Of a stretch of DNA of 64,000 nt, positions 1-64,000 are shown in pieces (the stretch's first letter is position 1; the number at the start of each line of letters is the position of its first letter). This stretch comes from Streptomyces clavuligerus (GTDB lineage: Bacteria > Actinomycetota > Actinomycetes > Streptomycetales > Streptomycetaceae), in assembly GCF_005519465.1 (NCBI RefSeq), contig NZ_CP027858.1:2170001-2234000 (forward strand), read 5' to 3'. The notes under the pieces were generated by a model, which worked only from the letters and a program-made list of their open reading frames with translations, ran no database searches and was not told the DNA's origin. The position numbers and the translations under genes were made by a program.

Positions 1-349
1 CGAACCGGACGGCCTCCTTGTGGACCTTGGTCACCAGGGGGCAGGTCGCGTCGATGGTGGCGAGCTTGCGCCGGGCGGCCTCCTCGTGGACGACCGGGGC
101 CACGCCGTGCGCGGAGAACATGACGATCGAGCCCTCGGGGACCTCGGCCGTCTTGTCGACGAAGACGGCGCCCTTCCGCTCCAGCGTCTGGACGACGTAC
201 TTGTTGTGCACGATCTCGTGCCGGACGTAGACCGGCGCGCCGTACTGCTCCAGCGCCTTCTCGACGGCGATCACGGCACGGTCCACGCCCGCGCAGTAAC
301 CACGGGGGGCGGCGAGCAGGACGCGACGGGCAGCAGGCGTAGCAGTCAT
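1..349 (-). CDS. ispH: 4-hydroxy-3-methylbut-2-enyl diphosphate reductase, IspH (partial, 5' end only)
   Basis: The first 116 codons of IspH, the [4Fe-4S] enzyme that makes IPP and DMAPP in the last step of the MEP isoprenoid pathway. The translation starts [20 protein letters not shown] and contains the first cluster cysteine in PRGYCAGV, the His of YVRHEIVHN, the FSAHGV motif and the second cysteine in [11 protein letters not shown], all family hallmarks. The C-terminal two thirds lie beyond base 1. It is divergent from the permease gene that follows. No Shine-Dalgarno precedes the ATG at 349, but a TACGAT box sits 6 nt upstream, suggesting a leaderless mRNA. Confidence 0.95.
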
Positions 350-355
350 GTCCCC

Positions 356-361
356 ATCGTA
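356..361 (-). promoter_or_regulatory. -10 box of a probable leaderless ispH promoter
   Basis: Reads TACGAT on the minus strand (TANNNT consensus of the housekeeping sigma factor), exactly 6 nt before the ispH ATG, so transcription would begin at or next to the start codon. No ribosome-binding site is present in the interval. A -35 hexamer is not obvious. Confidence 0.5.
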
Positions 362-435
362 AGGCCGTCCAGAAGAGGCGGGAGATCACCCACCGTGGGA
401 AGACTGAATGTGGTAGCCGACGGACGGAGGGCCGG

Positions 436-1812
436 ATGACCACGGACGCGGACCGGGCCGGGGCGGGGCACCCGAAGGACGGCGGCGGCCTGCGGCGCTC
501 CCTCGGCTTCCGTGATCTGGTGGTCTACGGGCTGCTGTTCATCGCCCCGATGGCCCCGGTCGGCATCTTCGGCGCACTCGACGCGAAATCCCATGGGGCG
601 GTGGCGCTCGTCTATGTGGTGGCCACGGTCGCCATGGGGTTCACGGCCGTCAGTTACGCCCAGATGGTCCAGGTGGCGCCGCAGGCGGGTTCCGTCTTCG
701 GCTATGCCCGCAAGGCGCTCGGCGAGGGCCCCGGGTTCATCGCCGGATGGATGGCGCTGCTGGACTACCTCCTCATCCCCGCCGTTGCCTATCTCTTCTC
801 CGGCATCGCCCTGGAGGCGCTGATTCCGGAGGTGGACCGCTGGGTGTGGACCGGGATCGCCGTGGTGCTGACCACGCTGCTGAACCTCTGGGGGGTGCGG
901 GCGGCGGCCCGGGTCGGCTTCGCCGTGCTGCTGATGGAGATCGCGGTACTGGTGGTCTTCGTGGTGGCGGCGGTGACCGTGCTGGTGGAGGAGGGGGCGC
1001 GACGGGAGTGGCTCTCGCCGTTCACGGGGGACACCGGCTTCTCGGTGGCGGCGGTGTTCAGCGCCGTGTCGATCGCGGTGCTGTCGTATCTGGGCTTCGA
1101 CGCGATCGTCTCGTTCGCGGAGGAGGTGACGGGGGGCTCGCGGAAGGTGGCCCGGGCGGTGCTGTTCTGCCTGGCGCTGGCGGGGTTGCTCTTCGTGGTG
1201 CAGACCTATCTGGCGGCGCTGCTCCAGCCGGTGTCCTCGGCGGAGCTGGCGGCCCGGCCCCAGGAACAGGGCGCGGCCTTCTACGAGGCGGTCGATGTGT
1301 CGGTCGGGGCCTGGCTGCACGATCTGATCGCGGTGAGCAAGGCGATCGGGGCGGCGTTCGCGGCGCTGGCGGGGCAGGCGGCGGCGGGGCGGCTGGTCTT
1401 CGCGATGGCGCGGGAACGGAGGCTTCCGCATGCGCTGTCCCGGACGGACGCGGGGGTGCCGAGGGTGGCGCTGCTGCTGGCGGCGGGGGTGAACCTGGTG
1501 GCGGCGGTGTGGGCGGCACGCCGGGCGAACGGCCTGGACCAGCTGGTCTCGGTGGTGGACATCGGGGCGCTGACGGCCTTCGTGCTGCTGCATCTGAGTG
1601 TGATCGGGTGGTTCGTGGTCCGCCGGATGGCGGGGCCGCCGCGCTGGGGGCGGCATCTGGTGGTGCCGCTGCTGGGGGTGGCGATCCTGGTCGCGGTGAT
1701 CGTCGAGGCGTCGCTCACGGCCCAGGTGGTGGGGGTGGTCTGGCTGGGCGTGGGGCTGGTGGTGCTCGCGCTGCTGTGGGGGCGGTGGGGGCACCAGGAG
1801 AACCAGCCGTAA
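436..1812 (+). CDS. APC-family amino acid permease
   Basis: A 458-residue polytopic membrane protein of the amino acid-polyamine-organocation superfamily, the usual length for the family with about 12 transmembrane segments. The N-terminal first helix (GFRDLVVYGLLFIAPMAPVG) and the conserved YAQM stretch of the second helix are typical, and further regular hydrophobic segments run to the C terminus. GGAGG at 426-430 lies 5 nt before the ATG. It is divergent from ispH and followed by a 186-nt gap before xseA. Substrate cannot be told from sequence; an amino acid, or amine such as putrescine or ethanolamine, taken up with a proton is the family expectation. Confidence 0.85.
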   Translation: MTTDADRAGAGHPKDGGGLRRSLGFRDLVVYGLLFIAPMAPVGIFGALDAKSHGAVALVYVVATVAMGFTAVSYAQMVQVAPQAGSVFGYARKALGEGPGFIAGWMALLDYLLIPAVAYLFSGIALEALIPEVDRWVWTGIAVVLTTLLNLWGVRAAARVGFAVLLMEIAVLVVFVVAAVTVLVEEGARREWLSPFTGDTGFSVAAVFSAVSIAVLSYLGFDAIVSFAEEVTGGSRKVARAVLFCLALAGLLFVVQTYLAALLQPVSSAELAARPQEQGAAFYEAVDVSVGAWLHDLIAVSKAIGAAFAALAGQAAAGRLVFAMARERRLPHALSRTDAGVPRVALLLAAGVNLVAAVWAARRANGLDQLVSVVDIGALTAFVLLHLSVIGWFVVRRMAGPPRWGRHLVVPLLGVAILVAVIVEASLTAQVVGVVWLGVGLVVLALLWGRWGHQENQP

Positions 1813-1986
1813 CCTCCGCAACGGGAAGATCCTTCGGGAGCGGTCCGAGCAGGGGAACGGGCCGGAGGGTCCCGGCGCCGGGACCCGTCCGAGCGGACCG
1901 GGGTCCGCCGCCGGAACGCGCCGGCAGCGCACCGGGGCGGCGCGGGAGCGGGCTCCGGACGGGGCCGGATTGTCGGACCCGGCCGT

Positions 1987-1992
1987 TACTGT
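1987..1992 (+). promoter_or_regulatory. -10 box of a probable leaderless xseA promoter
   Basis: TACTGT ends 6 nt before the xseA ATG at 1999. There is no Shine-Dalgarno between them, so the transcript probably starts at the A of ATG. A matching -35 box is not evident. Confidence 0.45.
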
Positions 1993-1998
1993 CGTTGC

Positions 1999-3207
1999 AT
2001 GGCTCTCCACACGTCCCCGGACGCCCCGCTCCCGGTCGGCGAGGTGTCCCGGCTCATCGGCGGCTGGATCGACCGGCTCGGCGCGATCTGGGTCGAGGGG
2101 CAGATCACCCAGCTCTCCCGGCGGCCCGGTCAGGGGGTCGTCTTTCTCACGCTGCGCGATCCGTCCCACGACATCTCCGTGAGCGTCACCTGCTACCGGC
2201 AGGTGTTCGACGCCGTCGCGGACGTGGTGTCCGAGGGCGCGCGGGTCGTGGTGCACGCCAAGCCGGAGTGGTACGCCCCCCGGGGCCAGCTGTCGCTGCG
2301 CGCGGCGGAGCTGCGGCCGGTGGGGGTCGGCGAGCTGCTGGCCCGGCTGGAGCAGCTCAAGCGGTCGCTGGCGGCCGAGGGGCTGTTCGGGCCGGAGCGC
2401 AAGAAGCGACTTCCGTTCCTGCCGCACCGGGTGGGGCTGGTCTGCGGCCGGGCCTCCGCGGCCGAGCGCGATGTGCTGGAGAACGCGCGGCGGCGCTGGC
2501 CCGCGGTCCGTTTCGAGGTGCGCAACGTGGCGGTGCAGGGGGTGCACGCGGTGCCGCAGGTGGTCGGGGCGGTGCAGGAGCTGGACGCGCTCCCCGAGGT
2601 CGATGTGATCATCGTGGCGCGCGGCGGCGGCAGCGTCGAGGACCTGCTCCCGTTCTCGGACGAGCAGCTCGTGCGTGCCGTGGCCGGCTGCCGTACGCCG
2701 GTGGTGTCCGCGATCGGGCACGAGCCGGACTCCCCGCTGCTGGACCTGGTCGCGGATCTGCGGGCGTCGACGCCGACGGACGCCGCCAAGAAGGTGGTGC
2801 CGGACGTGGGCGAGGAGCTGGAGCGGGTCCGGCAGTTGCGGGGCCGGGCGCTGCGGACGGTGCGCTCGCTGCTGGACCGGGAGGAGCGGGGGCTCGCCCA
2901 CGCCCTGGCCCGGCCCGTGCTGGAGCGTCCGCACCGGATGGTGGAGGAGCGGGAGGCTGAGGTCGAGGCGCTGGCGGCGCGCGGCCGTCGGGTGCTCGGG
3001 CATCTGCTGGACCGGGCCGAGTCGGAGCTGGCGCACACCCGGGCCCGGGTGGTCGCGCTCTCCCCGGCGGCGACCCTGGAGCGGGGGTACGCGGTGCTCC
3101 AGCGGCCGGACGGCGCGGTGGTGCGCGATCCGGACGAGGTGGCGGCGGGCGAGGAGCTGCGGGCGCGGGTCGCGCGCGGCACGTTCCCCGTACGGGTGGC
3201 GGAGTGA
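1999..3207 (+). CDS. xseA: exodeoxyribonuclease VII large subunit XseA
   Basis: A 402-residue protein with the XseA layout: N-terminal OB-fold DNA-binding domain (about 1-110, including [10 protein letters not shown] and WVEGQITQ), then the nuclease domain with the conserved [16 protein letters not shown] block and [16 protein letters not shown], followed by a long charged helical region and a C-terminal LERGYAVL motif. With XseB it forms exonuclease VII, which degrades single-stranded DNA in both directions to oligonucleotides in repair. The ATG at 1999 has no ribosome-binding site but a TACTGT box 6 nt upstream. xseB follows after about 100 nt. The product ends RVAE, slightly shorter than the E. 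coli homologue (about 450 residues). Confidence 0.93.
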
Positions 3208-3310
3208 GTCCGCGCACGGCACGGGACCGGGAAGCGGTGGCACGGCCGCCGCGGGCGGACCGGCAGGACAGAGCAGGACATGAGCGGCAGGAGTGGCAGG
3301 AGTGGATGGG

Positions 3311-3565
3311 ATGAGCGCCGGTACGGAAGAGACCACGGAGGGGACGGCCCCCGGGTACGAGCAGGCGAGGGACGAGCTGATCGAGGTCGTCCGCCGGCTG
3401 GAGGCGGGCGGGACGACGCTGGAGGAGTCGCTGGCCCTGTGGGAGCGCGGCGAGGAGCTGGCGAAGGTCTGCCGCCACTGGCTGGAGGGGGCCCGCGCCC
3501 GGCTGGACGCGGCGCTCGCGGGCCCGGACGGCACGGACGAGGAGCCCCGGGACGGCACGGGGTGA
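3311..3565 (+). CDS. xseB: exodeoxyribonuclease VII small subunit XseB
   Basis: An 84-residue acidic helical protein with the XseB signature: [19 protein letters not shown], then [15 protein letters not shown] and a C-terminal helix ending near RLDAALA. Several XseB chains coat the XseA helical arms in exonuclease VII. I chose the ATG at 3311 because AGGAG at 3298-3302 lies 8 nt upstream; an in-frame GTG at 3293 would add six residues but would overlap that ribosome-binding site. It sits directly after xseA, as expected for a shared transcript. Confidence 0.9.
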
Positions 3566-3601
3566 GTGGCGCAGAGTGAGATGCGCCACAGCTCTGAGTT
3601 A

Positions 3602-3614
3602 GTTGAAATTTAAC
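3602..3614 (+). promoter_or_regulatory. AT-rich near-palindrome upstream of the nitroreductase gene
   Basis: GTTGAAATTTAAC is an imperfect palindrome (one mismatched pair) inside an unusually AT-rich patch at 3598-3620, in an otherwise GC-rich region and about 55 nt before the next gene. It looks like an operator for a winged-helix repressor or an AT-rich promoter element. No regulator gene is adjacent. Confidence 0.35.
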
Positions 3615-3669
3615 CTATTGCGCTACGGTGACTCTCGCGTACCCGAAGAACAGCCGTGAAAGGTGAGCC

Positions 3670-4260
3670 ATGCCCCTCGTCCTCGACCCCGCCGCTCAGG
3701 ACCTCCTCTTCCGCGAGGCCCGCACCGCCAACACCTTCACCTCAGAGCCGGTGACCGAGGAGCAGGTCAAGGCCATCTACGAGCTGGTGAAGTACGGCCC
3801 CACCGCCTTCAACCAGACCCCGCTGCGGGTCGTCCTGGTCCGCTCCGCCGAGGCCCGCGAGCGGCTGCTGCCGCTGATGTCCGAGGGAAACCGGGCCAAG
3901 ACCGGCACCGCGCCGCTGGTGGCGATCCTCGCCGCCGACCACGAGTTCCACGAGGAGCTGCCCCGGCTGCTCCCGCACTTCCCGCAGGCCAAGGACGTCT
4001 TCTTCGGCGAGCGCACCGTCCGTGAGCAGTCCGCCGGGCTGAACGCGGCGCTCCAGGCCGCGTACTTCATCCTCGGCGTCCGCGCCGCCGGTCTGGCCGC
4101 GGGCCCGATGACGGGCTACGACGCCGCCGGGGTGCAGAAGGAGTTCCTGGACGACGACCACACCCCGCTGATGATCGTCAACATCGGCAACCCGGGCGAG
4201 GATGCCTGGTTCCCGCGCTCCCCCCGGCTGGAGTTCGACGAGGTCATCACCACCGTCTGA
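3670..4260 (+). CDS. nitroreductase-family protein, probable malonic semialdehyde reductase (RutE-like)
   Basis: A 196-residue FMN-dependent nitroreductase-fold protein. It starts MPLVLDPAAQDLLFREARTA and has the family blocks for flavin binding (YGPTAFNQTPLRVVLV near residue 43, and GLAAGPMTGYD near 142), ending with IVNIGNPG. This arrangement and length match the RutE/HadB-NfsB subgroup usually annotated as malonic semialdehyde reductase. No other pyrimidine-degradation (rut) genes are nearby, so the substrate is inferred from family only. AAGGTGA precedes the ATG. The gene stands alone, with a strong shared terminator downstream and an AT-rich operator-like element upstream. Confidence 0.8.
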   Translation: MPLVLDPAAQDLLFREARTANTFTSEPVTEEQVKAIYELVKYGPTAFNQTPLRVVLVRSAEARERLLPLMSEGNRAKTGTAPLVAILAADHEFHEELPRLLPHFPQAKDVFFGERTVREQSAGLNAALQAAYFILGVRAAGLAAGPMTGYDAAGVQKEFLDDDHTPLMIVNIGNPGEDAWFPRSPRLEFDEVITTV

Positions 4261-4289
4261 GGAACAGAACCCCCGCCCGCGGGGGACAC

Positions 4290-4337
4290 GGCAAAGGCCC
4301 GCCGCCCCCGGCTCACGGGGTGCGGCGGGCCTTTGCC
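4290..4337. terminator. bidirectional terminator between convergent genes
   Basis: A perfect 16-bp stem: GGCAAAGGCCCGCCGC at 4290-4305 pairs with 4322-4337 around a 16-nt loop. It serves the reductase gene on the plus strand and the DUF4245 gene on the minus strand. Confidence 0.85.
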
Positions 4338-4428
4338 TGCCGTGCGCGCGGTGCCGGGGCGGACCCCCGCGACCGGGACTCCGCCCCGGCTCGGGGCTTC
4401 CGCCCGGACACGGGGCCCGGGCCCCGGC

Positions 4429-4983
4429 TCAGGACTTCTGCTGGGCCGGGGGCGTCGGGGCGGTCTTCGGGGCCGGGGCCAGCGCGGCGGCCATCCGGGA
4501 GAGCTGCTCCATCGGCGCCGTCCCGGTCACCACGGTGGTCGAGCCCCGGTCCGCGCGGACGAGGGCGTCGTACTTGGGGCCCTCCCAGCGCTGCCAGGTC
4601 TCGCCCTTGATCTTCTCGGTGCGCCCGGTGTCGGTGGCCTGGTGGGTGACCCTCGGCACGAACTTGCCCACGGTCTCGGTGGACTGCTCGACCGCCACAT
4701 ACGCGTGGTCCGGGTCGAGGAAGCCGAGGTGCCAGGAGTCGGCCGAGTACCCCTTGTACGTCACCGAGGTCGCCTTCCACCCCTTCGGCAACCCCTCGGG
4801 CACGAGCACCGTATAGGGCGCCGCGCGCTGCGCCGTCACCATCTCGACCCGGTAGTCGACGGCCAGGACCTTGTCGCCGCCGTCGTCCTTGTTCGGAAGA
4901 TCCGCAAAATAGACCACTCCGACGACCACTCCGATGGCCGCCATGGACAGAACCATGTCGCGGATCGTCTGTTTGCCTCGCAT
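4429..4983 (-). CDS. DUF4245 domain membrane-anchored protein
   Basis: A protein of about 184 residues with an N-terminal cytoplasmic [14 protein letters not shown] stretch, one transmembrane helix (about 10-27, [12 protein letters not shown]) and an extracytoplasmic domain with features of DUF4245 ([52 protein letters not shown]). Function is unknown; the family is actinobacterial and commonly sits beside glpX. The ATG at 4983 is preferred because MRGKQT matches the usual family start; an in-frame GTG at 4992 is possible. It is divergent from glpX. The C terminus is a short Pro/Ala-rich tail. Confidence 0.85.
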
Positions 4984-5126
4984 ACCTGCCACGCCCCCAT
5001 GGTCGCATCCCGGGTGCGCGCTCAAACGTGGGGCCCTGTGCTCATTCTTTCGATGTAGGGATAGAGTCGAATCACGCCGAATCACCCTCAGACACGGCCG
5101 TCGTCGTATCAGAAAGGTGCGCTCCG

Positions 5127-6158
5127 ATGACCGAGCACAACCTGCCGTCCCCCCTGGAGGTCTCGCCCGAGGCCCCCGACCGCAACCTCGCCCTGGAACT
5201 CGTCCGGGTCACGGAGGCCGCCGCGATGGCCGCCGGACGCTGGGTGGGGCGCGGCGACAAGAACGGCGCCGACGGCGCGGCCGTCAAGGCCATGCGCACC
5301 CTGGTGCACACCGTCTCGATGAATGGTGTCGTCGTCATCGGCGAGGGCGAGAAGGACGAGGCCCCGATGCTCTACAACGGGGAGCGCATCGGCGACGGCA
5401 CCGGCGCCGAGTGCGACATCGCCGTGGACCCGATCGACGGGACGACGCTGACCGCCAAGGGCATGCCGAACGCCATCGCGGTGCTGGCCGCCGCCGACCG
5501 GGGCGCCATGTTCGACCCGTCCGCCGTCTTCTACATGGACAAGCTGGTCACCGGCCCCGAGGCGGCGGACTTCGTCGACATCGACGCCCCCGTGTCGGTC
5601 AACATCCGGCGGGTGGCCAAGGCCAAGCGCTCCACCCCCGAGGATGTGACGGTCGTCGTCCTGGACCGTCCGCGCCACGACGGCATCGTCAAGGAGATCC
5701 GCGAGACCGGGGCCCGGATCACGTTCATCGCGGACGGCGACGTCGCCGGAGCGATCATGGCGGTCCGCGAGGGCACCGGTGTCGACATGCTGATGGGCAT
5801 CGGCGGTACGCCCGAGGGCATCATCACCGCCTGCGCGATCAAGTGCCTCGGCGGCACGATCCAGGGCAAGCTCTGGCCCAAGGACGAGGCGGAGCGGCAG
5901 CGCGCGCTCGACGCGGGGCACGACCTGGACCGGGTGCTGGGCACGGACGACCTGGTGCAGGGGGACAACGTCTTCTTCGTCGCCACCGGCATCACCGACG
6001 GCGAGCTGCTGCGCGGTGTGCGCTACCGCTCGGAGACCGCGACCACGCAGTCCCTGGTGATGCGCTCCAAGTCGGGCACGATCCGGCAGATCGACTCGAC
6101 CCACAAGCTGTCCAAGCTGCGGGCCTACAGCGCGGTGGACTTCTCCCGGGCGCAGTGA
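5127..6158 (+). CDS. glpX: class II fructose-1,6-bisphosphatase GlpX
   Basis: A 343-residue GlpX-type phosphatase that hydrolyses fructose 1,6-bisphosphate to fructose 6-phosphate in gluconeogenesis. Visible signatures are [15 protein letters not shown] (metal-binding acidic motif), [16 protein letters not shown] (the DPIDGT lithium-sensitive phosphatase signature), ADGDVAGAI and [16 protein letters not shown]. Length fits the family (about 335-345). The ATG at 5127 follows AGAAAGGTG; in-frame sequence upstream to 5028 lacks homology. It is divergent from the DUF4245 gene and followed by a hairpin terminator. Confidence 0.95.
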
Positions 6159-6244
6159 GCCCGGACGCGGTGAATCCGGACACGTGAATCCGGACGCGGC
6201 GGGTTCAGGCGCGATGGGTCCGGGCGCGGCGCGCCGGGGTGGAG

Positions 6245-6276
6245 GACACGCCCCGGGGCGCGCGCCGGGGCGTGTC
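6245..6276 (+). terminator. glpX terminator hairpin
   Basis: GACACGCCCCGG at 6245-6256 pairs perfectly with 6265-6276 around an 8-nt loop, 87 nt after the glpX stop. Confidence 0.7.
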
Positions 6277-6331
6277 GTGAGCCGGGTGGACGGTGAGCCG
6301 GGCGCGGTGCGCCGGACCGGCCGTCATCGTG

Positions 6332-6361
6332 GGAGAGGGGCCCTCGCCAGGGTCCCTCTCC
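6332..6361 (-). terminator. terminator hairpin of the WhiB-like gene
   Basis: GGAGAGGG at 6332-6339 pairs with CCCTCTCC at 6354-6361, with an inner CCCT/AGGG stem, just downstream of the minus-strand whiB-like stop codon. Confidence 0.65.
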
Positions 6362-6376
6362 GACGACGGCGGCGGC

Positions 6377-6730
6377 TCAGGCCGCCGACTGGGCCTTCTT
6401 CAGCTCGATGTCCTGTCGTCTGCGCCGCGCCAGCACCACCCGCCGCTCGGCCGCCGTCAGCCCGCCCCACACACCATAGGGTTCGGGCTGGAGCAGGGCG
6501 TGTTCACGGCACTGGACCAGGACGGGGCACCGGGCGCAGACCCGTTTCGCGGCCTCCTCGCGCGACAGCCTCGCGGCCGTCGGCTCCTTGGAGGGAGCGA
6601 AGAACAGTCCGGCCTCGTCCCGTCGGCACACCGCCTCCGTGTGCCAGGGCCCGTCCTGGTCTTCCCGGGCGGCGGCACGCTGCACCGGCACAGCGGTCAC
6701 CTGCGGGGACTGGTACGACAGTTGCAGCAC
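6377..6730 (-). CDS. wblI: WhiB-family iron-sulfur transcriptional regulator (WblI-like)
   Basis: A 117-residue WhiB-like protein. The four cluster cysteines are in AVCRRDE (about 35), RVCARCPV (about 64 and 67) and VQCREHA (about 73); the GVWGG turn and the basic tail ARRRRQDIELKK follow. Wbl proteins bind a [4Fe-4S] cluster and act with the housekeeping sigma factor at developmental, antibiotic or redox-related promoters. The start is GTG at 6730, with AGGAG 6 nt upstream. It lies between glpX and the DUF1707-fumB region; from memory this is the place of wblI in S. coelicolor, so the symbol rests on synteny, not on a distinguishing motif. Confidence 0.85.
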   Translation of the reverse strand: MLQLSYQSPQVTAVPVQRAAAREDQDGPWHTEAVCRRDEAGLFFAPSKEPTAARLSREEAAKRVCARCPVLVQCREHALLQPEPYGVWGGLTAAERRVVLARRRRQDIELKKAQSAA

Positions 6731-6985
6731 GGTCTACTCCTGACGACGGCTTCGCGAGCGAGAGACGATGCAGCACTCCCTACCCGTTGTACGCATTCCT
6801 ATGCACTGAGTGGCACACGGGTGTGAGGCACGGTTCCCCGCGCGGGCGCGCACGGCCGAAAAGCGCTCCGGGGCGGACCCGAAGGGCCGGAATGAACCCC
6901 TCCGTCAGGGGGTAGGAGACATTCCCGCGACGGGCGAAATAGTAATGAATCAGGACAGAAAGCTCCGGGCTCGATCGCGATCCGG

Positions 6986-7684
6986 TCAGCCGAGGAAGTA
7001 CTTCCGCATCCGGTCCTGGAGGTCCGCGACCCTCCGGCCCCGCTTGGGCTTGGCCTCGACATTGCCGAAGACCGTGTAGCCGTGGACCGTCACGACCGGC
7101 GCGTCCGGCTCCACGGACTCCAGGGTGCGGACCTCGAAATTGCCGAAGATCCCGCTGCCATTGCCCCGCAGGGTGATGTTCTCGGGCACCCTGACCTCGA
7201 CGTTCCCAAAGATCGCGGTGGCGTTGATCACCGTGTGGCGCTGCTCGAACAGGGCCTCGGTGAGATCGATCTCGACACTGCCGAAGACGGCGAAGGCATG
7301 GGTGCGGCGGCCGACCCGCCAACGGCCCTTGCGGATCGAACTGGAGAAGACGGCCACCAGATGCTCCGCGGGACCCGGCGGGACCTGGCCACCGACGGGG
7401 CCGGTGGACCGGTCCGCCGTGCGCGCGGCGGGCAGGTCCTGGATCAGCGGCTGGAGTTCGCCCATGGTTTTGGCGCGGTAGACGGCGTCGATGCGCTCGG
7501 AGTGCTCCTCGGCGTCCAGCCGCCCCTCGGCCAGGGCCTCCCGGAGGATGTCGGCGATCCGGTCCCGGTCGGCGTCCGAGGCGCGCAGGGTGTCGGCGGC
7601 GCCCGGGACGGGAGCGGCGGCCGGGACGGCGGTACCGGAGTCAGCGGGGAAGGCGGGCTTCTGGGGCTGCTTTTCGAGGTCCAC
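6986..7684 (-). CDS. DUF1707 domain protein with LiaF-like C-terminal domain
   Basis: A 232-residue protein starting with GTG at 7684. An Ala/Pro-rich N-terminal stretch leads to a DUF1707 domain (about 34-87: LRASDADRDRIADILREAL, then EGRLDAEEHSERIDAVYRAK and ELQPLIQDLP). The C-terminal half carries repeated beta turns of the type FGSVEI, FGNVEV, FGNFEV and FGNVEA, resembling the cell-wall-active-antibiotic-response (LiaF) fold. No transmembrane helix is seen, unlike many DUF1707 proteins. A role in envelope-stress sensing is inferred from this domain pair. A palindrome (7703-7716) lies just upstream. Confidence 0.85.
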   Translation of the reverse strand: MDLEKQPQKPAFPADSGTAVPAAAPVPGAADTLRASDADRDRIADILREALAEGRLDAEEHSERIDAVYRAKTMGELQPLIQDLPAARTADRSTGPVGGQVPPGPAEHLVAVFSSSIRKGRWRVGRRTHAFAVFGSVEIDLTEALFEQRHTVINATAIFGNVEVRVPENITLRGNGSGIFGNFEVRTLESVEPDAPVVTVHGYTVFGNVEAKPKRGRRVADLQDRMRKYFLG

Positions 7685-7702
7685 GGCCTCAGGGTAGCGA
7701 AA

Positions 7703-7716
7703 CGCGATAGATCGCG
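7703..7716. promoter_or_regulatory. palindrome upstream of the DUF1707 gene
   Basis: CGCGAT-AG-ATCGCG is a perfect 6-bp inverted repeat 19 nt upstream of the minus-strand DUF1707 start, between it and the divergent fumB. It is a candidate operator; the regulator is unknown. Confidence 0.4.
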
Positions 7717-7943
7717 ACTAGGGGCAACACCCGGCGAAACCACCCGGATCGCCCTGGTCGGACCCGCCCCGTGCCGCGCGGGCCGGCGTCCGGACCGTCA
7801 CGGGAGAACCACCCTCCGCCACTGAGCCCTACCTCACACGGGCGGCGCCACCGGCGCGCTCTACGCTGGAGGCGCGTCGCTGTCCGCGGCGTTCCCCCGG
7901 GTCCGCCAGACCCACCGGGTCCACTGAGTGAGGAATGGCCGTC

Positions 7944-9632
7944 ATGCCGGAGTTTACGTACTCAGATCTGCTCCCCCTCGGGGAGGACACCACGCCCTAC
8001 CGGCTGGTGACCAGCGAGGGTGTCTCCACCTTCGAGGCGGACGGGCGTACGTTCCTCAAGGTCGAGCCGGAGGCGCTGCGACTGCTGGCCGCCGAGGCCA
8101 TGCACGACATCTCCCACTATCTGCGCCCCGACCACCTGGCCCAGCTCCGCCGGATCGTGGACGACCCGGAAGCCTCGTCCAACGACAAGTTCGTCGCGCT
8201 GGACCTGCTCAAGAACGCCAACATCGCGGCGGCGGGCGTGCTGCCGATGTGCCAGGACACCGGCACGGCGATCGTCATGGGCAAGCGCGGCCAGAACGTG
8301 CTGACGGCGGGCGGTGACGAGGAGGCGCTGTCCCGGGGCGTGTACGACGCGTACACCAAGCTCAATCTGCGCTACTCCCAGATGGCCCCGCTGACCATGT
8401 GGGAGGAGAAGAACACCGGCTCCAACCTGCCCGCGCAGATCGAGCTGTACGCGACGGACGGCGGCGCCTACAAGTTCCTCTTCATGGCCAAGGGCGGCGG
8501 CTCCGCCAACAAGTCGTTCCTCTACCAGGAGACCAAGGCGGTTCTCAACGAGACCGCCATGATGCGCTTCCTGGAGGAGAAGATCCGCTCCCTGGGCACC
8601 GCCGCGTGCCCCCCGTACCACCTCGCGATCGTCGTCGGCGGCACCTCCGCCGAGTACGCGCTGAAGACCGCGAAGTACGCCTCCGCGCACTACCTGGACG
8701 AGCTGCCCACCGAGGGCTCGCCCACCGGGCACGGCTTCCGGGACACGGAGCTGGAGCAGAAGGTCTTCGAGCTGACCCAGCGGATCGGGATCGGCGCGCA
8801 GTTCGGCGGCAAGTACTTCTGCCATGACGTCCGTGTGGTGCGGCTGCCCCGGCACGGCGCCTCGCTGCCGGTCGCGATCGCGGTCTCCTGCTCCGCCGAC
8901 CGGCAGGCGAAGGCGAAGATCACCGCCGAGGGCGTCTTCCTGGAGCAGTTGGAGAAGGACCCGGCGCGGTTCCTGCCGGACACCACCGACGAGCACCTCG
9001 CCGAGAGCGCCCGGAGCGCGGGCGACGCGGCCGACGTGGTCCGGGTCGACCTCAACCGCCCGATGGACGAGGTGCTGGCCGAGCTGACCAAGTACCCGGT
9101 CAAGACCCGGCTCTCGCTGACCGGTCCGCTGGTGGTGGCGCGCGACATCGCCCACGCCAAGATCAAGGAGCGGCTGGACGCGGGCGAGGAGATGCCCGCG
9201 TATCTGAAGGACCACCCGGTGTACTACGCGGGTCCGGCGAAGACCCCCGAGGGGTACGCCTCGGGGTCCTTCGGGCCGACGACCGCCGGACGGATGGACT
9301 CCTATGTGGAGCAGTTCCAGGCGGCGGGCGGCTCCAAGGTGATGCTGGCGAAGGGCAACCGGAGCAAGCAGGTCACCGACGCGTGCGCGGCGCACGGCGG
9401 CTTCTACCTGGGTTCGATCGGCGGCCCCGCGGCGCGGCTCGCGCAGGACTGCATCAAGAAGGTCGAGGTCGTCGAGTACGAGGAGCTGGGCATGGAGGCG
9501 GTCTGGCGGATCGAGGTGGTGGACTTCCCGGCGTTCATCGTGGTGGACGACAAGGGGAACGACTTCTTCACCGAGCCGGCGCCCGCGCCCACCTTCACTT
9601 CCATCCCGGTGCGCGGCCCCGGGCTCGGCTGA
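7944..9632 (+). CDS. fumB: class I fumarate hydratase (iron-sulfur fumarase)
   Basis: A 562-residue class I fumarase that interconverts fumarate and malate in the TCA cycle with an oxygen-sensitive [4Fe-4S] cluster. The N-terminal alpha-type half includes [18 protein letters not shown] with a probable cluster cysteine, then [17 protein letters not shown] and [18 protein letters not shown], and [19 protein letters not shown]; the beta-type half has [14 protein letters not shown] and [27 protein letters not shown]. The ATG at 7944 is preferred over the one at 7935 because GAGTGAGG at 7926-7933 is then correctly spaced. It is convergent with the lipase-lectin gene. A class II fumarase is encoded 1.8 kb away. 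Confidence 0.93.
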
Positions 9633-9660
9633 GCCACCGGTCGTCGCCGAGCCGCGGACC

Positions 9661-9707
9661 GGCGCGGGGCCCGGGGTGTGCGCCGTGCACGCCCCGGGCC
9701 CCGCGCC
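9661..9707. terminator. bidirectional terminator, fumB / SGNH hydrolase
   Basis: GGCGCGGGGCCCGGGG at 9661-9676 pairs with its complement at 9692-9707 (16 bp, 15-nt loop) between two convergent genes. Confidence 0.8.
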
Positions 9708-9725
9708 GTCCGCCCCCGCCCGCGC

Positions 9726-11270
9726 TCAGACGAAGCGCTGGTTCGCCGCCCCCGAGCAGGGCTGGAGCCGCAGCGCGTCCCGGGCGGAGGCGTGGGTGAG
9801 GCACAGCCCCCGGGCCGCGTCGGGCCGGATGGTGCCCGCGTCCCGGACGAAGCGCTGGTTGGGGCTGCCGGAGCAGTCCCACACCACCAGGGCGGCCCCG
9901 GCCCGGTAGTCGCTCCGGGGCACGTCGAGACAGCGGTCCTGGGTCAGCTCGGTGTGGAGGGAACCGCTCGCCGGGTCCTGCCACCAGCCCTGGTTCCGCC
10001 CGCCGTGGCAGTCCCAGCCGAGGACGGCCGTGCCGTTGCGGGTGACGGAGGCGTCGACGTCGGCGCAGCTCCCGGTCGCCGCGTTGCGCAGCGGTCGGTA
10101 GAGGTCGTCCCAGGCGCCCGCCCGCAGCACCGGACGGCCGTCGGAGCCGGCCTCGGCGCAGCTCGCCTCGCGCAGCGAGGAGGCGTGGAGCTGGGTCAGA
10201 CAGGAGGCGAAGGCCGCGTGGCCCCGGGCGTTGGGGTGGAAGGACTGGCGGACGGAGTTGGAGTCCGGCGGGAAGTGGCCCAGGTCGATGTAGAGGCCGC
10301 GGACCCAGGCGTCCTCCGTGCAGACCTCATGGCCCTGGAACAGCCGTGAGTTGTCGAGATAGACCGCGCCGGTGGAACGGGCGGCCTCGCGCATGCCGCG
10401 CTGGAAGGCGGGCACGGCGGTGTTGCGGCCCCAGACGGTGTCGGAGTCGTAGCCCATGCCGCCGCAGATCAGTTTGCCGGGGAACTTCGGGTTGTCGCGG
10501 AAGTCGGGTCCGATGGGGCTGGGGTAGCCCATGACGACGAGTTTGTAGTCGCCGTCGGCGTACCCGGCGTTCCGCATGACGGTGCGCAGATCGCGGACGG
10601 TGGACTCGACCTTGGGGACGAGCCGGTCGACGCGGGCCTGCCAGCCGGGGGCGTACTTGGGCTCGCAGGGGCCCTGGAGGGTGACGAAGCGGACCACGCA
10701 GTCGGTCATGACCGGGCCGAACTGGAGGTCGTCGTTGGCCCCGGCGACGAGGAGCACCATCCTGATGCGGGTGTTGCGGGCCTTGATGGCGAGGCTGTCG
10801 CTCTGGACGAGCTCGTCGGCGTACTGCCGGTCGCCGCCGATCTTGATGTTGCCGGTGTACGCGCCGGAGCAGGAGACGTTGTAGGTCACGTCGGCGGCGA
10901 TGCCCGTGCGGTGGATGGCCGCGTCCGGGGAGCGGTGGCACCAGTTGTCGGGGCCGTCGGTGCCGGGTTCGTAGGTGCCGACGCCCTCGCCGGATATCTC
11001 GCTGTCGCCGAGTGAGATGAGCCCCGTCTTCCGTTCGGCGAAGGGGCGTTCGGCGGGGCTGCCGTAGAGCCGGACCGCCTCCGCCGCACGGATGGCCTCC
11101 AGCTCGGGCGTCAGCGGTAACGCGGCGGGACGGGGCGCACCGGACGAGGCGGCTGGGGGCGCCTCGCCCGCGAGGGCCGCGGCGGGGGCCGTCAGCCCCA
11201 GCAGCCCCGCGGTCAGGGCCCCGGCGGCAACGGCCGCCAGGGCGCGGAATCGGTTCCGGGTGGGTGTCAT
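9726..11270 (-). CDS. secreted SGNH/GDSL hydrolase with C-terminal ricin-type lectin domain
   Basis: A 514-residue secreted protein. A signal peptide occupies about residues 1-35 (basic MTPTRNRFR, hydrophobic core, cut near ALAGEA). The SGNH domain has the nucleophile block ISLGDSEISGEG, the block-III GANDD (Asn) and the C-terminal SFHPNARGH with the catalytic His. From about residue 395 a beta-trefoil carries three lectin repeats with NQGW/NQRF signatures and paired cysteines (SCADVD, RCLDVP, LCLTHA). The protein is probably an esterase or lipase targeted to carbohydrate. GGAGG precedes the ATG. It is divergent from fumC. The GDSEIS variant replaces the common GDSYSS. Confidence 0.9.
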   Translation of the reverse strand: MTPTRNRFRALAAVAAGALTAGLLGLTAPAAALAGEAPPAASSGAPRPAALPLTPELEAIRAAEAVRLYGSPAERPFAERKTGLISLGDSEISGEGVGTYEPGTDGPDNWCHRSPDAAIHRTGIAADVTYNVSCSGAYTGNIKIGGDRQYADELVQSDSLAIKARNTRIRMVLLVAGANDDLQFGPVMTDCVVRFVTLQGPCEPKYAPGWQARVDRLVPKVESTVRDLRTVMRNAGYADGDYKLVVMGYPSPIGPDFRDNPKFPGKLICGGMGYDSDTVWGRNTAVPAFQRGMREAARSTGAVYLDNSRLFQGHEVCTEDAWVRGLYIDLGHFPPDSNSVRQSFHPNARGHAAFASCLTQLHASSLREASCAEAGSDGRPVLRAGAWDDLYRPLRNAATGSCADVDASVTRNGTAVLGWDCHGGRNQGWWQDPASGSLHTELTQDRCLDVPRSDYRAGAALVVWDCSGSPNQRFVRDAGTIRPDAARGLCLTHASARDALRLQPCSGAANQRFV

Positions 11271-11421
11271 GGCGCCTCCGCGATATTCGGTTACCCCAGG
11301 TATTTACTGATGGGGAGCGCCAGAAGGGAAGAGCGCGGCAGGGAATAGCGCGCACCCGACCGGTGCTCCTGTGGGCACGGGCCCGGTGGCTCGTCGAACC
11401 AGCGTGGGAGGAAGCGAAGCG

Positions 11422-12942
11422 ATGAGCGAGACCGGCGACAGGCCCCACCACGGCACCCGGGGCACCGACGGCACGGGGACCACCGGAGCCACTGGCGGCA
11501 CGGGGACCACCGGAGGTACCGGAAGCACCGGGGCCGCCGGCGGCGCGCCCGCGACCCGGGTGGAGCACGACTCCATGGGCGAGGTCCGCGTACCGGCCCA
11601 CGCCAAGTGGCGGGCGCAGACCCAGCGCGCCGTGGAGAACTTCCCCCTCTCCGGGCAGCGGCTGGAACGCGCGCACATCGCCGCGCTGGCCCGGATCAAG
11701 GGCGCGGCGGCCCGGGTCAACGCGGAGCTGGGCGTGATCGACCGGGAGACGGCGGACGCGATCGCCGCCGCGGCGGACGAGGTGGCCGAGGGCCGCTGGG
11801 ACGAGCACTTCCCGGTGGATGTCTTCCAGACCGGGTCGGGCACCTCGTCCAACATGAACGCGAACGAGGTCCTGGCGACGCTGGCGAGCGAGCGGCTGGG
11901 CCGCCCCGTCCACCCGAACGACCAGGTCAACGCCTCGCAGTCCTCGAACGACGTCTTCCCGTCCTCCATCCACATCGCCGCGACCGCCGCCGTGACGGGC
12001 GATCTGATCCCGGCGCTGGAGCATCTGTCGGCCGCGCTGGAGCGCAAGTCCATCGAGTTCGCGGATGTCGTCAAAGCGGGGCGTACCCATCTCATGGATG
12101 CCACACCGGTCACTCTTGGACAGGAGTTCGGCGGCTACGCGGCCCAGGTGCGCCACGGCGTCGAACGGCTGGAGGCGGCCCTGCCCCGGCTCGCCGAACT
12201 GCCGCTCGGGGGCACGGCCGTCGGTACCGGGATCAACACCCCGCCCGGCTTCTCCGCCGCCGTGATCGCCGAGGTCGCCCGCGCCACCGGGCTGCCGCTG
12301 ACCGAGGCCCGCGACCACTTCGAGGCGCAGGGCGCCCGGGACGCCCTGGTGGAGACCTCGGGCCAGCTCCGGGTGGTCGCCGTGTCGCTCACCAAGATCT
12401 GCAACGATCTGCGCTGGATGGCGAGCGGTCCGCGCACCGGGCTCGCCGAGATCCACCTCCCCGACCTCCAGCCGGGCTCGTCCATCATGCCGGGCAAGGT
12501 CAACCCGGTGGTCCCCGAGGCCGTGCTGATGGTGGCCGCGCAGGTCACCGGGAACGACACGACGGTCGCGGTCGCCGGTGCCGCCGGGAACTTCGAGCTG
12601 AACGTGATGCTCCCGGTGATGGCGAAGAACGTCCTCGAATCCGTGCGGCTGCTCGCGAACGCCGCCCGGCTGCTGGCCGACCGCACGGTGGACGGCATCC
12701 GCGCCGACGCCGAACGGGCCCGCGAGTACGCCGAGTCCTCGCCCTCGGTCGTCACCCCGCTGAACCGGTACATCGGGTACGAGGAGGCGGCGCGGATCGC
12801 CAAGCGGGCGCTGGCCGGGCGGGTGACGATCCGGGAGGCCGTCCTGGAGTCCGAGGCGGTCCGGCGGCGCATCGCCGACGGCGAACTGACCCGGGAGGAG
12901 CTGGAGGAGGCGCTGGACGTCCTCCGTATGACCCGCCCGTGA
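11422..12942 (+). CDS. fumC: class II fumarate hydratase FumC
   Basis: A 506-residue cofactor-independent fumarase of the aspartase/fumarase superfamily. The core starts at about residue 48 ([20 protein letters not shown]), with [26 protein letters not shown] (catalytic-site loop), [19 protein letters not shown] and the superfamily signature [12 protein letters not shown]. The first 47 residues are an unusual Gly/Thr-rich low-complexity tract not needed for the fold; without it the length matches the usual 460. The ATG at 11422 follows GGAGGAAGCGAAGCG. It sits next to DUF402 and close to the class I fumarase gene, as in other streptomycetes from memory. Confidence 0.93.
11458..11545 (+). repeat. 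short tandem repeats encoding a Gly/Thr tract in FumC
   Basis: Degenerate 6-9 bp units of the GGCACC/ACCGGA type; the 18-mer GGCACGGGGACCACCGGA occurs twice. It encodes alternating Gly-Thr-Gly residues (about positions 11-42 of FumC). Confidence 0.7.
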
Positions 12943-13071
12943 ACGCCGCCCACCGCGCCCGTGAACGGTGCCCGTACACCGCGCCCCCGCCCCGCGCCCA
13001 GGGGCGGCGCGCATGAACGGCGCGCGGGCGCACGGGCGCACGGCATCGGTGCGCGGGCGGAGCCGTCCTCC

Positions 13072-13077
13072 TAAAAT
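13072..13077 (+). promoter_or_regulatory. -10 box of a probable leaderless DUF402 promoter
   Basis: TAAAAT ends 6 nt before the ATG at 13084, with no Shine-Dalgarno between them. It is the best -10 match in the surrounding GC-rich sequence. Confidence 0.55.
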
Positions 13078-13083
13078 CTGCTC

Positions 13084-13764
13084 ATGACAGGCACGGATCG
13101 CTTTCAGCGCTGGGCCCCCGGGGACCACATCCTCTGGCGCTATCGGGGGCACTCCCAGGACCCGTCGGGACGGGACCGGGTGGACATCTGCCGTCCGGTG
13201 ACCGTCGTCCAGGACACCGCGGCGATACTCGCGGTCTGGATGGCACCGGGCACCGAGTGCGTCAAACCGGTGCTGGCCGACGGCACCCCGGTGCACCAGC
13301 AGCCGCTCGCCACCCGCTACACCGCCCCGCGCACCGTGATGCGCGACCGCTGGTTCGGCTCGGGGGTGCTCAAGCTGGCCCGGCCCGGCGAGCCCTGGTC
13401 GGTCTGGCTGTTCTGGGACTCCGGCTGGGCCTTCCGGAGCTGGTACGTCAACCTGGAGGAGCCACGCACCCGATGGGCTGGCGGAATCGACTCCGAGGAT
13501 CATTTTCTGGACATCTCGGTCTACCCCGACCGCAGCTGGCTCTGGCGGGACGAGGACGAGTTCGCCGAGGCCCAGCGGGCGGGGCTGATGAGCCCGGAGA
13601 AGGCCCGCCGGGTCCGGGCGGCCGGTGCCGCCGCCGTCGAGGTCATCACGGCGTGGGGACCGCCGTTCGCGGACGGCTGGGAACACTGGCGGCCCGATCC
13701 CCGGTGGCGGGTTCCGGAGCTGCCGGCCGACTGGGGCAGTGTTCCGGCGCGGCTGGCCTCGTGA
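13084..13764 (+). CDS. DUF402 domain protein (nucleoside tri/diphosphate phosphatase-like)
   Basis: A 226-residue protein with the DUF402 fold. Characteristic pieces are WAPGDHILWRYRG, the Trp-rich block LFWDSGWAFRSWYVNLEEP (about 116-134), and the acidic metal-binding strand DHFLDISVYPDRSWLWRDEDEF. Some family members hydrolyse nucleoside diphosphates or triphosphates and others bind RNA; the substrate here is unknown. The start is at the ATG directly after a TAAAAT box, so the message is probably leaderless. It lies between fumC and the SpoIIE-type phosphatase, the same strand for all three. Confidence 0.82.
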   Translation: MTGTDRFQRWAPGDHILWRYRGHSQDPSGRDRVDICRPVTVVQDTAAILAVWMAPGTECVKPVLADGTPVHQQPLATRYTAPRTVMRDRWFGSGVLKLARPGEPWSVWLFWDSGWAFRSWYVNLEEPRTRWAGGIDSEDHFLDISVYPDRSWLWRDEDEFAEAQRAGLMSPEKARRVRAAGAAAVEVITAWGPPFADGWEHWRPDPRWRVPELPADWGSVPARLAS

Positions 13765-14098
13765 CCTCCGGGACCGCGCGCGGCGCCTGCCGGGGAGGGT
13801 GCAAGATGTCCGACTCCTGTGCGGGAACCCGCTCCGGTGCCCAGGGCGCCATGAGACTCTTGATACGCCCCCTGGGGGCAAACGTAGGATCGTCGTCCGC
13901 AGGGCTGCGCCGCCCGGCAGGTGTGCGGTAACCATGGAGCGCAGCACCGGACCTGACAGCACGTCATCATGAGTCACATCGAGGGGGTGGAGCCGTGCCG
14001 GATGCCCGCCACCCCGCCGACGCCGCCCCAGGAGCGGGTATACCGCCTCACGAGGCGTTTGCATCGCACCACCGGCCCAGACGGACGGAAGCCCACGC
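13765..14098 (+). other. 334-bp gap upstream of the SpoIIE-type phosphatase
   Basis: I see no convincing gene here. It contains a promoter (13860-13890) with a palindrome between its hexamers, then a leader of about 200 nt before the GTG at 14099. Confidence 0.6.
13860..13890 (+). promoter_or_regulatory. promoter with internal palindrome
   Basis: TTGATA at 13860-13865 and TAGGAT at 13885-13890 are 19 nt apart, a plausible housekeeping promoter. GCCCCC-T-GGGGGC at 13867-13879 is a perfect palindrome lying between them, so a bound repressor would occlude the promoter. Confidence 0.5.
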
Positions 14099-15979
14099 GT
14101 GACGGAGCAGCCCACCTCCCACGAAGGCCGGCAGCCCTTGGCTGCCCGGCCGCAGGAACGCGCCCGGCCGCGCGCCGAGTCGGCCGGAGCCACGGCCGCC
14201 GTGCCCGGCCCCGCCGTCCCCACGCCCGGCGGGCCACCGCAGGACCTCCAGGACCTCGCGGTGGCGGCCCGGCGGGAAGGGGACCGGCTGCGTTTCGTCG
14301 GCGCCGCGACCCGCCGGATCGCCCGCGGTATAGATCTGGACGAGATCGTGCTGGGGCTGTGCCGGGCGACCGTGCCCACGTTCTCGGACGCGATCCTCGT
14401 CTATCTCCGCGATCCGCTGCCGGTGGGCGATGAACGCCCGGTGGCCCCGTTCGTCCTGCGGCTGCGGCGGACGGACCGGCTGCGTTTAGCTGAGGACGTG
14501 GTCGACTTCGGGGCGGCCGTGACACCGGTGACCGTCGCCGACCCGCACTACGACCTCACCCCGGCGTCCGACCTGTGCGAGGTGCGCTCCGGCGGGGCCC
14601 TGTCGGAGGTGCTGCGCGGGGTGCGTCCGGTCTTCGGCGACTCGGCCGCGGCCCGGGCCGCGCTGCCCGAGCTGCTGGGTGCCGACCGCAGTGTGCCCGC
14701 GGGCCATCGCGCGATCCTGGCCCCGCTGCGCGGACGGCGCCGGGTGATCGGCGCCGCCGTCTTCCTGCGCCGTCCGGACCGTCCCGCCTTCGAGCCGAAC
14801 GATCTGCTGGTGGCGGCCCAGCTCGCCACGCACACCGCGCTCGGTATCGACAAGGCGGTGCTGTACGGCCGGGAGGCGTACATCGCGGACGAGCTCCAGC
14901 GCACGATGCTGCCGGACTCGCTGCCGCAGCCGACCGGGGTACGGCTGGCCTCGCGCTATCTGCCCGCGGCGGAGACGGCCCGGGTGGGCGGCGACTGGTA
15001 CGACGCGATCCCGCTGCCCGGCAGCCGGGTCGCGCTGGTCGTGGGCGATGTCATGGGGCACTCGATGACCTCGGCCGCGATCATGGGCCAGCTCCGGACG
15101 ACGGCGCAGACCCTGGCCGGTCTCGATCTGCCGCCGCAGGAGGTGCTGCACCACCTGGACGAGCAGGCGCAGCGGCTGGGCCAGGACCGGATGGCGACCT
15201 GTCTGTACGCGGTCTACGACCCGGTCTCGCACCGGATCACGATCGCGAACGCGGGCCATCCGCCGCCGGTGCTGCTCCATCTGGGTGGCCGGGCCGAGGT
15301 GCTGCGGGTCCCGCCCGGGGCGCCCATCGGCGTCGGCGGGGTGGACTTCGAGGCCGTGGAGCTGGACGCCCCGGCGGGCGGCACCCTGCTGCTGTACACG
15401 GACGGTCTGGTCGAGTCCCGGCTGCGGGACGTGTGGACCGGGATCGAGCAGTTGCGGGAGCGTCTGGAGACCACGGCCCAGCTCACCGGGCCCGATCACT
15501 CCCCGCCGCTGGAAGCGCTCTGCGACGATGTGCTCGACATGCTCGGCCCGGGCGACCGGGACGACGACATCGCCCTGCTCGCGGCCCGTTTCGACGGGAT
15601 CGCGCCCAGCGATGTCGCCTACTGGTTCCTCGAACCGGAGGACGCGGCCCCGGGCCGGGCCCGGCGGCTGGCCCGCAGGGCGCTGGAGCGGTGGCATCTG
15701 GAGGAGCTGAGCGACGCGGTGGAGCTGCTGGTCAGCGAGGTGGTGACCAACGCGGTCCGATACGCGGAACGGCCGGTGATGCTGCGGCTGCTCCGCACGG
15801 ACGTGCTGCGCTGCGAGGTCGGCGACGACTCCCCGCAGCTCCCCCGGCAGCGCAAGGCCCGGGAGACGGACGAGGGCGGACGCGGTCTCTTCCTGGTGAA
15901 CCGGCTGGCCCGGCGGTGGGGCGCGACCCGGCTCTCCAGCGGCAAGGTCGTCTGGTTCGAGCTGCCGACCCGGCCCTAG
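14099..15979 (+). CDS. SpoIIE-type PP2C phosphatase with GAF and anti-sigma-type ATPase domains (TTA codon)
   Basis: A 626-residue cytoplasmic regulator. After a Pro/Ala-rich start it has a GAF-like sensor region (about 45-255), a SpoIIE/PP2C phosphatase (about 265-480: ELQRTMLPDSLPQ, GGDWYDAIPL, VVGDVMGHSM, TLLLYTDGLVESR, RDDDIALLAARF) and a C-terminal HATPase_c domain (about 500-626: LVSEVVTNAVRYA, GRGLFLVNRLARRWG). Such proteins set sigma-factor partner switching by dephosphorylating anti-anti-sigma factors and phosphorylating them through the kinase domain. The start is GTG. Codon 130 (14486-14488) is TTA, read only by the bldA tRNA in Streptomyces, implying developmental control of translation. 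Confidence 0.9.
   Translation: MTEQPTSHEGRQPLAARPQERARPRAESAGATAAVPGPAVPTPGGPPQDLQDLAVAARREGDRLRFVGAATRRIARGIDLDEIVLGLCRATVPTFSDAILVYLRDPLPVGDERPVAPFVLRLRRTDRLRLAEDVVDFGAAVTPVTVADPHYDLTPASDLCEVRSGGALSEVLRGVRPVFGDSAAARAALPELLGADRSVPAGHRAILAPLRGRRRVIGAAVFLRRPDRPAFEPNDLLVAAQLATHTALGIDKAVLYGREAYIADELQRTMLPDSLPQPTGVRLASRYLPAAETARVGGDWYDAIPLPGSRVALVVGDVMGHSMTSAAIMGQLRTTAQTLAGLDLPPQEVLHHLDEQAQRLGQDRMATCLYAVYDPVSHRITIANAGHPPPVLLHLGGRAEVLRVPPGAPIGVGGVDFEAVELDAPAGGTLLLYTDGLVESRLRDVWTGIEQLRERLETTAQLTGPDHSPPLEALCDDVLDMLGPGDRDDDIALLAARFDGIAPSDVAYWFLEPEDAAPGRARRLARRALERWHLEELSDAVELLVSEVVTNAVRYAERPVMLRLLRTDVLRCEVGDDSPQLPRQRKARETDEGGRGLFLVNRLARRWGATRLSSGKVVWFELPTRP
14486..14488 (+). other. TTA (bldA-dependent) leucine codon
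   Basis: In frame with the GTG at 14099 this reads CTG CGT TTA GCT GAG. TTA codons are very rare in Streptomyces and mark genes dependent on the developmentally controlled bldA leucyl-tRNA. It is the only in-frame TTA I noticed in this window. Confidence 0.85.
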
Positions 15980-16013
15980 CCTCCCGGCCGACCGGCCGGG
16001 AGCGGAGTTGTCG

Positions 16014-16050
16014 ACGGGGCGCGCGGCCCACAGCGGGCCGCGCGCCCCGT
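16014..16050 (+). terminator. terminator after the SpoIIE-type gene
   Basis: A perfect 16-bp stem (16014-16029 with 16035-16050, loop ACAGC), 35 nt after the stop codon. Confidence 0.8.
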
Positions 16051-16069
16051 CGCGTTCCCTCTCTCCACC

Positions 16070-16213
16070 GAGCCAAAACCACCTATAAAGATTCATTCAG
16101 CCCGGGGTATATGCACAGCGGGGCAAATGTTGCCGACCCTGTGTCGGCGGAGTTGACTGGGGTACGCGCGACCCACAGCGAACCACCCTCGACCCATGGA
16201 CGGGAGGACGCTC
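16070..16213 (+). promoter_or_regulatory. catalase promoter region
   Basis: It is AT-rich compared with its surroundings at 16073-16130 (CCTATAAAGATTCATTCAG, then GGTATATGCA). A TTGACT at 16153-16158 is a -35 candidate. No clear Fur/PerR-type (CatR) box could be defined by eye. Confidence 0.35.
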
Positions 16214-17677
16214 GTGACCGAGTCATCCCGCAAGGTTCCGTACACGACCGACAACGCCGGGATTCCGGTGGAGAGCGACGCGCATTCGCTCACGGTCAGT
16301 CCCGACGGGCCGGTACTGCTCCACGACCACTATCTGATCGAGAAGATGGCCCAGTTCAACCGGGAACGGGTCCCCGAGCGGGTGGTGCACGCCAAGGGAG
16401 CGGGCGCCTACGGCTTCTTCGAGGTCACCGCCGATGTGAGCCAGTACACCAAGGCCGTCGTCTTCCAGCCGGGCACCCGCACCGAGATGCTGGCCCGCTT
16501 CTCGACGGTCGCCGGTGAACAGGGCTCCCCCGACACCTGGCGCGACCCCCGCGGCTTCGCCCTGAAGTTCTACACCGAGCTGGGCAACTACGACATGGTC
16601 GGCAACAACACGCCGGTCTTCTTCGTCCGGGACGCCCAGAAGTTCCAGGACTTCATCCACTCGCAGAAGCGCCACCCGGCGACCGGGCTGCGCGACAACG
16701 ACATGCAGTGGGACTTCTGGACCCTCTCGCCGGAGACCGCCCACCAGGTCGCCTGGCTGATGGGCGACCGCGGCATCCCCAAGTCGTACCGGTTCATGAA
16801 CGGCTACAGCTCGCACACCTATCTGTGGGTGAACGGCGGCGGCGAGCGGTTCTGGGTGAAGTACCACTTCAAGACCGATCAGGGCGTCGACTTCCTCACC
16901 CAGGCGGAGGCGGACGACCTCGCCGGGCGGGACGGGGATCTGCACCGCCGGGACCTGCACGGGGCGATCGCGTCCGGCGACGCGCCGAGCTGGACGCTGA
17001 AGGTGCAGATCATGCCCTTCGACGACGCCCCGGACTACCGCTTCAACCCCTTCGATCTGACCAAGGTGTGGCCGCACGGCGACTACCCGCTGATCGAGGT
17101 GGGGCGGATGACGCTGAACAAGAACCCGGAGGACTACTTCGTCCATATCGAGCAGGCGGCGTTCGAGCCCTCGAACCTGATCCCGGGTATCGGGCCCTCG
17201 CCGGACAAGATGCTGCTCGGCCGGCTCTTCTCCTACCCGGACACCCACCGGTACCGGATCGGACCCAACTACGCCCAGCTCCCGCCGAACCGTCCGCGCT
17301 CGGCCGTGAACTCGTACGCCAAGGACGGGCCGATGCGGTACGCGCCCGCGAACACCGCGATGCCGTACGCGCCCAACTCCTACGGCGGCCCGGCGGCCGA
17401 TGTGTCGGTCTCCGGCGAGCCGGCGAGCTGGTACAGCGCGGGCGAGATGGTGCGGGAGGCGTACACGCTGCACGCGGAGGACGACGACTGGGGCCAGGCG
17501 GGCACGCTGGTGCGGACGGTCCTGGACGACGCGGCCCGGGAACGGCTGGTGTCCAATGTCGCCGGCCATCTCCAGCAGGGCGTCTCCCCGCCGGTGCGGG
17601 AGCGGGCGTTCCAGTACTGGCGGAACATCGACCAGGACATCGGCGACCGGATCGCCAAGCAGGTCAACGGCGGCTGA
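16214..17677 (+). CDS. monofunctional haem catalase
   Basis: A 487-residue small-subunit (clade 3 type) catalase converting hydrogen peroxide to water and oxygen. It shows the distal His in [33 protein letters not shown], the distal Asn in [22 protein letters not shown] and the proximal haem-ligand signature [14 protein letters not shown] with its Tyr. The GTG at 16214 is chosen because GGGAGGACG at 16202-16210 is well placed; a further in-frame ATG at 16196 lacks this. The nearest peroxide regulator gene is oxyR about 10 kb away; no catR-like gene adjoins. It is convergent with the PBP gene. Confidence 0.95.
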
Positions 17678-17706
17678 CCGGGAGACCACCCGGTCCGGAA
17701 AGGGGT

Positions 17707-17738
17707 GCGGGCCCCGGGGAGATCTCCCCGGGGCCCGC
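17707..17738. terminator. bidirectional terminator, catalase / PBP
   Basis: A 32-bp fully self-complementary sequence centred on GATC (17721-17724), between convergent genes. Confidence 0.85.
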
Positions 17739-17743
17739 GGCCG

Positions 17744-20059
17744 TCAGGAGGCTCCCGGGTCCTCGTCCTCGGTGCCGCCGCCCTGCTCTCCCCCACCGGG
17801 CCCCGTCGGCGGGGTGGTGGGGGGCTGGCTGGGCCGGGGCCGCTCGGGGGTCTTGGTCGGCGGCGGCGAGGGCCGCACCGGCGGACGGCCGGTGGCGGGC
17901 GATGTGGGCCGGACCTGCTCCGGACGCTCCTGTTCCGGTTCAGGCCGCTGCTGCTGGCCGTTCCCGTTCTGCTCCCGGGTGGGCTCCGGGCGCTCCGGGC
18001 GCCGCTCCTCCACCGCGGACGGTGAGGGCGACGGCAGGGCGGGGACGGAGGCCGAGGGGCTGGGCGGCGGCGCGACCGGCTCCCGCTCCTTCGTCTCCAG
18101 GTCGAACGCGGCACCGGCGTCGGCGCCGAGCGCCTTCGCGGTGTACGCCTTCCAGATCTCGGCCGGGATGCCGCCCGCGTTGACACGGCCCTGGCCGACG
18201 CTGTCGGTGAGGGTGACCTGCCGGGTGCCGTCGGGCGAGGCGCCCATCAGACCGACGACGGTCGACAGCGTGGGGGTGTAGCCCGCGTACCAGGCGGTGA
18301 TGTTGCTCTCCGAGGTGCCGGTCTTGCCCGCCGCCTCGTAGTCGCCCCTGGCCGCGACGCCGGAGCCCTCCTCGACGACGGAGGTGAGCGCGGAGGTCAC
18401 GGTGTCGGCGCTCTCCCGGCTGATGGCCTGGCCGCCGATGGGGTCCTGGAGCACGGCCTCGCGGACCCGGTGCTCGGCGGACTTCACGATGGTCGGCGTG
18501 ACCTTCTTGCCGTGGTGGGCGAAGGTCGCGTAGACGCCCGCCATGTCCCAGGTGGAGGCGCCCATGGTGCCCAGCGACATCGCGGGCCGCTCCAGGAACG
18601 CCTTGCCGTCGCGCATGCCCAGCGCGAGGGCGGTGTCCTTGGTCTTCTCCGGGGTGACGTCCACGATCATCTGGGCGTAGACCGAGTTGACCGAGCTGTT
18701 GGTGGCCTTCTGGACGGTGATGGGGCCGAAGTCCCGGTCGTTGACGTTCTCGGGTGCGAACGGGGTGTCGCTGCCCTCGACGGGGCGCTTGCTGTCGCCG
18801 TCGTAGATCGTGTCGAGGCCGATCGAGCGGCCGTCCTGGGTGGTCGACCCGTTCTCCAGCGCGGCGGCGAGGACCACCGGCTTGAAGGTGGAGGCGGGCT
18901 GGTAGTCGCGGCGGGTGGCGTTGGACAGCCAGTGCTCGGTGGCGCCGACGCCGCCGTAGAGGGCGACGACCTCACCGGTCTCCGTGTCCACGGAGGTGGC
19001 GCCCGCCTGGATGGCGGCGTGCTTCGGGTTCTTCTCGCGGTCGAGCCGGGACTCCAGCCCGCTGTCGACGGCCTGCTCCAGCGCGGCCTGGCGCTTCTGG
19101 TCGATGCTGAGGGTGATCGTCCAGCCGCCGGCCCGGATGTCCTCCTCGCTGATGCCCTGGTTCTCCAGCTCGGCGTTGGCCGCGTCGACGAGATAGCCGA
19201 CCTGGCCCTCCATACCGGGGGCGGCCTTGGGCGCCTTGGGCACGGCGAACCGCATGTCCGCGCGGGCGGAGGCGTCGAGCCAGCCCTCCTCGACCATGTT
19301 GTCGAGGGTGTACGCCCAGCGCTGCTCGGCCATCCGCTTGCCGGTGTCCGAGGCGATCGCCCAGTCGTACTGGTTGGGGGCCTGGAGCAGGGCCGCGAGA
19401 TAGGCGCCCTGGTCGAGGGTGAGCTTCTCGGCGTCGACGTGGTAGTACGCCTGGGCCGCCGCCTGGATGCCGTAGGCGCCCCGGCCGTAGTAGCTGGTGT
19501 TCATGTACCCGGCGAGGATGTCCTGCTTGCTCTTCTCGCCGTCGACCTTGAGCGCGATCACCAGTTCCTTGAGCTTGCGGCTGAAGGTCTGGTCCTGGTT
19601 GAGGTAGTAGTTCTTGACGTACTGCTGGGTGATGGTCGAGCCGCCCTGCTTGCCCTTGCCGGTGACGGTGTTGAGCAGGCCCCGGGCGGTGCCCTTGAGA
19701 TCGACGCCGGAGTCCTTGAAGAAGCTCTTGTTCTCGGCGGCGACGAAGGCGTACTGGACGTCCCTCGGTATCTTCTCCAGCTCGATGATCTCGCGGTTGA
19801 GCTCCCCGGTGCGGGTCAGGAGGGTGCCGTCGCTGTACCGGTAGACATTGCTCTGGAGTTCGGCCTCGGCGTTGGCCTTGGGCACCGGGGTCATCAGATA
19901 GACGGCGTAGAAGGCGCCCATGCCGAGCAGGCAGACACCCAGGAACGTGCCCAGCAGCTTCTTCCAGGTGAAGAAGCGCCGCAGTCCCTTCGGGCGGGCG
20001 GCCTTCCTGGTCGCCCGCGCCGCGCGCTCCCGCTCCCGTCGCGCATCCGCTCGGCCCAT
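17744..20059 (-). CDS. class A penicillin-binding protein (glycosyltransferase/transpeptidase)
   Basis: A 771-residue bifunctional peptidoglycan synthase. A basic cytoplasmic start (MGRADARRERER) and one membrane anchor (about 30-50) precede the glycosyltransferase domain (about 70-250; catalytic Glu in VAAENKSF, then GGSTITQQYVKNYYL) and the transpeptidase domain with STFK, SVN and KTGTS motifs. The last 110 residues are a Pro/Glu/Arg-rich tail. It polymerises and crosslinks lipid II outside the membrane and is a beta-lactam target. The ATG at 20059 is favoured (GGAGCGGAACGAGCG upstream); 39 in-frame residues further upstream look unlike a PBP start. It is divergent from the SPFH gene. Confidence 0.92.
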   Translation of the reverse strand: MGRADARRERERAARATRKAARPKGLRRFFTWKKLLGTFLGVCLLGMGAFYAVYLMTPVPKANAEAELQSNVYRYSDGTLLTRTGELNREIIELEKIPRDVQYAFVAAENKSFFKDSGVDLKGTARGLLNTVTGKGKQGGSTITQQYVKNYYLNQDQTFSRKLKELVIALKVDGEKSKQDILAGYMNTSYYGRGAYGIQAAAQAYYHVDAEKLTLDQGAYLAALLQAPNQYDWAIASDTGKRMAEQRWAYTLDNMVEEGWLDASARADMRFAVPKAPKAAPGMEGQVGYLVDAANAELENQGISEEDIRAGGWTITLSIDQKRQAALEQAVDSGLESRLDREKNPKHAAIQAGATSVDTETGEVVALYGGVGATEHWLSNATRRDYQPASTFKPVVLAAALENGSTTQDGRSIGLDTIYDGDSKRPVEGSDTPFAPENVNDRDFGPITVQKATNSSVNSVYAQMIVDVTPEKTKDTALALGMRDGKAFLERPAMSLGTMGASTWDMAGVYATFAHHGKKVTPTIVKSAEHRVREAVLQDPIGGQAISRESADTVTSALTSVVEEGSGVAARGDYEAAGKTGTSESNITAWYAGYTPTLSTVVGLMGASPDGTRQVTLTDSVGQGRVNAGGIPAEIWKAYTAKALGADAGAAFDLETKEREPVAPPPSPSASVPALPSPSPSAVEERRPERPEPTREQNGNGQQQRPEPEQERPEQVRPTSPATGRPPVRPSPPPTKTPERPRPSQPPTTPPTGPGGGEQGGGTEDEDPGAS

Positions 20060-20293
20060 CGCTCGTTCCGCTCCGCTCGTCTTTTCCGCTTTTCGGTTGT
20101 CGGGTTGTCGCGTGTCCGGTTCTTCCGATCCGACCCCGACGGCAACTCCGCAAGCTAACACCGACTGCTGTGACAAAAGTCGACTGATCCTGACTTTCCC
20201 GACGTGACAATGAGCACCTTGTCGGCCCGACTCCTCCCCTTACACCGCCCTTCGCCCCTTCTTTCAGGGATGCGCGAACCCCGGCCAACCATT

Positions 20294-20309
20294 AATGTGT
20301 AATCACATT
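20294..20309. promoter_or_regulatory. inverted repeat upstream of the SPFH operon
   Basis: AATGTG-TAAT-CACATT is a perfect 6-bp inverted repeat 41 nt before the SPFH ATG; immediately after it GCTAGCGA occurs twice (20310 and 20321). This is a candidate operator or promoter region. Confidence 0.5.
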
Positions 20310-20350
20310 GCTAGCGAGGAGCTAGCGACCGGACCGCCACGGGGAGCGCG

Positions 20351-21301
20351 ATGACCACCACCAGGACCACCCGGCCGACGGACTCCGCCCGCACCGCGCG
20401 GGGGCCCGCCGCGGAGCCCGCCGTCAGGGAATTCCCCGCCCACAGCATCGGCGGGGGGACGTTTCTGCTGCTCGGGCTCGGCGGACTGGGCCTCGGTGTC
20501 GCCCTGGTCGTCCTCGGGGCGGTCGCCGGTGCCACCGCCGTCAAGGTCGTTCTGATCTTCACCGGGGTGCTGCTGTGCCTCGGCGCCTTCCTCTCCCTGT
20601 GCGGACTCAACAACGTGGCGCCCGGCGAGGCCCGGGTGGTCCAGCTCTTCGGCCGCTACCGGGGCACCATCCGCACCGACGGGCTGCGCTGGGTCAATCC
20701 GCTCACCTCCCGCGAGGCGATCTCCACCCGGGTGCGCAACCACGAGACCGCCGTGCTCAAGGTCAACGACGCCTACGGCAACCCGATCGAGCTGGCCGCC
20801 GTGATCGTCTGGCGGGTGCGGGACACCGCCCAGGCGCTCTTCGAGGTGGACGACTACGAGGAGTTCGTCTCCACCCAGGCCGAGGCCGCCGTGCGGCACA
20901 TCGCGATCGAGTACCCGTACGACGCCCACGACGAGGACGGCCTCTCGCTGCGGGGCAACGCCGAGGAGATCACCGAGAAGCTCGGGGTCGAGCTGCACGC
21001 CCGGATCAGGGCGGCGGGCGTCGAGATCATCGAGTCCCGCTTCACCCACCTCGCGTACGCCCCGGAGATCGCCTCCGCCATGCTCCAGCGCCAGCAGGCG
21101 GGCGCGATGGTCGCGGCCCGGCGGCAGATCGTGGAGGGCGCGGTCGGTATGGTCGAGGAGGCGATCAACCGGATCACCGAGCGCGACCTCGTGGAACTGG
21201 ACCCGGAGCGGAAGGCGGCCATGGTCTCCAATCTGATGGTGGTGCTGTGCGGTGACCGCTCGGCGCAGCCGGTACTCAACACGGGCACGCTCTACCAGTG
21301 A
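20351..21301 (+). CDS. SPFH/Band 7 domain membrane protein
   Basis: A 316-residue stomatin/prohibitin-like protein. It has a cytoplasmic start, two hydrophobic segments (about 36-62 and 64-85), then an SPFH domain (NNVAPGEARVVQLFGRYRGT, GLRWVNPLTSREAIS, NPIELAAVIVWRVRDTAQALFEVDDY) and a C-terminal helical stretch AYAPEIASAMLQRQQAGAMV. Such proteins oligomerise into membrane microdomain scaffolds and often regulate proteases or cell-envelope enzymes. GGGGAG precedes the ATG. Its stop codon overlaps the start of the next gene (GTGA), so the two are translationally coupled. A partner protease gene (NfeD) is not present. Confidence 0.88.
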   Translation: MTTTRTTRPTDSARTARGPAAEPAVREFPAHSIGGGTFLLLGLGGLGLGVALVVLGAVAGATAVKVVLIFTGVLLCLGAFLSLCGLNNVAPGEARVVQLFGRYRGTIRTDGLRWVNPLTSREAISTRVRNHETAVLKVNDAYGNPIELAAVIVWRVRDTAQALFEVDDYEEFVSTQAEAAVRHIAIEYPYDAHDEDGLSLRGNAEEITEKLGVELHARIRAAGVEIIESRFTHLAYAPEIASAMLQRQQAGAMVAARRQIVEGAVGMVEEAINRITERDLVELDPERKAAMVSNLMVVLCGDRSAQPVLNTGTLYQ

Positions 21302-21528
21302 CCCCCCCGCCCCCGCCCGAGCGCAAACAGGTCCTGCTGCGGCTGGACCCGGCGGTGTACGAGGCGCTGGCCCGCTGGGCCTCGGACGAGCTGCGCAGCG
21401 CCAACGCGCAGATCGAGTTCCTGCTGCGGCGGGCGCTGGCGGAGAGCGGACGGCTGCCCTCCGGGGCGGCGCCGATCGCCCGGCGGGGCAGGCCCCCGAA
21501 GCGGCCCGCCCCGCCCGCCGCGGAGTGA
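21298..21528 (+). CDS. ribbon-helix-helix-like small DNA-binding protein
   Basis: A 76-residue basic protein starting with the GTG of a GTGA overlap with the SPFH gene. Residues 9-45 (RKQVLLRLDPAVYEALARWA followed by NAQIEFLLRRALAESG) match the ribbon-helix-helix pattern: a beta strand with alternating residues and two amphipathic helices, as in Arc/CopG/HicB C-termini. The tail is Arg/Pro-rich. No toxin gene adjoins, so a toxin-antitoxin role is not supported. Coupling to the SPFH gene and the inverted repeat upstream suggest it may autoregulate this operon (inference). Confidence 0.75.
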   Translation: MTPPPPPERKQVLLRLDPAVYEALARWASDELRSANAQIEFLLRRALAESGRLPSGAAPIARRGRPPKRPAPPAAE

Positions 21529-21603
21529 GCCGACCCGCCGGGGAGTGAGCCGCAGAACACCTACCCCAGTGCCCCCACCCGCCCCCTCAGCCGTATGCGT
21601 CCC

Positions 21604-21625
21604 ACGTATACACACCACGTACAGT
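21604..21625 (+). promoter_or_regulatory. padR promoter with direct repeats
   Basis: TACAGT at 21620-21625 ends 7 nt before the padR ATG at 21633, consistent with a leaderless message. ACGTA occurs at 21604-21608 and 21617-21621, and the segment CGTATACACACCACGTA has partial symmetry, as expected of a PadR autoregulatory operator. Confidence 0.45.
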
Positions 21626-21632
21626 GCTGGAC

Positions 21633-22208
21633 ATGTCCATCGGTCACACCCTCCTCGCGCTCCTGGAAGCCGGGCCGCGGCACGGATACGACCTCAAGCG
21701 CGCCTTCGACGAACGGTTCGGCCACGATCGCCCGTTGCACTACGGGCAGGTCTACTCGACCATGTCGCGGCTGCTGAAGAACGGTCTGGTCGAGGTGGAC
21801 GGGGTGGAGCCCGGAGGGGGGCCCGAGCGCAAGCGGTACGCCATCACCGCGTCCGGGATCACCGATGTCTCCCGCTGGCTGGCCCAGCCGGAGAAACCGG
21901 AGCCGTATCTTCAGTCGACGCTCTACACCAAGGTGGTCCTGGCGCTGCTGACCGGGCGGGGCGCGGCCGAACTGCTGGACCGGCAGCGGGCCGAGCATCT
22001 GCGGCTGATGCGCATCCTCACCGACCGCAAGCGCCAGGGCGACCTGGCCGACCAGCTCATCTGCGATCACGCCCTGTGTCATCTGGAGGCCGACCTGCGC
22101 TGGCTGGAGCTGACCTCCGCCCGGCTCGACCGGCTCGCCCGGACGATCGGCGCACCCGCGCAGCCGGGGCGGCGCTCCGTTCCGTCCCAGGAGGCGCCGT
22201 CCGTATGA
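21633..22208 (+). CDS. PadR-family transcriptional regulator
   Basis: A 191-residue regulator with an N-terminal PadR winged helix (MSIGHTLLALLEAGPRHGYD, then HYGQVYSTMSRLLKNGLVEVDG and KRYAITASG) and a C-terminal helical dimerisation domain of the vinculin-like type (to about 170). PadR proteins usually repress an adjacent efflux system and are released by its substrate. The ATG at 21633 gives the canonical start; the in-frame GTG at 21624 falls inside the promoter box. Its stop overlaps the ATP-binding protein gene (ATGA), making a three-gene operon with the ABC exporter. Confidence 0.9.
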   Translation: MSIGHTLLALLEAGPRHGYDLKRAFDERFGHDRPLHYGQVYSTMSRLLKNGLVEVDGVEPGGGPERKRYAITASGITDVSRWLAQPEKPEPYLQSTLYTKVVLALLTGRGAAELLDRQRAEHLRLMRILTDRKRQGDLADQLICDHALCHLEADLRWLELTSARLDRLARTIGAPAQPGRRSVPSQEAPSV

Positions 22209-22891
22209 TCCCCGCGGGCTCCCTTCTCTTCGCCGAGAACCTGCACAAGGGCTTCGGCCGCACCACCGCCCTCGACGGGGCCGCCTTCTCCATCCACCCC
22301 GGCGAGGTCGTCGCCGTCCTCGGCCCCTCGGGCTCCGGCAAGTCGACCCTGCTGCACTGTCTCGCCGGGATCGTCGCCCCGGACTCGGGCACCGTCCACT
22401 ACGACGGCCGGGAGCTGACCGCCCTGCCCGACCGGGAGCGGAGCGCGCTGCGCCGCACCGAGTTCGGCTTCGTCTTCCAGTTCGGCCAGCTCGTGCCCGA
22501 GCTGAGCTGCACCGAGAACGTGGCGCTGCCGCTGCGGCTCGCCGGGGTCAGGCGCCGGGCCGCCGAGCGCACCGCCCGGGAGTGGCTGGAGCGCCTGGAG
22601 GTCGCGGACATCGGCGGCCACCGCCCCGGCGAGGTCTCCGGCGGCCAGGGCCAGCGGGTCGCGGTCGCCCGCGCGCTGGTCACCTCCCCCCGGGTGGTCT
22701 TCGCCGACGAGCCCACCGGCGCGCTCGACTCGTACAGCGGTGAACGGGTGATGGAGCTGCTCACCGACGCCGCGCGCGCCCTGAACACCGCCGTCGTCCT
22801 CGTCACCCACGAGGCCCGGGTGGCCGCGTACTCGGACCGCGAGATCGTGGTGCGGGACGGCCGCACCCGCGACCCGGACCTGGCGCTGTGA
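22205..22891 (+). CDS. ABC transporter ATP-binding protein (MacB/LolD type)
   Basis: A 228-residue ATPase with Walker A GPSGSGKSTLLHCLAG (about 41), Q-loop FVFQFGQLVPELS, signature SGGQGQRVAVARAL, Walker B VVFADEPTGALD and the H-loop LVTHE. This subgroup couples to FtsX-like permeases that export lipids, peptides or antibiotics. Note that the signature is SGGQGQ rather than SGGQQQ. It overlaps padR by 4 nt (ATGA) and the permease by 4 nt (GTGA). Confidence 0.93.
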   Translation: MIPAGSLLFAENLHKGFGRTTALDGAAFSIHPGEVVAVLGPSGSGKSTLLHCLAGIVAPDSGTVHYDGRELTALPDRERSALRRTEFGFVFQFGQLVPELSCTENVALPLRLAGVRRRAAERTAREWLERLEVADIGGHRPGEVSGGQGQRVAVARALVTSPRVVFADEPTGALDSYSGERVMELLTDAARALNTAVVLVTHEARVAAYSDREIVVRDGRTRDPDLAL

Positions 22892-25296
22892 CCCTGCCGG
22901 GGGTGCGGCGCCCGGCGGTCCGCGGCCGGGCCCGCCGCTGGTCGCAGGAGTTGGTGCTCGGGTTCCGCTTCGGTGCCCTGGGCGGGCGCGAGAGCTGGAT
23001 GCGCAATGTCCTGACCGCCGTCGGTGTCGGCCTCGGGGTCGCGCTGCTGCTGATAGCGGCCTCGTTGCCGCAGATCATGAGCGAGCGCGACCAGCGGACG
23101 AACAACCGCCTCCCGCACGCCTTTCTGCTGAGCGAGCCCGCCCGGCCCACCGCGACCTCGGTGGTGACGGCGGACATCTCCACCGAGTTCCGCTCGGAGA
23201 CCGTCACCGGGGAGGTGCTGCGCGCGGACGGGGACCGGCCGAAGCTGCCCCCGGGGGTGGACGCGCTGCCCCGCCCCGGCGAGATGGTGGTCTCCCCCGC
23301 GCTCGAACGGCTGCTCGGCTCGCCCGAGGGGGAGCCGCTGGCCGAGCGGCTGGGGCGGCACATCAGCGGCACCATCGGTCCCGCGGGCCTCCTCGACCCG
23401 GGCGAGCTGCTCTTCTACGCGGGCAGCGACACGCTGAGCGCGGACGTCGAAGGCTTCCGCACCGACGGCTTCGGCTATACCGGGGAGGGTTTCGACAGCG
23501 GCTCGGTCGACCCCGTGCTCACCGTGCTCGCCACCTTGATCACGGTGGTGCTGCTGGTGCCCGTCGCGGTCTTCATCGCCACCGCCCTGCGGTGCGGCGG
23601 CGACCGCCGGGACCGCAGGCTCGCGGCGCTGCGGCTGGTGGGGGCGGACATCCGGGCGGTCCGCCGGATCGCGGCGGGCGAGGCCCTGTTCGCCTCCCTG
23701 CTGGGGCTGGTGACGGGCTTCGCCTTCTTCGCCCTCGCCCGGCTGTTCGCGGGGTCGGTCCGGATCTGGGGGCTGAGCGCCTTCCCCTCCGACGTCGTCC
23801 CGGTGCCCTGGCTCGCGGCGCTGATCGCCGGTGCGGTCCCGACGGTGTCCGTCCTGCTGACGCTGTTCGCCCTGCGCTCGGTGGTGATCGAGCCGCTGGG
23901 GGTCGTCCGGGGCTCCCGGACCCGGCCGCGCCGACTGTGGTGGCGGCTGCTGATGCCCGCCACCGGGGTCGCGGTCCTGCTGCTCGCGGACCCGATCCAG
24001 CGGAAGGCGGGCAGCGAGCAGACCTATCCGGTGCCGCTCGCGGTGGGCGCGATCCTGGTGCTCCTCGGGGTGACGGCGCTCTTCCCCTGGCTGGTCGGCG
24101 CGGTGGTGGGACGGCTGCGCGGCGGCCCGCTGCCCTGGCAGCTCGCCGTGCGCGCGCTCCAGCTCCGCAGCGGGACGGCGACCCGGTCGGTCAGCGGGAT
24201 CATGGTCGCCGTCTCGGGGGCGATCGCGCTCCAGATGGTGTTCGCGGGGATGCACGAGGACTTCAAACGGGTCACCGGTGTCCACCCGGCCTGGGGCCTG
24301 ATGGATGTGACGCTGACGAACGCGGCGGCGAAGCCGGTCGAGCCGATGGCCCGCGCGCTCCGGGAGACCCGGGGGGTGAGCGACGTCCTGCCGATGGTCA
24401 CGTCCTCCGCGCGGCCCCCGAGCCTGCCCCCGACCGGCGACGAGCCGCCCCCGAGCGCCTCGCTGACCGTCGCCGACTGCCCCGTCCTGCGCAAACTGGC
24501 CCGGATCCGCTCCTGCGAGGACGGCGACACCTTTGTCGTCCACTCCTCCGACAGCTGGGGCAACGACTGGGTGAGGAGGACCGCGCGCAAGGGCGAGGAG
24601 ATCGTCGTCGACTCCCGCCACGGCCCCCCGCCGGACTCCGTCCCCGAGGGCGGCTTCCGCTGGACCCTGCCCGAGGACTCCCCGACCGTCACCGCCCGCC
24701 GGGACTTCGCGGGCTGGGAGTACGACGGCATCTACGCGACGCCGGGGGCGCTCGACCCCGGACGGCTGCGCCACAGCGCGGCCCGGGCGGTCGTCACCCT
24801 CGACGAGAGCGTCCCCGACGCCGAGGACCGCGTCCGCAACACCGCCGCCCGGCTCGATCCGGTGGCCCACATATGGAGCATCCACACGCCCGAGCGGGAC
24901 CGGAAGTACGCGAGCATCCACACCGGGCTGCTCGCGGGCGCGACGGGGACGATGGTCCTGATCGCGGCGACGATGGTGATCACCCAGATCGAGCAGTTGC
25001 GGGAGCGCCGCCGGCTGCTGTCCACGCTGCTCGCCTTCGGCACCCGCAGATCCACGCTCGCCTGGTCGCAACTGTGGCAGACGGCGCTGCCGGTGGTCCT
25101 GGGCACGGCGGTGGCCACGGCGGGCGGTCTGGTCCTCGGGGCGGTGATGCTCCGGCTGATCGCCAAACCCCTCCCCGACTGGCGGCTCTTCCTGCCGGTG
25201 GCGGGGACGGGGACGATGGTGATCCTGCTGGTGACGCTGGTGAGCCTGCCGACGCTGTGGCGGATGACGCGGACGGACGGGCTGCGCACCGAGTAG
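22888..25296 (+). CDS. FtsX-like ABC transporter permease
   Basis: An 802-residue permease with two FtsX halves. It has a first transmembrane helix at about 40-60 (VLTAVGVGLGVALLLIAAS), an extracellular domain of about 150 residues, three helices (about 208-330) and further helices around 350-420. A second extracellular domain with a CPVLRKLARIRSCEDGD cysteine pair (residues 531 and 542 approximately) follows, then the C-terminal helices (about 670-790). With the upstream ATPase it forms an exporter or a mechanotransmission machine, probably controlled by PadR. The cargo is unknown. The start is GTG in a GTGA overlap. Confidence 0.9.
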   Translation: MTLPGVRRPAVRGRARRWSQELVLGFRFGALGGRESWMRNVLTAVGVGLGVALLLIAASLPQIMSERDQRTNNRLPHAFLLSEPARPTATSVVTADISTEFRSETVTGEVLRADGDRPKLPPGVDALPRPGEMVVSPALERLLGSPEGEPLAERLGRHISGTIGPAGLLDPGELLFYAGSDTLSADVEGFRTDGFGYTGEGFDSGSVDPVLTVLATLITVVLLVPVAVFIATALRCGGDRRDRRLAALRLVGADIRAVRRIAAGEALFASLLGLVTGFAFFALARLFAGSVRIWGLSAFPSDVVPVPWLAALIAGAVPTVSVLLTLFALRSVVIEPLGVVRGSRTRPRRLWWRLLMPATGVAVLLLADPIQRKAGSEQTYPVPLAVGAILVLLGVTALFPWLVGAVVGRLRGGPLPWQLAVRALQLRSGTATRSVSGIMVAVSGAIALQMVFAGMHEDFKRVTGVHPAWGLMDVTLTNAAAKPVEPMARALRETRGVSDVLPMVTSSARPPSLPPTGDEPPPSASLTVADCPVLRKLARIRSCEDGDTFVVHSSDSWGNDWVRRTARKGEEIVVDSRHGPPPDSVPEGGFRWTLPEDSPTVTARRDFAGWEYDGIYATPGALDPGRLRHSAARAVVTLDESVPDAEDRVRNTAARLDPVAHIWSIHTPERDRKYASIHTGLLAGATGTMVLIAATMVITQIEQLRERRRLLSTLLAFGTRRSTLAWSQLWQTALPVVLGTAVATAGGLVLGAVMLRLIAKPLPDWRLFLPVAGTGTMVILLVTLVSLPTLWRMTRTDGLRTE

Positions 25297-25437
25297 CCGT
25301 GCGGGCGGTGTGCGGGGCCCGGGGCCGGTGTGACCTGCCGGGCCGTCCGGTGCGGCGGTCCCGGGGCCGCCGGTGCCGCGGTCCCGGGGCCGTTGTGCGC
25401 CCCGGGCCCGGACGCGTCCGGGCGTCCGGCGTCCGTG

Positions 25438-26379
25438 TCACTCCGCGATGCGTACCGGCAGTGGCCGCAGCGCCCCGCGCAGCGCGGTCGCGAACTCCTC
25501 GAACTCACTGAGACGGGCGGCGCCCGTCCGCATGGCCAGGGCGATCCTGCGGGCCGGAGCGGGCTCGGCGAAGTACCCGGTCTGGAGGCCGCCCCGGCCG
25601 GTCTCCACCTCGACGGCGGTGCGCGGCAGCAGCGTCACCCCGAGCCCGCCCGCCACGAGCTGCACCAGGGTGGGCAGCCCGGCCGCGGTGGTGGTGACGG
25701 GCGTGCCGTCCTCGCGCCCGGCCTCACGGCAGATGTCGAGGGCCTGATCGCGCAGGCAGTGGCCCTCGTCGAGCAGCAGCAGCGGGAGTTCCCGCAGCGC
25801 CTCGCGAGGCAGGTCCGCCCGCCCGCCGAGCCAGTGGTCGCCCGGGGTGACCAGCACGAAGTCCTCGTCGAACAGCGGCAGCTCGGTCACCCCCGGGACA
25901 CCGAGCGGCACGGCGAGCAGCAGCAGGTCGAGCCGTCCGGTGGTGAGCCCGTCCAGGAGGGACGCGGTCTGCTCCTCGTGCACCTGGAGATCGAGGTCGG
26001 GGTAGGTGTCGTGGACGAGCCGCAGCACCGTGGGCAGCAGATAGGGGGCGACGGTGGGGATGACCCCGAAGCGGAGCACCCCGGTGAAGGGGGCCCGGAC
26101 CGCCTCGGCCTCCTCCATCAGCGCGCCGACGGCGTCGAGCACGGTCCTGGCGCGGACGGCGAGCCGCTCCCCGGCGGGGGAGAGCAGCACCTTGCGGGTG
26201 GTGCGTTCGAGGAGCTGCACCCCGAGGACGTCCTCCAGCGCGGAGACCGCCCCGGAGAGCGCGGGCTGGCTCATGCCGATGGCCGCCGCCGCGTCCCGGA
26301 AGTGCAAATGCTCCGCGACGGCGGTGAACGCTCGCAACTGGGCGATACTGGGCTGTTTCACCCGGTGCGCCTGGCTCAT
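25438..26379 (-). CDS. oxyR: peroxide-sensing LysR-type activator OxyR
   Basis: A 313-residue LysR-type regulator. The winged helix is at about 10-68 (SIAQLRAFTAVAEHLHFRDA, then SQPALSGAVSALEDVLGVQL), and the substrate-binding-type domain contains GHCLRDQALDIC (near residue 206), whose two cysteines correspond to the redox-active pair of E. coli OxyR. Peroxide forms the disulfide and switches on ahpCD. The ATG at 26379 gives the canonical LysR start; about 35 in-frame residues upstream are not conserved. It is divergent from ahpCD with 266 bp between, the classic arrangement in streptomycetes. Confidence 0.93.
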   Translation of the reverse strand: MSQAHRVKQPSIAQLRAFTAVAEHLHFRDAAAAIGMSQPALSGAVSALEDVLGVQLLERTTRKVLLSPAGERLAVRARTVLDAVGALMEEAEAVRAPFTGVLRFGVIPTVAPYLLPTVLRLVHDTYPDLDLQVHEEQTASLLDGLTTGRLDLLLLAVPLGVPGVTELPLFDEDFVLVTPGDHWLGGRADLPREALRELPLLLLDEGHCLRDQALDICREAGREDGTPVTTTAAGLPTLVQLVAGGLGVTLLPRTAVEVETGRGGLQTGYFAEPAPARRIALAMRTGAARLSEFEEFATALRGALRPLPVRIAE

Positions 26380-26540
26380 GGCCGGTCCCTCTCTCTTCGC
26401 CCCTCGTCGTCCCGCGTGTCCACTCCGTGGCCCGATTCCCCGGGTGACCCCTCTGTCTGGAATCATCGCGGGCGGGATCGGCATGGCGCGGGAACACCCC
26501 CATGGCCTCCTCGCCGAGGGTACTGCCCCGGGGGCGCGAT

Positions 26541-26601
26541 TGATCGGCCACCCTGATCACAGTGAGCTGATTGATCGATTTCACCACTGATCGCAGATAT
26601 G
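26541..26601 (+). promoter_or_regulatory. ahpC promoter and candidate OxyR binding region
   Basis: TGATC occurs four times (26541, 26554, 26572, 26588) in an AT-richer patch between oxyR and ahpC. TTGATC at 26571-26576 and AGATAT at 26595-26600 form a promoter with an 18-nt spacer. Repeated half-sites overlapping the -35 fit an activator such as OxyR; this is inference from position. Confidence 0.5.
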
Positions 26602-26645
26602 ACAGGGTGCAGGTGTCCAACCCCTTATCACCCTGGAGTATCACC

Positions 26646-27200
26646 GTGCTCACTGTCGGCGACCAGTTCCCCGCCTTCGAACTCACCGCCTGTGTCTCGC
26701 TGGAGAAGGGCAAGGAGTTCGAGGTCCTGACCCACAAGTCCTACGAGGGCAAGTGGAAGGTCGTCTTCGCCTGGCCGAAGGACTTCACCTTCGTCTGCCC
26801 GACCGAGATCGCCGCGTTCGGCAAGCTGAACGACGAGTTCGCCGACCGTGACGCCCAGGTCCTCGGCTTCTCCGGCGACTCCGAGTTCGTCCACCACGCC
26901 TGGCGCAAGGACCACGCCGACCTGCGTGACCTGCCCTTCCCGATGATGGCCGACGCCAAGCACGAGCTGATGCGCGACCTCGGCATCGAGGGCGAGGACG
27001 GCTACGCCCAGCGCGCCGTCTTCATCGTCGACCCGAACAACGAGATCCAGTTCACGATGGTGACCGCCGGTTCCGTGGGCCGTAACCCCAAGGAGGTCCT
27101 GCGGGTCCTGGACGCCCTCCAGACCGACGAGCTGTGCCCCTGCAACTGGAGCAAGGGCGAGGACACCCTGGACGCCGGCTCCCTGCTGGCCGGTGAGTGA
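26646..27200 (+). CDS. ahpC: alkyl hydroperoxide reductase peroxiredoxin AhpC
   Basis: A 184-residue 2-Cys peroxiredoxin reducing hydrogen peroxide and organic peroxides. The peroxidatic cysteine is in [10 protein letters not shown] (about 58), and the resolving cysteine in the C-terminal [15 protein letters not shown]. The start is GTG at 26646 with TGGAG at 26633-26637. AhpD, encoded 4 nt downstream, regenerates it in actinomycetes instead of AhpF. Expression should depend on OxyR, encoded divergently. Confidence 0.95.
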
Positions 27201-27204
27201 CCTC

Positions 27205-27741
27205 ATGTCCCTCGACGCGCTGAAGTCCGCCCTGCCGGAGTACGCGAAGGACCTGAAGCTCAACCTGGGCTCGGTCATCGGCAACAACGAGAAGCTGACG
27301 CAGCAGCAGCTCTGGGGCACCGTCCTGGCGACGGCCATCGCCTCCCGCAGCCCCATCGTGCTGCGCGAGCTGGAGGCCGAGGCCAAGGCGCAGCTCTCCC
27401 CCGAGGCGTACACCGCTGCCAAGGCCGCCGCCGCCGTCATGGCGATGAACAACGTCTACTACCGGACCCGGCATCTGCTGTCCGACCCGGAGTACGGCAC
27501 CCTGCGCGCGGGTCTGCGGATGAACGTCATCGGCAACCCGGGCGTGGAGAAGGTCGACTTCGAGCTGTGGTCGCTCGCGGTCTCCGCCATCAACGGCTGT
27601 GGCATGTGCCTGGACTCGCACGAGCAGGTGCTGCGCAAGGCCGGTGTGGAGCGCGAGGTGGTCCAGGAGGCGTTCAAGATCGCCGCCGTGGTCCAGGCCG
27701 TGGGCACCACCCTGGACACCGAGGCCACGCTGAGCGCGTGA
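27205..27741 (+). CDS. ahpD: alkylhydroperoxidase AhpD
   Basis: A 178-residue all-helical AhpD with the thioredoxin-like active-site motif [15 protein letters not shown] (Cys pair about 131/134, His downstream). In actinobacteria AhpD transfers electrons to AhpC and has weak peroxidase activity itself. The ATG at 27205 gives the canonical [20 protein letters not shown] start. It lies 4 nt after ahpC and is followed by a strong terminator. Confidence 0.95.
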
Positions 27742-27779
27742 CCTCCGTGTGATCCCCGCGCGCCGTCCCCGGCGCGCAC

Positions 27780-27812
27780 GGACCCCCGCCGACGGGACAT
27801 CGGCGGGGGTCC
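27780..27812. terminator. terminator between ahpD and the AI-2E family gene
   Basis: GGACCCCCGCCGA (27780-27792) pairs with 27800-27812 around a 7-nt loop, followed by a pyrimidine-rich stretch; the two genes are convergent. Confidence 0.85.
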
Positions 27813-27841
27813 TCCGCTTTCCGGCGCGGGCCGGTCGGGTG

Positions 27842-29176
27842 CTAGCGCGCCTCGGGCGCGGGCGGGCCCGCTCCCGCGTCCGCGCGCCCCGGCGGCACGG
27901 GCGCGCCCTCGGCCCTCGGCTCCGGGAGCGCACGGGCCGCCGCCACCCGCTGTCGGCGCCCGTAGTGCCGCAGATGGACCACGACCGTGTTGGTGACCGC
28001 GACCAGCGGGACGGCCACGACCGCGCCGCCGATCCCGGCGATCAGCCCGCCCACGGCGACGGACAGGACCACCGCCAGCGGATGGACCCGCACCGCCCGG
28101 CCCAGGATGAAGGGCTGGAGCACATGGCCCTCGATCTGCTGCACGGCGAGCACCACGATCAGCACCATCAGGGCGGTGAACACGCCCTGTGTGACCAGGG
28201 CCACGACCACCGCGAGCGCTCCGGAGAGCACCGCGCCCACCAGCGGGACGAAGGCGAAGAGGAAGACGAAGACCGCCAGCGGCACGGCCATCGGCACATC
28301 GAGGAACCAGATCCCCAGCCCGATGAAGATCGCGTCGATGAGCGCCACCAGCACCGTCCCGCGCACATAAGCGGTCAGGGTGGCCCAGGCGCGCGGACCC
28401 GCGCTCGCGACCCCGGGCCTGGCCTGCGCCGGAACCAGCTTGAGGGTCCACTGCCAGATCCGCGGCCCGTCGTGGAGCAGGAACAGCGTCGAGAACATCG
28501 CGAGCAGCGCCCCGGCCAGGAACTCCATCAGCGCGGTGACGCCCTGGAGCCCGGCGGAGGTGATCTCCTCGGTATTGCTGCCGATGGTGTCGCTGAGGTT
28601 GTCGGCGAGATCGTTGATCTGGCCCTCGGAGACATGGAACGGGCCTTCGAGCGCCCAGAGGCGCAGCTCCTGGATGCCCTCCCGGACCCGGTCCGACAGG
28701 GTGTCCAGATTCTCCATCACCTGCCAGACGACGAACCAGCCGACGAGCGCCATCACCGCGAAGCCCGCGATGGCGGTCACCGCCGTGGCGAGCCCCCGGG
28801 GCAGCCCGATCCGCAGCAGCCGGGCCACGGTGGGCTGGAGCAGCGCGGTGATCAGCAGCGCGGAGGCGAAGGCGAGGACGACGAGCTGGACGGCGCTGAT
28901 GACCCGCATCAGCACCCAGAGCGTCCCCGCGAGGACCAGCAGCCGCCATCCCGCCTCGGCCGCGACCCGGATGCCCCAGGGGATCACCGTGACCGGATCG
29001 GGCCGGTCGGCGGCCTCCTCCGGCTCGTCGGCCGGGCCGTCCCCGTGCTCCGTGCCGCCCTTGGTCAGGACGTCGGCGCCGGGTTCCTCGTCGCCCTCCC
29101 GCCGTTGGTTCATCCGCTCGGCGATCCGGACGATCCCCGCTCCCAGCCCGGAGTACCACCGCGGCAGTCGTGCCAT
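27842..29176 (-). CDS. AI-2E family (UPF0118) transporter
   Basis: A 444-residue integral membrane protein. The cytoplasmic N terminus (MARLPRWYSGLGAGIVRIAE) and an acidic stretch are followed by eight or so transmembrane helices in the family pattern: a pair near 85-125, one near 140-165, a long central amphipathic region (LSDRVREGIQELRLW), then clustered helices from about 235. The C-terminal signature PFILGRAVRVHPLAVVLSV and GGLIAGIGGAVVAVPL is diagnostic. Members range from autoinducer-2 export to sodium/proton antiport, so the substrate is open. AGGGAA precedes the ATG at 29176. Confidence 0.88.
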   Translation of the reverse strand: MARLPRWYSGLGAGIVRIAERMNQRREGDEEPGADVLTKGGTEHGDGPADEPEEAADRPDPVTVIPWGIRVAAEAGWRLLVLAGTLWVLMRVISAVQLVVLAFASALLITALLQPTVARLLRIGLPRGLATAVTAIAGFAVMALVGWFVVWQVMENLDTLSDRVREGIQELRLWALEGPFHVSEGQINDLADNLSDTIGSNTEEITSAGLQGVTALMEFLAGALLAMFSTLFLLHDGPRIWQWTLKLVPAQARPGVASAGPRAWATLTAYVRGTVLVALIDAIFIGLGIWFLDVPMAVPLAVFVFLFAFVPLVGAVLSGALAVVVALVTQGVFTALMVLIVVLAVQQIEGHVLQPFILGRAVRVHPLAVVLSVAVGGLIAGIGGAVVAVPLVAVTNTVVVHLRHYGRRQRVAAARALPEPRAEGAPVPPGRADAGAGPPAPEAR

Positions 29177-29229
29177 GTCGTTCCCTTCCCCCTGTCTCCC
29201 CCCGAGACCGTCGACGGTACACGCAGCGA

Positions 29230-29259
29230 AGCCCCCCACCGTCCGGACGGTGAGGGGCT
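29230..29259 (-). terminator. terminator of the transglycosylase gene
   Basis: AGCCCC-C-CACCGTCC pairs with GGACGGTG-AGGGGCT (29230-29259, one bulge, no loop spacer) in the gap after the minus-strand transglycosylase stop. Confidence 0.65.
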
Positions 29260-29291
29260 CCCGGCCCGGGGGGGCCGTGGCGCGCGCGGGC

Positions 29292-30035
29292 TCAGTACCA
29301 GCGGTTGGCCTGCCAGAACGACCAGGCGCCACAGGGGCTCCCGTACCGCTCGTTCATGTAGTTGAGGCCCCACTTGATCTGGGTGGCCGGGTTGGTGCGC
29401 CAGTCGGCCCCGGCCGAGGCCATCTTGGTGCCGGGCAGCGCCTGCACCAGGCCGTAGGCGCCGGAGGACGGGTTCTGCGCCTTGTAGTTCCAGGTCGACT
29501 CGCGCTGCACGATATTGCTGAAGCACTGGAACTGACCGGACGGGATGATCTGCCGGGCGATCGACTGGACCTGGGCCACGGTGTACGAGGACTGCTGGGC
29601 GAAGCTCGCGGTACCGCTGCGGGCCGCGTCACGGCTCGCCCGCTCCTCGGCCTTCTTCCGCTCCTCGCGCTCCCGCTTCTCCTTCTCGGCGCGCTCCTTG
29701 GCCTCGGCGGCCTTCTTCGCCTCGGCGTCGGCGGCGGCCCTCTTGTCCTTGGCCGACTGCGCGGCCTTGACGCGGGCGTCCTCCTCCGCGGCCTTGCGGG
29801 CGCTCGTGTCGGCCGCCGCGGCCTGGGCGTCGGCCTGCTGCGCCAACGACGACACCTGCACCGGGGCCTGCTGGCCCATCGGGATGTTGGTGAGGAGGGT
29901 CGCGTCGGCGGCCGTCGTCTCCAGGTTCTGGTTCGACGGCTGGGGGTTGCCCGAGGCGACCCCGACGACGGCTCCGACGGTGGTGACCGCGGTGGCTGAC
30001 GCCACGGCGAATCCCCGGACCGAGATCCGGCTCAC
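29292..30035 (-). CDS. secreted lytic transglycosylase (SLT-like domain)
   Basis: A 247-residue exported protein. A signal peptide (about 1-30: VSRISVRGFAVASA, then TVGAVVGVASG) is followed by a long Ala/Glu/Lys-rich coiled coil (about 60-140, rich in AKKAAEAKERAEKE-type heptads). The C-terminal SLT-type domain (about 155-247) has the catalytic Glu region FSNIVQRESTWNYKAQNPSS, AYGLVQALPGTKMAS and a terminal WGLNYMNERYG...W pattern. It cleaves the glycan backbone during cell-wall remodelling. The start is GTG at 30035 with AAGGAAACC directly upstream. A long AT-richer leader separates it from phoH. Confidence 0.88.
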   Translation of the reverse strand: MSRISVRGFAVASATAVTTVGAVVGVASGNPQPSNQNLETTAADATLLTNIPMGQQAPVQVSSLAQQADAQAAAADTSARKAAEEDARVKAAQSAKDKRAAADAEAKKAAEAKERAEKEKREREERKKAEERASRDAARSGTASFAQQSSYTVAQVQSIARQIIPSGQFQCFSNIVQRESTWNYKAQNPSSGAYGLVQALPGTKMASAGADWRTNPATQIKWGLNYMNERYGSPCGAWSFWQANRWY

Positions 30036-30451
30036 ACGGTTTCCTTCCAGCATCGCCCGCACAGGTGACCCCGCGGACGAATCGTGCCCCTGGCACGGGC
30101 CTCCACTGCAACGGGTCACAGGAGGCGCTGGCCCGTGGTCAACTCCCCCAAGGGAGCGGCCGATACAGCTCGCGGGCGGCACACGACGGCAGGTCTTGAG
30201 TTGTACGGCATTGCTGTCGGCACCACGGATGGTGCCCTTGTGTCGTATGCGGGGCCTGACGGAAGCAAGACTTTGCCGGAACCAACGGGCGCAAGGCAAT
30301 TCTTCGTTGCGTGGGAAAGGTCACACTCATTTGGCTCTGGAGTTCCGGAGGAAACCATCCACAGCGCGACGCCGCCCCACTACGCTGCTGCGCTCTCGGG
30401 GGCGGCGCCACTGATTCGTCGGTCGTACCGGATGACGAGCGGGATTCCTTA
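30036..30451 (-). other. 416-bp leader region upstream of the transglycosylase gene
   Basis: There is no plausible gene. The stretch 30180-30360 is less GC-rich than its surroundings and contains two hairpins (30143-30156 and the perfect 30219-30236). I looked for the ydaO/c-di-AMP riboswitch often found before streptomycete wall hydrolases and could not match its conserved sequence blocks. Confidence 0.5.
30219..30236 (-). other. perfect hairpin in the transglycosylase leader
   Basis: GGCACCA-CGGA-TGGTGCC, 7-bp stem with a 4-nt loop, without a T-run; it could be an RNA element or an operator. Confidence 0.5.
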
Positions 30452-31774
30452 CTAAATCTGTCCGTCCTCCAGCATTTCGGTCACCAGCGCGGCGATCGGG
30501 GACCGTTCGGAACGGGTGAGCGTCACATGCGCGAAGAGCGGATGCCCCTTCAGTTTCTCGACCACGGCGACCACTCCGTCGTACCGCCCGACCCGCAGAT
30601 TGTCCCGTTGGGCGACATCGTGGGTGAGGACGACCCTGGAGCCCGCGCCGACCCGGGAGAGCACCGTCAGCAGCACATTGCGCTCCAGCGACTGGGCCTC
30701 GTCGACGATGACGAAGGCGTCGTGCAGCGAACGGCCCCGGATATGGGTGAGCGGCAGGACCTCCAGCATGCCGCGCCCCAGCACCTCCTCGATCACCTCC
30801 CGCCCGGCGACCGCCGAGAGGGTGTCGAACACCGCCTGGGCCCAGGGGCTCATCTTCTCCGCCTCGGTACCGGGCAGATAGCCGAGCTCCTGCCCGCCCA
30901 CCGCGTACAGCGGACGGAAGACCATCACCTTCTGGTGCTGACGGCGCTCCAGGACCGATTCGAGCCCCGCGCAGAGCGCCAGCGCCGACTTGCCGGTACC
31001 GGCCCGGCCGCCGAGCGAGACGATGCCCACCTCGGGGTCGAGCAGCAGATCCAGCGCGATGCGCTGCTCCGCGCTGCGGCCGTGGATGCCGAACGCCTCC
31101 CGGTCGCCGCGGACCAGCCGGACCCCGCCGTCGGCGGTGACCCGGCCGAGCGCCTTGCCGCGTTCGGACTGGAGCACCAGACCGGTGTGCACGGGCAGCG
31201 CCCCCGCCTCCGGGAGGGTGAGCCGCTCCTCGCCGTAGAGCAGATCCACCTGTTCGGCGGTGAGCGGCAGCTCCGCCATTCCGGTCCAGCCGGAGTCGGT
31301 GATGGCCAGCTCCGCGCGGTACTCCTCGGCGAGCAGTCCGACGGAGGACGCCTTGATGCGCAGCGGCAGATCCTTGGAGACGACGGTGACGTCGTACCCC
31401 TCGGCCTGGAGGTTCCTGGCGACCGCCAGAATGCGTGAGTCGTTGTCACCCAGCCGGTAGCCGGCGGGCAGCAGGGCCGGATCGGAGTGGTTCAGCTCGA
31501 CGCGGATCGTGCCGCCGAGATCGCCCAGGGGGATGGGGGCGTCGAGGCGTCCGTACCGGATGCGGAACTCGTCCAGCAGACGCAGTGCCTGCCGGGCGAA
31601 GTAGCCCAGTTCCGGATGGTGTCTCTTGGCCTCCAGCTCCGTGACCACCACGATCGGCAGCACCACCTCGTGCTCGTCGAAGCGGGTCGGGGCGCTCGGG
31701 TCGGCCAGCAGGACGCTGGTGTCGAGAACATAGGTGCGCCTGTCGGGCAGTCGGCGCTTTGTGCTGTTCACCAC
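30452..31774 (-). CDS. PIN domain-PhoH ATPase fusion protein
   Basis: A 440-residue PhoH2-type protein: an N-terminal PIN ribonuclease domain (about 14-150: [39 protein letters not shown] with the acidic metal ligands) joined to a PhoH helicase/ATPase domain (about 235-440: Walker [16 protein letters not shown], Walker [12 protein letters not shown], then [17 protein letters not shown]). Such fusions are actinobacterial and act as sequence-influenced RNA helicase-ribonucleases. The start is the tandem GTG-GTG at 31774. It is on the same strand as uppS upstream and the transglycosylase downstream, with large gaps on both sides. Confidence 0.92.
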
Positions 31775-32126
31775 GGAAGGACGTACCCCCTCGGATGAGG
31801 TCGGCGCGGTGCGACGCCGTCACGGGCTGTCGGCCCTCCTGCCGCGGAGAGGCAGGGGGACCGCCCCGCCTGGGGCGGGGAGAACCGGGCTGCGGGCCCC
31901 GCTGCGCGGGCCGGGCACCGGCCCTCCACCTGGGCCGCACCGGGGGTGCGTTCCTTCGTGCGCAAAGGGCCTCCCGGGTGGGCGGTGATGTGCCGCCCAC
32001 GAGATACGACGTACGGGGATCGGACGTCGACCTGCTGGGGATATGCCCTCGAACACCCGCGGCCATGCCGCCGGGTGCGGCGACGGACGGATGAACAGCC
32101 GGTGATGCGCCGTGGCGACGAGCCCG
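31775..32126 (-). other. 352-bp gap between uppS and phoH
   Basis: No gene is seen. It holds several GC-rich hairpins, such as CCCCGCC-T-GGGGCGGGG (about 31863-31882) and TGGGCGG/CCGCCCA (about 31979-31999), which could end uppS transcription or structure the phoH leader. Confidence 0.4.
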
Positions 32127-32888
32127 TCAGTTCCCGTAACGGCGGTGCCGGGCCGCGTAGTCGCGCAGGGCGCGCAGGAAGTCCACCTTGCGGAAGGCGG
32201 GCCAGAAGACCTCGCAGAAGTAGTACTCGGAGTGGGCGCTCTGCCAGAGCATGAAACCGGACAGGCGCTGCTCGCCGCTGGTGCGGATGACCAGGTCGGG
32301 GTCGGGCTGGCCACGGGTGTAGAGGTGCTTGGAGATGAGGTCGACGTCGACGGTCTCGGCCAGCTCCTCGACGCTGGTGCCCCGCTCGGCGTGGTCGAGG
32401 AGGAGGGAGCGCACGGCGTCCGCGATCTCCTGCCGCCCGCCGTAGCCGACGGCCACGTTCACCAGTATCCCGGTGTGGTCGAGCGTGTCCTGCTCGGCCT
32501 CCTTCAGCACGAGCTGGGTGCGGGAGGGCAGCAGGTCGAGCGTGCCGACGTGGTGGACCCGCCAGCGGCCGTCGGCGGCGAGCGCGCGCACGGCGTCCTC
32601 GATGATGCCGAGGAGGGGCACCAGCTCGTCCTCGGGGCGGTCCAGATTGTCCGTGGACAGCAGCCAGAGGGTGACGACCTCGACATCGGTCTCGGCGCAC
32701 CAGCCGAGCAGTTCCTGGATCTTGCTGGCCCCGGCCTTGTGACCCGCCTCGGGGGTGCCGCCCGACGCCTTGGCCCAGCGGCGGTTCCCGTCGAGGATGA
32801 CTCCGATGTGCTTGGGCACCTGGGCGTGGTCCAGCCGGCCTTCCACCCGGCGTGCGTAGAGCCTGTAGACCAGGTCACGCAGGTTCAC
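32127..32888 (-). CDS. uppS: isoprenyl (cis-prenyl) diphosphate synthase, UppS family
   Basis: A 253-residue cis-prenyltransferase that condenses isopentenyl diphosphate onto an allylic primer for the wall lipid carrier. It has the Asp/Arg pyrophosphate-binding motif HIGVILDGNRRWAKA (about 28), the linker HKAGASKIQELLGWC, VNVAVGYGGRQEI, and the C-terminal DLVIRTSGEQRLSGFMLWQS and YFCEVFWPAFRK. Streptomycetes carry more than one paralogue; whether this one makes a short Z-prenyl chain or the full undecaprenyl/decaprenyl chain cannot be told. The GTG at 32888 is chosen because GAGGTGG lies 5 nt upstream; a GTG at 32897 is possible. Confidence 0.88.
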   Translation of the reverse strand: MNLRDLVYRLYARRVEGRLDHAQVPKHIGVILDGNRRWAKASGGTPEAGHKAGASKIQELLGWCAETDVEVVTLWLLSTDNLDRPEDELVPLLGIIEDAVRALAADGRWRVHHVGTLDLLPSRTQLVLKEAEQDTLDHTGILVNVAVGYGGRQEIADAVRSLLLDHAERGTSVEELAETVDVDLISKHLYTRGQPDPDLVIRTSGEQRLSGFMLWQSAHSEYYFCEVFWPAFRKVDFLRALRDYAARHRRYGN

Positions 32889-33156
32889 GGAGTCCACCTC
32901 TCGGTTCGGTCGGGCTCACCCGCCGCGGGGTGCCCGGGACCGGGGCGTGGCGGTGGCTCTGGGGGTCGCTGACAGGGGTCCGCTCCGGGGCGCGGTGGCA
33001 CGGGTGCCGGGGCCCGGGCGCCGGATACGGGCGGCCCGGCCGGAGACATACGGCACTCCCCGCGCCGTACGGCACCCCCTGTGGCCGTCAGAGTACTGCG
33101 CTGAGATGCACGTCTCCCAACCTGGTCTGTCACAAGTCCGTGATAAAGAGGGATGT

Positions 33157-34191
33157 GTGATTGATTCCTCTCCTTATCTCGCCTCGGGTGACCGTTACGA
33201 CACGATGGAGTACCGGCGCAGCGGCCGTTCGGGTCTGCTGCTGCCCGCCGTCTCCCTCGGCCTGTGGCACAACTTCGGCGACGACCGCACGCTGGAGTCG
33301 CAGCGTGCGATCCTGCGCCGCGCCTTCGATCTGGGGGTCACCCACTTCGACCTGGCCAACAACTACGGGCCGCCGCCGGGCTCGGCCGAGCTGAACTTCG
33401 GCAAGCTCCTCGCCCAGGACTTCGCCCCCTACCGCGACGAGCTGATCATCTCGACCAAGGCCGGGTATCTGATGCACCCCGGCCCGTACGGCGAGTGGGG
33501 CTCCCGGAAGTACCTGCTGTCCTCGCTGGACGCCTCGCTGCGCCGGATGGGCGTGGACTACGTCGACGTCTTCTACTCGCACCGCTTCGACCCGCACACC
33601 CCGCTGGAGGAGACGATGGGGGCCCTGGCCTCCGCCGTGCAGCAGGGGAAGGCGCTGTACGTGGGTGTCTCCTCGTACAACGCGGAGCAGACCGAGCGGG
33701 CGGCGCGGCTGCTGCGGGAGATGGGCGTCCCGGCCCTGATCCACCAGCCCTCGTACTCGATGATCAACCGCTGGATCGAGGACGACGGCCTGCTGGACAC
33801 GCTGGAGACGGCGGGCATGGGCTGCATCGCCTACGTCCCGCTGGCGCAGGGGCTGCTCACCGGGAAGTACCTCCAGGGCATCCCGGAGGGCTCGCGGGCC
33901 AGCCAGGGGAAGTCGCTGGACCCGGCGCTGCTCTCGGACGAGGTGGTGCGGCGGCTGCGCGGGCTGAACGAGATCGCCGCCCGGCGCGGGCAGTCGCTGG
34001 CGCAGCTCGCGCTGAGCTGGGTGCTGCGGGACCCGCGGATGACGTCGGCGCTGATCGGGGCGTCCAGCGTGGCGCAGCTCGACGAGAACGTGGCCGCGCT
34101 GTCGGCGGCGCCGCTGACCGAGGCGGAGCTGGCGGAGATCGACGAGTTCGCGGTGGACACGGAGGGTGTGAACATCTGGGCCAGGCGCTGA
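33157..34191 (+). CDS. aldo-keto reductase, YghZ/GPR-like
   Basis: A 344-residue NADPH-dependent aldo-keto reductase closest in motifs to E. coli YghZ (L-glyceraldehyde 3-phosphate reductase): SGLLLPAVSLGLWHNFGDD, the substrate-site DLANNYGPPPGSAE with the catalytic Tyr, the catalytic Lys in ISTKAGYLMHPGPYGEWGS, the YSHRFDPHTPLEETMGAL segment, and the C-terminal cofactor-binding SALIGASSVAQLDENV. It reduces small aldehydes, probably detoxifying methylglyoxal or glyceraldehyde phosphate. The GTG at 33157 (AGAGGG upstream) keeps the family's usual SPYLASGDRYDTMEYR lead-in; the ATG at 33205 is a shorter alternative. It is divergent from uppS. Confidence 0.88.
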   Translation: MIDSSPYLASGDRYDTMEYRRSGRSGLLLPAVSLGLWHNFGDDRTLESQRAILRRAFDLGVTHFDLANNYGPPPGSAELNFGKLLAQDFAPYRDELIISTKAGYLMHPGPYGEWGSRKYLLSSLDASLRRMGVDYVDVFYSHRFDPHTPLEETMGALASAVQQGKALYVGVSSYNAEQTERAARLLREMGVPALIHQPSYSMINRWIEDDGLLDTLETAGMGCIAYVPLAQGLLTGKYLQGIPEGSRASQGKSLDPALLSDEVVRRLRGLNEIAARRGQSLAQLALSWVLRDPRMTSALIGASSVAQLDENVAALSAAPLTEAELAEIDEFAVDTEGVNIWARR

Positions 34192-34829
34192 GCCCCGCCG
34201 GGGCCGGGCCCGGGGCCGCCGGGCCCCGCGCCGCTCCCGCCCCGGGCCGCCCGTACGCCGGGCCGCCCGGAAAAGAAACCGGGCCGGTCCGTGGGGGGGG
34301 ATACGGACCGGCCCGAGGGGGGGTTTCCACCATAACGCCTCACTGGTGCTGATGCGCGCCACCCCGGGAACCACCGCATGTCGCGGGCGCTCCGCCCGTC
34401 GCGGCCCGCCGCTCCCGGCCCCGCCCCGCACCGGGCGGACCGCCGGGAGCAGCGCGTTTGCGGGGGCCGTCCCTCTGAAGGGGGACGCGGACGGGCGGGC
34501 GCCGGGTTGACGCGGGCCCGGACGTCCGGCGCGCGGCGGCCGGGAATCCGCCCGGACGGCGGATGCCCCGGCGCACCGGGGCCGCGGGGCGGGCCGGGGC
34601 AGGTCGCCGTCCCGGTCCCGTCGGCGGTGATCCGCTCCACAGGGGTGCGGCCCGGCGCTGCGGCGGCCCCGGGGCCGGGCGCGGCGCCCGGCCCGCCGAG
34701 CGGGTGCCCGGGTCCGCCGCCCGCTCCCGCACCCGTCGGCCCGGTCGCCGCCGTCCGCCGCCCTCCGCCCGCTACTCCCCGCCCGTCGCTCCCCGCAGCG
34801 GAGGGTCCCGGGGCCGGGCGCCCGCGGGA
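34192..34829. other. 638-bp intergenic region after the aldo-keto reductase
   Basis: It contains the reductase terminator at 34281-34314, then about 500 bp of very GC-rich sequence with no ORF that shows real protein character on either strand. Confidence 0.5.
34281..34314 (+). terminator. terminator of the aldo-keto reductase gene
   Basis: GGGCCGGTCCGT (34281-34292) pairs with ACGGACCGGCCC (34303-34314), loop of 10 nt including a G-run. Confidence 0.8.
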
Positions 34830-36401
34830 TCAGCGGCCGTCGCCCGCCGCCGGCCGCGCGGGGCCCTTGCGCAGCAGGGTGACGCCGTCGCGGTGGGCGA
34901 CCCGGCGGTAGCCGTACGAGCGCTCGGCCGCGGCCAGTTCGGCGGCCTGCTGCTCGGCCGGGTAGGGCCAGTGGCCCCTGCGGTAGGGCCATGCCTCCGG
35001 GGCGCTGCTGTCGTGGACGATCCACTCGGCGGTGGGGCGCGGCAGCCGCTCGCGGTCGTAGCGGTAGAGCCGGGCGTCGACCGGGAACGCGGGGAAGAGG
35101 ACGACCTCGCAGCGGGAGGTGAGCTGGGGCGCCAGCCGGTTGGACGCGGCGACACTCGCCCCGTCCGGGATACGGGCCAGCAGCGCGCGGGCCGCCGTGA
35201 TGTGCGCGGTCGTCCGCCAGGTGGCGCGCTGGGCGAGCTGGGCGAGCGGGAAGGACGGCAGCAGGACGGCGGTCACCGCGAGCGCGGTCAGCAGCGAGGA
35301 GCGCACCTGCCGGACCCCGCCCGCGCCCGCGCCCCGGGTGCGCCAGGGCCGCAGGGCGTCGATGAGCCCGGCGAACACCACGGGCATCAGGACGGCGCTG
35401 TAGTGGAACGAGGTGCCCCAGTGGAACGCGTTCTGCGACAGCATCCGCCAGGCGAGGGTGGGCACCGCCAGCAGCGCGATCGGGGAGCGCAGCGCGAGCA
35501 GGGCGGAGGGGGCGAAGACGAGAACGAGGGTCATGGCCTTGATGTCCGGTCGCAGCGCGTCCAGCGGCGCGGACAGTACCGCGGTGAGCAGCGAGGTGTG
35601 GGGGCCCTCGCCGAGGTTGACCCCGTGGGCGTAGCCGCCGGCCGGGTGCAGTGCGGGCAGCAGCAGCCGGATCTCGACGGCGGAGGCGAGCACTCCGGCG
35701 GCGGCGGTGAGCAGACCGAGCCTGCGGGGGCCCTTCCAGGCGACGACACAGCCGACGGCGGCGAGCGTGAGCCCCAGATCCTCCTTGATCAGGACGAGGG
35801 GGGTGGCCCAGGCGACGGCGGCGCGCCAGCGGCCCCGGCCGAGCGCCGTGGCGGCGGCGGACAGCAGCGGCACGGCGAGGGCGACCTCGTGGAAGTCGAA
35901 AGCGGCGGCGGACGCGACGCCCCAGCTCAGCCCGTAGCCGAGGGCGACGGCGTGGGCGGCCCTGCGGCCGAGCGCGGTCAGCGCCCAGGACACGAGCGGG
36001 ACGACGGCGACGGCGAGCAGCGCGGACTGCGCGGCGAGCAGACACAGGGGTGAGGGCCAGAGGCGGTAGAGGGGGGCGAGGACGGCGAGCGCGGGGTGGA
36101 AGTGGTCGCCGAGGAGGTTGAATCCCTCGCCGCGCAACGGGGCGACGGGCGGGCGCAGTTCCGCGTAGGCGCGAATCCCCTGCTCGAAGATGCCGAGGTC
36201 GTAACCGGTGGTCCGCAGCAGCAGATGACGGCGGACGGCGACGGTGGTGTAGAGCGTGAAGAGGACCGCCGCCCAGCTCCAGGGGAGCAGGGCGGCGGGC
36301 ACCCGGGCGGCGGGGCGTGGTCCGGTACGCGGCGCGGGGACGGGGGGCGCCCCGGGCGATGCCCCGCCATCCGTGGCCCGTTCATCAGGAAATGTCCGCA
36401 T
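34830..36401 (-). CDS. DUF2079 polytopic membrane protein
   Basis: A 523-residue membrane protein with about ten hydrophobic helices and the DUF2079 start pattern: one helix (about 38-58), then LRTTGYDLGIFEQGIRAYAEL and GDHFHPALAVLAPLYRLWPS. The soluble C-terminal part (about 390-510) includes DGASVAASNRLAPQL and the WIVHDSSAPEAWPY segment. The fold relates to GT-C glycosyltransferases; the function is unknown. A TAGAGT box ends 8 nt before the ATG at 36401 and no ribosome-binding site is clear. It lies downstream of the prepilin peptidase gene on the same strand. Confidence 0.8.
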   Translation of the reverse strand: MRTFPDERATDGGASPGAPPVPAPRTGPRPAARVPAALLPWSWAAVLFTLYTTVAVRRHLLLRTTGYDLGIFEQGIRAYAELRPPVAPLRGEGFNLLGDHFHPALAVLAPLYRLWPSPLCLLAAQSALLAVAVVPLVSWALTALGRRAAHAVALGYGLSWGVASAAAFDFHEVALAVPLLSAAATALGRGRWRAAVAWATPLVLIKEDLGLTLAAVGCVVAWKGPRRLGLLTAAAGVLASAVEIRLLLPALHPAGGYAHGVNLGEGPHTSLLTAVLSAPLDALRPDIKAMTLVLVFAPSALLALRSPIALLAVPTLAWRMLSQNAFHWGTSFHYSAVLMPVVFAGLIDALRPWRTRGAGAGGVRQVRSSLLTALAVTAVLLPSFPLAQLAQRATWRTTAHITAARALLARIPDGASVAASNRLAPQLTSRCEVVLFPAFPVDARLYRYDRERLPRPTAEWIVHDSSAPEAWPYRRGHWPYPAEQQAAELAAAERSYGYRRVAHRDGVTLLRKGPARPAAGDGR

Positions 36402-36489
36402 GCGTCATGACTCTAGAGGGGTATCGGGGCCCGGCCGACTCAGACGGGGGCGTGTCCCCGGCCCGCTGTCGGGTCCGCCCGCCACCGGC

Positions 36490-37275
36490 TCAGCCCGCCA
36501 CCGGGAGCGCACCGAGCAGCACTCCGGCCAGCGCGCCACCGATCATGAACGGGCCGAACGGGATCGCCGTCCTGCGGCCCGCGCGCCCCAGCGCCATCAG
36601 CGCCAACCCGTACAGCGAACCGAACAGGAACCCGGCGAACGCCCCCATGAACAGCGTCCCCCAGCCGTACCAGCCCAGCACGACCCCGAGGGAGAGCGCG
36701 AGCTTCACATCCCCGAACCCCATACCGCCCGGGTGGATCACGAACAGCGCCAGATAGGCCGCCCCCAGGACCACCCCGCCGAGCAGCGCGCCCGACCAGG
36801 ACCCGGCCGCGCCGGGGAGCCGCGCCGCAGCGCCCAGCAGCACGGCGGCGGCAGCCGCGAGCGGCAGGGTCAGCCGATCCGGCAGCCGGTGCACCCGCCG
36901 GTCGACCACCGCCAGCAGCACCGCGAAAGGGGCCAGCGCCAGCCAGACCGCCAGCTCCGGGCGGCACCCGGTGGCAGCGGCGAGCGCCGCGCAGGCCAGC
37001 GCGGCCACCGGAACGGCGGCGGGCGCACCCCGCCCCGGGCCGCCCGGCCCCACCGGACACAGCGCACAGCGCACCCCACCGAGCCAGCCCCGCACCGACC
37101 CGCCGAACGGATGCCCGTCCGGACAGGTGTCCCGCCACTCCTGCCCCGCCCGGACGGACAACCGGTACGCGGCACGGGGGATGAGCAGCCCGGTGACGGC
37201 TCCCCACAGGGCGGCGACAACGATCAGGGCGGGGTACACGGCGACGAGCGTAAGGGGCGGACCCAAGGCCGTCAT
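36490..37275 (-). CDS. A24-family prepilin peptidase (TadV/CpaA-like)
   Basis: A 261-residue membrane protease for processing Flp-type prepilins. Its two catalytic aspartates are in VVDRRVHRLPDRLTLPL (about residue 138) and in the GFGD motif GGMGFGDVKLALSLG (about 200). The N-terminal cytoplasmic part has CPDGHPFGG and VRCALCP, a four-cysteine-like zinc motif reminiscent of full type IV prepilin peptidases. About seven transmembrane helices. The ATG at 37275 follows AAAAAAGGGGGG. It is separated from the rest of the tad cluster by a repeat-flanked DUF192 gene on the other strand. Confidence 0.9.
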   Translation of the reverse strand: MTALGPPLTLVAVYPALIVVAALWGAVTGLLIPRAAYRLSVRAGQEWRDTCPDGHPFGGSVRGWLGGVRCALCPVGPGGPGRGAPAAVPVAALACAALAAATGCRPELAVWLALAPFAVLLAVVDRRVHRLPDRLTLPLAAAAAVLLGAAARLPGAAGSWSGALLGGVVLGAAYLALFVIHPGGMGFGDVKLALSLGVVLGWYGWGTLFMGAFAGFLFGSLYGLALMALGRAGRRTAIPFGPFMIGGALAGVLLGALPVAG

Positions 37276-37287
37276 CCCCCCCTTTTT

Positions 37288-37722
37288 TGTGGCTCGGTTC
37301 ACCTCCGGGGCGCTGAAGCGTCTGCCGACGGTCGACCGTGCTCGGCCGCTCGTTCCTCACGGCCTGCGCGCGCTCTCCACTTTCGGCACCCGCGGCACCC
37401 CTTCGGCTCACTCGCCGCGGGGTCGAGGCAAACGCCCGGCCCAAGAGGCGGGGGCGCGCTCTCCACTTTCGGCAGCCACACGCCCCGATGGCTCACTCGC
37501 CGCAGAGGCAGGGCAAACGCCCGGCCCAACAGACAGGCGGGCGCTCTCCGCTTTCGGCAGCCACGCGCCCCGATGGCTCACTCGCCCCGGGGGCAGGGCG
37601 AACGCCCGACTCAGGGGCGGGGTGCGGGCCATCGTCCAGCCCGGGAGAGAGGCGGAGGTGCGCCCCTTCGGCCCACTCGCCGCAGGGGCAGGGCAAACAC
37701 CCGGCCCAGGGACGGGGCAGGG
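37288..37722 (+). repeat. left arm of a large inverted repeat with internal tandem units
   Basis: Bases 37324-37428 are a perfect 105-bp inverted match to 38520-38624; flanking parts match less well. Inside are four tandem units of about 83-94 bp, each with a CTCACTCGCC box and a hairpin-like GGGCAAACGCCC core, with cores beginning near 37428, 37511, 37596 and 37691. Confidence 0.9.
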
Positions 37723-37806
37723 GCAGAGGACGAGGGCCCCGCGCCCCGGGGGAGCCGTTCCGGGTCGGGGCCATCGGTTCTCTCACGCGCGGGGACGGTG
37801 GGGCGC

Positions 37807-37812
37807 TACCGT
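37807..37812 (+). promoter_or_regulatory. -10 box of a probable leaderless DUF192 promoter
   Basis: TACCGT ends 6 nt before the ATG at 37819; no ribosome-binding site lies between. Confidence 0.45.
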
Positions 37813-37818
37813 CGGGCC

Positions 37819-38187
37819 ATGGCGCGAGGACGGCGATGGCGTGACGGCGGCGGCGAGTTGTGGGTGGCCGGGCGTGACACACCCGTCCCCCTGGAGATCG
37901 CGGCGAGCCGTGCCGCCCGGCGGCGTGGTCTCCTCGGCCGGGACGGGATCACGGGCGCGATGCTGCTGACGCCGTGCGGCGGGGTGCACACCTTCCGGAT
38001 GCGGTTCGCGATCGACGTCGCCTACCTGGACCGCGAACTGCGCGTCCTGGACCTCCACACCCTCCCCCCGGGCCGCCTCGGCCGCCCCCGGCTGCGCGCC
38101 CGCCACGTCCTGGAATCGGACGGCGGCACGATGGCCGAGTGGGGCCTCCGGCCAGGCACCCGCCTCCGCATCACCCCAGCCGGGTAG
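37819..38187 (+). CDS. DUF192 family protein
   Basis: A 122-residue small beta-rich protein with the DUF192 pattern: an N-terminal strand, PLEIAASRAARRRGLLGRDG, then GAMLLTPCGGVHTFRMRFAIDVAYLD (about 52-77) and ARHVLESDGGTMAEWGLRPG. Function unknown; in several actinomycetes DUF192 genes occur beside prepilin peptidase or tad genes (recall, not tested). It is the only plus-strand gene inside the minus-strand tad locus and is bracketed by inverted repeats. The ATG at 37819 directly follows a -10-like box, so it is probably leaderless. Confidence 0.85.
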   Translation: MARGRRWRDGGGELWVAGRDTPVPLEIAASRAARRRGLLGRDGITGAMLLTPCGGVHTFRMRFAIDVAYLDRELRVLDLHTLPPGRLGRPRLRARHVLESDGGTMAEWGLRPGTRLRITPAG

Positions 38188-38689
38188 ACAGCCCCTCCCC
38201 GCACTCCGTGCCCGCGTGGACGATCACCCCGGCCGGGGACGGTTCGCCCTGCGGCGCGTGAACCGAGGGGGCGCGCCTCCGCCTCTCTCCCGGGCCGGAC
38301 GATGGCCTCGCGCCCCGTCCCCGAGCCAGGCGTTTGCCTTACCCCTGCGGCGCGTAAACCGAAGGGGGTACGCCTCTGCATCTCTTCCCAGGCTGGACGA
38401 TGGCCCGCACCCCGCCCCTGAGTCGGGCGTTTGCCCCCGCCCCGGGGCGAGTGAGCCGAAGGGGCACGTGGCTGGCCGAAAGCGGAGAGCACACCCCCGC
38501 CCCTTGGGCCGGGCGTTTACCTCGACCCCGCGGCGAGTGAGCCGAAGGGGTGCCGCGGGTGCCGAAAGTGGAGAGCGCGCGCAGGCCGTGAGGAACGAGC
38601 GGCCGAGCACGGTCGACCGTCGGCGCACGCTCTGGCACCCCGGAGGCGAACCGAGTCACAAAAAAAGAGGGCGAACCGAGCCACAAAAT
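38188..38689. other. 502-bp intergenic region holding the right repeat arm
   Basis: Runs from the DUF192 stop to the stop codon of the next minus-strand gene; occupied almost entirely by the inverted copy of the left arm plus poly-A tracts (38660-38666). Confidence 0.7.
38229..38664 (-). repeat. right arm of the large inverted repeat
   Basis: An inverted copy of 37288-37722. The 105-bp stretch 38520-38624 is identical to the reverse complement of 37324-37428. Tandem units recur with GGGCGTTTGCCC-type cores near 38328, 38425 and 38511. The outer end carries CGAACCGAGTCAC and, nearby, CGAACCGAGCCAC, matching the left arm's outer end. Confidence 0.9.
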
Positions 38690-40042
38690 TTACGAAGCGT
38701 GGCGGCCTCGTTTGCGGCCGAGGCCCAGGCGGGCCAGGGCCGTCCAGGCGAGGAGGCCCAGGAGGAGGGTGGTGCCGAGGGTGATTCCGGTGACGCCGAT
38801 GACGGTGAGGACGAGTTCGCGGGTGTCGTCGTCGTCCTGGGGTGCCGCCTGCTGGTCGGCGGGCGGGGGCTGGGCGCGGTCCTCGGCCAGGACGCCGAAT
38901 CCTTCCCGGAGGGGGTCGCCCGCGTACGGCGGGGCGGGGTGCGGCTCGCCCTCGATGCCCACGGCGAGGGTCACCGGCAGTTCGCCGGGGATCTTCCGGT
39001 CGGCCGAGACCCGGAGGTAGTACCAGCCGGAGAAGCGCATTCCGCTGGTGGCGTCCCGGTCGGAGGTGCGGTTGGCGAAGGCCGCGGGTTCCGTGGCGAG
39101 CGAGAGCCGGGTGGTGGCGGTGCGGTGGGCGCGGGCGGTGTTCTCGACGAAGCCGCGGGCCGTGTTGAAGACCGTCACGCGGACGCCGTCGTAGACGGGC
39201 CGCCGGGGCGCGACGGCCCCGGTGAACCTCGCGTCGACGAAGAGCTGCTGCCCCCAGTCGACGGGCACCCGGTAGAAGCGGCTCTCGCCGGGGCCGAGCC
39301 GGTCGGCCCAGACGCCGTGGCCGAGGCGGGCCGCGTCGTTGAAGCCGGAGCCGCCCTCGACGCGGCGCTCCGGTCCGGGGATGTGGTCGGGGGTGTGGGT
39401 GTGCCGGGAGGACGGGGGCGCGGGCGTCGGCGAGCCGGTGCGCAGCCCGGGTTCGGTCATGTACTTGATCTCGACCCGCCAGTCCCTGGGGGCGGCCCCG
39501 CCGGTGGGTCCGATCCACTCCACGGAGTACAGGTAGTCGCCCGCCTCCTGGCAGGCGCGGCCGGGGCCGATCCTGCGGGTGGAGTAGTCGGCGGTCGGCA
39601 GCGGGGTGGCGGTGCCGAAGACGATGTCGTTGCTGTCGCTGCACTCGGCGCCGTCGGGCGAGACCAGCGAGACCCGTATCCCGTCGGTGGCCCCGGCCCT
39701 GCTGCCGGGCGGCGGGGCGAGGACGGCCGACACATAGGCGTTGGAGCGGCCGTCGAGGCGGACCCGGTAGAACTTCCGGTCGCCCACCGAGACGGTGTCG
39801 GTGTAGGTGCCGGGGGTCAGCAGCGGTCCGCCCGCCCGGGGGGAGGGGCTGCCCACCACCGGGCGGGCGTCGGGGGCGGTCCTGTATCCGGCCTGCCGTG
39901 CCGCCATGGCCTCAGCGGCGGACGCCGGGCCGTGGAGCAGCGCACAGGACATCCCGATGACGATTCCCTTCCGCAGGGCCGCCACCCGCGCCCTCCCCGT
40001 GGCCGACGTCCTGCCCGCCACCGCCGTCCTGCCCCGCCTCAT
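38690..40042 (-). CDS. secreted, C-terminally membrane-anchored protein of the tad locus
   Basis: A protein of about 450 residues not assigned to a named family. It has a basic start (MRRGRTAVAGRT), a signal segment (about 25-45, cut near ASAAE), two extracytoplasmic beta-rich modules with similar phrases (VSVGDRKFYRVRLDGRSNAYV and GPGESRFYRVPVDWGQQLFV), an acidic linker (QDDDDTRE) and a C-terminal transmembrane helix with a basic tail (GLGRKRGRHAS). This resembles surface proteins found with von Willebrand or type VII loci in streptomycetes. It is last in the OmpA-side string of minus-strand genes, suggesting an accessory wall or pilus role. The stop codon is TAA. Confidence 0.7.
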   Translation of the reverse strand: MRRGRTAVAGRTSATGRARVAALRKGIVIGMSCALLHGPASAAEAMAARQAGYRTAPDARPVVGSPSPRAGGPLLTPGTYTDTVSVGDRKFYRVRLDGRSNAYVSAVLAPPPGSRAGATDGIRVSLVSPDGAECSDSNDIVFGTATPLPTADYSTRRIGPGRACQEAGDYLYSVEWIGPTGGAAPRDWRVEIKYMTEPGLRTGSPTPAPPSSRHTHTPDHIPGPERRVEGGSGFNDAARLGHGVWADRLGPGESRFYRVPVDWGQQLFVDARFTGAVAPRRPVYDGVRVTVFNTARGFVENTARAHRTATTRLSLATEPAAFANRTSDRDATSGMRFSGWYYLRVSADRKIPGELPVTLAVGIEGEPHPAPPYAGDPLREGFGVLAEDRAQPPPADQQAAPQDDDDTRELVLTVIGVTGITLGTTLLLGLLAWTALARLGLGRKRGRHAS

Positions 40043-40182
40043 CCGCGCGCTCCTCGGCCCACTTCGTTCGACAGTCGGCCCGCAGCGTACTGCGGGCCGG
40101 CCGTCTCCCGTACAGCATCCGTGGTCGGCGCGGCGCGGAGGCCGCCCGGGAGCCGTTCCGGAGGGGGCCGGCCGGGCGGTGG

Positions 40183-40935
40183 TCAACTCCCGTCGCCGGA
40201 GCCTTTGGTGGGGAAGGAGACCTCGACCCGCCGGTTCTTCTCGCGGCCTTCCTCGGTGGAGTTGTCGGCGATGGGGAAGTCCTCGCTGTAGCCGCGGACG
40301 ATGTAGGAGACGGTGTGGTCCTCCACCTGGCCGTCCAGCATGGCGTGGACGGCGTCGGCCCGTTTGCGGGAGAGGGTCCGGCCGTGCCGGTAGGAGCCGA
40401 GGTCGTCGGTGAAGCCGAAGACCCGGACCTGTTTCGCCCCGTTCCTGCGGATCTCCTCGGCGATGGCGGCGATCCTGCTGTTGGCACGGGGGTTGAGTTC
40501 GTGGCTGTCCCTGCCGAAGAGGACTTCGGCCTGGAGCGCGAACTTGAGCGAGACGGTGGTCTGCTCCCGGCGTTCCTCGCCGCCCTCGGACTCCACGATG
40601 GAGACGATGTCGAGGACCCGGGGTTCGGCGAGGGTCGCGCCCTCCCGCATCCGCAGCCCGGGGTTGTCGGCGTCGATCTGCGGGAGCGGGGTGGCGGCCT
40701 CCCCGACGGGCGGGAGCGCGGGGTCCTCGACGGGGGGCAGCGCGGGGTCCTCGCCCGGCGGTGGCACCGGGTCGTCGGCCCCGGCCGCCGGGGGCCGCAG
40801 GCCGGGGCCCGCCGCCGTGGCCGCCGTGGCCGCGTGGAGCTGTCCGCCGGTGAGCAGCAGCGCGGCGGCGAGGACGAGGGCCGCCGGCCGCCGCGCGGCG
40901 GGGGCGGCGGGCCGCCGCGCGGTCGTGCCGCCCAT
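40183..40935 (-). CDS. exported OmpA-family peptidoglycan-binding protein
   Basis: A 250-residue protein with a signal peptide (about 1-40, ALVLAAALLLTGG core), a Pro-rich repeat linker (PVEDPALPPVG-like units, about 50-85), and a C-terminal OmpA domain (about 125-245: VLFGRDSHELNPRANSRIA, VFGFTDDLGSYRHGRTLS, REKNRRVEVSF). OmpA domains hold non-covalently to peptidoglycan, so this may anchor the pilus machine or another surface complex to the wall. Its ATG overlaps the upstream lipoprotein stop by one base (TGATG), implying translational coupling. Confidence 0.88.
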   Translation of the reverse strand: MGGTTARRPAAPAARRPAALVLAAALLLTGGQLHAATAATAAGPGLRPPAAGADDPVPPPGEDPALPPVEDPALPPVGEAATPLPQIDADNPGLRMREGATLAEPRVLDIVSIVESEGGEERREQTTVSLKFALQAEVLFGRDSHELNPRANSRIAAIAEEIRRNGAKQVRVFGFTDDLGSYRHGRTLSRKRADAVHAMLDGQVEDHTVSYIVRGYSEDFPIADNSTEEGREKNRRVEVSFPTKGSGDGS

Positions 40936-41558
40936 CAGCCCAGCTCGATCGTGCGGGCGGGCATCAGCGGGATCTGGAGTTCGACGGATGCGGTCTCCGG
41001 CGGCGGCGCGGGGAACTGGGCGAAGAAGTCCGCGCTCTGTCCCGCGCCGAACACCCCGAGCCCGGTGGTGGTCAGCGGGTAGCCCTCGGTGTCCCGCAGC
41101 ACGTAGTAGCGCTTCTTCTCGGTCTTGTCGACGAGGGTCATCCCGGCGAACGACCGCCCGGTCCGCTTGACCTGGCGTTCCTGGCCGTTCCACTGGATGG
41201 GCGGGGGCAGGCGGCGGTCGCTGGTGTTGGTGACCGTGCCGGAGACGGTCAGGAAGCCGCCCTCGTCCCGTTCCGCGCCGGTGATGGTGAACGCGAAGCC
41301 GTCGCTGCCCTCGACCGTGGCCAGCGCCTCGGCGGTGCGTTCGGACGCGTCCGGGCCGTCCCCCTGCGGCTCCGGGGACTGCCCGTCCTGGGCTCCCGCC
41401 CCCGTGGCGGTGGAGACCGCGCCGGGGTTCCGCGCGTCGGGCGCGTCGCCGTCGTCTCCGAAGTCGCCGCCGCACGCCGTCAGGGCGAGTCCCAGCGCGA
41501 CGGCGGCCAGTGCCGCGGTCACCGCCCGGGGGGCGCCGGCTCCGTACCTCTTTCTCAT
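40935..41558 (-). CDS. putative lipoprotein of the tad locus
   Basis: A 207-residue exported lipoprotein. The N-terminal MRKRYGAGAPRAV is followed by a hydrophobic stretch and the lipobox ALTACGGD, with the lipidated Cys near residue 29. An acidic Asp/Gly/Pro-rich spacer follows, then one beta-sandwich-like domain (GFAFTITGAERDEGGFLTVS, GTVTNTSDRRLPPPIQW, YYVLRDTEGYPL) similar in layout to DUF4352-type domains. Function unknown. The ATG at 41558 has AGGAA 8 nt upstream; a GTG immediately before it is possible. It is coupled to the OmpA-family gene. Confidence 0.78.
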   Translation of the reverse strand: MRKRYGAGAPRAVTAALAAVALGLALTACGGDFGDDGDAPDARNPGAVSTATGAGAQDGQSPEPQGDGPDASERTAEALATVEGSDGFAFTITGAERDEGGFLTVSGTVTNTSDRRLPPPIQWNGQERQVKRTGRSFAGMTLVDKTEKKRYYVLRDTEGYPLTTTGLGVFGAGQSADFFAQFPAPPPETASVELQIPLMPARTIELG

Positions 41559-41620
41559 CACTGCTGTTCCTTTGCGTTCGGTCGCGGGTCGGGGGCGGTC
41601 GGGGCCGGTCCCGGTCGGGG

Positions 41621-42292
41621 TCAGTCCCGGTCGAGCCGGACGGTGAAGAGGTCGGCCATCCGGGGCAGCAGGTCGGGCCGTGCCGGGTCCAGCTCGAAGT
41701 CCCGGTCGTCGTCGCAGCGGAGCAGCCCCGGTGTGACCGGCTCCGCGGGCTCTTCCGGCTGCTCCTGGCCCTCGTCCGGGCTCCCGGGGTCCCCCGGGCC
41801 GTCGGGCGGCCCGTCGGGCGGCGGGGGCGAGGCGGTGGCGCCGGGTCGCCCGGCGGAGGGCTCGAAGCCGCAGCGGGGCTCCACCACGGCGGTCGCGGTG
41901 GCGGTGGCGCGGTCGCCGTCGACGCCCGGGAGGAGGGTGTCGCCCATCGCCCGCCGCGACTCGACCCGGACATACGCGCCCCAGCGGCCCTCCGTCGGCG
42001 CGAGGCAGTCCCGCAGGGCCGTGCCGTTGGCGGCGGCGAGCGACTCGGCGGCGGCGTGACCGGCCGCGGCGCAGCCGGGCGCCGACTGCTCCTGGGCGCC
42101 GCCGTCGAAGAAGTCCCGGAGGAAGACGGGGTCGAGGATGTTCTCCGCCAGCAGGTCCTCCAGTCCGTCACGGGACTCCTGGGCGGCGGCGAGTGCCGCG
42201 GCGTCGGCACCGGACTGGGTGCCGTTCCGCTGGGCCCCGGCCTGGCCGACGGCGAAGAAGGCGAGGGCGAGGGCGAGCAGGCCCACGACCAT
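41621..42292 (-). CDS. TadG-like pilus assembly protein (start uncertain)
   Basis: At least 223 residues with an N-terminal transmembrane helix and an extracytoplasmic domain. The in-frame sequence before the ATG at 42292 reads VARPAAGRDAGQAVPLYLA, which is the conserved lead-in of TadG-like proteins, but no ATG, GTG or TTG precedes it. The first in-frame standard start codon is the ATG at 42292, inside the helix and without a ribosome-binding site. The conserved part runs on as GAQRNGTQSGADAAALAAAQE. The second half is Pro/Gly/Glu-rich and then has a CDDDRDFELDPARPDLL end. A non-standard start near the pilin stop (42346-42348) is possible. Confidence 0.75.
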   Translation of the reverse strand: MVVGLLALALAFFAVGQAGAQRNGTQSGADAAALAAAQESRDGLEDLLAENILDPVFLRDFFDGGAQEQSAPGCAAAGHAAAESLAAANGTALRDCLAPTEGRWGAYVRVESRRAMGDTLLPGVDGDRATATATAVVEPRCGFEPSAGRPGATASPPPPDGPPDGPGDPGSPDEGQEQPEEPAEPVTPGLLRCDDDRDFELDPARPDLLPRMADLFTVRLDRD

Positions 42293-42345
42293 GGCGAGAT
42301 AGAGCGGGACCGCCTGCCCGGCGTCCCGCCCGGCGGCCGGGCGGG

Positions 42346-42594
42346 CTACTCGCCGCCACCGCCCGTGTTGAGGATCTCCTGGACCTGGCTGGAGAGACCG
42401 GCCGCGATGTCGTCGGCCACCCCGGAACCCACCAGCGCCGCGATGATCGCCGCCACCAGGACGATGACGCCGACGTACTCGACCGAGTCCTGGCCCTCGT
42501 CGCGGCGGTCCCTCACCGCCCGGACGACGTCCGCCGTCCGCGCCGCGACCAGGCGGCGTGCCGTCTCCACGGCCTTCGACCTCAGCTTCGACAT
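42346..42594 (-). CDS. Flp-family type IVb pilin
   Basis: An 82-residue pilin precursor. A basic leader (MSKLRSKAVETARRLVAART, then VRDRRDEGQ) precedes the hydrophobic assembly helix that begins DSVEYVGVIVLVAAIIAALVG; the Glu five residues into the helix is the invariant Glu of type IVb pilins, with cleavage expected near the helix start. The C terminus is short and Gly-rich (TGGGGE). This would be the structural subunit of the Tad pilus, cut by the prepilin peptidase encoded 5 kb away. GGGGAAGCCC precedes the ATG. Confidence 0.85.
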   Translation of the reverse strand: MSKLRSKAVETARRLVAARTADVVRAVRDRRDEGQDSVEYVGVIVLVAAIIAALVGSGVADDIAAGLSSQVQEILNTGGGGE

Positions 42595-42834
42595 GGGCTT
42601 CCCCTCCGGGGCCGTTCGCGCGGCGTCCGCGCGGCGGTTGCGAGTCCTTGGCGCCGTCCGCCGGGCCCTGCCACCGGCCGGACCGGAGAGCGGCCTGAGC
42701 ACTGTACGCCGGAAAAAACGGCCCTGACATGGGCCCTGGGGCCCAACTCGCCTCGGACGGAGGGGGTAAGGGGCCGCGCGGGCGGCGGTCGGGCGACGGT
42801 CCGGCGGAGGGTCGACGGCCCGTGGGCGGACGGT
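42595..42834 (-). other. intergenic region upstream of the Flp pilin gene
   Basis: 240 bp between the response regulator stop and the pilin start, where a separate pilin promoter would lie. I see no strong -10/-35 pair. Confidence 0.3.
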
Positions 42835-43809
42835 TCATACCGGCCCCGCCTGACTCCGGGCCAGCCGGTGCCACAGGGCGATGGCCTCGCCCCGGCTGCC
42901 CGTGTTCAGCTTGGCGAAGATCCGGTTGATGTGGTTCTTGACGGTCTTCTGGCTGATGAAGCAGGCCGCGGCGATCTCCTGATTGGTCAGGCCCGCGGCG
43001 ATCAGCTCCATCACCTCGGCCTCCCGCCGGCTCAGCTCCCCGAGCACCGTCCCGCCGTGGGTCTCCCGGCGCGCGCCCGCAGACGAATGTCCCACAATCG
43101 CTTGCGAAAGCGAAGGGTGTACGACGTATTCACGGGTTGCCGTATCGGCGTCATCGTCGAGTACAGAGAGGGAACCTGCTTCGATACGACCAGCCGATGG
43201 GAGCCTCCTGTGTGCGGAAGCAGATGAAGCAGCCGACGAGGACGACGAGGACAAGAACGACGGGGACGGCGCGACGGAAGGAGGGGGAGCGGCGGGAGCG
43301 GACGGGCGGCGCGTTCGGCCCCGGGGGGACGGAACGGCCGGGAGCACCCCCGCCGCCGAGGCGGAGAACACCGGGCGTCCGGCGGCGACCTCCCCCACCG
43401 CCGTGATCAGTTGCTCGGCGGTGAACTCACCGTGGACGAGATAGCCCGCCGCGCCCCGGGCGAGGGCGGCGTGGACGGTCTCCGTCTCCCTGCTGTACGT
43501 CAGCATCAGCACCGGGGCGAGCCGCACCAGGTACGGCAGTACGGAGATGCCGTCCGCCCCGGGCATCCGGACGTCGAGCAGCACCACATCGGGGCGGTGC
43601 CGCAGTGTCTCGGCGCAGACCTGGCGGCCGTCGGCGGCCTCGGCGACCACGGCGAGGCCCGGTCGGGTGCCCAGCAGCGCGGTCAGTCCGGCCCGGACGA
43701 CCGGGTTGTCGTCGGCGACGACGATCCGCAGCGGCGCCGGGGCGGTGGCGGGAACGGGAGTGGCGGGGGGCGGCCGGTTCGGCGACGGCTCGTGGACGGG
43801 GTCCGGCAC
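42835..43809 (-). CDS. NarL/LuxR-type response regulator with a long linker
   Basis: A 324-residue response regulator. The receiver domain (about 30-150) has the acidic pair VVADDNPVV, the phosphoryl-acceptor Asp in LLDVRMPGADG and the switch residues LTYS. The HTH is at about 258-318 (LSRREAEVMELIAAGLTNQE, ISQKTVKNHINRIF). Between them lies an unusual linker of about 100 residues, rich in Ser/Ala and encoded by locally lower-GC DNA; NarL proteins normally total about 215 residues. The GTG at 43809 is preferred (GGAGG 8 nt upstream); an ATG at 43863 overlaps the kinase stop as ATGA. It pairs with the adjacent kinase and may control the tad genes. Confidence 0.85.
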   Translation of the reverse strand: MPDPVHEPSPNRPPPATPVPATAPAPLRIVVADDNPVVRAGLTALLGTRPGLAVVAEAADGRQVCAETLRHRPDVVLLDVRMPGADGISVLPYLVRLAPVLMLTYSRETETVHAALARGAAGYLVHGEFTAEQLITAVGEVAAGRPVFSASAAGVLPAVPSPRGRTRRPSAPAAPPPSVAPSPSFLSSSSSSAASSASAHRRLPSAGRIEAGSLSVLDDDADTATREYVVHPSLSQAIVGHSSAGARRETHGGTVLGELSRREAEVMELIAAGLTNQEIAAACFISQKTVKNHINRIFAKLNTGSRGEAIALWHRLARSQAGPV

Positions 43810-43859
43810 GGCAGCGGCCTCCTCTCGGAAGGCGGGGCGGGGGGCTCGGGGGCGGGTTC

Positions 43860-45455
43860 TCATGGCAGCAGAGGAAGCGGGTCCCGCGGGGCGGAATCCG
43901 CGCATCCGCAGGGTCCGGGGGACGCCGGGGGCCCGGCTCCGCCCGGAGACGGCGGGGGGCACGGCGAAGACGGCGAAGACGGCGGGGAGGACGGCAAGCG
44001 CCGCGAGAACGGCGAGGGAGGTGAGGACAGGGAGAGAGGTGAGGAAGGTGAGGGCCGCGGTGGACCGGGCGGCGGGTCCGGTGACTCCCCCGGCCGCGAC
44101 CGCGGCGACGGGTCCTGCGACCGCCACGACGGCGGGTCCTGCGGGGACAGCCGCGCCGGCGGGCCGGGCACGGGCAGCGGCAGATCGAGCCGTACCTCCG
44201 TACCCCGGCCGTCCTCGCCCGCGCCGACCTGGATCCGGGCCCCGATGGACGCGGCCCGCTCCGCCATGCCGACCAGGCCGAAGCGCCCCTTCCGGCGGAG
44301 CCCGTCGAGCGTGGTGCCGGGCGGCAGCCCCCGCCCGTCGTCGTGGACGCGCACCCGCAGCCCGCCGCCGTCCCCTTCGGGCCGTCCCGCGCACACCTCC
44401 ACCCGGCCGGGGCCGCCGTGCCGGTGGGCGTTCTCCAGGGCCTCGGCGACGATCGTCAGCAACTGGCGGGCGACGGTCGGCGGGACGAGCGGCTCGCAGG
44501 CGGGTCCCGCGGGCTCCGTCCGGCGGAAGACGGCCCGTACCCCGGTGCGCCGGGAGAACTCCTCCGTACGGGAGCGGAGCCCGTCCAGGACGGCGCAGAC
44601 GGGCAGCCCGGCGGCGGTCTCCGCGGTCACGGGTCCGGCGCCGGGGCCGAGGCCCGTGTCGCGGCGCAGATCCGCGAGGAGGGCCCGGGACTCGGCCGCC
44701 GCCCTGCGGGCCGCGTGCGCGACCAGGTCGGCCCGGTCCCGTACGGCGGCGGGGTCCATCCGGTCGGCGCTGCGGGCGAGCCCCTCGGCGGCCAGCGCCA
44801 GACCGTGCAGGGTCTTGGCGACGGAGTCGTGCATCTCCCGGGCGAGCCGGGCCCGTTCGTCCTCCACCGCCCCGGCCGCCGCCAGCCGGGCCCGCGCCTC
44901 CGACAGCGCCTGGCCCGCCGCGCCGAAGCGCAGCATGAGCGTACGGAGGGTGCTGCCCAGCACCCCCGTGAGGACGCACAGCCCGGGCAGCAGCAGGGCG
45001 GTGTACCGGGCGTCCGCGCTGTCGTTGACGGCGTACGCGCCCGCGACCAGGGCGGACTGGAGCACGGCGAGGACCGCGCCGCCCCGCCGGCCGGAGATCA
45101 GCCCGCCGAGCAGCGGGGTGCAGATGATCACATAGGCGAGGGTGGAGTCCGGTGACGCGGTGACCAGCAGCAGCGCGCCGAAGGCCATGTCGGCGCCGAG
45201 CAGCCAGGGGTGCCGCAACAGGACCGGGCCGAAGCGCTCCCAGTCCCGCAGCAGCGCGTACGAGGTCATGAACGTGACCAGGACCGCCGCGCCCACCAGC
45301 CAGTTCGCCGGGCCGGGCGCGGTGCCCGCGAGGGCGAAGGGCACGGCGAGCGCGATCATGGCGAGCCGGAAGCCGAAGACCTGCCGGCACAGCGCCTGGA
45401 GGGCGTTGACCTGGAGCGGGAGCGACGGCGGGGGCGGCGGGGCGGGGGGATTCAT
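43860..45455 (-). CDS. sensor histidine kinase (HisKA_3 type)
   Basis: A 531-residue membrane kinase. About six transmembrane helices (about 25-170) form a MASE-like input region with no clear ligand domain, then a HisKA_3 dimerisation helix with the phospho-His in LAREMHDSVAKTLHG, and a HATPase_c domain (LENAHRHGGPGRVEV, VHDDGRGLPPG, GRFGLVGMAERA). The last 100 residues are a Ser/Pro-rich low-complexity tail. Start ATG 45455 has GGAGGTGA 8 nt upstream; the GTG at 45467 would overlap that site. It lies directly upstream of the response regulator, in the middle of the tad locus. Confidence 0.87.
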   Translation of the reverse strand: MNPPAPPPPPSLPLQVNALQALCRQVFGFRLAMIALAVPFALAGTAPGPANWLVGAAVLVTFMTSYALLRDWERFGPVLLRHPWLLGADMAFGALLLVTASPDSTLAYVIICTPLLGGLISGRRGGAVLAVLQSALVAGAYAVNDSADARYTALLLPGLCVLTGVLGSTLRTLMLRFGAAGQALSEARARLAAAGAVEDERARLAREMHDSVAKTLHGLALAAEGLARSADRMDPAAVRDRADLVAHAARRAAAESRALLADLRRDTGLGPGAGPVTAETAAGLPVCAVLDGLRSRTEEFSRRTGVRAVFRRTEPAGPACEPLVPPTVARQLLTIVAEALENAHRHGGPGRVEVCAGRPEGDGGGLRVRVHDDGRGLPPGTTLDGLRRKGRFGLVGMAERAASIGARIQVGAGEDGRGTEVRLDLPLPVPGPPARLSPQDPPSWRSQDPSPRSRPGESPDPPPGPPRPSPSSPLSLSSPPSPFSRRLPSSPPSSPSSPCPPPSPGGAGPPASPGPCGCADSAPRDPLPLLP

Positions 45456-45532
45456 GGGGGGTGTCACCTCCCTCGCGGCCCGGGGGCGCGCGGTCGACGG
45501 GATACCGGTGGGCCGGGGCGGGGGCGGTCCGG

Positions 45533-46420
45533 TCAGCCCCCCAGCACCTCGCCCAGGTCGACCCCGGAGCCGTAGTAGAAGCTCACGACGATGAGGATCA
45601 TCGTCGCGGGCAGCATCACGAGGGTGACCACGAGCGTGGACTTGGGCACCGCGCGGGCCGCCTCCCGGCGGGCGTTCTGGGCGTCGGTGCGGCGCATGTC
45701 GGTGGCGATCTGTATCAGCGTGTCGACGATCGGCGCGCCCAGCTCCTCGCCCTGCTGGAGGGCGGTGACGAACATCGAGACCTGCTCGGAGTCGTTGCGG
45801 CGGCGGAGCTGGTCGAAGGCGTCGCGGCGGCTGACGCCCATGTCCATCTGGCGCAGGGTGATGCGCAGTTCGTCGGACCAGGGGCCCTCGTACTTCTCCG
45901 CGACCCGTTCGAGCGCCTGCCGGAAGCCGAGCCCGGCGGAGACCACGACGGCGAGGACGTCCAGGAAGTCGGGGAGGGTGCGCTCGATGTCGGCGCGCCG
46001 CCGCCGGATGGCCACCCGGATGATCACATCGGTCCAGAAGAGGCCGAAGACCAGCAGGAAGGCGGCGAGCGCGAGCTGTCCGCGCAGCAGCATGGAGAAC
46101 GCCGCCACCAGGCCGAGGAGGCTGTAGACGGCGCGGCGGGCGGCGTAGCGGTCGACGGTCATGCCGCCGGGGTTCCCGGCCATGTCGAGGCGTCGGCGCA
46201 GCGCGTCGACCCGGCCGGGTCCCATGGCGCGCAGCACGGCGGGGGCCCAGCGGACCCCGAGCCGGTCGATGACCGAGCCGACGGCGGTGGTGCGGGTGGC
46301 GCCCACTTCGAGGGCGAGCGCCAGATCGCCGGGGAGCCGGGCGTCGGAGCGGTACATCCGCACCCCGAGGAAGATCCCGTAGACGGAGAAGGCGAGCAGT
46401 GTCGCGAGCAGTGGTCCCAT
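45533..46420 (-). CDS. tadC: type II secretion F-family protein TadC
   Basis: A 295-residue inner-membrane platform protein of the Tad pilus. An N-terminal helix (MGPLLATLLAFSVYGIF) is followed by a cytoplasmic domain, paired helices near 90-130, then the T2SSF domain (TLPDFLDVLAVVVSAGLGFR, ALERVAEKYEGPWSDELRI, LQQGEELGAPIVDTLIQIA) and a terminal helix with a short tail. With TadB it forms the membrane base on which the TadA ATPase drives pilin assembly. GAGGAGGGCCGG precedes the ATG. It sits 10 nt after tadB. Confidence 0.9.
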   Translation of the reverse strand: MGPLLATLLAFSVYGIFLGVRMYRSDARLPGDLALALEVGATRTTAVGSVIDRLGVRWAPAVLRAMGPGRVDALRRRLDMAGNPGGMTVDRYAARRAVYSLLGLVAAFSMLLRGQLALAAFLLVFGLFWTDVIIRVAIRRRRADIERTLPDFLDVLAVVVSAGLGFRQALERVAEKYEGPWSDELRITLRQMDMGVSRRDAFDQLRRRNDSEQVSMFVTALQQGEELGAPIVDTLIQIATDMRRTDAQNARREAARAVPKSTLVVTLVMLPATMILIVVSFYYGSGVDLGEVLGG

Positions 46421-46430
46421 CCGGCCCTCC

Positions 46431-47372
46431 TCAGACCTGGATCCGGGAGAGTCTGCGGATCAGGAACGCGCCGAGTCCGTAGAGGCCGAAGGCGGCGAGG
46501 GTGGCGCCCTGGCCCACCACCGAGCCGGTCATCCGGTCCAGGGCGCCCGGCGTCATCCCGTTGATCATCAGCAGGAAGCCGAGGCCGAGCAGGGGCACCG
46601 CGAGGGCGGTGACCTTGATCTGGGAGAGCGTGGTGGTGACCTCCCGGCGGGTCTCCTTGCGCTCCTCCAGGGACTGGGTGAGGTTGCGCAGCGAGGTGAC
46701 GACCTGTCCGCCCGCCCGGTTGGCGAGGATCAGGGTGGTGACGAGGACGATCAGCTCCCGGGAGGGGAGCCGTTCGGCGAGGGTGCCGAGCGCGTCGTCC
46801 AGGCTCTGGCCGACGGCGAGCTGATCGGCGACGATGCCGAGTTCGTGCCCGGCGGGGTCGTCCAGTTCCTCGGCGGCCATGGCGAGCGCGGTGCGCAGCG
46901 AGAGTCCGGCCTGGGTGGCGTTGGCGAGGACCCGGGTCAGCTCGGGGAGCTGGGCGATGAACGCCTCGGTGCGTTTGACGCGCTGCCATTCGAGGAAGTT
47001 GCGGGCGCCCCAGAGGGCGACGAGGGCGGCCAGGACCCCGAAGAAGGGGGCGAAGACCGCGCCGACGGCGAGATGGGTGACGAGCAGCAGGACGAGGACG
47101 GCGACGGTGTACTCGCCGCAGGTGAGGTCGAGTCCGGTGGCGGCGATCCGGTGCTCGACCTCCCGGCCGTAGCGGGTGGTGCGCAGCCGCCGGTCGAGGG
47201 CGTGGAAGCGGCGGCGGCGGCCCGTGCGGGCGGGCGGTTCCCCGGTCTGGGCCATCCGGGCGACGAGGGCGTCGCGCTGGGCCCTGCCCGCGGCGTAGGT
47301 GTGCACGCCGAGGACGCCGATGGCACCGGCGAGCAGGGTGGCTCCGGCCGTCAGAAGCGGGAGGTTGTCCAT
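46431..47372 (-). CDS. tadB: type II secretion F-family protein TadB
   Basis: A 313-residue membrane protein partnering TadC. It has an N-terminal helix (about 6-24), a basic cytoplasmic region (GRRRRFHALDRRLRT), a helix pair near 85-125, a T2SSF domain (AQLPELTRVLANATQAGLSL, LGTLAERLPSRELIVLVTTL, GGQVVTSLRNLTQSLEERKE) and terminal helices. Gene order TadA-TadB-TadC in transcription direction is the standard core. The Shine-Dalgarno is weak (GAAGAAGG 13 nt upstream), suggesting dependence on upstream translation. Confidence 0.9.
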   Translation of the reverse strand: MDNLPLLTAGATLLAGAIGVLGVHTYAAGRAQRDALVARMAQTGEPPARTGRRRRFHALDRRLRTTRYGREVEHRIAATGLDLTCGEYTVAVLVLLLVTHLAVGAVFAPFFGVLAALVALWGARNFLEWQRVKRTEAFIAQLPELTRVLANATQAGLSLRTALAMAAEELDDPAGHELGIVADQLAVGQSLDDALGTLAERLPSRELIVLVTTLILANRAGGQVVTSLRNLTQSLEERKETRREVTTTLSQIKVTALAVPLLGLGFLLMINGMTPGALDRMTGSVVGQGATLAAFGLYGLGAFLIRRLSRIQV

Positions 47373-47433
47373 GTCGGGCGGGGAACCTTCTTCGGTCGGG
47401 GGCGGGGCACGTACCGCTGGGCGGGGGGGCGGG

Positions 47434-48774
47434 TCAGGCGAGGGTGCCGCGGACGGCGAGGTGGTCGTCGGACTCGGCGACCCCGAAGGCCGGGGGCAGC
47501 GACTCGTTCTTCAGGTAGAGGCGTTCGGCGACCCGGCGCGGTACGGGGTAGTAGACGAACTGCCCGTGCACCCGGCCGTCGGAGTCCATCGGCCGGGCGT
47601 GGAAGCGGCAGACGGAGACGATGCGGTACTCCTCCCGTCCGGTGGAGTCGACCACCGCGACCTCGGTGACCCGGCGGGAGCCGTCGGCGTGCCGGGTGAG
47701 CTGGACGATCACATCCACGGCGCTGTTGATCTGGTCCTTGATCGCCGCGAAGGGGATCTCGACCTCGGACATGGAGGCCAGGGTCTGGAGCCGCATCAGG
47801 GCGTCCTCGGCGCTGTTGGCGTGGACGGTGGCCAGCGAGCCGTCGTGGCCGGTGGACATGGCCTGGAGCATGTCCAGGGTCTCCCCGCCGCGGACCTCGC
47901 CGACGATGACGCGGTCGGGGCGCATGCGCAGCGAGTTGCGGACGAGGTCGCGGATGGTGACATGGCCCTTGCCCTCCACGTTCGGCGGGCGGCTCTCCAG
48001 GGTGATCACATGGGACTGCTGGAGCCGCAGCTCGGCGGAGTCCTCGATGGTGACGATCCGCTCCTCCTCGGGGATCAGTCCGGAGAGGGCGTTGAGGAGG
48101 GTGGTCTTCCCGGTGCCGGTGGCCCCGGAGACGATGACGTTGAACTTGGCCCGGACCAGGCCCGCGAGCAGCAGGGTGAGCTGCTCGTCGAGCGAGCCGA
48201 CGGCGATCATCTCCTGGAGGGTGAACGCGCGGGGGAAGCGGCGGATGGTGAGGATGGGGCCGCTGAGCGAGAGCGGGGGGATGATCACATTGACGCGTTC
48301 GCCGGAGGGGAGCCGGGCGTCGACCATCGGATTGGCCTCGTCCACCCGGCGGTTGACGGTGGAGACGATGCGTTCGATGGTCTGCATGAGCTGCTCGGTG
48401 GAGGAGAAGCGCAGCGGCAGCAGCTCCAGCCTGCCGCCCCGTTCCACATAGACCTGTTCGGGGCCGTTGACCATGATCTCGCTGATGGAGGCGTCTTCGA
48501 GCAGGGGTTCCAGGATGCCGAGCCCCAGGGCCTCGTCGACCACCCGGCGGATGAGCTGGGAGCGTTCGACGGTGGAGAGGACGGGGCCCTCGCGGCTGAT
48601 GATGTGGCCGAGGACCCGCTCCAGCCGGGCCCGGCGCTCGGCGGCGGCGAGCGCGGACATCTCGGCCAGGTCGATCTCTTCGAGGAGTTTGGCGCGGTAG
48701 ACGACGACGAGGCGGTTCTCCTCGCTGAAGCCGTTGACCGGCTCGGGGCTGCTGATGCGCGCCCGCAGGCTCAT
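47434..48774 (-). CDS. cpaF: Tad pilus assembly ATPase TadA/CpaF
   Basis: A 446-residue secretion ATPase of the VirB11/GspE superfamily. The N-terminal domain (EIDLAEMSALAAAERRARLE) leads to DASISEIMVNGPEQVYVER, RLPSGERVNVIIPPLSL, Walker A GATGTGKTTLLNALSG (about 236), the Asp box RIVTIEDSAELRLQ, Walker B DRVIVGEVRGGETLDML and the His box MSTGHDGSLATVHANSA. It powers pilus extension and perhaps retraction in the cytoplasm. The ATG at 48774 follows GGGAGATGAGGAC. Confidence 0.94.
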   Translation of the reverse strand: MSLRARISSPEPVNGFSEENRLVVVYRAKLLEEIDLAEMSALAAAERRARLERVLGHIISREGPVLSTVERSQLIRRVVDEALGLGILEPLLEDASISEIMVNGPEQVYVERGGRLELLPLRFSSTEQLMQTIERIVSTVNRRVDEANPMVDARLPSGERVNVIIPPLSLSGPILTIRRFPRAFTLQEMIAVGSLDEQLTLLLAGLVRAKFNVIVSGATGTGKTTLLNALSGLIPEEERIVTIEDSAELRLQQSHVITLESRPPNVEGKGHVTIRDLVRNSLRMRPDRVIVGEVRGGETLDMLQAMSTGHDGSLATVHANSAEDALMRLQTLASMSEVEIPFAAIKDQINSAVDVIVQLTRHADGSRRVTEVAVVDSTGREEYRIVSVCRFHARPMDSDGRVHGQFVYYPVPRRVAERLYLKNESLPPAFGVAESDDHLAVRGTLA

Positions 48775-48956
48775 GTCCTCATCTCCCTGGCGGTACGGGG
48801 TCGTGTCGGTCGGTCGGGCGGCCCGGGCGGCGGTGTGTCCGGGGGCCCGGTGCCTCCGGTGTCTCCGGTGGCGGGAGCTCTGGGGTCCCGGGGGCCGCCG
48901 GGGTCGCCGGGGTCCGTGTGCCCGCGCCGCGCGGCCGGGCGCGGGGCCGGGCCGGG

Positions 48957-50021
48957 TCAGTCGCAGGGCATGGTGACCCTCCGCTCGGCGGGGTCGAACG
49001 CGAACACGGGCAGCAGGGCCGGGACCCGGACGGTGACGGTCGCGGTGACGTCCTCGCCGGGCTGGACGGAGACGTCGGCGTCGTCGAGCCAGCCGCTCAG
49101 GGCCTCGTACCCGGCCTCGCGGCCCGGCGCCGGGTCGCAGTCCTCCTGGGCGGCGGTACGGGCCGCCGCGCGGGCGGCGGTGCCCGCCTGCTGGGCGGTG
49201 TAGGCGACCACGCCGAGCTGGATCGCGGCGACGGCGACGAACAGCAGCAGGGCGAGCACCCCGGCGTACTCGACGGCGGCCTGACCACGCTGGCGGTCCT
49301 GGCGCTCCCGGGCGCCCCGGCCATGGCGATCCCCGTGGTCGGAACCGTGCTCCCCGGAGCCCCGACCGTGGCAGTCGTGACGGCCATGACAATCCTGCCC
49401 GCCGCCCCGACCATGGCAATCCCCGCGGTCGGAACCGTGCTCCCGGGAGCCCCGGTCGTGGCAGTACCGGCAGTCGGGGCCGTGGTGCCGGTCGTGCCGG
49501 TCACCGTGGCCTTCCTGCCGTTCACGCCCGTGCCGGTCGTGCCGGTCACCGTCACCCCGGCCGTGGCAGTCGTGACGGTCCACACGGCCCTCCCGGGCGC
49601 CGCGGGCATGGCGATCCCGGCGGTCGGAGCCGTGCTCCCGGGAGCCGTGGCAGTCGTGACGGCGGTGGCGGTCCTGCCCGTCGCCCTGGCCGTGGCAGTC
49701 GGGGCAGTCCTGCCGGTCACCCCGGTCACGGCGATCCTGGCGGTCGGGGCCGTGCTCCAGATCGCCCCGGCCGTGACCGTCCCGGCAGCCGGGGCAGTCC
49801 TGCCGGTCACCCCGGTCGTGGCAGTACCGGCAGTCGGGGCCGTGGTGCCGGTCGTGCCCGTCACCGTGGCCTTCCTGCCGTTCACGCCCGTGCCGGTCGT
49901 GCCGGTCACCGTCGCCCCAGCCGTGGCGCTCGGGGCAGCCGTGGCGGTCCTGACCGTCCTGGTCGGCGCCCCGGCCCCGCCCGCCGTGCGGAGCGGACCG
50001 GCCGGGCTCCCACCGCGTCAC
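48957..50021 (-). CDS. TadE-like pseudopilin with a 245-residue His/Asp/Cys-rich repetitive N-terminal extension
   Basis: A 354-residue protein. Residues 246-354 are an ordinary TadE-like unit: RGQAAVEYAGVLALLLFVAV membrane helix, helical stalk and a small C-terminal domain ending RRVTMPCD. Residues 1-245 are hydrophilic and repetitive; I count 35 His and 14 Cys, with many Asp, Arg and Gly. A segment around RHDRHGRERQEGHGD followed by HDRHHGPDCRYCHDRG is duplicated exactly 120 residues apart (36-70 and 156-190). CxxC pairs occur at 64/67, 76/79, 106/109 and 184/187. The start is the GTG of a GTGA overlap with the upstream gene, so translation through the repeats is well supported. The extension would face the cytoplasm and looks metal-binding (inference). 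Confidence 0.8.
   Translation of the reverse strand: MTRWEPGRSAPHGGRGRGADQDGQDRHGCPERHGWGDGDRHDRHGRERQEGHGDGHDRHHGPDCRYCHDRGDRQDCPGCRDGHGRGDLEHGPDRQDRRDRGDRQDCPDCHGQGDGQDRHRRHDCHGSREHGSDRRDRHARGAREGRVDRHDCHGRGDGDRHDRHGRERQEGHGDRHDRHHGPDCRYCHDRGSREHGSDRGDCHGRGGGQDCHGRHDCHGRGSGEHGSDHGDRHGRGARERQDRQRGQAAVEYAGVLALLLFVAVAAIQLGVVAYTAQQAGTAARAAARTAAQEDCDPAPGREAGYEALSGWLDDADVSVQPGEDVTATVTVRVPALLPVFAFDPAERRVTMPCD
49451..49553. repeat. 103-bp direct repeat, copy 1
   Basis: Matches 49811-49913 with one mismatch by eye; the copies are exactly 360 bp (120 codons) apart, so the duplication keeps the reading frame. Confidence 0.9.
49811..49913. repeat. 103-bp direct repeat, copy 2
   Basis: Partner of 49451-49553; see that entry. 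It encodes residues about 37-70 of the TadE-like protein. Confidence 0.9.
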
Positions 50022-50545
50022 GACGGGTCCTCGGCGGTCGCGGCGGCCTCGGCCGGTACCTCGAAGGGGAAGTTCACCGCGCCCGGGAAGAGCACCGGCA
50101 CGGAGACCCGGACCGAGACCCGGTACAGCCCCTCACCGCCCGGCGGCGGGCAGTCGGCCGCGGCGTCCCACGCCCCGGGCAGGTCCTCCCGCAGCGCCTC
50201 CCGGCAGGCGGCGGGCCCGCCGACGGCGCCCGCGCGGGCGGCCTTGTCGGCCGCGTTCCCCGCGAGGGAGAAGGTGTAGCCGATCAGGGCGGCCTGCCAG
50301 AGCAGCGCCAGCGTGACCAGGATGACCGGGAGGGTGCCGGTGAACTCGACGGCGGCCTGGCCGCTGTCGTCCCCGGCGCGCGGCAGCCGGGGACGGGACC
50401 CGCCGGAGGGCCGGCCGGGCGGGCGCGTCGCGGCACACCGGGCGTCCACCGGGGGCCGGGGGCGCCGCCCGTGCCGCGAGCCGTGCCGTACGCGAGACCC
50501 CGTCACTCCCCGCACCCCTTCGCCTCCCGGTCCTGCCACCGTCAT
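50018..50545 (-). CDS. TadE-like pseudopilin
   Basis: A 175-residue protein with a basic Arg/Pro/Gly-rich N terminus (about 1-60), a single membrane helix beginning SGQAAVEFTGTLPVILVTLA, and an extracytoplasmic domain (RVSVRVSVPVLFPGA) with two cysteines (PAACREAL and DCPPPGG). TadE-like pseudopilins are thought to initiate or regulate Flp pilus assembly. Its ATG overlaps the upstream CpaE-like stop (ATGA) and its stop overlaps the next gene's GTG (GTGA), so it is coupled on both sides. Confidence 0.85.
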   Translation of the reverse strand: MTVAGPGGEGVRGVTGSRVRHGSRHGRRPRPPVDARCAATRPPGRPSGGSRPRLPRAGDDSGQAAVEFTGTLPVILVTLALLWQAALIGYTFSLAGNAADKAARAGAVGGPAACREALREDLPGAWDAAADCPPPGGEGLYRVSVRVSVPVLFPGAVNFPFEVPAEAAATAEDPS

Positions 50546-51789
50546 CTCGACCGTGCCCGCCGGACCCGGATCGAACCCCGGTCGCCCCGGAATCTGCTCT
50601 GCTTCTGCTCGCCCTCCACGGCCTTGACGAGGCCGAGTTCGCCCGCGAGCCCCCACAGGGCCGTCTTCACGGTCGACTTGGCCTCCAGGTCCTGCATCCG
50701 TCCGGCGTCGACCACCGGCTGGAGCTCCTTGAAGGCGGCGGGCACGGAGGTCCGGGCCACCCGGGTGCCGGTGATCTTCTCGATCAGCGGGGGCTGGATC
50801 TCGGTGCCCCGGGTGTAGCGGTTGACGACGGCGACGGTCTCCTCCGCCTTGCGGATCTGGAGCCGGTCCCAGAGCCGGACCATCCGCTTCGCGCCCCGGA
50901 CGGCGACCACGTCCGGTGTGGTCACCAGCAGGGTGATGTCGGCCATCTCGATCGCGGCGGCGTTGGCGTTGTGCATCTGGGTGCCGCAGTCGACGACGAC
51001 GACCTCGTAGCGGTTGCGCAGGGCGCTGACGATCTGCCGCACGGCCCGGTCGTCGACCTCCTCGCCGCGCTCCCCCTCCCCCGGCGCGAGCAGCAGCCCC
51101 ATCCCGGTCTGGTGCGCGAACAGGGCGTCCTGGAGCACCCGGGGGCCGATGTCCTGGATACCGGCGAGGTCGGCGACGGAGCGGCGGAACTGGACATCGA
51201 GGTACGAGGCCACGTCCCCGGCCTGGAGGTCGAGATCGGCCAGGGCGACGGTGCGCCCCGACGCCTGGGCGGCGAGCGCGAGCTGGACGGCGGTGACGGT
51301 GGTGCCCACGCCGCCCTTGGCCCCGCTGACGGTGACGACGGTGCCGCCGGGGCCGGTGAACACGTCGCCGCTGTGGCCGAGGTGCCGCCGCACCCCGGTG
51401 GACCAGCCCGCCGCCGCCTGGACCCGCTGGGCGAGTTCCTCGTACGACAGGGGCAGGGCGACCAGTCCGCGCGCGCCCGAGTCCATGGCGGCGGAGTAGA
51501 GGCCCGGACCGGCGTCGACGGTGACCAGGACGACCCCGACGGCGGGGAAGCGGAGCGCCACTTCCCGGATCAGTTCGAGGGCGGGGACGGGGCCGATCCG
51601 CTCATGGACGAGGACCACTTCGGGCAGTTCGTCGAGGGAGTCGGCGGCGAGCCGGGCCAGCGTGTCGAGGAGCGCGGTCGAGTCGCCCACGGGGGCGGCG
51701 GGCTCCGCGTCGGGAAGCTGGCTGAGCAGGGTGGTGATGGACCGGACGGCGTCGGGGTCCCCGACGGCCGGGAGAATGCGTGTGCTCAT
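50542..51789 (-). CDS. CpaE/TadZ-like MinD-family ATPase
   Basis: A 415-residue cytoplasmic protein. The N-terminal atypical receiver-like domain (about 1-125: VVLVHERIGPVPALEL, GARGLVALPLSYEEL) is followed by a ParA/MinD ATPase domain (about 150-400) with the deviant Walker A SGAKGGVGTTVTAVQLA, ADLDLQAGDVASYLDV and VVVDCGTQMHN. The Walker A has Thr-Thr after the Gly and keeps the signature Lys at KGG. CpaE/TadZ proteins place the pilus machine in the cell. GTGAGGGCGGC precedes the ATG at 51789. Confidence 0.9.
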   Translation of the reverse strand: MSTRILPAVGDPDAVRSITTLLSQLPDAEPAAPVGDSTALLDTLARLAADSLDELPEVVLVHERIGPVPALELIREVALRFPAVGVVLVTVDAGPGLYSAAMDSGARGLVALPLSYEELAQRVQAAAGWSTGVRRHLGHSGDVFTGPGGTVVTVSGAKGGVGTTVTAVQLALAAQASGRTVALADLDLQAGDVASYLDVQFRRSVADLAGIQDIGPRVLQDALFAHQTGMGLLLAPGEGERGEEVDDRAVRQIVSALRNRYEVVVVDCGTQMHNANAAAIEMADITLLVTTPDVVAVRGAKRMVRLWDRLQIRKAEETVAVVNRYTRGTEIQPPLIEKITGTRVARTSVPAAFKELQPVVDAGRMQDLEAKSTVKTALWGLAGELGLVKAVEGEQKQSRFRGDRGSIRVRRARSR

Positions 51790-51796
51790 GCCGCCC

Positions 51797-52510
51797 TCAC
51801 CTGCTCCTGTCTTCGTCAAGGGTGTAGGTGCTGTCGCCGGGGCGCAATGTGGACGGGCTCCCCTTGGCGAGAAGGGCGAGCCGCACATGTTCGGCGAACG
51901 ACTCCGCGTGGGCGACACGCTGGGCGTCCTTGGTGCCGAGGGCGAAGGTGATCGGGACGGCCTCGCGCATCCGGCTGCGGCGGTCGTCCCTGCGGGGGTC
52001 GAGCGGGGTGAGCCGGCCCACGTCGATGACCTTGGCGTTGGTGACGATGATCCGGGACTGGTCGGGGTCGCCCTCCGCCTTTCCGGCGAAGGTGGCGAAG
52101 ATGTTGACCAGGTCCCCGGGGGTGATCTTCCCGGCGACCCCGGTCGCCGCGTCGATCATGATGGCGATCTCCTGTTCCCCGGGCGCCAGTTCGGGCCGCT
52201 TGACGATCATGTCGTCCTGGAGCAGCGAGCCCTTGCGCAGCTCGGTGACGGCGATCTTCCCCCGGACCGTCGAGAGATCGGTGACGGCGGTCCGGGGGAG
52301 CCAGCGGCGCGGCACCGCGACCTTCTCGAACTGCCCCGGGCGCAGGGCGGTGTAGGGGGCGACGTCCGAGGCGAGCCGGTAGGCGGTCGCCTCGGGGCCC
52401 ACCTTGGAGTTCACATCGTTGATCACCGATATCACGCCGGCGAACGCGCCGAGGGCGCACAGCACGGAGACGATCAGAAGGATGACGCCGCGTCGTTGGC
52501 GTGAATTCAT
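51797..52510 (-). CDS. cpaB: Flp pilus assembly protein CpaB/RcpC-like (SAF domain)
   Basis: A 237-residue membrane-anchored protein with an N-terminal helix (VILLIVSVLCALGAFAGVIS, about 9-28), a SAF domain (about 45-105: YTALRPGQFEKVAVPRRWLP, GKIAVTELRKGSLLQDDMI) and a CpaB domain (IAIMIDAATGVAGKITPGDLVNIFATF, RIIVTNAKVIDVG). It probably contacts the cell wall outside the membrane during Flp assembly. It is 7 nt upstream of the CpaE-like gene. Confidence 0.88.
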   Translation of the reverse strand: MNSRQRRGVILLIVSVLCALGAFAGVISVINDVNSKVGPEATAYRLASDVAPYTALRPGQFEKVAVPRRWLPRTAVTDLSTVRGKIAVTELRKGSLLQDDMIVKRPELAPGEQEIAIMIDAATGVAGKITPGDLVNIFATFAGKAEGDPDQSRIIVTNAKVIDVGRLTPLDPRRDDRRSRMREAVPITFALGTKDAQRVAHAESFAEHVRLALLAKGSPSTLRPGDSTYTLDEDRSR

Positions 52511-52659
52511 GAGCCGGTCTACCTCGTTCGCTGGCTGCGGGGGGTACAGGGGCTGCGCTGTCTCACCGGTCCGTCGTCACCGGCAGCCGTCGGCCCGGCC
52601 GCCGGGAGCCGGGGCGGTCCGCTCCGGTGGGGTGCCTTGGGGGCGGGCGCCGGGGCGGT

Positions 52660-53544
52660 TCACGGCCCGTGGTAGGCGGGGGTGCCGTGGCGCAGGACAC
52701 CGGATTCGCGGCCCTGCTGGGGGTCGCCGCCCGCGAGCGGGGCCGAGCAGAACCCGCAGCGGTCGCCGATGAGTTCGATCCCGCACCAGGTGCAGGGCTC
52801 GCGCCGGACGGACGAGACCAGCTGGTAGAGGACCGAGATCTCCGGGAGGAAGGCGGCGAACTCGACCAGCTTCCCGGTGCCCCACCAGGCGGGCGACTCG
52901 GCGGGGAGCGGGACCTCCTCCACTCCCTGGGCGCGCCAGGCGGGCGCCAGCTCGCGTTCGGTCCACTCCGAGTGCAACTGGCCCCGGGCCACGGCCATCC
53001 GGGTGGGGAAGGCGGGCCCGGCGGGCACCGTGTCGCCGCCGATCCTGACCAGCTCGGGGGCGGGGTGGGCGACCACCGCGAACTGGGAGCCCGGCACCCA
53101 GGACTTGGCGTGCGACTTCATCCCCACGGGCACCCGGTCCAGCCGGGTCACGGAGGAGAGCTGGGCCCCCGCGTGGACATAGTGGGAGAGCAGCCGGGCG
53201 GCGGAGGCGATGACCCCCGGGCCGAAGTCGCAGACGGACAACTGGCGTAACTGCCGGACGAGTACGGCGGTGCCCAGCGGCGGCAGATCCACCTTCAGCA
53301 GGGCGATGCGGTTGCTCTCCAGGACCGACCGCACGGTGTGCAGCCGCCGCTCGTGGGCGAGCGGGACGGTCGCCGGGTAGACGGCGACCACATAGCCGTG
53401 GCGCTCCAGCAGGGCGGTCATGTCGGTGATCGCGGCGTCCAGCGGACGGTCCTCGGGCGGGTGCAGCAGAGCGGCCGTCGGCGTGTGCTGGTCCATCGGC
53501 GGTAGCACCAGGTCTGCGCTGGTGACAGCTATTGCGGTCGGCAC
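52660..53544 (-). CDS. hypothetical protein with C-terminal zinc-ribbon-like motif, first gene of the tad string
   Basis: A 294-residue soluble protein I do not recognise. An alpha/beta N-terminal half (DAAITDMTALLERHGYVVAV, ALLKVDLPPLGTAVLVRQLR) is followed by a mixed middle region (AWWGTGKLVEFAAFLPEI) and a tail with two CxxC pairs, EPCTWCGIEL and DRCGFCSAPL, typical of a zinc ribbon. It starts with GTG at 53544 after GGGGAA and precedes cpaB by 149 nt on the same strand, so it may be the first gene of the tad operon. It could be a regulator or assembly factor; there is no evidence beyond position. Confidence 0.7.
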   Translation of the reverse strand: MPTAIAVTSADLVLPPMDQHTPTAALLHPPEDRPLDAAITDMTALLERHGYVVAVYPATVPLAHERRLHTVRSVLESNRIALLKVDLPPLGTAVLVRQLRQLSVCDFGPGVIASAARLLSHYVHAGAQLSSVTRLDRVPVGMKSHAKSWVPGSQFAVVAHPAPELVRIGGDTVPAGPAFPTRMAVARGQLHSEWTERELAPAWRAQGVEEVPLPAESPAWWGTGKLVEFAAFLPEISVLYQLVSSVRREPCTWCGIELIGDRCGFCSAPLAGGDPQQGRESGVLRHGTPAYHGP

Positions 53545-53932
53545 GCTGGTTCCCCGTTCGGCTCCGGTCGCCGGGGGTCCCGTGACCGCAGATACGTACT
53601 GCTCGCTGCTCCTGCACGAGCACTGTATCCGCGACTCCGGGGGCAGAGAACACCTCGCCGGACCCTGCGCCGCGGCCCGCGTACGCTCCGCACAGGCCAA
53701 AGGGCGGCAAAGTCTGACGTTCCCGTACAGCCGTTGCAGCACCGAACAGCCGTGCGCGCCAGGGCGGATGGGGCGTCCTGGCCGGAATCCGATGGACGAC
53801 TCCCGGCGCCCATCCCGGGCCGGGGTCTTGACATCCGCATTGGTCTGGACCAACTTGGGCGGTCAGCGGTGGCCACCGTTCACTCCTCCCTGCCCCTCGC
53901 AATCCCCCCAACTCCCCCACTGGAGGCAGCAC
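53545..53932. other. 388-bp divergent promoter region, tad operon / chitinase
   Basis: No gene is seen. It must hold the promoter for the minus-strand tad string and the DasR-controlled chitinase promoter at 53828-53856. Confidence 0.6.
53828..53856 (+). promoter_or_regulatory. chitinase promoter with DasR-responsive element (dre)
   Basis: TTGACA (53828-53833) is a perfect -35; the -10 is expected near 53851-53856. Between them, 53839-53854 reads ATTGGTCTGGACCAAC, whose core TTGGTC-TG-GACCAA is a perfect palindrome and which matches 13 of 16 positions of the DasR dre consensus known from streptomycete chitinase promoters. N-acetylglucosamine metabolites would relieve repression. Confidence 0.8.
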
Positions 53933-55630
53933 GTGGACCGCAGTACTCGCTCGCGGAGATGGCTCGGCGGCGGCCTGGCCCTCGCCGTCGGGGCCGGACT
54001 CACCGTCACCGGACTGACGGGCGTCGCCCAGGCGGCCGACATCAATGTGGCCAAGAACCCCGGCTTCGAGTCCGGGCTCTCCTCCTGGACCTGCTCCGGC
54101 GGCAGTGGCTCGAATGTCCCGTCACCCGTACGGACGGGCACCTCCGCCCTGCGGGCCGCACCGGCGGGCCATGACAACGCCCGCTGCTCGCAGAGTGTGG
54201 CGGTCAAGCCGAACTCCACCTATCAGCTCTCCGCCTGGACCCAGGGCGGCCACGCCTACCTCGGCGCGAGCGGCACGGGCACCACGGACATCTCCACCTG
54301 GTCCCCGGGCAGCACCGGCTGGCAGCAGCTCTCCACCAGCTTCCGCACCGGCCCCAGCACCACGTCGGTGACGGTCTACACCCACGGCTGGTACGGCACC
54401 CCCGCGTACTTCGTGGACGACGTGAGCGTCTTCGGGCCCGACGGGGGCGGCGGCCCCGACCCCGAGCCGGTGATCCCGCCGACGCCCACCGGGCTCGCCA
54501 CGGGCCAGGTGACGTCCTCGTCCGTCGCGCTCAACTGGGGCGCCGCGAACGGCGCCACCGGCTACAACGTCTACCGCGACGGCACCAAGGTGCAGTCGGC
54601 GACGGGAACCTCGGCCACCGTGACCGGGCTCACCGCGAACACCTCGTACCAGTTCCAGGTCACCGCCACCAACAGCGCGGGCGAGTCGGCGCGCTCCACG
54701 GCGGTCACCGCGCGGACGTCGAGCGGCCCGGTCATCCCCAACCCCGTGGTGCCCCGGCACGCGGTGACCGGCTACTGGCAGAACTTCAACAACGGCGCCA
54801 CCGTGCAGAAGCTGCGGGACGTCCAGAACGCGTACGACATCATCGCGGTCGCCTTCGCCGACGCCACGAACACCCCCGGTGAGCTGACCTTCAACCTCAG
54901 CCCGGCGCTGGGCTACTCCTCCGTCGCCGAGTTCAAGTCGGACATCGCCGCCAAGAAGGCCGCCGGGAAGTCGGTCATCATCTCCGTCGGCGGCGAGATC
55001 GGCAATGTGACCATCAACAGCGACGCGTCGGCCACCGCCTTCGCCAACAGCGCCTGGGCGCTGATGCAGGAGTACGGCTTCAACGGCATCGACATCGACC
55101 TCGAACACGGGATCAACTCCACCTATCTGACGAAGGCGCTGCGGCAGCTCTCCGCCAAGGCGGGCCCGAACATGGTCCTCACCATGGCCCCGCAGACCAT
55201 CGACATGCAGTCGACCTCGACCGAGTACTTCAAGCTGGCGCTGAACGTGAAGGACATCCTCACGGTCGTCAACATGCAGAACTACAACAGCGGGGCGATG
55301 CTCGGCTGCGACGGCAAGGTCTACTCGCTGGGCTCGGTGGACTTCCTGACCGCGCTCGCCTGTATCCAACTGGAGAACGGGCTCGACCCCTCGCAGGTCG
55401 GGCTGGGCGTCCCGGCCTCCACCCGGGGCGCGGGCAGCGGCTATGTCAGCCCCGCCACGGTGACCGCGGCACTGGACTGCCTCACCCGGGCCACCAACTG
55501 CGGCAGCTTCAAGCCGCCGCGGACCTACCCCGCGCTGCGCGGCGCGATGACCTGGTCCACCAACTGGGACGCGACGGCGGGCAACGCCTGGTCGAACGCG
55601 GTGGGACCGCACGTCAAGGCCCTTCCGTAA
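53933..55630 (+). CDS. secreted family 18 chitinase with CBM and fibronectin III domains
   Basis: A 565-residue exported enzyme. It has a signal peptide (about 1-34, ending GVAQA), a carbohydrate-binding beta-sandwich (about 36-148: NVAKNPGFESGLSSWTC, FVDDVSVFGP), a fibronectin III module (about 170-245: PTGLATGQVTSSSVALNWG) and a GH18 catalytic barrel (about 255-563: HAVTGYWQNFNNG, SVIISVGGEIG, FNGIDIDLEHG, MAPQTID). The catalytic acid is the Glu of IDIDLE; the first position of the DGxDxDxE motif is Asn, which GH18 tolerates. The GTG at 53933 has GGAGG 6 nt upstream. Its promoter carries a DasR-type site. Confidence 0.94.
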   Translation: MDRSTRSRRWLGGGLALAVGAGLTVTGLTGVAQAADINVAKNPGFESGLSSWTCSGGSGSNVPSPVRTGTSALRAAPAGHDNARCSQSVAVKPNSTYQLSAWTQGGHAYLGASGTGTTDISTWSPGSTGWQQLSTSFRTGPSTTSVTVYTHGWYGTPAYFVDDVSVFGPDGGGGPDPEPVIPPTPTGLATGQVTSSSVALNWGAANGATGYNVYRDGTKVQSATGTSATVTGLTANTSYQFQVTATNSAGESARSTAVTARTSSGPVIPNPVVPRHAVTGYWQNFNNGATVQKLRDVQNAYDIIAVAFADATNTPGELTFNLSPALGYSSVAEFKSDIAAKKAAGKSVIISVGGEIGNVTINSDASATAFANSAWALMQEYGFNGIDIDLEHGINSTYLTKALRQLSAKAGPNMVLTMAPQTIDMQSTSTEYFKLALNVKDILTVVNMQNYNSGAMLGCDGKVYSLGSVDFLTALACIQLENGLDPSQVGLGVPASTRGAGSGYVSPATVTAALDCLTRATNCGSFKPPRTYPALRGAMTWSTNWDATAGNAWSNAVGPHVKALP

Positions 55631-55704
55631 CCCCTTCGCGGCCTTCCGCGGCGTCCCGCGCGGTCTCGCGCGGCGGCCCCGCGGCAGTGCACGGCTGAAG
55701 CGCC

Positions 55705-55734
55705 ACGGCGCCACCGGCTCACCGGTGGCGCCGT
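55705..55734 (+). terminator. chitinase terminator
   Basis: ACGGCGCCACCGG (55705-55717) pairs perfectly with 55722-55734 around a 4-nt loop, CTCA. Confidence 0.85.
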
Positions 55735-55826
55735 CGGCGTTCCCCCGCGCCGTCACCGCGCCCCGCCGGGTCCCCCGCCGCTCCGGAGTACCCCGTTCCG
55801 GGTGACGGGAGACCGAAGCGCGCCTC

Positions 55827-55855
55827 TTGACCTGGCCATGTCATGGCCGCACGAT
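55827..55855 (+). promoter_or_regulatory. carboxypeptidase promoter with palindromic operator
   Basis: TTGACC (55827-55832) and CACGAT (55850-55855) are 17 nt apart. GGCCATG-T-CATGGCC (55834-55848), a perfect 7-bp inverted repeat, fills the spacer, as expected for a repressor site. Confidence 0.6.
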
Positions 55856-55931
55856 GTGTGCCCGTACCGCTCCTCTGTCATGCGTCCTACCGGTGCGAAC
55901 CGCACCCCCCACTCCACCCCCAGGAGACAGC

Positions 55932-57287
55932 ATGCGACCACGGATACGCGGCAAGGGCCCGAAGGCCGCGGCGATCAGCGCGCTGCTGGCGCTCGCCGTC
56001 GCGGCGCCGTTCACGGCCAACGCGGCGCCCCCCGACCCGGCCTCGCCCTCGGCCCCGTCCGCCGGGGCGGCGGCGGTCGCCGCCGACGAGCAGGTCCGCC
56101 AGTACGAGATCAAGGGCAGGGCGAGCGTGGCCTCGCGGACCGCGATCGCCGCGACCGGGGTCGCGATCGACGAGGCGGACACCCACTCCACCGTCGTCAC
56201 CGCCGACGCCCGCCAGGCCCGGAAGCTGCGCGAGCTGGGCCACACGCTCGTGGCGCTGCCCGTGCCGCCCGCCCGGACCGGCGGCGGACCGGTCACGGCG
56301 ATGGACTTCCCGCCCGCCGACTCCCGCTACCACAACTACGCGGAGATGACCTCGGTCATCAATCAACGGATCGCCCAGTACCCGAACATCATGAGCAAGC
56401 GGGTCATCGGCCGCAGCCACGAGGGCCGGGAGATCATCGCCGTCAAGATCAGCGACAATGTCGCGGCGGACGAGAACGAGCCCGAGGTGCTGTTCACGCA
56501 CCACCAGCACGCCCGGGAGCACCTCACCGTCGAGATGGCGCTCTATCTCATCCGTGAGCTGGGCGAGGACTACGGCACCGACGCCCGGGTCACCAACGCC
56601 GTCGACAGCCGGGAGATCTGGATCATCCCGGACATCAACCCGGACGGCGGCGAGTACGACATCGCGACCGGCTCCTACCGGAGCTGGCGCAAGAACCGGC
56701 AGCCCAACACCGGTTCCTCGTTCGTCGGCACCGACCTCAACCGCAACTGGAACTACCGCTGGGGCTGCTGCGGCGGCTCCTCCGGCTCGTTCAGCTCGGA
56801 GACCTACCGGGGCCGGGCGGCCGAGTCCGCGCCCGAGGTGAAGGTCGTCGCCGACTTCGTGCGCAGCCGGGTCGTGGGCGGTCAGCAGCAGATCAAGACC
56901 GGTATCGACTTCCACACCTACAGCGAGCTGGTGCTCTGGCCGTTCGGCTGGACCACGGCGGACACCGCCCCGGGGATGACCCAGGACGACCGGAACGCCT
57001 TCGCCGCGGTGGGCCAGAAGATGGCGGCCAGCAACGGCTACACACCGGAGCAGTCGAGCGATCTGTACATCACCGACGGGTCGATCGACGACTGGCTGTG
57101 GGGCAACCAGCGGATCTTCGGCTACACCTTCGAGATGTATCCGAGCGGCTTCGGCGGCGGTGGCTTCTACCCGCCCGACGAGGTGATCGAGCGCGAGACC
57201 AGCCGCAACCGGGACGCCGTGCTCCAGCTCCTGGAGAACTCGGACTGCATGTACCGGTCCATCGGCAAGGAAGCGCAGTACTGCTGA
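55932..57287 (+). CDS. secreted zinc carboxypeptidase, M14 family
   Basis: A 451-residue exported metalloprotease. It has a signal peptide (about 1-35, ending TANAAP), a propeptide (about 40-125), then the M14 domain from [20 protein letters not shown]. Zinc ligands are in [13 protein letters not shown] (His and Glu) and [15 protein letters not shown] (His). [30 protein letters not shown] and the C-terminal [10 protein letters not shown] with the general-base Glu are also typical. It trims C-terminal residues from peptides outside the cell. The ATG follows CAGGAGACAGC. It is convergent with the gluconate permease gene. Confidence 0.93.
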
Positions 57288-57300
57288 GCCGACGGCGCAC

Positions 57301-57338
57301 GGACGGGCCGCCCGGGGTGCTCCCCGGGCGGCCCGTCC
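57301..57338. terminator. bidirectional terminator, carboxypeptidase / GntP permease
   Basis: A 17-bp stem: 57301-57317 pairs with 57322-57338 around TGCT, between convergent genes. Confidence 0.85.
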
Positions 57339-57362
57339 CGCTGTGCGCTCCCGTTCCGGTGG

Positions 57363-58823
57363 CTACACCACCAGGCTGAGCGCCGCGGCGACCGCGAAGC
57401 CCGCGACCGAGAGGACCGACTCCAGGACCGTCCAGGTCCTGAGGGTGTCCCGCTCCGATATGCCGAAGTACTTGGCGACGATCCAGAAGCCGCCGTCGTT
57501 GACGTGCGAGGCGAAGATCGAACCCGCCGAGATGGCCATGATGACCAGGGCGAGGAAGGGCTGGGAGTGGTCCGCGCCCTCCACCAGCGGGAGCACGATG
57601 CCCGCCGTGGTGACGATCGCGACCGTCGCCGAGCCCTGCGCGACCCGCAGCACCAGCGAGATCAGATAGGCGAGCACGATCAGCGGCAGACCGACGCCCT
57701 CGAAGGTGTCGGAGAGCGCCTGCGCCACCCCGCTCGCCTTGAGGACGGCGCCGAAGACCCCGCCCGCGCCGACCACCAGCAGGATGTTGCCGACCGGCTT
57801 GAGGGAGGAGGTCGACACCTGCTCCAGGGAGGTCCGGGACCAGCCGCGCCGGATGCCCAGCAGGTAGTACGCGAGGATCAGCGCGATCGTCAGCGCGACG
57901 AACGGGTTGCCGAAGAACTCGATCACCGAGCGGAGCGTGGACTCGTCCAGACCGATGGAGGAGAACGTGGCCGCGAGGATCAGCACCAGCGGCGTACCGA
58001 TGATGAGGAGCACCGTGGAGAGCGCGACCGGGGCCTCGTCGGCGGAGCCCCGCTCGGCCGCCACGGCCGCCTTGGCCTCCTCGGCCGCGTCCAGCATGTC
58101 CTGCGGGACCTCGACGAAGACCCGCTTGCCGATCCAGTCGGAGAAGACCCAGGCCGCCGCGACCGCGGGCAGCCCCACGACGACGCCCATCAGGATGACC
58201 CAGCCCAGCGAGACGTCCAGCAGCCCGGCGGCGGCGACGGGGCCGGGGTGCGGCGGCAGGAAGGCGTGGGTCATCGACAGACCCGCCAGCAGTGGCATCG
58301 CATAGAGGACGATCGACTTGCCGGAACGTTTTGCCGCCGCGTAGACGATCGGGGCGAGGACGAAGATACCGACGTCGAAGAAGACCGGGATACCGAAGAT
58401 CACACCGGTCAGACCCATGGCCAGCGGGGCCCGCTTCTCACCGAAGGCGTCGAGCAACCGCCTGCTCAGCACCTCCGCTCCGCCGGAGACTTCGAGGATC
58501 GCGCCGAGCATGGTGCCGAGGCCGATGATGATGGCGACATGGCCGAGGATGCCGCCCATGCCGTTCTCGATGACGGACTCGGCGGCGGAGCGCTGGACCG
58601 TGCCGAAGAGTTCGGTCACGGAGAGACCGGCGGCGAGGCCGACCACGATGGAGACGGCGAGCAGCGCGACGAACGGCTGGAGCCGGACCTTGATGATGAG
58701 GACGAGCAGCAGGGCGATACCGAGGGCGGCGACGGTCAGCAGACCCGCCGTGCCGTCGATCAGGAGGAGGAGTCCTCCGGTGTGCGGTGGCGCCTCCGGT
58801 GTGGCGCCGGCAGCGAACAGCAT
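57363..58823 (-). CDS. GntP-family gluconate/organic acid permease
   Basis: A 486-residue polytopic protein with about 12-14 transmembrane helices in the GntP pattern: LLVLIIKVRLQPFVALLAVS, ENGMGGILGHVAIIIGLGTMLGA, HAFLPPHPGPVAAAG, and the C-terminal AQGSATVAIVTTAGIVLPL and ASHVNDGGFWIVAKYFGI. It imports gluconate or a related hydroxy or sugar acid with protons. The ATG at 58823 is chosen over upstream in-frame starts that lack homology. It is separated from ridA by a hairpin, so it is partly uncoupled from the rest of the catabolic operon. Confidence 0.9.
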   Translation of the reverse strand: MLFAAGATPEAPPHTGGLLLLIDGTAGLLTVAALGIALLLVLIIKVRLQPFVALLAVSIVVGLAAGLSVTELFGTVQRSAAESVIENGMGGILGHVAIIIGLGTMLGAILEVSGGAEVLSRRLLDAFGEKRAPLAMGLTGVIFGIPVFFDVGIFVLAPIVYAAAKRSGKSIVLYAMPLLAGLSMTHAFLPPHPGPVAAAGLLDVSLGWVILMGVVVGLPAVAAAWVFSDWIGKRVFVEVPQDMLDAAEEAKAAVAAERGSADEAPVALSTVLLIIGTPLVLILAATFSSIGLDESTLRSVIEFFGNPFVALTIALILAYYLLGIRRGWSRTSLEQVSTSSLKPVGNILLVVGAGGVFGAVLKASGVAQALSDTFEGVGLPLIVLAYLISLVLRVAQGSATVAIVTTAGIVLPLVEGADHSQPFLALVIMAISAGSIFASHVNDGGFWIVAKYFGISERDTLRTWTVLESVLSVAGFAVAAALSLVV

Positions 58824-58866
58824 GTGCAACCCCTGTCGATGGAGGGTTTTGGGGTAGGGGGGACCG

Positions 58867-58899
58867 CGGGACGGCGCTCTGTGGTGGAGCGCCGTCCCG
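58867..58899 (-). terminator. hairpin between ridA and the GntP gene
   Basis: GGGACGGCGCTC (58868-58879) pairs with 58887-58898 around a 7-nt loop, with one more flanking pair. It lies downstream of ridA and upstream of the permease on the minus strand, so it may attenuate permease transcription. Confidence 0.7.
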
Positions 58900-58997
58900 G
58901 GAGGCGTTGCGCTGTGGGGGAAGGGCAAACGGTGTCCGGAAGGCGGTGCGTCCGGGACGCCGGGGGCGTCCGGGCGGTCAGCGGGTGGGCCGGAGGG

Positions 58998-59408
58998 TCA
59001 GCCCAGGACCGCCAGGGCGTCGATCTCGATGAGCAGCCCGGCGGGCAGTCCGACGTAGACCGTGGTGCGCGCGGACGGCGGGGCGGTGAGGCCCTGCTGC
59101 TCGAAGTACTCGTTGTAGATCTGGTTCATCTCGGCGAAGTGGTCGACGTCGGTGAGGTAGACGCGCATCATCATCACGTCGTCCCAGCTCGCGCCGCCCT
59201 CCTCCAGGATCGCCTTGACGTTGGCGAAGGTCTGGAGGGTCTGCTCGCGCAGGGTGGGGCCCGCCGGGGTGGGGGCCTGGCCCGGCTGCGCCGGGAGGAA
59301 GCCGACCTGCCCGGCGACCTGGAGGATGTTCCCCTTCTTGACGCCGTGGGAGAACTTGGCGGGCGGGGCGGTGTGGGTGGCGGGGGTGAGCGCGATCTTC
59401 TCGGTCAT
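58998..59408 (-). CDS. RidA-family enamine/imine deaminase
   Basis: A 136-residue RidA (YjgF/UK114) protein. Family blocks are PAKFSHGVKKGNILQVAGQVG, ANVKAILEEGGASWDDVMMM, VYLTDVDHFAEMNQIYNEYF, and the C-terminal ARTTVYVGLPAGLLIEIDAL with the substrate-binding Arg. It hydrolyses reactive 2-aminoacrylate-type enamines made by PLP enzymes. That fits the D-serine-dehydratase-like gene in the divergent operon. GAGGGA precedes the ATG; it is 18 nt after the IclR gene. Confidence 0.9.
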   Translation of the reverse strand: MTEKIALTPATHTAPPAKFSHGVKKGNILQVAGQVGFLPAQPGQAPTPAGPTLREQTLQTFANVKAILEEGGASWDDVMMMRVYLTDVDHFAEMNQIYNEYFEQQGLTAPPSARTTVYVGLPAGLLIEIDALAVLG

Positions 59409-59426
59409 GGAGGGTCCCTCAGGGGT

Positions 59427-60179
59427 TCAGTGCGGGGTGACGGAGCCGGAGTACTCCCGGCTGATGGCCTCCGCGGTGCGGCGCACCAGCGGGAGCAGGG
59501 TGAGGAGTTCCTCGGCGGTGACGACGACGTTCGGCGCGGAGACCGACATGGCGGCGACGACCCGTCCGGCGGCGCCCCGGATGGGCGCGCCGATGCAGTT
59601 GATGGACTCCTCGTGGCCACCGAGGTCGGTGGCCCATCCCTGGTCGCGCACGGTCGCCAGCTCCTTGAGGAAGGCGGTGGCGTTCGGCGTCGAACGGGAT
59701 GTGTACAGGGGGTAGTCGAGCTTCTCGGCGACGGCGCGCCGCTCGTGCTCGGGGAGGTCGGCCAGGAGCAGCTTGGCCACGGCGGCGACGGTGATCGCCA
59801 CGGGTTTGCCGATGCGGGAGTACATCCGTACCGGGTAGCGGCTCTCGACCTTGTCGATGTAGAGGACCTCGCTCTCCTCGTAGACGGCGAGATGGACGGT
59901 GTGTCCGATCTGCTCGTTGAGGGTGACGAGGTGGGGGTGGGCGATCTCGCGGACGTCCAGGTTCTCCACGGCCTCCTGGGCGAGGGCGAAGAGCCGGGCG
60001 CCGAGGCGGTAGCGCTGGTCCTGCTGGCGGTAGACCAGCCCGTGGTCGTGGAGGGTGCGCAGCAGGCGCAGGGCGGTGGATTTGTGGACGCCCAGGCGTT
60101 CGGCGACCCGTCCGAGGTCGGCGGGGCCCTGGGCGAGCAGCGGCAGGATGCTCAGGGCGCGGTCGACGGTCTGGCTCAT
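59427..60179 (-). CDS. IclR-family transcriptional regulator
   Basis: A 250-residue regulator with an N-terminal winged helix (TVDRALSILPLLAQGPADLG, GVHKSTALRLLRTLHDHGLV) and a C-terminal effector domain (TLNEQIGHTVHLAVYEESEV, MYSRIGKPVAITVAAVAKLL, HEESINCIGAPIRG). The conserved Cys and Gly-Ala-Pro in the effector pocket are present. Its ATG overlaps the kinase stop (ATGA), placing it in the kinase-iclR-ridA operon. It probably controls this island by binding the palindrome at 61389-61405; the effector would be a sugar acid or amino acid derivative. Confidence 0.9.
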   Translation of the reverse strand: MSQTVDRALSILPLLAQGPADLGRVAERLGVHKSTALRLLRTLHDHGLVYRQQDQRYRLGARLFALAQEAVENLDVREIAHPHLVTLNEQIGHTVHLAVYEESEVLYIDKVESRYPVRMYSRIGKPVAITVAAVAKLLLADLPEHERRAVAEKLDYPLYTSRSTPNATAFLKELATVRDQGWATDLGGHEESINCIGAPIRGAAGRVVAAMSVSAPNVVVTAEELLTLLPLVRRTAEAISREYSGSVTPH

Positions 60180-61297
60180 GGTGCGTGTCCCTCCTCCGCC
60201 CCGCTGGTGGTCCAGCCGGGGCCGAGTCGAAGTTTCCCCCAGTCCGCGTCGGGAAGTGCCGCGAGGCGGTCGGCGTGTGCGGTGGCGGGCGGTACGGCGA
60301 CGTCGCCGGGGACGGTGAGGGCGGCGGCGGCCATGAGATGGCCGTGGCGGAGCCGGTCCCGGGCGGGCAGGGAACGCAGCAGCGCGGAGAGGTAGCCGGC
60401 GGCGAAGGCGTCCCCGGCGCCGACGGGGGCGGTGATGTCCACGGCGGGGGCGGGTTCGTGGACGGCGGGGCCGTCGGCTCCCGGCCCGGGCTCTTCCCGG
60501 TCTTCGGGCGCCTCGGTGTGCCGGGCGGGCGTGGCCGGGGCCGCGAAGCCGGGGCGGGCGAACTCGGTGGCGCCCAGGGCGCCCTGTTTGACGACCACGG
60601 CGGCGGGTTCCGGGAGGGCCGCGCGGATCGCGGCGGGTCCCTCCAGACCCCAGGCGTCGGCGGCCTCGTCCTCGCCGACGAAGACCAGGTCGGCGCCGCG
60701 GGCGAGGTCGAGCAGGACCCGGGCGCCCGCGGGGTCGCGCCACAGTCCGGGCCGGTGGTTGACGTCGAACGAGACCAGCGGGCGGCCGGGCCCGCGGGCG
60801 GTGAGCCGCCGCATCAGGGCGAGGCAGTCGTCCGAGAGCGCGGGGGTGATCCCGGAGAGGTGGAGCACCCGGGCCCCGGTGACGGCGGCGGCCGGGACGG
60901 TGTCCGGGGACATCGCGGAGGCCGCCGAGCCGCGCCGGTAGTAGACGACCTCATGGGCGTCGGTGGCGCGGTCGGTGGCGGTGCGGAAGTAGATCCCGGT
61001 GGGCCGTTCGGGGTCGCGGCCGACGGCCGATGTGTCGACTCCGTATCCGGCGATGGCGTGGATGAGATGGTCGCCGAAGCCGTCCGTGCCGACCCGGCCG
61101 ACCCAGCGGGTCCGGTGTCCGGCCGCCGCGAGGGCGCAGGCCACATTGGACTCGGCGCCGCCGATGGCCCGGTCGAACGACGGGACGTCGGCCAGGCGTC
61201 CGGGCCGGGAGGGAAGGAACGTGACCATGGACTCGCCGAGGCAGATGACATCGGTGTCGGTGACATCCACGGCTGCGGTACCGGTCGGGCTGCTCAC
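60176..61297 (-). CDS. PfkB-family sugar kinase (2-keto-3-deoxygluconate kinase-like)
   Basis: A 373-residue ribokinase-fold enzyme: CLGESMVTFLPSRPG and FDRAIGGAESNVACALAAAG at the N terminus, RPTGIYFRTATD, VVYYRRGSAASAMSP, FDVNHRPGLWRD, and the C-terminal anion hole/catalytic motif ITAPVGAGDAFAAGYLSAL with the Asp base. Closest by motifs to KDG kinases, which make 2-keto-3-deoxy-6-phosphogluconate. An acidic insertion (about 255-285, EAPEDREEPGPGADG) precedes the catalytic motif. The start is GTG with GAGGAG upstream. It is the first gene of the minus-strand operon. Confidence 0.88.
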   Translation of the reverse strand: MSSPTGTAAVDVTDTDVICLGESMVTFLPSRPGRLADVPSFDRAIGGAESNVACALAAAGHRTRWVGRVGTDGFGDHLIHAIAGYGVDTSAVGRDPERPTGIYFRTATDRATDAHEVVYYRRGSAASAMSPDTVPAAAVTGARVLHLSGITPALSDDCLALMRRLTARGPGRPLVSFDVNHRPGLWRDPAGARVLLDLARGADLVFVGEDEAADAWGLEGPAAIRAALPEPAAVVVKQGALGATEFARPGFAAPATPARHTEAPEDREEPGPGADGPAVHEPAPAVDITAPVGAGDAFAAGYLSALLRSLPARDRLRHGHLMAAAALTVPGDVAVPPATAHADRLAALPDADWGKLRLGPGWTTSGAEEGHAP

Positions 61298-61388
61298 CCT
61301 GGGGCTCCTCGCGGGGTCTGGGTGCCGAATCCATTGACCCGGCGCTGCGCCGGATGTTAGACAGCACCGAGCGATATGCGCAATGAGT

Positions 61389-61405
61389 GTTGCAAATAAT
61401 GCAAC
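61389..61405. promoter_or_regulatory. candidate IclR operator
   Basis: GTTGCA-AATAA-TGCAAC is a perfect 6-bp inverted repeat in the only AT-rich stretch of the divergent kinase/deaminase intergenic region, 92 nt from the kinase start and 138 nt from the deaminase start. Confidence 0.6.
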
Positions 61406-61542
61406 GCTTGCTGATCGCGCCCCCGCCGAGAACCCGGCGACGGCCCCGGCCGCCGTCCGGCCCCGGCCCGCCCCGGCCCGGCGGTCGCCCCCGACCGCCC
61501 GGGTCCCGACCGCCCCCGAGCGCCGCCCCCGAAGGAGCCACC

Positions 61543-62817
61543 GTGACCGCCGACCAGCCCGATCCGCTCCGGCTCGAACGCGTCGACCACCGGTTCAAGG
61601 CGCTGCCGCCGGACGCCGCCGGGCTCACCGTCGGCGACCTGGCCGACCAGCGCCGCAACCTCTTCACCGGCGGCTTCACCACCCCCGTCCTGGCCCTGTC
61701 GGCCGAGTCCGTCGAGCACAATCTGAGACTGCTCCAGACCTACTCCGAGCGGCACGGCCTCGCCTTCGCCCCGCACGGCAAGACCTCGATGTCGCCGCGG
61801 CTCTTCGCCCGCCAGCTCGAACACGGCGCCTGGGGCATCACCGTGGCCGTGCCCCACCAGGCCCGGGTCTGCCGCGCCCACGGCATCGACCGGATCTTCC
61901 TCGCCAACGAGGTCGTCGACGCCGCCGCGCTGCGCTGGCTCGCCGGGGAGCTGGCGGACCCCGCCTTCCGCTTCATCTGCTACGTGGACTCGGTCCGCGG
62001 CGTGGAGCTGATGGACGAGGCTCTGACCGCCGCCGGGGCGCCCCGCCCGCTCGATGTCGTGGTGGAGCTGGGCGCGGGCGACGGGGCCAGGACCGGGGCC
62101 AGGACCGAGGCCGAGTGCGCGGCCGTCGCGGACGCCGTGGCCGCCGCCCCCGCGCTGCGGCTCGTCGGCGTCGCCGGGTACGAGGGCGAGGTGCCGCGCG
62201 CGGACGGCGCGAGCGTCCGGGCGTGGCTGCGCCGGCTGACCGCGCTCGCCACCGGCTTCGACGCCGAGGGCCGGTTCGCCGGCGCGGAGGAGATCGTCGT
62301 CAGCGCGGGCGGCAGCGCCTGGTTCGACGCGGTCGCCGATGTCCTCGCGGAGCTGCCCGAACTCTCCCTGCCGACGCTGAAGCTGCTGCGTTCGGGCGCG
62401 TATGTCTCGCACGACGACGGCCACTACCGCCATCTCACCCCGTTCAACCGGGTCCCGGACGAGGGCGCCCTCCAACCCGCGTTCCGGCTGTGGGCCCAGG
62501 TGGTCTCCCGGCCCAGCCCCGAGCAGGCGTTCGTCAACGCGGGCAAGCGGGACGCCGCCTACGACCTCGACCTGCCCGAGGCGCAGGCCGTCCGCGACGG
62601 GCGCACCGGCGAGATCCGCCCCGCCACGGGCATCACCGTCACCGGGCTCTCCGACCAGCACGGCTGGGTGCGCACCGAGCCCGGGACCGCGCTGGAGGTC
62701 GGCGACTGGCTGGGGATGGGGCTCTCCCACCCGTGCACCTCGTTCGACAAGTGGCAGCTCATCCCGCTGGTCGAGGCGGACGGCACGGTCGTCGAGTACA
62801 TCCGCACCTACTTCTGA
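61543..62817 (+). CDS. PLP-dependent D-amino acid deaminase (D-serine dehydratase/D-threonine aldolase-like)
   Basis: A 424-residue fold-type III PLP enzyme: an alanine-racemase-like N-terminal barrel with the PLP Lys in FAPHGKTSMSPRLFARQLEH, VVELGAGDGARTG and VSAGGSAWFD, and a C-terminal D-serine-dehydratase-like domain with FVNAGKRDAAYDLDLP, SDQHGWVRTEPG and the metal-binding GLSHPCTSFDKW (His and Cys). Probable reaction: deamination of D-serine or a similar D-amino acid to a 2-keto acid through an enamine, with RidA assisting. The GTG at 61543 follows GAAGGAG; the in-frame start at 61387 would run through the operator. A D-aminoacylase follows. Confidence 0.87.
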   Translation: MTADQPDPLRLERVDHRFKALPPDAAGLTVGDLADQRRNLFTGGFTTPVLALSAESVEHNLRLLQTYSERHGLAFAPHGKTSMSPRLFARQLEHGAWGITVAVPHQARVCRAHGIDRIFLANEVVDAAALRWLAGELADPAFRFICYVDSVRGVELMDEALTAAGAPRPLDVVVELGAGDGARTGARTEAECAAVADAVAAAPALRLVGVAGYEGEVPRADGASVRAWLRRLTALATGFDAEGRFAGAEEIVVSAGGSAWFDAVADVLAELPELSLPTLKLLRSGAYVSHDDGHYRHLTPFNRVPDEGALQPAFRLWAQVVSRPSPEQAFVNAGKRDAAYDLDLPEAQAVRDGRTGEIRPATGITVTGLSDQHGWVRTEPGTALEVGDWLGMGLSHPCTSFDKWQLIPLVEADGTVVEYIRTYF

Positions 62818-62934
62818 CGGCTGCCGCGGGCACCTGTCGCCGACGTCTGCCGACAGCCGCCTCGGGGGCCCGCACACACCCTCTCCCACGCTTCCGATAC
62901 CCATATATCCGCACTTCTTGACAGGGGACGGCCC

Positions 62935-64000
62935 ATGGACCTCGTCATCCGCAGCGCCCGCGTCATCGACGGCGGCGGCGGGCCCTCGTACCGCGCCGAC
63001 GTCGGGGTGGACGGCGGACGGATCGCCGCCATCCGCCGCGAGGGCGAGCCCGCGCTCTCCGGCAGGCGCGTCCTGGACGCCGCCGGGCTCGCGCTCTCCC
63101 CCGGCTTCATCGACATGCACGCCCACAGCGATCTCGCCCTGCTGCGCGACCCCGCGCACGAGGCGAAGGCCGCCCAGGGCGTCACGCTCGAAGTCATCGG
63201 CCAGGACGGGCTGTCGTACGCCCCCGTCGACGACCGCACCCTGGAGGAGGTGCGCCGGTCCATCAACGGCTGGAACGGCGGCGGCCCCGGCGACGACTCG
63301 GTGGACTTCGACTGGCGCACCGTCGGGGAGTACCTGGACCGGCTCGACCGGGGCATCGCCGTCAACGCCGCCTATCTGATCCCCCAGGGCACGGTCCGGA
63401 TGTACGCGGTGGGCTGGGAGGACCGCCCCGCCACCGAGGCCGAGCTGACCCGGATGAAGCAGCTCGTCGCCGAGGGCCTGGAACAGGGCGCGGTCGGGAT
63501 GTCCTCCGGACTCACCTACACCCCCGGCATGTACGCGAAGGACGCCGAGCTGACCGAGTTGTGCCGGGTGGTCGCCGCGTACGACGGCTACTACTGCCCG
63601 CACCACCGCTCCTACGGCGCCGGGGCGCTCCAGGCGTACGAGGAGATGGTGCGGCTGACGAGGGAGGCGGGCTGCGCCCTCCATCTGGCCCACGCCACGA
63701 TGAACTTCGGGGTGAACAAGGGCCGCGCGGGCGATCTGCTCGCCCTGCTGGACGAGGCGCTCGCGGACGGCGCCGACATCTCGCTGGACACCTACCCCTA
63801 CACCCCCGGCTCCACCACCCTGGCCGCAGTGCTGCCGAGCTGGGCGGCCGAGGGCGGCCCGGACGCGCTGCTCGCGCGGCTCGCCGACGACGACACCGCC
63901 GAGCGGATTCGCCACCATCTGGAGGAGATCGGCTCGGACGGCTGCCACGGGGTGCCGATGGAGTGGGAGACGATCGAGATATCGGGGGTCTCCGACCCGG
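62935..64000 (+). CDS. N-acyl-D-amino-acid deacylase (D-aminoacylase), 5' part
   Basis: The first 355 codons of an amidohydrolase-superfamily D-aminoacylase; the full protein is normally about 500-530 residues and the rest lies past the window end. It has the N-terminal beta-sandwich strand DLVIRSARVIDGGG, the metal-binding HxH of FIDMHAHSDLALL, the ligand region LEVIGQDGLSYAP, a His pair in YYCPHHRSYG, LHLAHATMNFG with a third His and ISLDTYPYTPGSTT. It releases free D-amino acids from N-acyl forms, supplying the PLP enzyme upstream. The ATG at 62935 has AGGGGA 7 nt upstream. Confidence 0.92.
   Translation, partial: MDLVIRSARVIDGGGGPSYRADVGVDGGRIAAIRREGEPALSGRRVLDAAGLALSPGFIDMHAHSDLALLRDPAHEAKAAQGVTLEVIGQDGLSYAPVDDRTLEEVRRSINGWNGGGPGDDSVDFDWRTVGEYLDRLDRGIAVNAAYLIPQGTVRMYAVGWEDRPATEAELTRMKQLVAEGLEQGAVGMSSGLTYTPGMYAKDAELTELCRVVAAYDGYYCPHHRSYGAGALQAYEEMVRLTREAGCALHLAHATMNFGVNKGRAGDLLALLDEALADGADISLDTYPYTPGSTTLAAVLPSWAAEGGPDALLARLADDDTAERIRHHLEEIGSDGCHGVPMEWETIEISGVSDP

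Follow-up and report, generated by a model that had tools for sequence, protein, structure and literature searches.

The first 246 residues of a 354-residue TadE-like protein of Streptomyces clavuligerus are most simply read as a leader peptide that would be cut on the cytoplasmic side of the membrane, leaving a minor pseudopilin of 108 residues. This N-terminal head is very probably the n-region of the class III signal peptide of a minor pseudopilin (TadE type) and has been enlarged by duplication of repeats in frame. It is best read as a giant member of a group of hypervariable, repeat-expanded prepilin leaders. The gene, here called tadE-like gene 2, and the other features of the window (the whole stretch of 64,000 nucleotides that was analysed) are collected in Table 1.

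Table 1. Features of the tad region, in positions of the window.
Feature	Position	Strand	Remarks
A24 prepilin peptidase (TadV/PilD type)	36490..37302	-	53.4 and 51.2 bits; sole above-cut-off A24 match in the genome
TadC-like platform protein	45533..46420	-	PF00482 78.6 bits, PF19359 212.9 bits
TadB-like platform protein	46431..47372	-	PF00482 67.1 bits
TadA-like secretion ATPase	47434..48774	-	PF00437 256 bits; start chosen by the authors
tadE-like gene 2, minor pseudopilin precursor	48957..50021	-	354 aa; PF07811
Predicted mature pseudopilin, 108 aa from Q247, with stop codon	48957..49283	-	Long helix, then small beta sheet
Prepilin-peptidase site G246/QAAVEY252	49266..49286	-	Motif beside the core in 136/136 listed loci
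Leader peptide region, residues 1-246	49284..50021	-	Arg/Gly/Asp/His/Cys repeats, predicted disordered
45-nt tandem array	49304..49454	-	3.4 copies, 64% matches
38-codon duplicated segment, copy 2 (codons 153-190)	49452..49565	-	3 nt differences from copy 1
Other in-frame start codon of the head, GTG, codon 147	49581..49583	-	GGGAGG upstream
45-nt tandem array	49694..49853	-	3.6 copies, 73% matches
38-codon duplicated segment, copy 1 (codons 33-70)	49812..49925	-	
GTGA, GTG start overlapping the upstream stop	50018..50021	-	From the layout and from genus-wide starts at or near the upstream stop
tadE-like gene 1, from probable ATG (ATGA overlap with tadZ stop)	50018..50545	-	Own leader 62 aa
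TadZ/CpaE-like ATPase gene	50542..51918	-	Longest ORF, true start may lie further in; named by P-loop-like sequence and position
RcpC/CpaB-like	51797..52510	-	PF16976 75.3 bits

The core of the protein was recognised by the Pfam TadE model (PF07811) at residues 246–288, with 32.1 bits against a cut-off of 22.9, in agreement with the TadE-like pseudopilin unit named in a preliminary description of this DNA. It also aligns to positions 1–85 of the 101 of TadE_Rv3655c (NF041390), but at 23.6 bits falls under that family's cut-off of 40 and is not filed there. The head ends in RQRG and the core begins with QAAVEYAG, which makes an exact G/xxxxE site (the slash marks the cleavage position) with Gly at −1, Glu at +5 and a hydrophobic helix next (RQRG/QAAVEYAGVLALLLF), the layout described for class III signal peptides (PMC4471445, PMC10191384). 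In single-sequence AlphaFold2 models, blocks of ten residues had pLDDT values of 34–49 up to residue 230, with values mostly under 50 up to about residue 225, followed by a helix at 235–292 and a small beta sheet. Since the mean pLDDT was 52.2, only the broad pattern is used, and by this prediction the head is probably disordered and the core a long helix plus strands.

Prepilin leaders end in Gly and are removed on the cytoplasmic side by a prepilin peptidase (PMC4471445, PMC10191384). Those of type IV prepilins are given as 6–26 residues long, or about 15–30 in T4b (PMC4471445), and their length is described as variable, with very long leaders in the major pilins of Streptococcus sanguinis (PMC10191384). 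The window leader shares with class III signal peptides its hydrophilicity (GRAVY −2.29), a positive charge beside the membrane (net +3 over the last 12 residues), the terminal Gly and the Glu at +5. It differs in that the net charge of the whole is near-neutral, and its 246 residues lie beyond the reviewed range of 6–26, which describes known cases and does not define the class; leaders of up to 411 residues are found in Streptomyces TadE.

Of 392 genomes from the genus, 390 contain the TadE core. The comparison covered 136 loci, a non-random draw made up of the window's own locus and of 29, 26 and 80 of the best core matches listed. The site G/xxxxE followed by F, Y or L stands beside the core in all 136 loci; because the motif demands G and E, this means that every locus matched and is not independent invariance. 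A Gly at +8, which the motif does not demand, is found in 134 of 134 listed loci. Since the head exactly abuts this prepilin-peptidase site, and the site was found in every locus examined, the likeliest reading is that the head is a leader and is cut off, and not the domain of a mature component that the preliminary description had made of it.

The gene lies in a tad cluster, surrounded by matches to PF00437, PF00482 (two) and PF16976 and by a second TadE gene. With the TadE minor pseudopilins of Tad/Flp (T4c) pili (PF07811) it shares a TadE domain above cut-off, the prepilin site and a cluster of RcpC-, TadZ-, TadE-, TadA-, TadB- and TadC-like genes; it differs in its 246-residue leader with repeats, listed Streptomyces orthologues having a median of 20.5 residues. 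An OmpA-family ORF (PF00691) and a TadG-like ORF (PF13400), which overlap as called and whose true starts are uncertain, occupy 40183–42874 (−) and so separate the A24 peptidase gene from the tad genes. The ORF of tadE-like gene 1 extends over 50018–50656 (−). Its leaders vary too, from the 62 residues of the window up to 151 in locus L101, and are at least 50 residues long in 14 of 107 loci (L101, L141, L040 and L094 were noted). Leader length in tadE-like gene 1 showed no correlation with that in gene 2 (Spearman 0.06, P 0.56; 107 of the 136 loci).

The genome also encodes the enzyme that would be needed for cleavage. The A24 peptidase gene lies about 12 kb from tadE-like gene 2, and a second A24 match elsewhere in the genome, at 15.2 bits, is far under the cut-off. 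The protein has the aspartate motifs VVDRR and GFGDVK, which we take to hold the catalytic Asp. TadE and TadF are reportedly pseudopilins whose maturation needs TadV (Tomich et al. 2006). An A24 peptidase was found in 80 of 81 Streptomyces genomes searched and shared a contig with tadE in 25 of 37 genomes (G000–G036), at a distance of less than 20 kb in 15 of these 25 and of more than 50 kb in the other 10. TadV is the prepilin peptidase of Tad systems (PMC10191384).

No Flp_Fap pilin (PF04964) was matched in the genome at E up to 1, so the TadE-like proteins could themselves be structural subunits, as has been suggested for some Gram-positive tad operons that lack Flp (PMC3244431). This possibility would leave the reading of the leader unchanged. 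A second pilin-like locus, at about 3766516–3767412 of C1, matches DUF4244 with 75.7 bits and the TadE domain with 31.2 bits.

GTG 50021, which the preliminary description had fixed as the start of the gene by the GTGA overlap, is still the most probable start. This GTG opens 354 residues, shares nucleotides with the stop codon of the TadE-like gene before it and has a GAGG 7 nt upstream; the overlap suggests translational coupling between the two genes. The stretch from the upstream stop to the core offers just two start codons in frame, GTG 50021 and, further in, GTG 49583, so that no ATG, GTG or TTG is found in frame near the membrane helix, where initiation would have done away with the head.

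Translation mainly from the internal GTG, which is unlikely, would shorten the leader to 100 residues and leave its fate unaltered. The GGGAGG ahead of that codon speaks for it, but GTG 50021 likewise has its GAGG, and the first 146 codons share frame and repeats with the rest of the head. Moreover, the start lies between −10 and +6 nt of the upstream TadE stop in the 133 orthologous loci counted, although the rule applied, which takes the first start codon from −10 to +30 nt of that stop, favours such positions. Leader statistics were drawn from 134 loci, without L058 (no start, contig end) and L096 (start at −17); L006, which has no upstream gene in view, was kept among the 134, and its start position was left out of the 133.

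The preliminary description expected the repeats to be translated, and they probably are. Across the head tract there is no stop in the coding frame, against 1 and 10 in the remaining sense frames. By itself, an open frame is weak evidence of translation, because two antisense frames lack stops as well. One of these, 48918–50279 (+), has 453 residues and is rich in Val and Pro across the repeat tract; codon composition most likely accounts for this frame. G+C at the three codon positions is 0.89/0.57/0.85 in the head and 0.81/0.53/0.99 in the core. The tract behaves as a single translated frame because all 178 repeated pairs of 12-mers in its DNA (178/178) are spaced by multiples of 3. The two copies of the 38-codon segment stand 120 codons apart. 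In five ungapped comparisons between repeat copies, few in number and mutually overlapping, the differences were spread over codon positions 1, 2 and 3; one comparison of 30 codons had 6, 5 and 6 at the three positions, and of its codon differences 3 were synonymous and 10 non-synonymous. Because of this spread, the exact residues of the head do not look conserved.

The survey of orthologues, which the preliminary description had called for, gave an answer in two parts. A long extension is not typical, since the 134 listed leaders have a median length of 20.5 residues, but long leaders recur: the range is 8–411, and 29 leaders are at least 50, 9 at least 100 and 5 at least 200 residues long. 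The window leader ranks fourth. Among the listed loci, the six cores nearest to that of the window (58–62% identical) have leaders of 11–21 residues, and the seventh and eighth have leaders of 69 and 122. The repeats of different genomes have little resemblance to each other (GTGTGT, RDRGRDRG, YKPHGP, PRLPRL, RTATRTA, GHGRPT, RWRGRAATGVGAG). GRAVY is below 0 in all 134 listed leaders, and the last 12 residues are net positive in 132 and zero in 2; the net charge of the whole window leader, −1, is the only negative one among them, with one other at 0. Judged from these sequences, the leaders have hardly more in common than their hydrophilicity, a positive charge next to the membrane and the cleavage site.

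Leader length changes quickly by comparison with the core. In three pairs with identical aligned cores, the leaders measure 204 and 411 residues (L077/L080), 118 and 97 (L121/L122) and 20 and 12 (L138/L139). A pair with 97% identical cores has leaders of 72 and 304 residues, and another, with 96% identical cores, 50 and 14. On a tree of the core, built from only 109 columns and 134 rows and with many unresolved forks, the long state (at least 50 residues) requires 19 changes, at least 7 of them forced by starred branches; shuffled labels required 26.4 on average. Not every expansion is independent, because the long leaders are thus partly clustered.

The manner of growth is similar elsewhere. 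At least 3 repeated 12-mer pairs were present in 28 of 48 other leaders of at least 30 residues, and in 27 of these 28 multiples of 3 were the commonest spacing class, the exception being L077 (6 vs 7). The period of the best tandem array was divisible by 3 in 37 of 45 leaders and not in 8; taking all tandem arrays found, it was so in 136 of 222 and not in 86. On the sequences compared, the leaders grow by largely in-frame repeats, and the repeats that expanded at this position in other lineages are of quite another kind. Four loci (L080, L087, L086 and L077) have Ala/Gly/Arg-rich leaders of 411, 304, 271 and 204 residues on mature TadE proteins that are 93–100% identical in aligned columns; these leaders exceed or come close to the window head in size. 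In L085 the residues just before the cleavage site, RDRG, are themselves repeated, a pattern that multiple copying of the recognition end would produce.

These observations can be joined into a proposed pathway. Translation would begin at GTG 50021, presumably coupled to that of the upstream TadE-like gene. The hydrophilic leader would be held in the cytoplasm by the positive stretch RERQDRQRG, and the hydrophobic helix behind it would insert into the membrane, as expected from pilin biology; the cytoplasmic location given to the head in the preliminary description is kept in this form. The A24 peptidase would then cleave after G246, freeing the leader and a pseudopilin beginning QAAVEY, and the mature protein would enter Tad pilus assembly. 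Among Streptomyces lineages the length state would have shifted many times, with different repeats each time. Such a leader may tolerate runaway in-frame repeat growth because it is discarded, needing only hydrophilicity, juxtamembrane positive charge and a cleavable Gly. We infer that it is dispensable.

If the leader were instead retained, the head would be a charged cytoplasmic tether between the pseudopilin and the base of the pilus, as the preliminary description had also considered. The size of the leader may hinder the peptidase, and its charge pattern could conceivably bind TadA, TadB or TadZ. Both the prepilin site and the peptidase are present, though, and neither length nor composition is conserved, not even between species with the same aligned mature sequence. 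Minor pilins are described as functional only when processed (PMC12075869). A retained tether is accordingly improbable.

The preliminary description saw in the head a possible domain for binding zinc, nickel or copper, and its account of the composition holds, apart from a length of 245 residues where 246 are counted here. The head contains R52, G52, D41, H35 and C14, few hydrophobic residues, and four CxxC pairs, beginning at residues 64, 76, 106 and 184; three of these fit CxxCH, and one, CPDCHGQG, fits CxxCxGxG. Compared with composition shuffles, which take no account of the repeats, there are 4 CxxC against a mean of 0.72 (P 0.004), 3 CxxCH against 0.10 (P 0.0001) and 1 CxxCxGxG against 0.03 (P 0.03). 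Two of the four pairs, both CxxCH, are copies within one duplicated 38-codon segment, which the shuffles do not reproduce, and the excess is therefore partly a matter of repeat structure. The His+Cys fraction of the window leader, 0.20, is also the highest among the 134 listed leaders. CxxC, on the other hand, is found in 1 of these 134, that of the window itself, and Cys and Arg alternate at similar places of the repeats (DCHG/DRHG). A conserved metal site is unlikely because the pairs are private to this genome and the repeat copies differ about equally at codon positions 1, 2 and 3. The leaders of two relatives, S. albipurpureus and S. jumonjinensis, measured from the nearest ATG and not by the upstream stop, have 11 and 12 residues. 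These two came from a separate set of four loci, of which a Myxococcus locus was left out, as was S. shenzhenensis, for which the last in-frame starts shown are GTG/TTG only and the leader may be long.

DnaJ-type zinc fingers have four repeated CxxCxGxG motifs; the head shares with them the single string CPDCHGQG. At E up to 1, neither Pfam nor NCBIfam gave a match of the protein to a DnaJ zinc-finger family. With residues 1–245 as the query, none of 7,981 scored candidates, those sharing most words and measuring 0.55–1.75 times the query length, gave a match, in a search where the composition correction of HMMER may hide low-complexity matches. A search with the whole protein returned 12 matches covering 29–38% of the query, all with the TadE domain; their leaders differ in composition from that of the window, and their length is partly an effect of the length filter. 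In the genome, a second copy of the tract was sought at the DNA level, and the 40 candidates scored, out of 398 from a first pass, gave only 3 short partial matches of 32–75 bp apart from the tract itself. On the orthologue survey, the comparison of repeat copies and the empty search with residues 1–245, a metal-binding domain was set aside as the main reading. That the head is a functional Zn-, Ni- or Cu-binding module, either before cleavage or as a released peptide, is very improbable, and its richness in His and Cys is best read as what the particular repeat of this lineage encodes.

To take the tract for a spacer without coding function, or for an error of sequencing or assembly, as its GC-rich, low-complexity repeats and the two stop-free antisense frames might suggest, is hardly credible, since the frame is held across 738 nt and all the repeat pairs, comparable or larger leaders are present in other genomes, and a start codon is absent near the membrane helix.

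No report of long or repeat-expanded TadE leaders in Streptomyces was found by title or opening of the abstract. What stands out in the expanded-leader reading is the range of sizes and the speed of change, set against the 6–26 residues given in the review consulted. It is conceivable, though improbable, that so large a leader performs a function in its own right. The 246-residue His/Cys/Asp/Arg peptide might act as a cytosolic metal buffer or sensor before or after cleavage, or its length might time the processing of the pseudopilin, making pilus priming dependent on metal state; more broadly, Streptomyces might tune Tad pilus assembly through fast-changing leader length.

Prepilin leaders are usually pictured as short tags. 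Here, across a single genus, they measure 8–411 residues on a conserved mature protein, and a leader can double in length without change in the aligned mature part. For annotators this is a warning that such leaders are not to be read as metal-binding domains. For the biology of Tad pili, the Streptomyces leaders offer a case of in-frame repeat growth in a probably discarded segment of a protein, and a natural length series for how large a leader the prepilin peptidase and the membrane-insertion route would accept.
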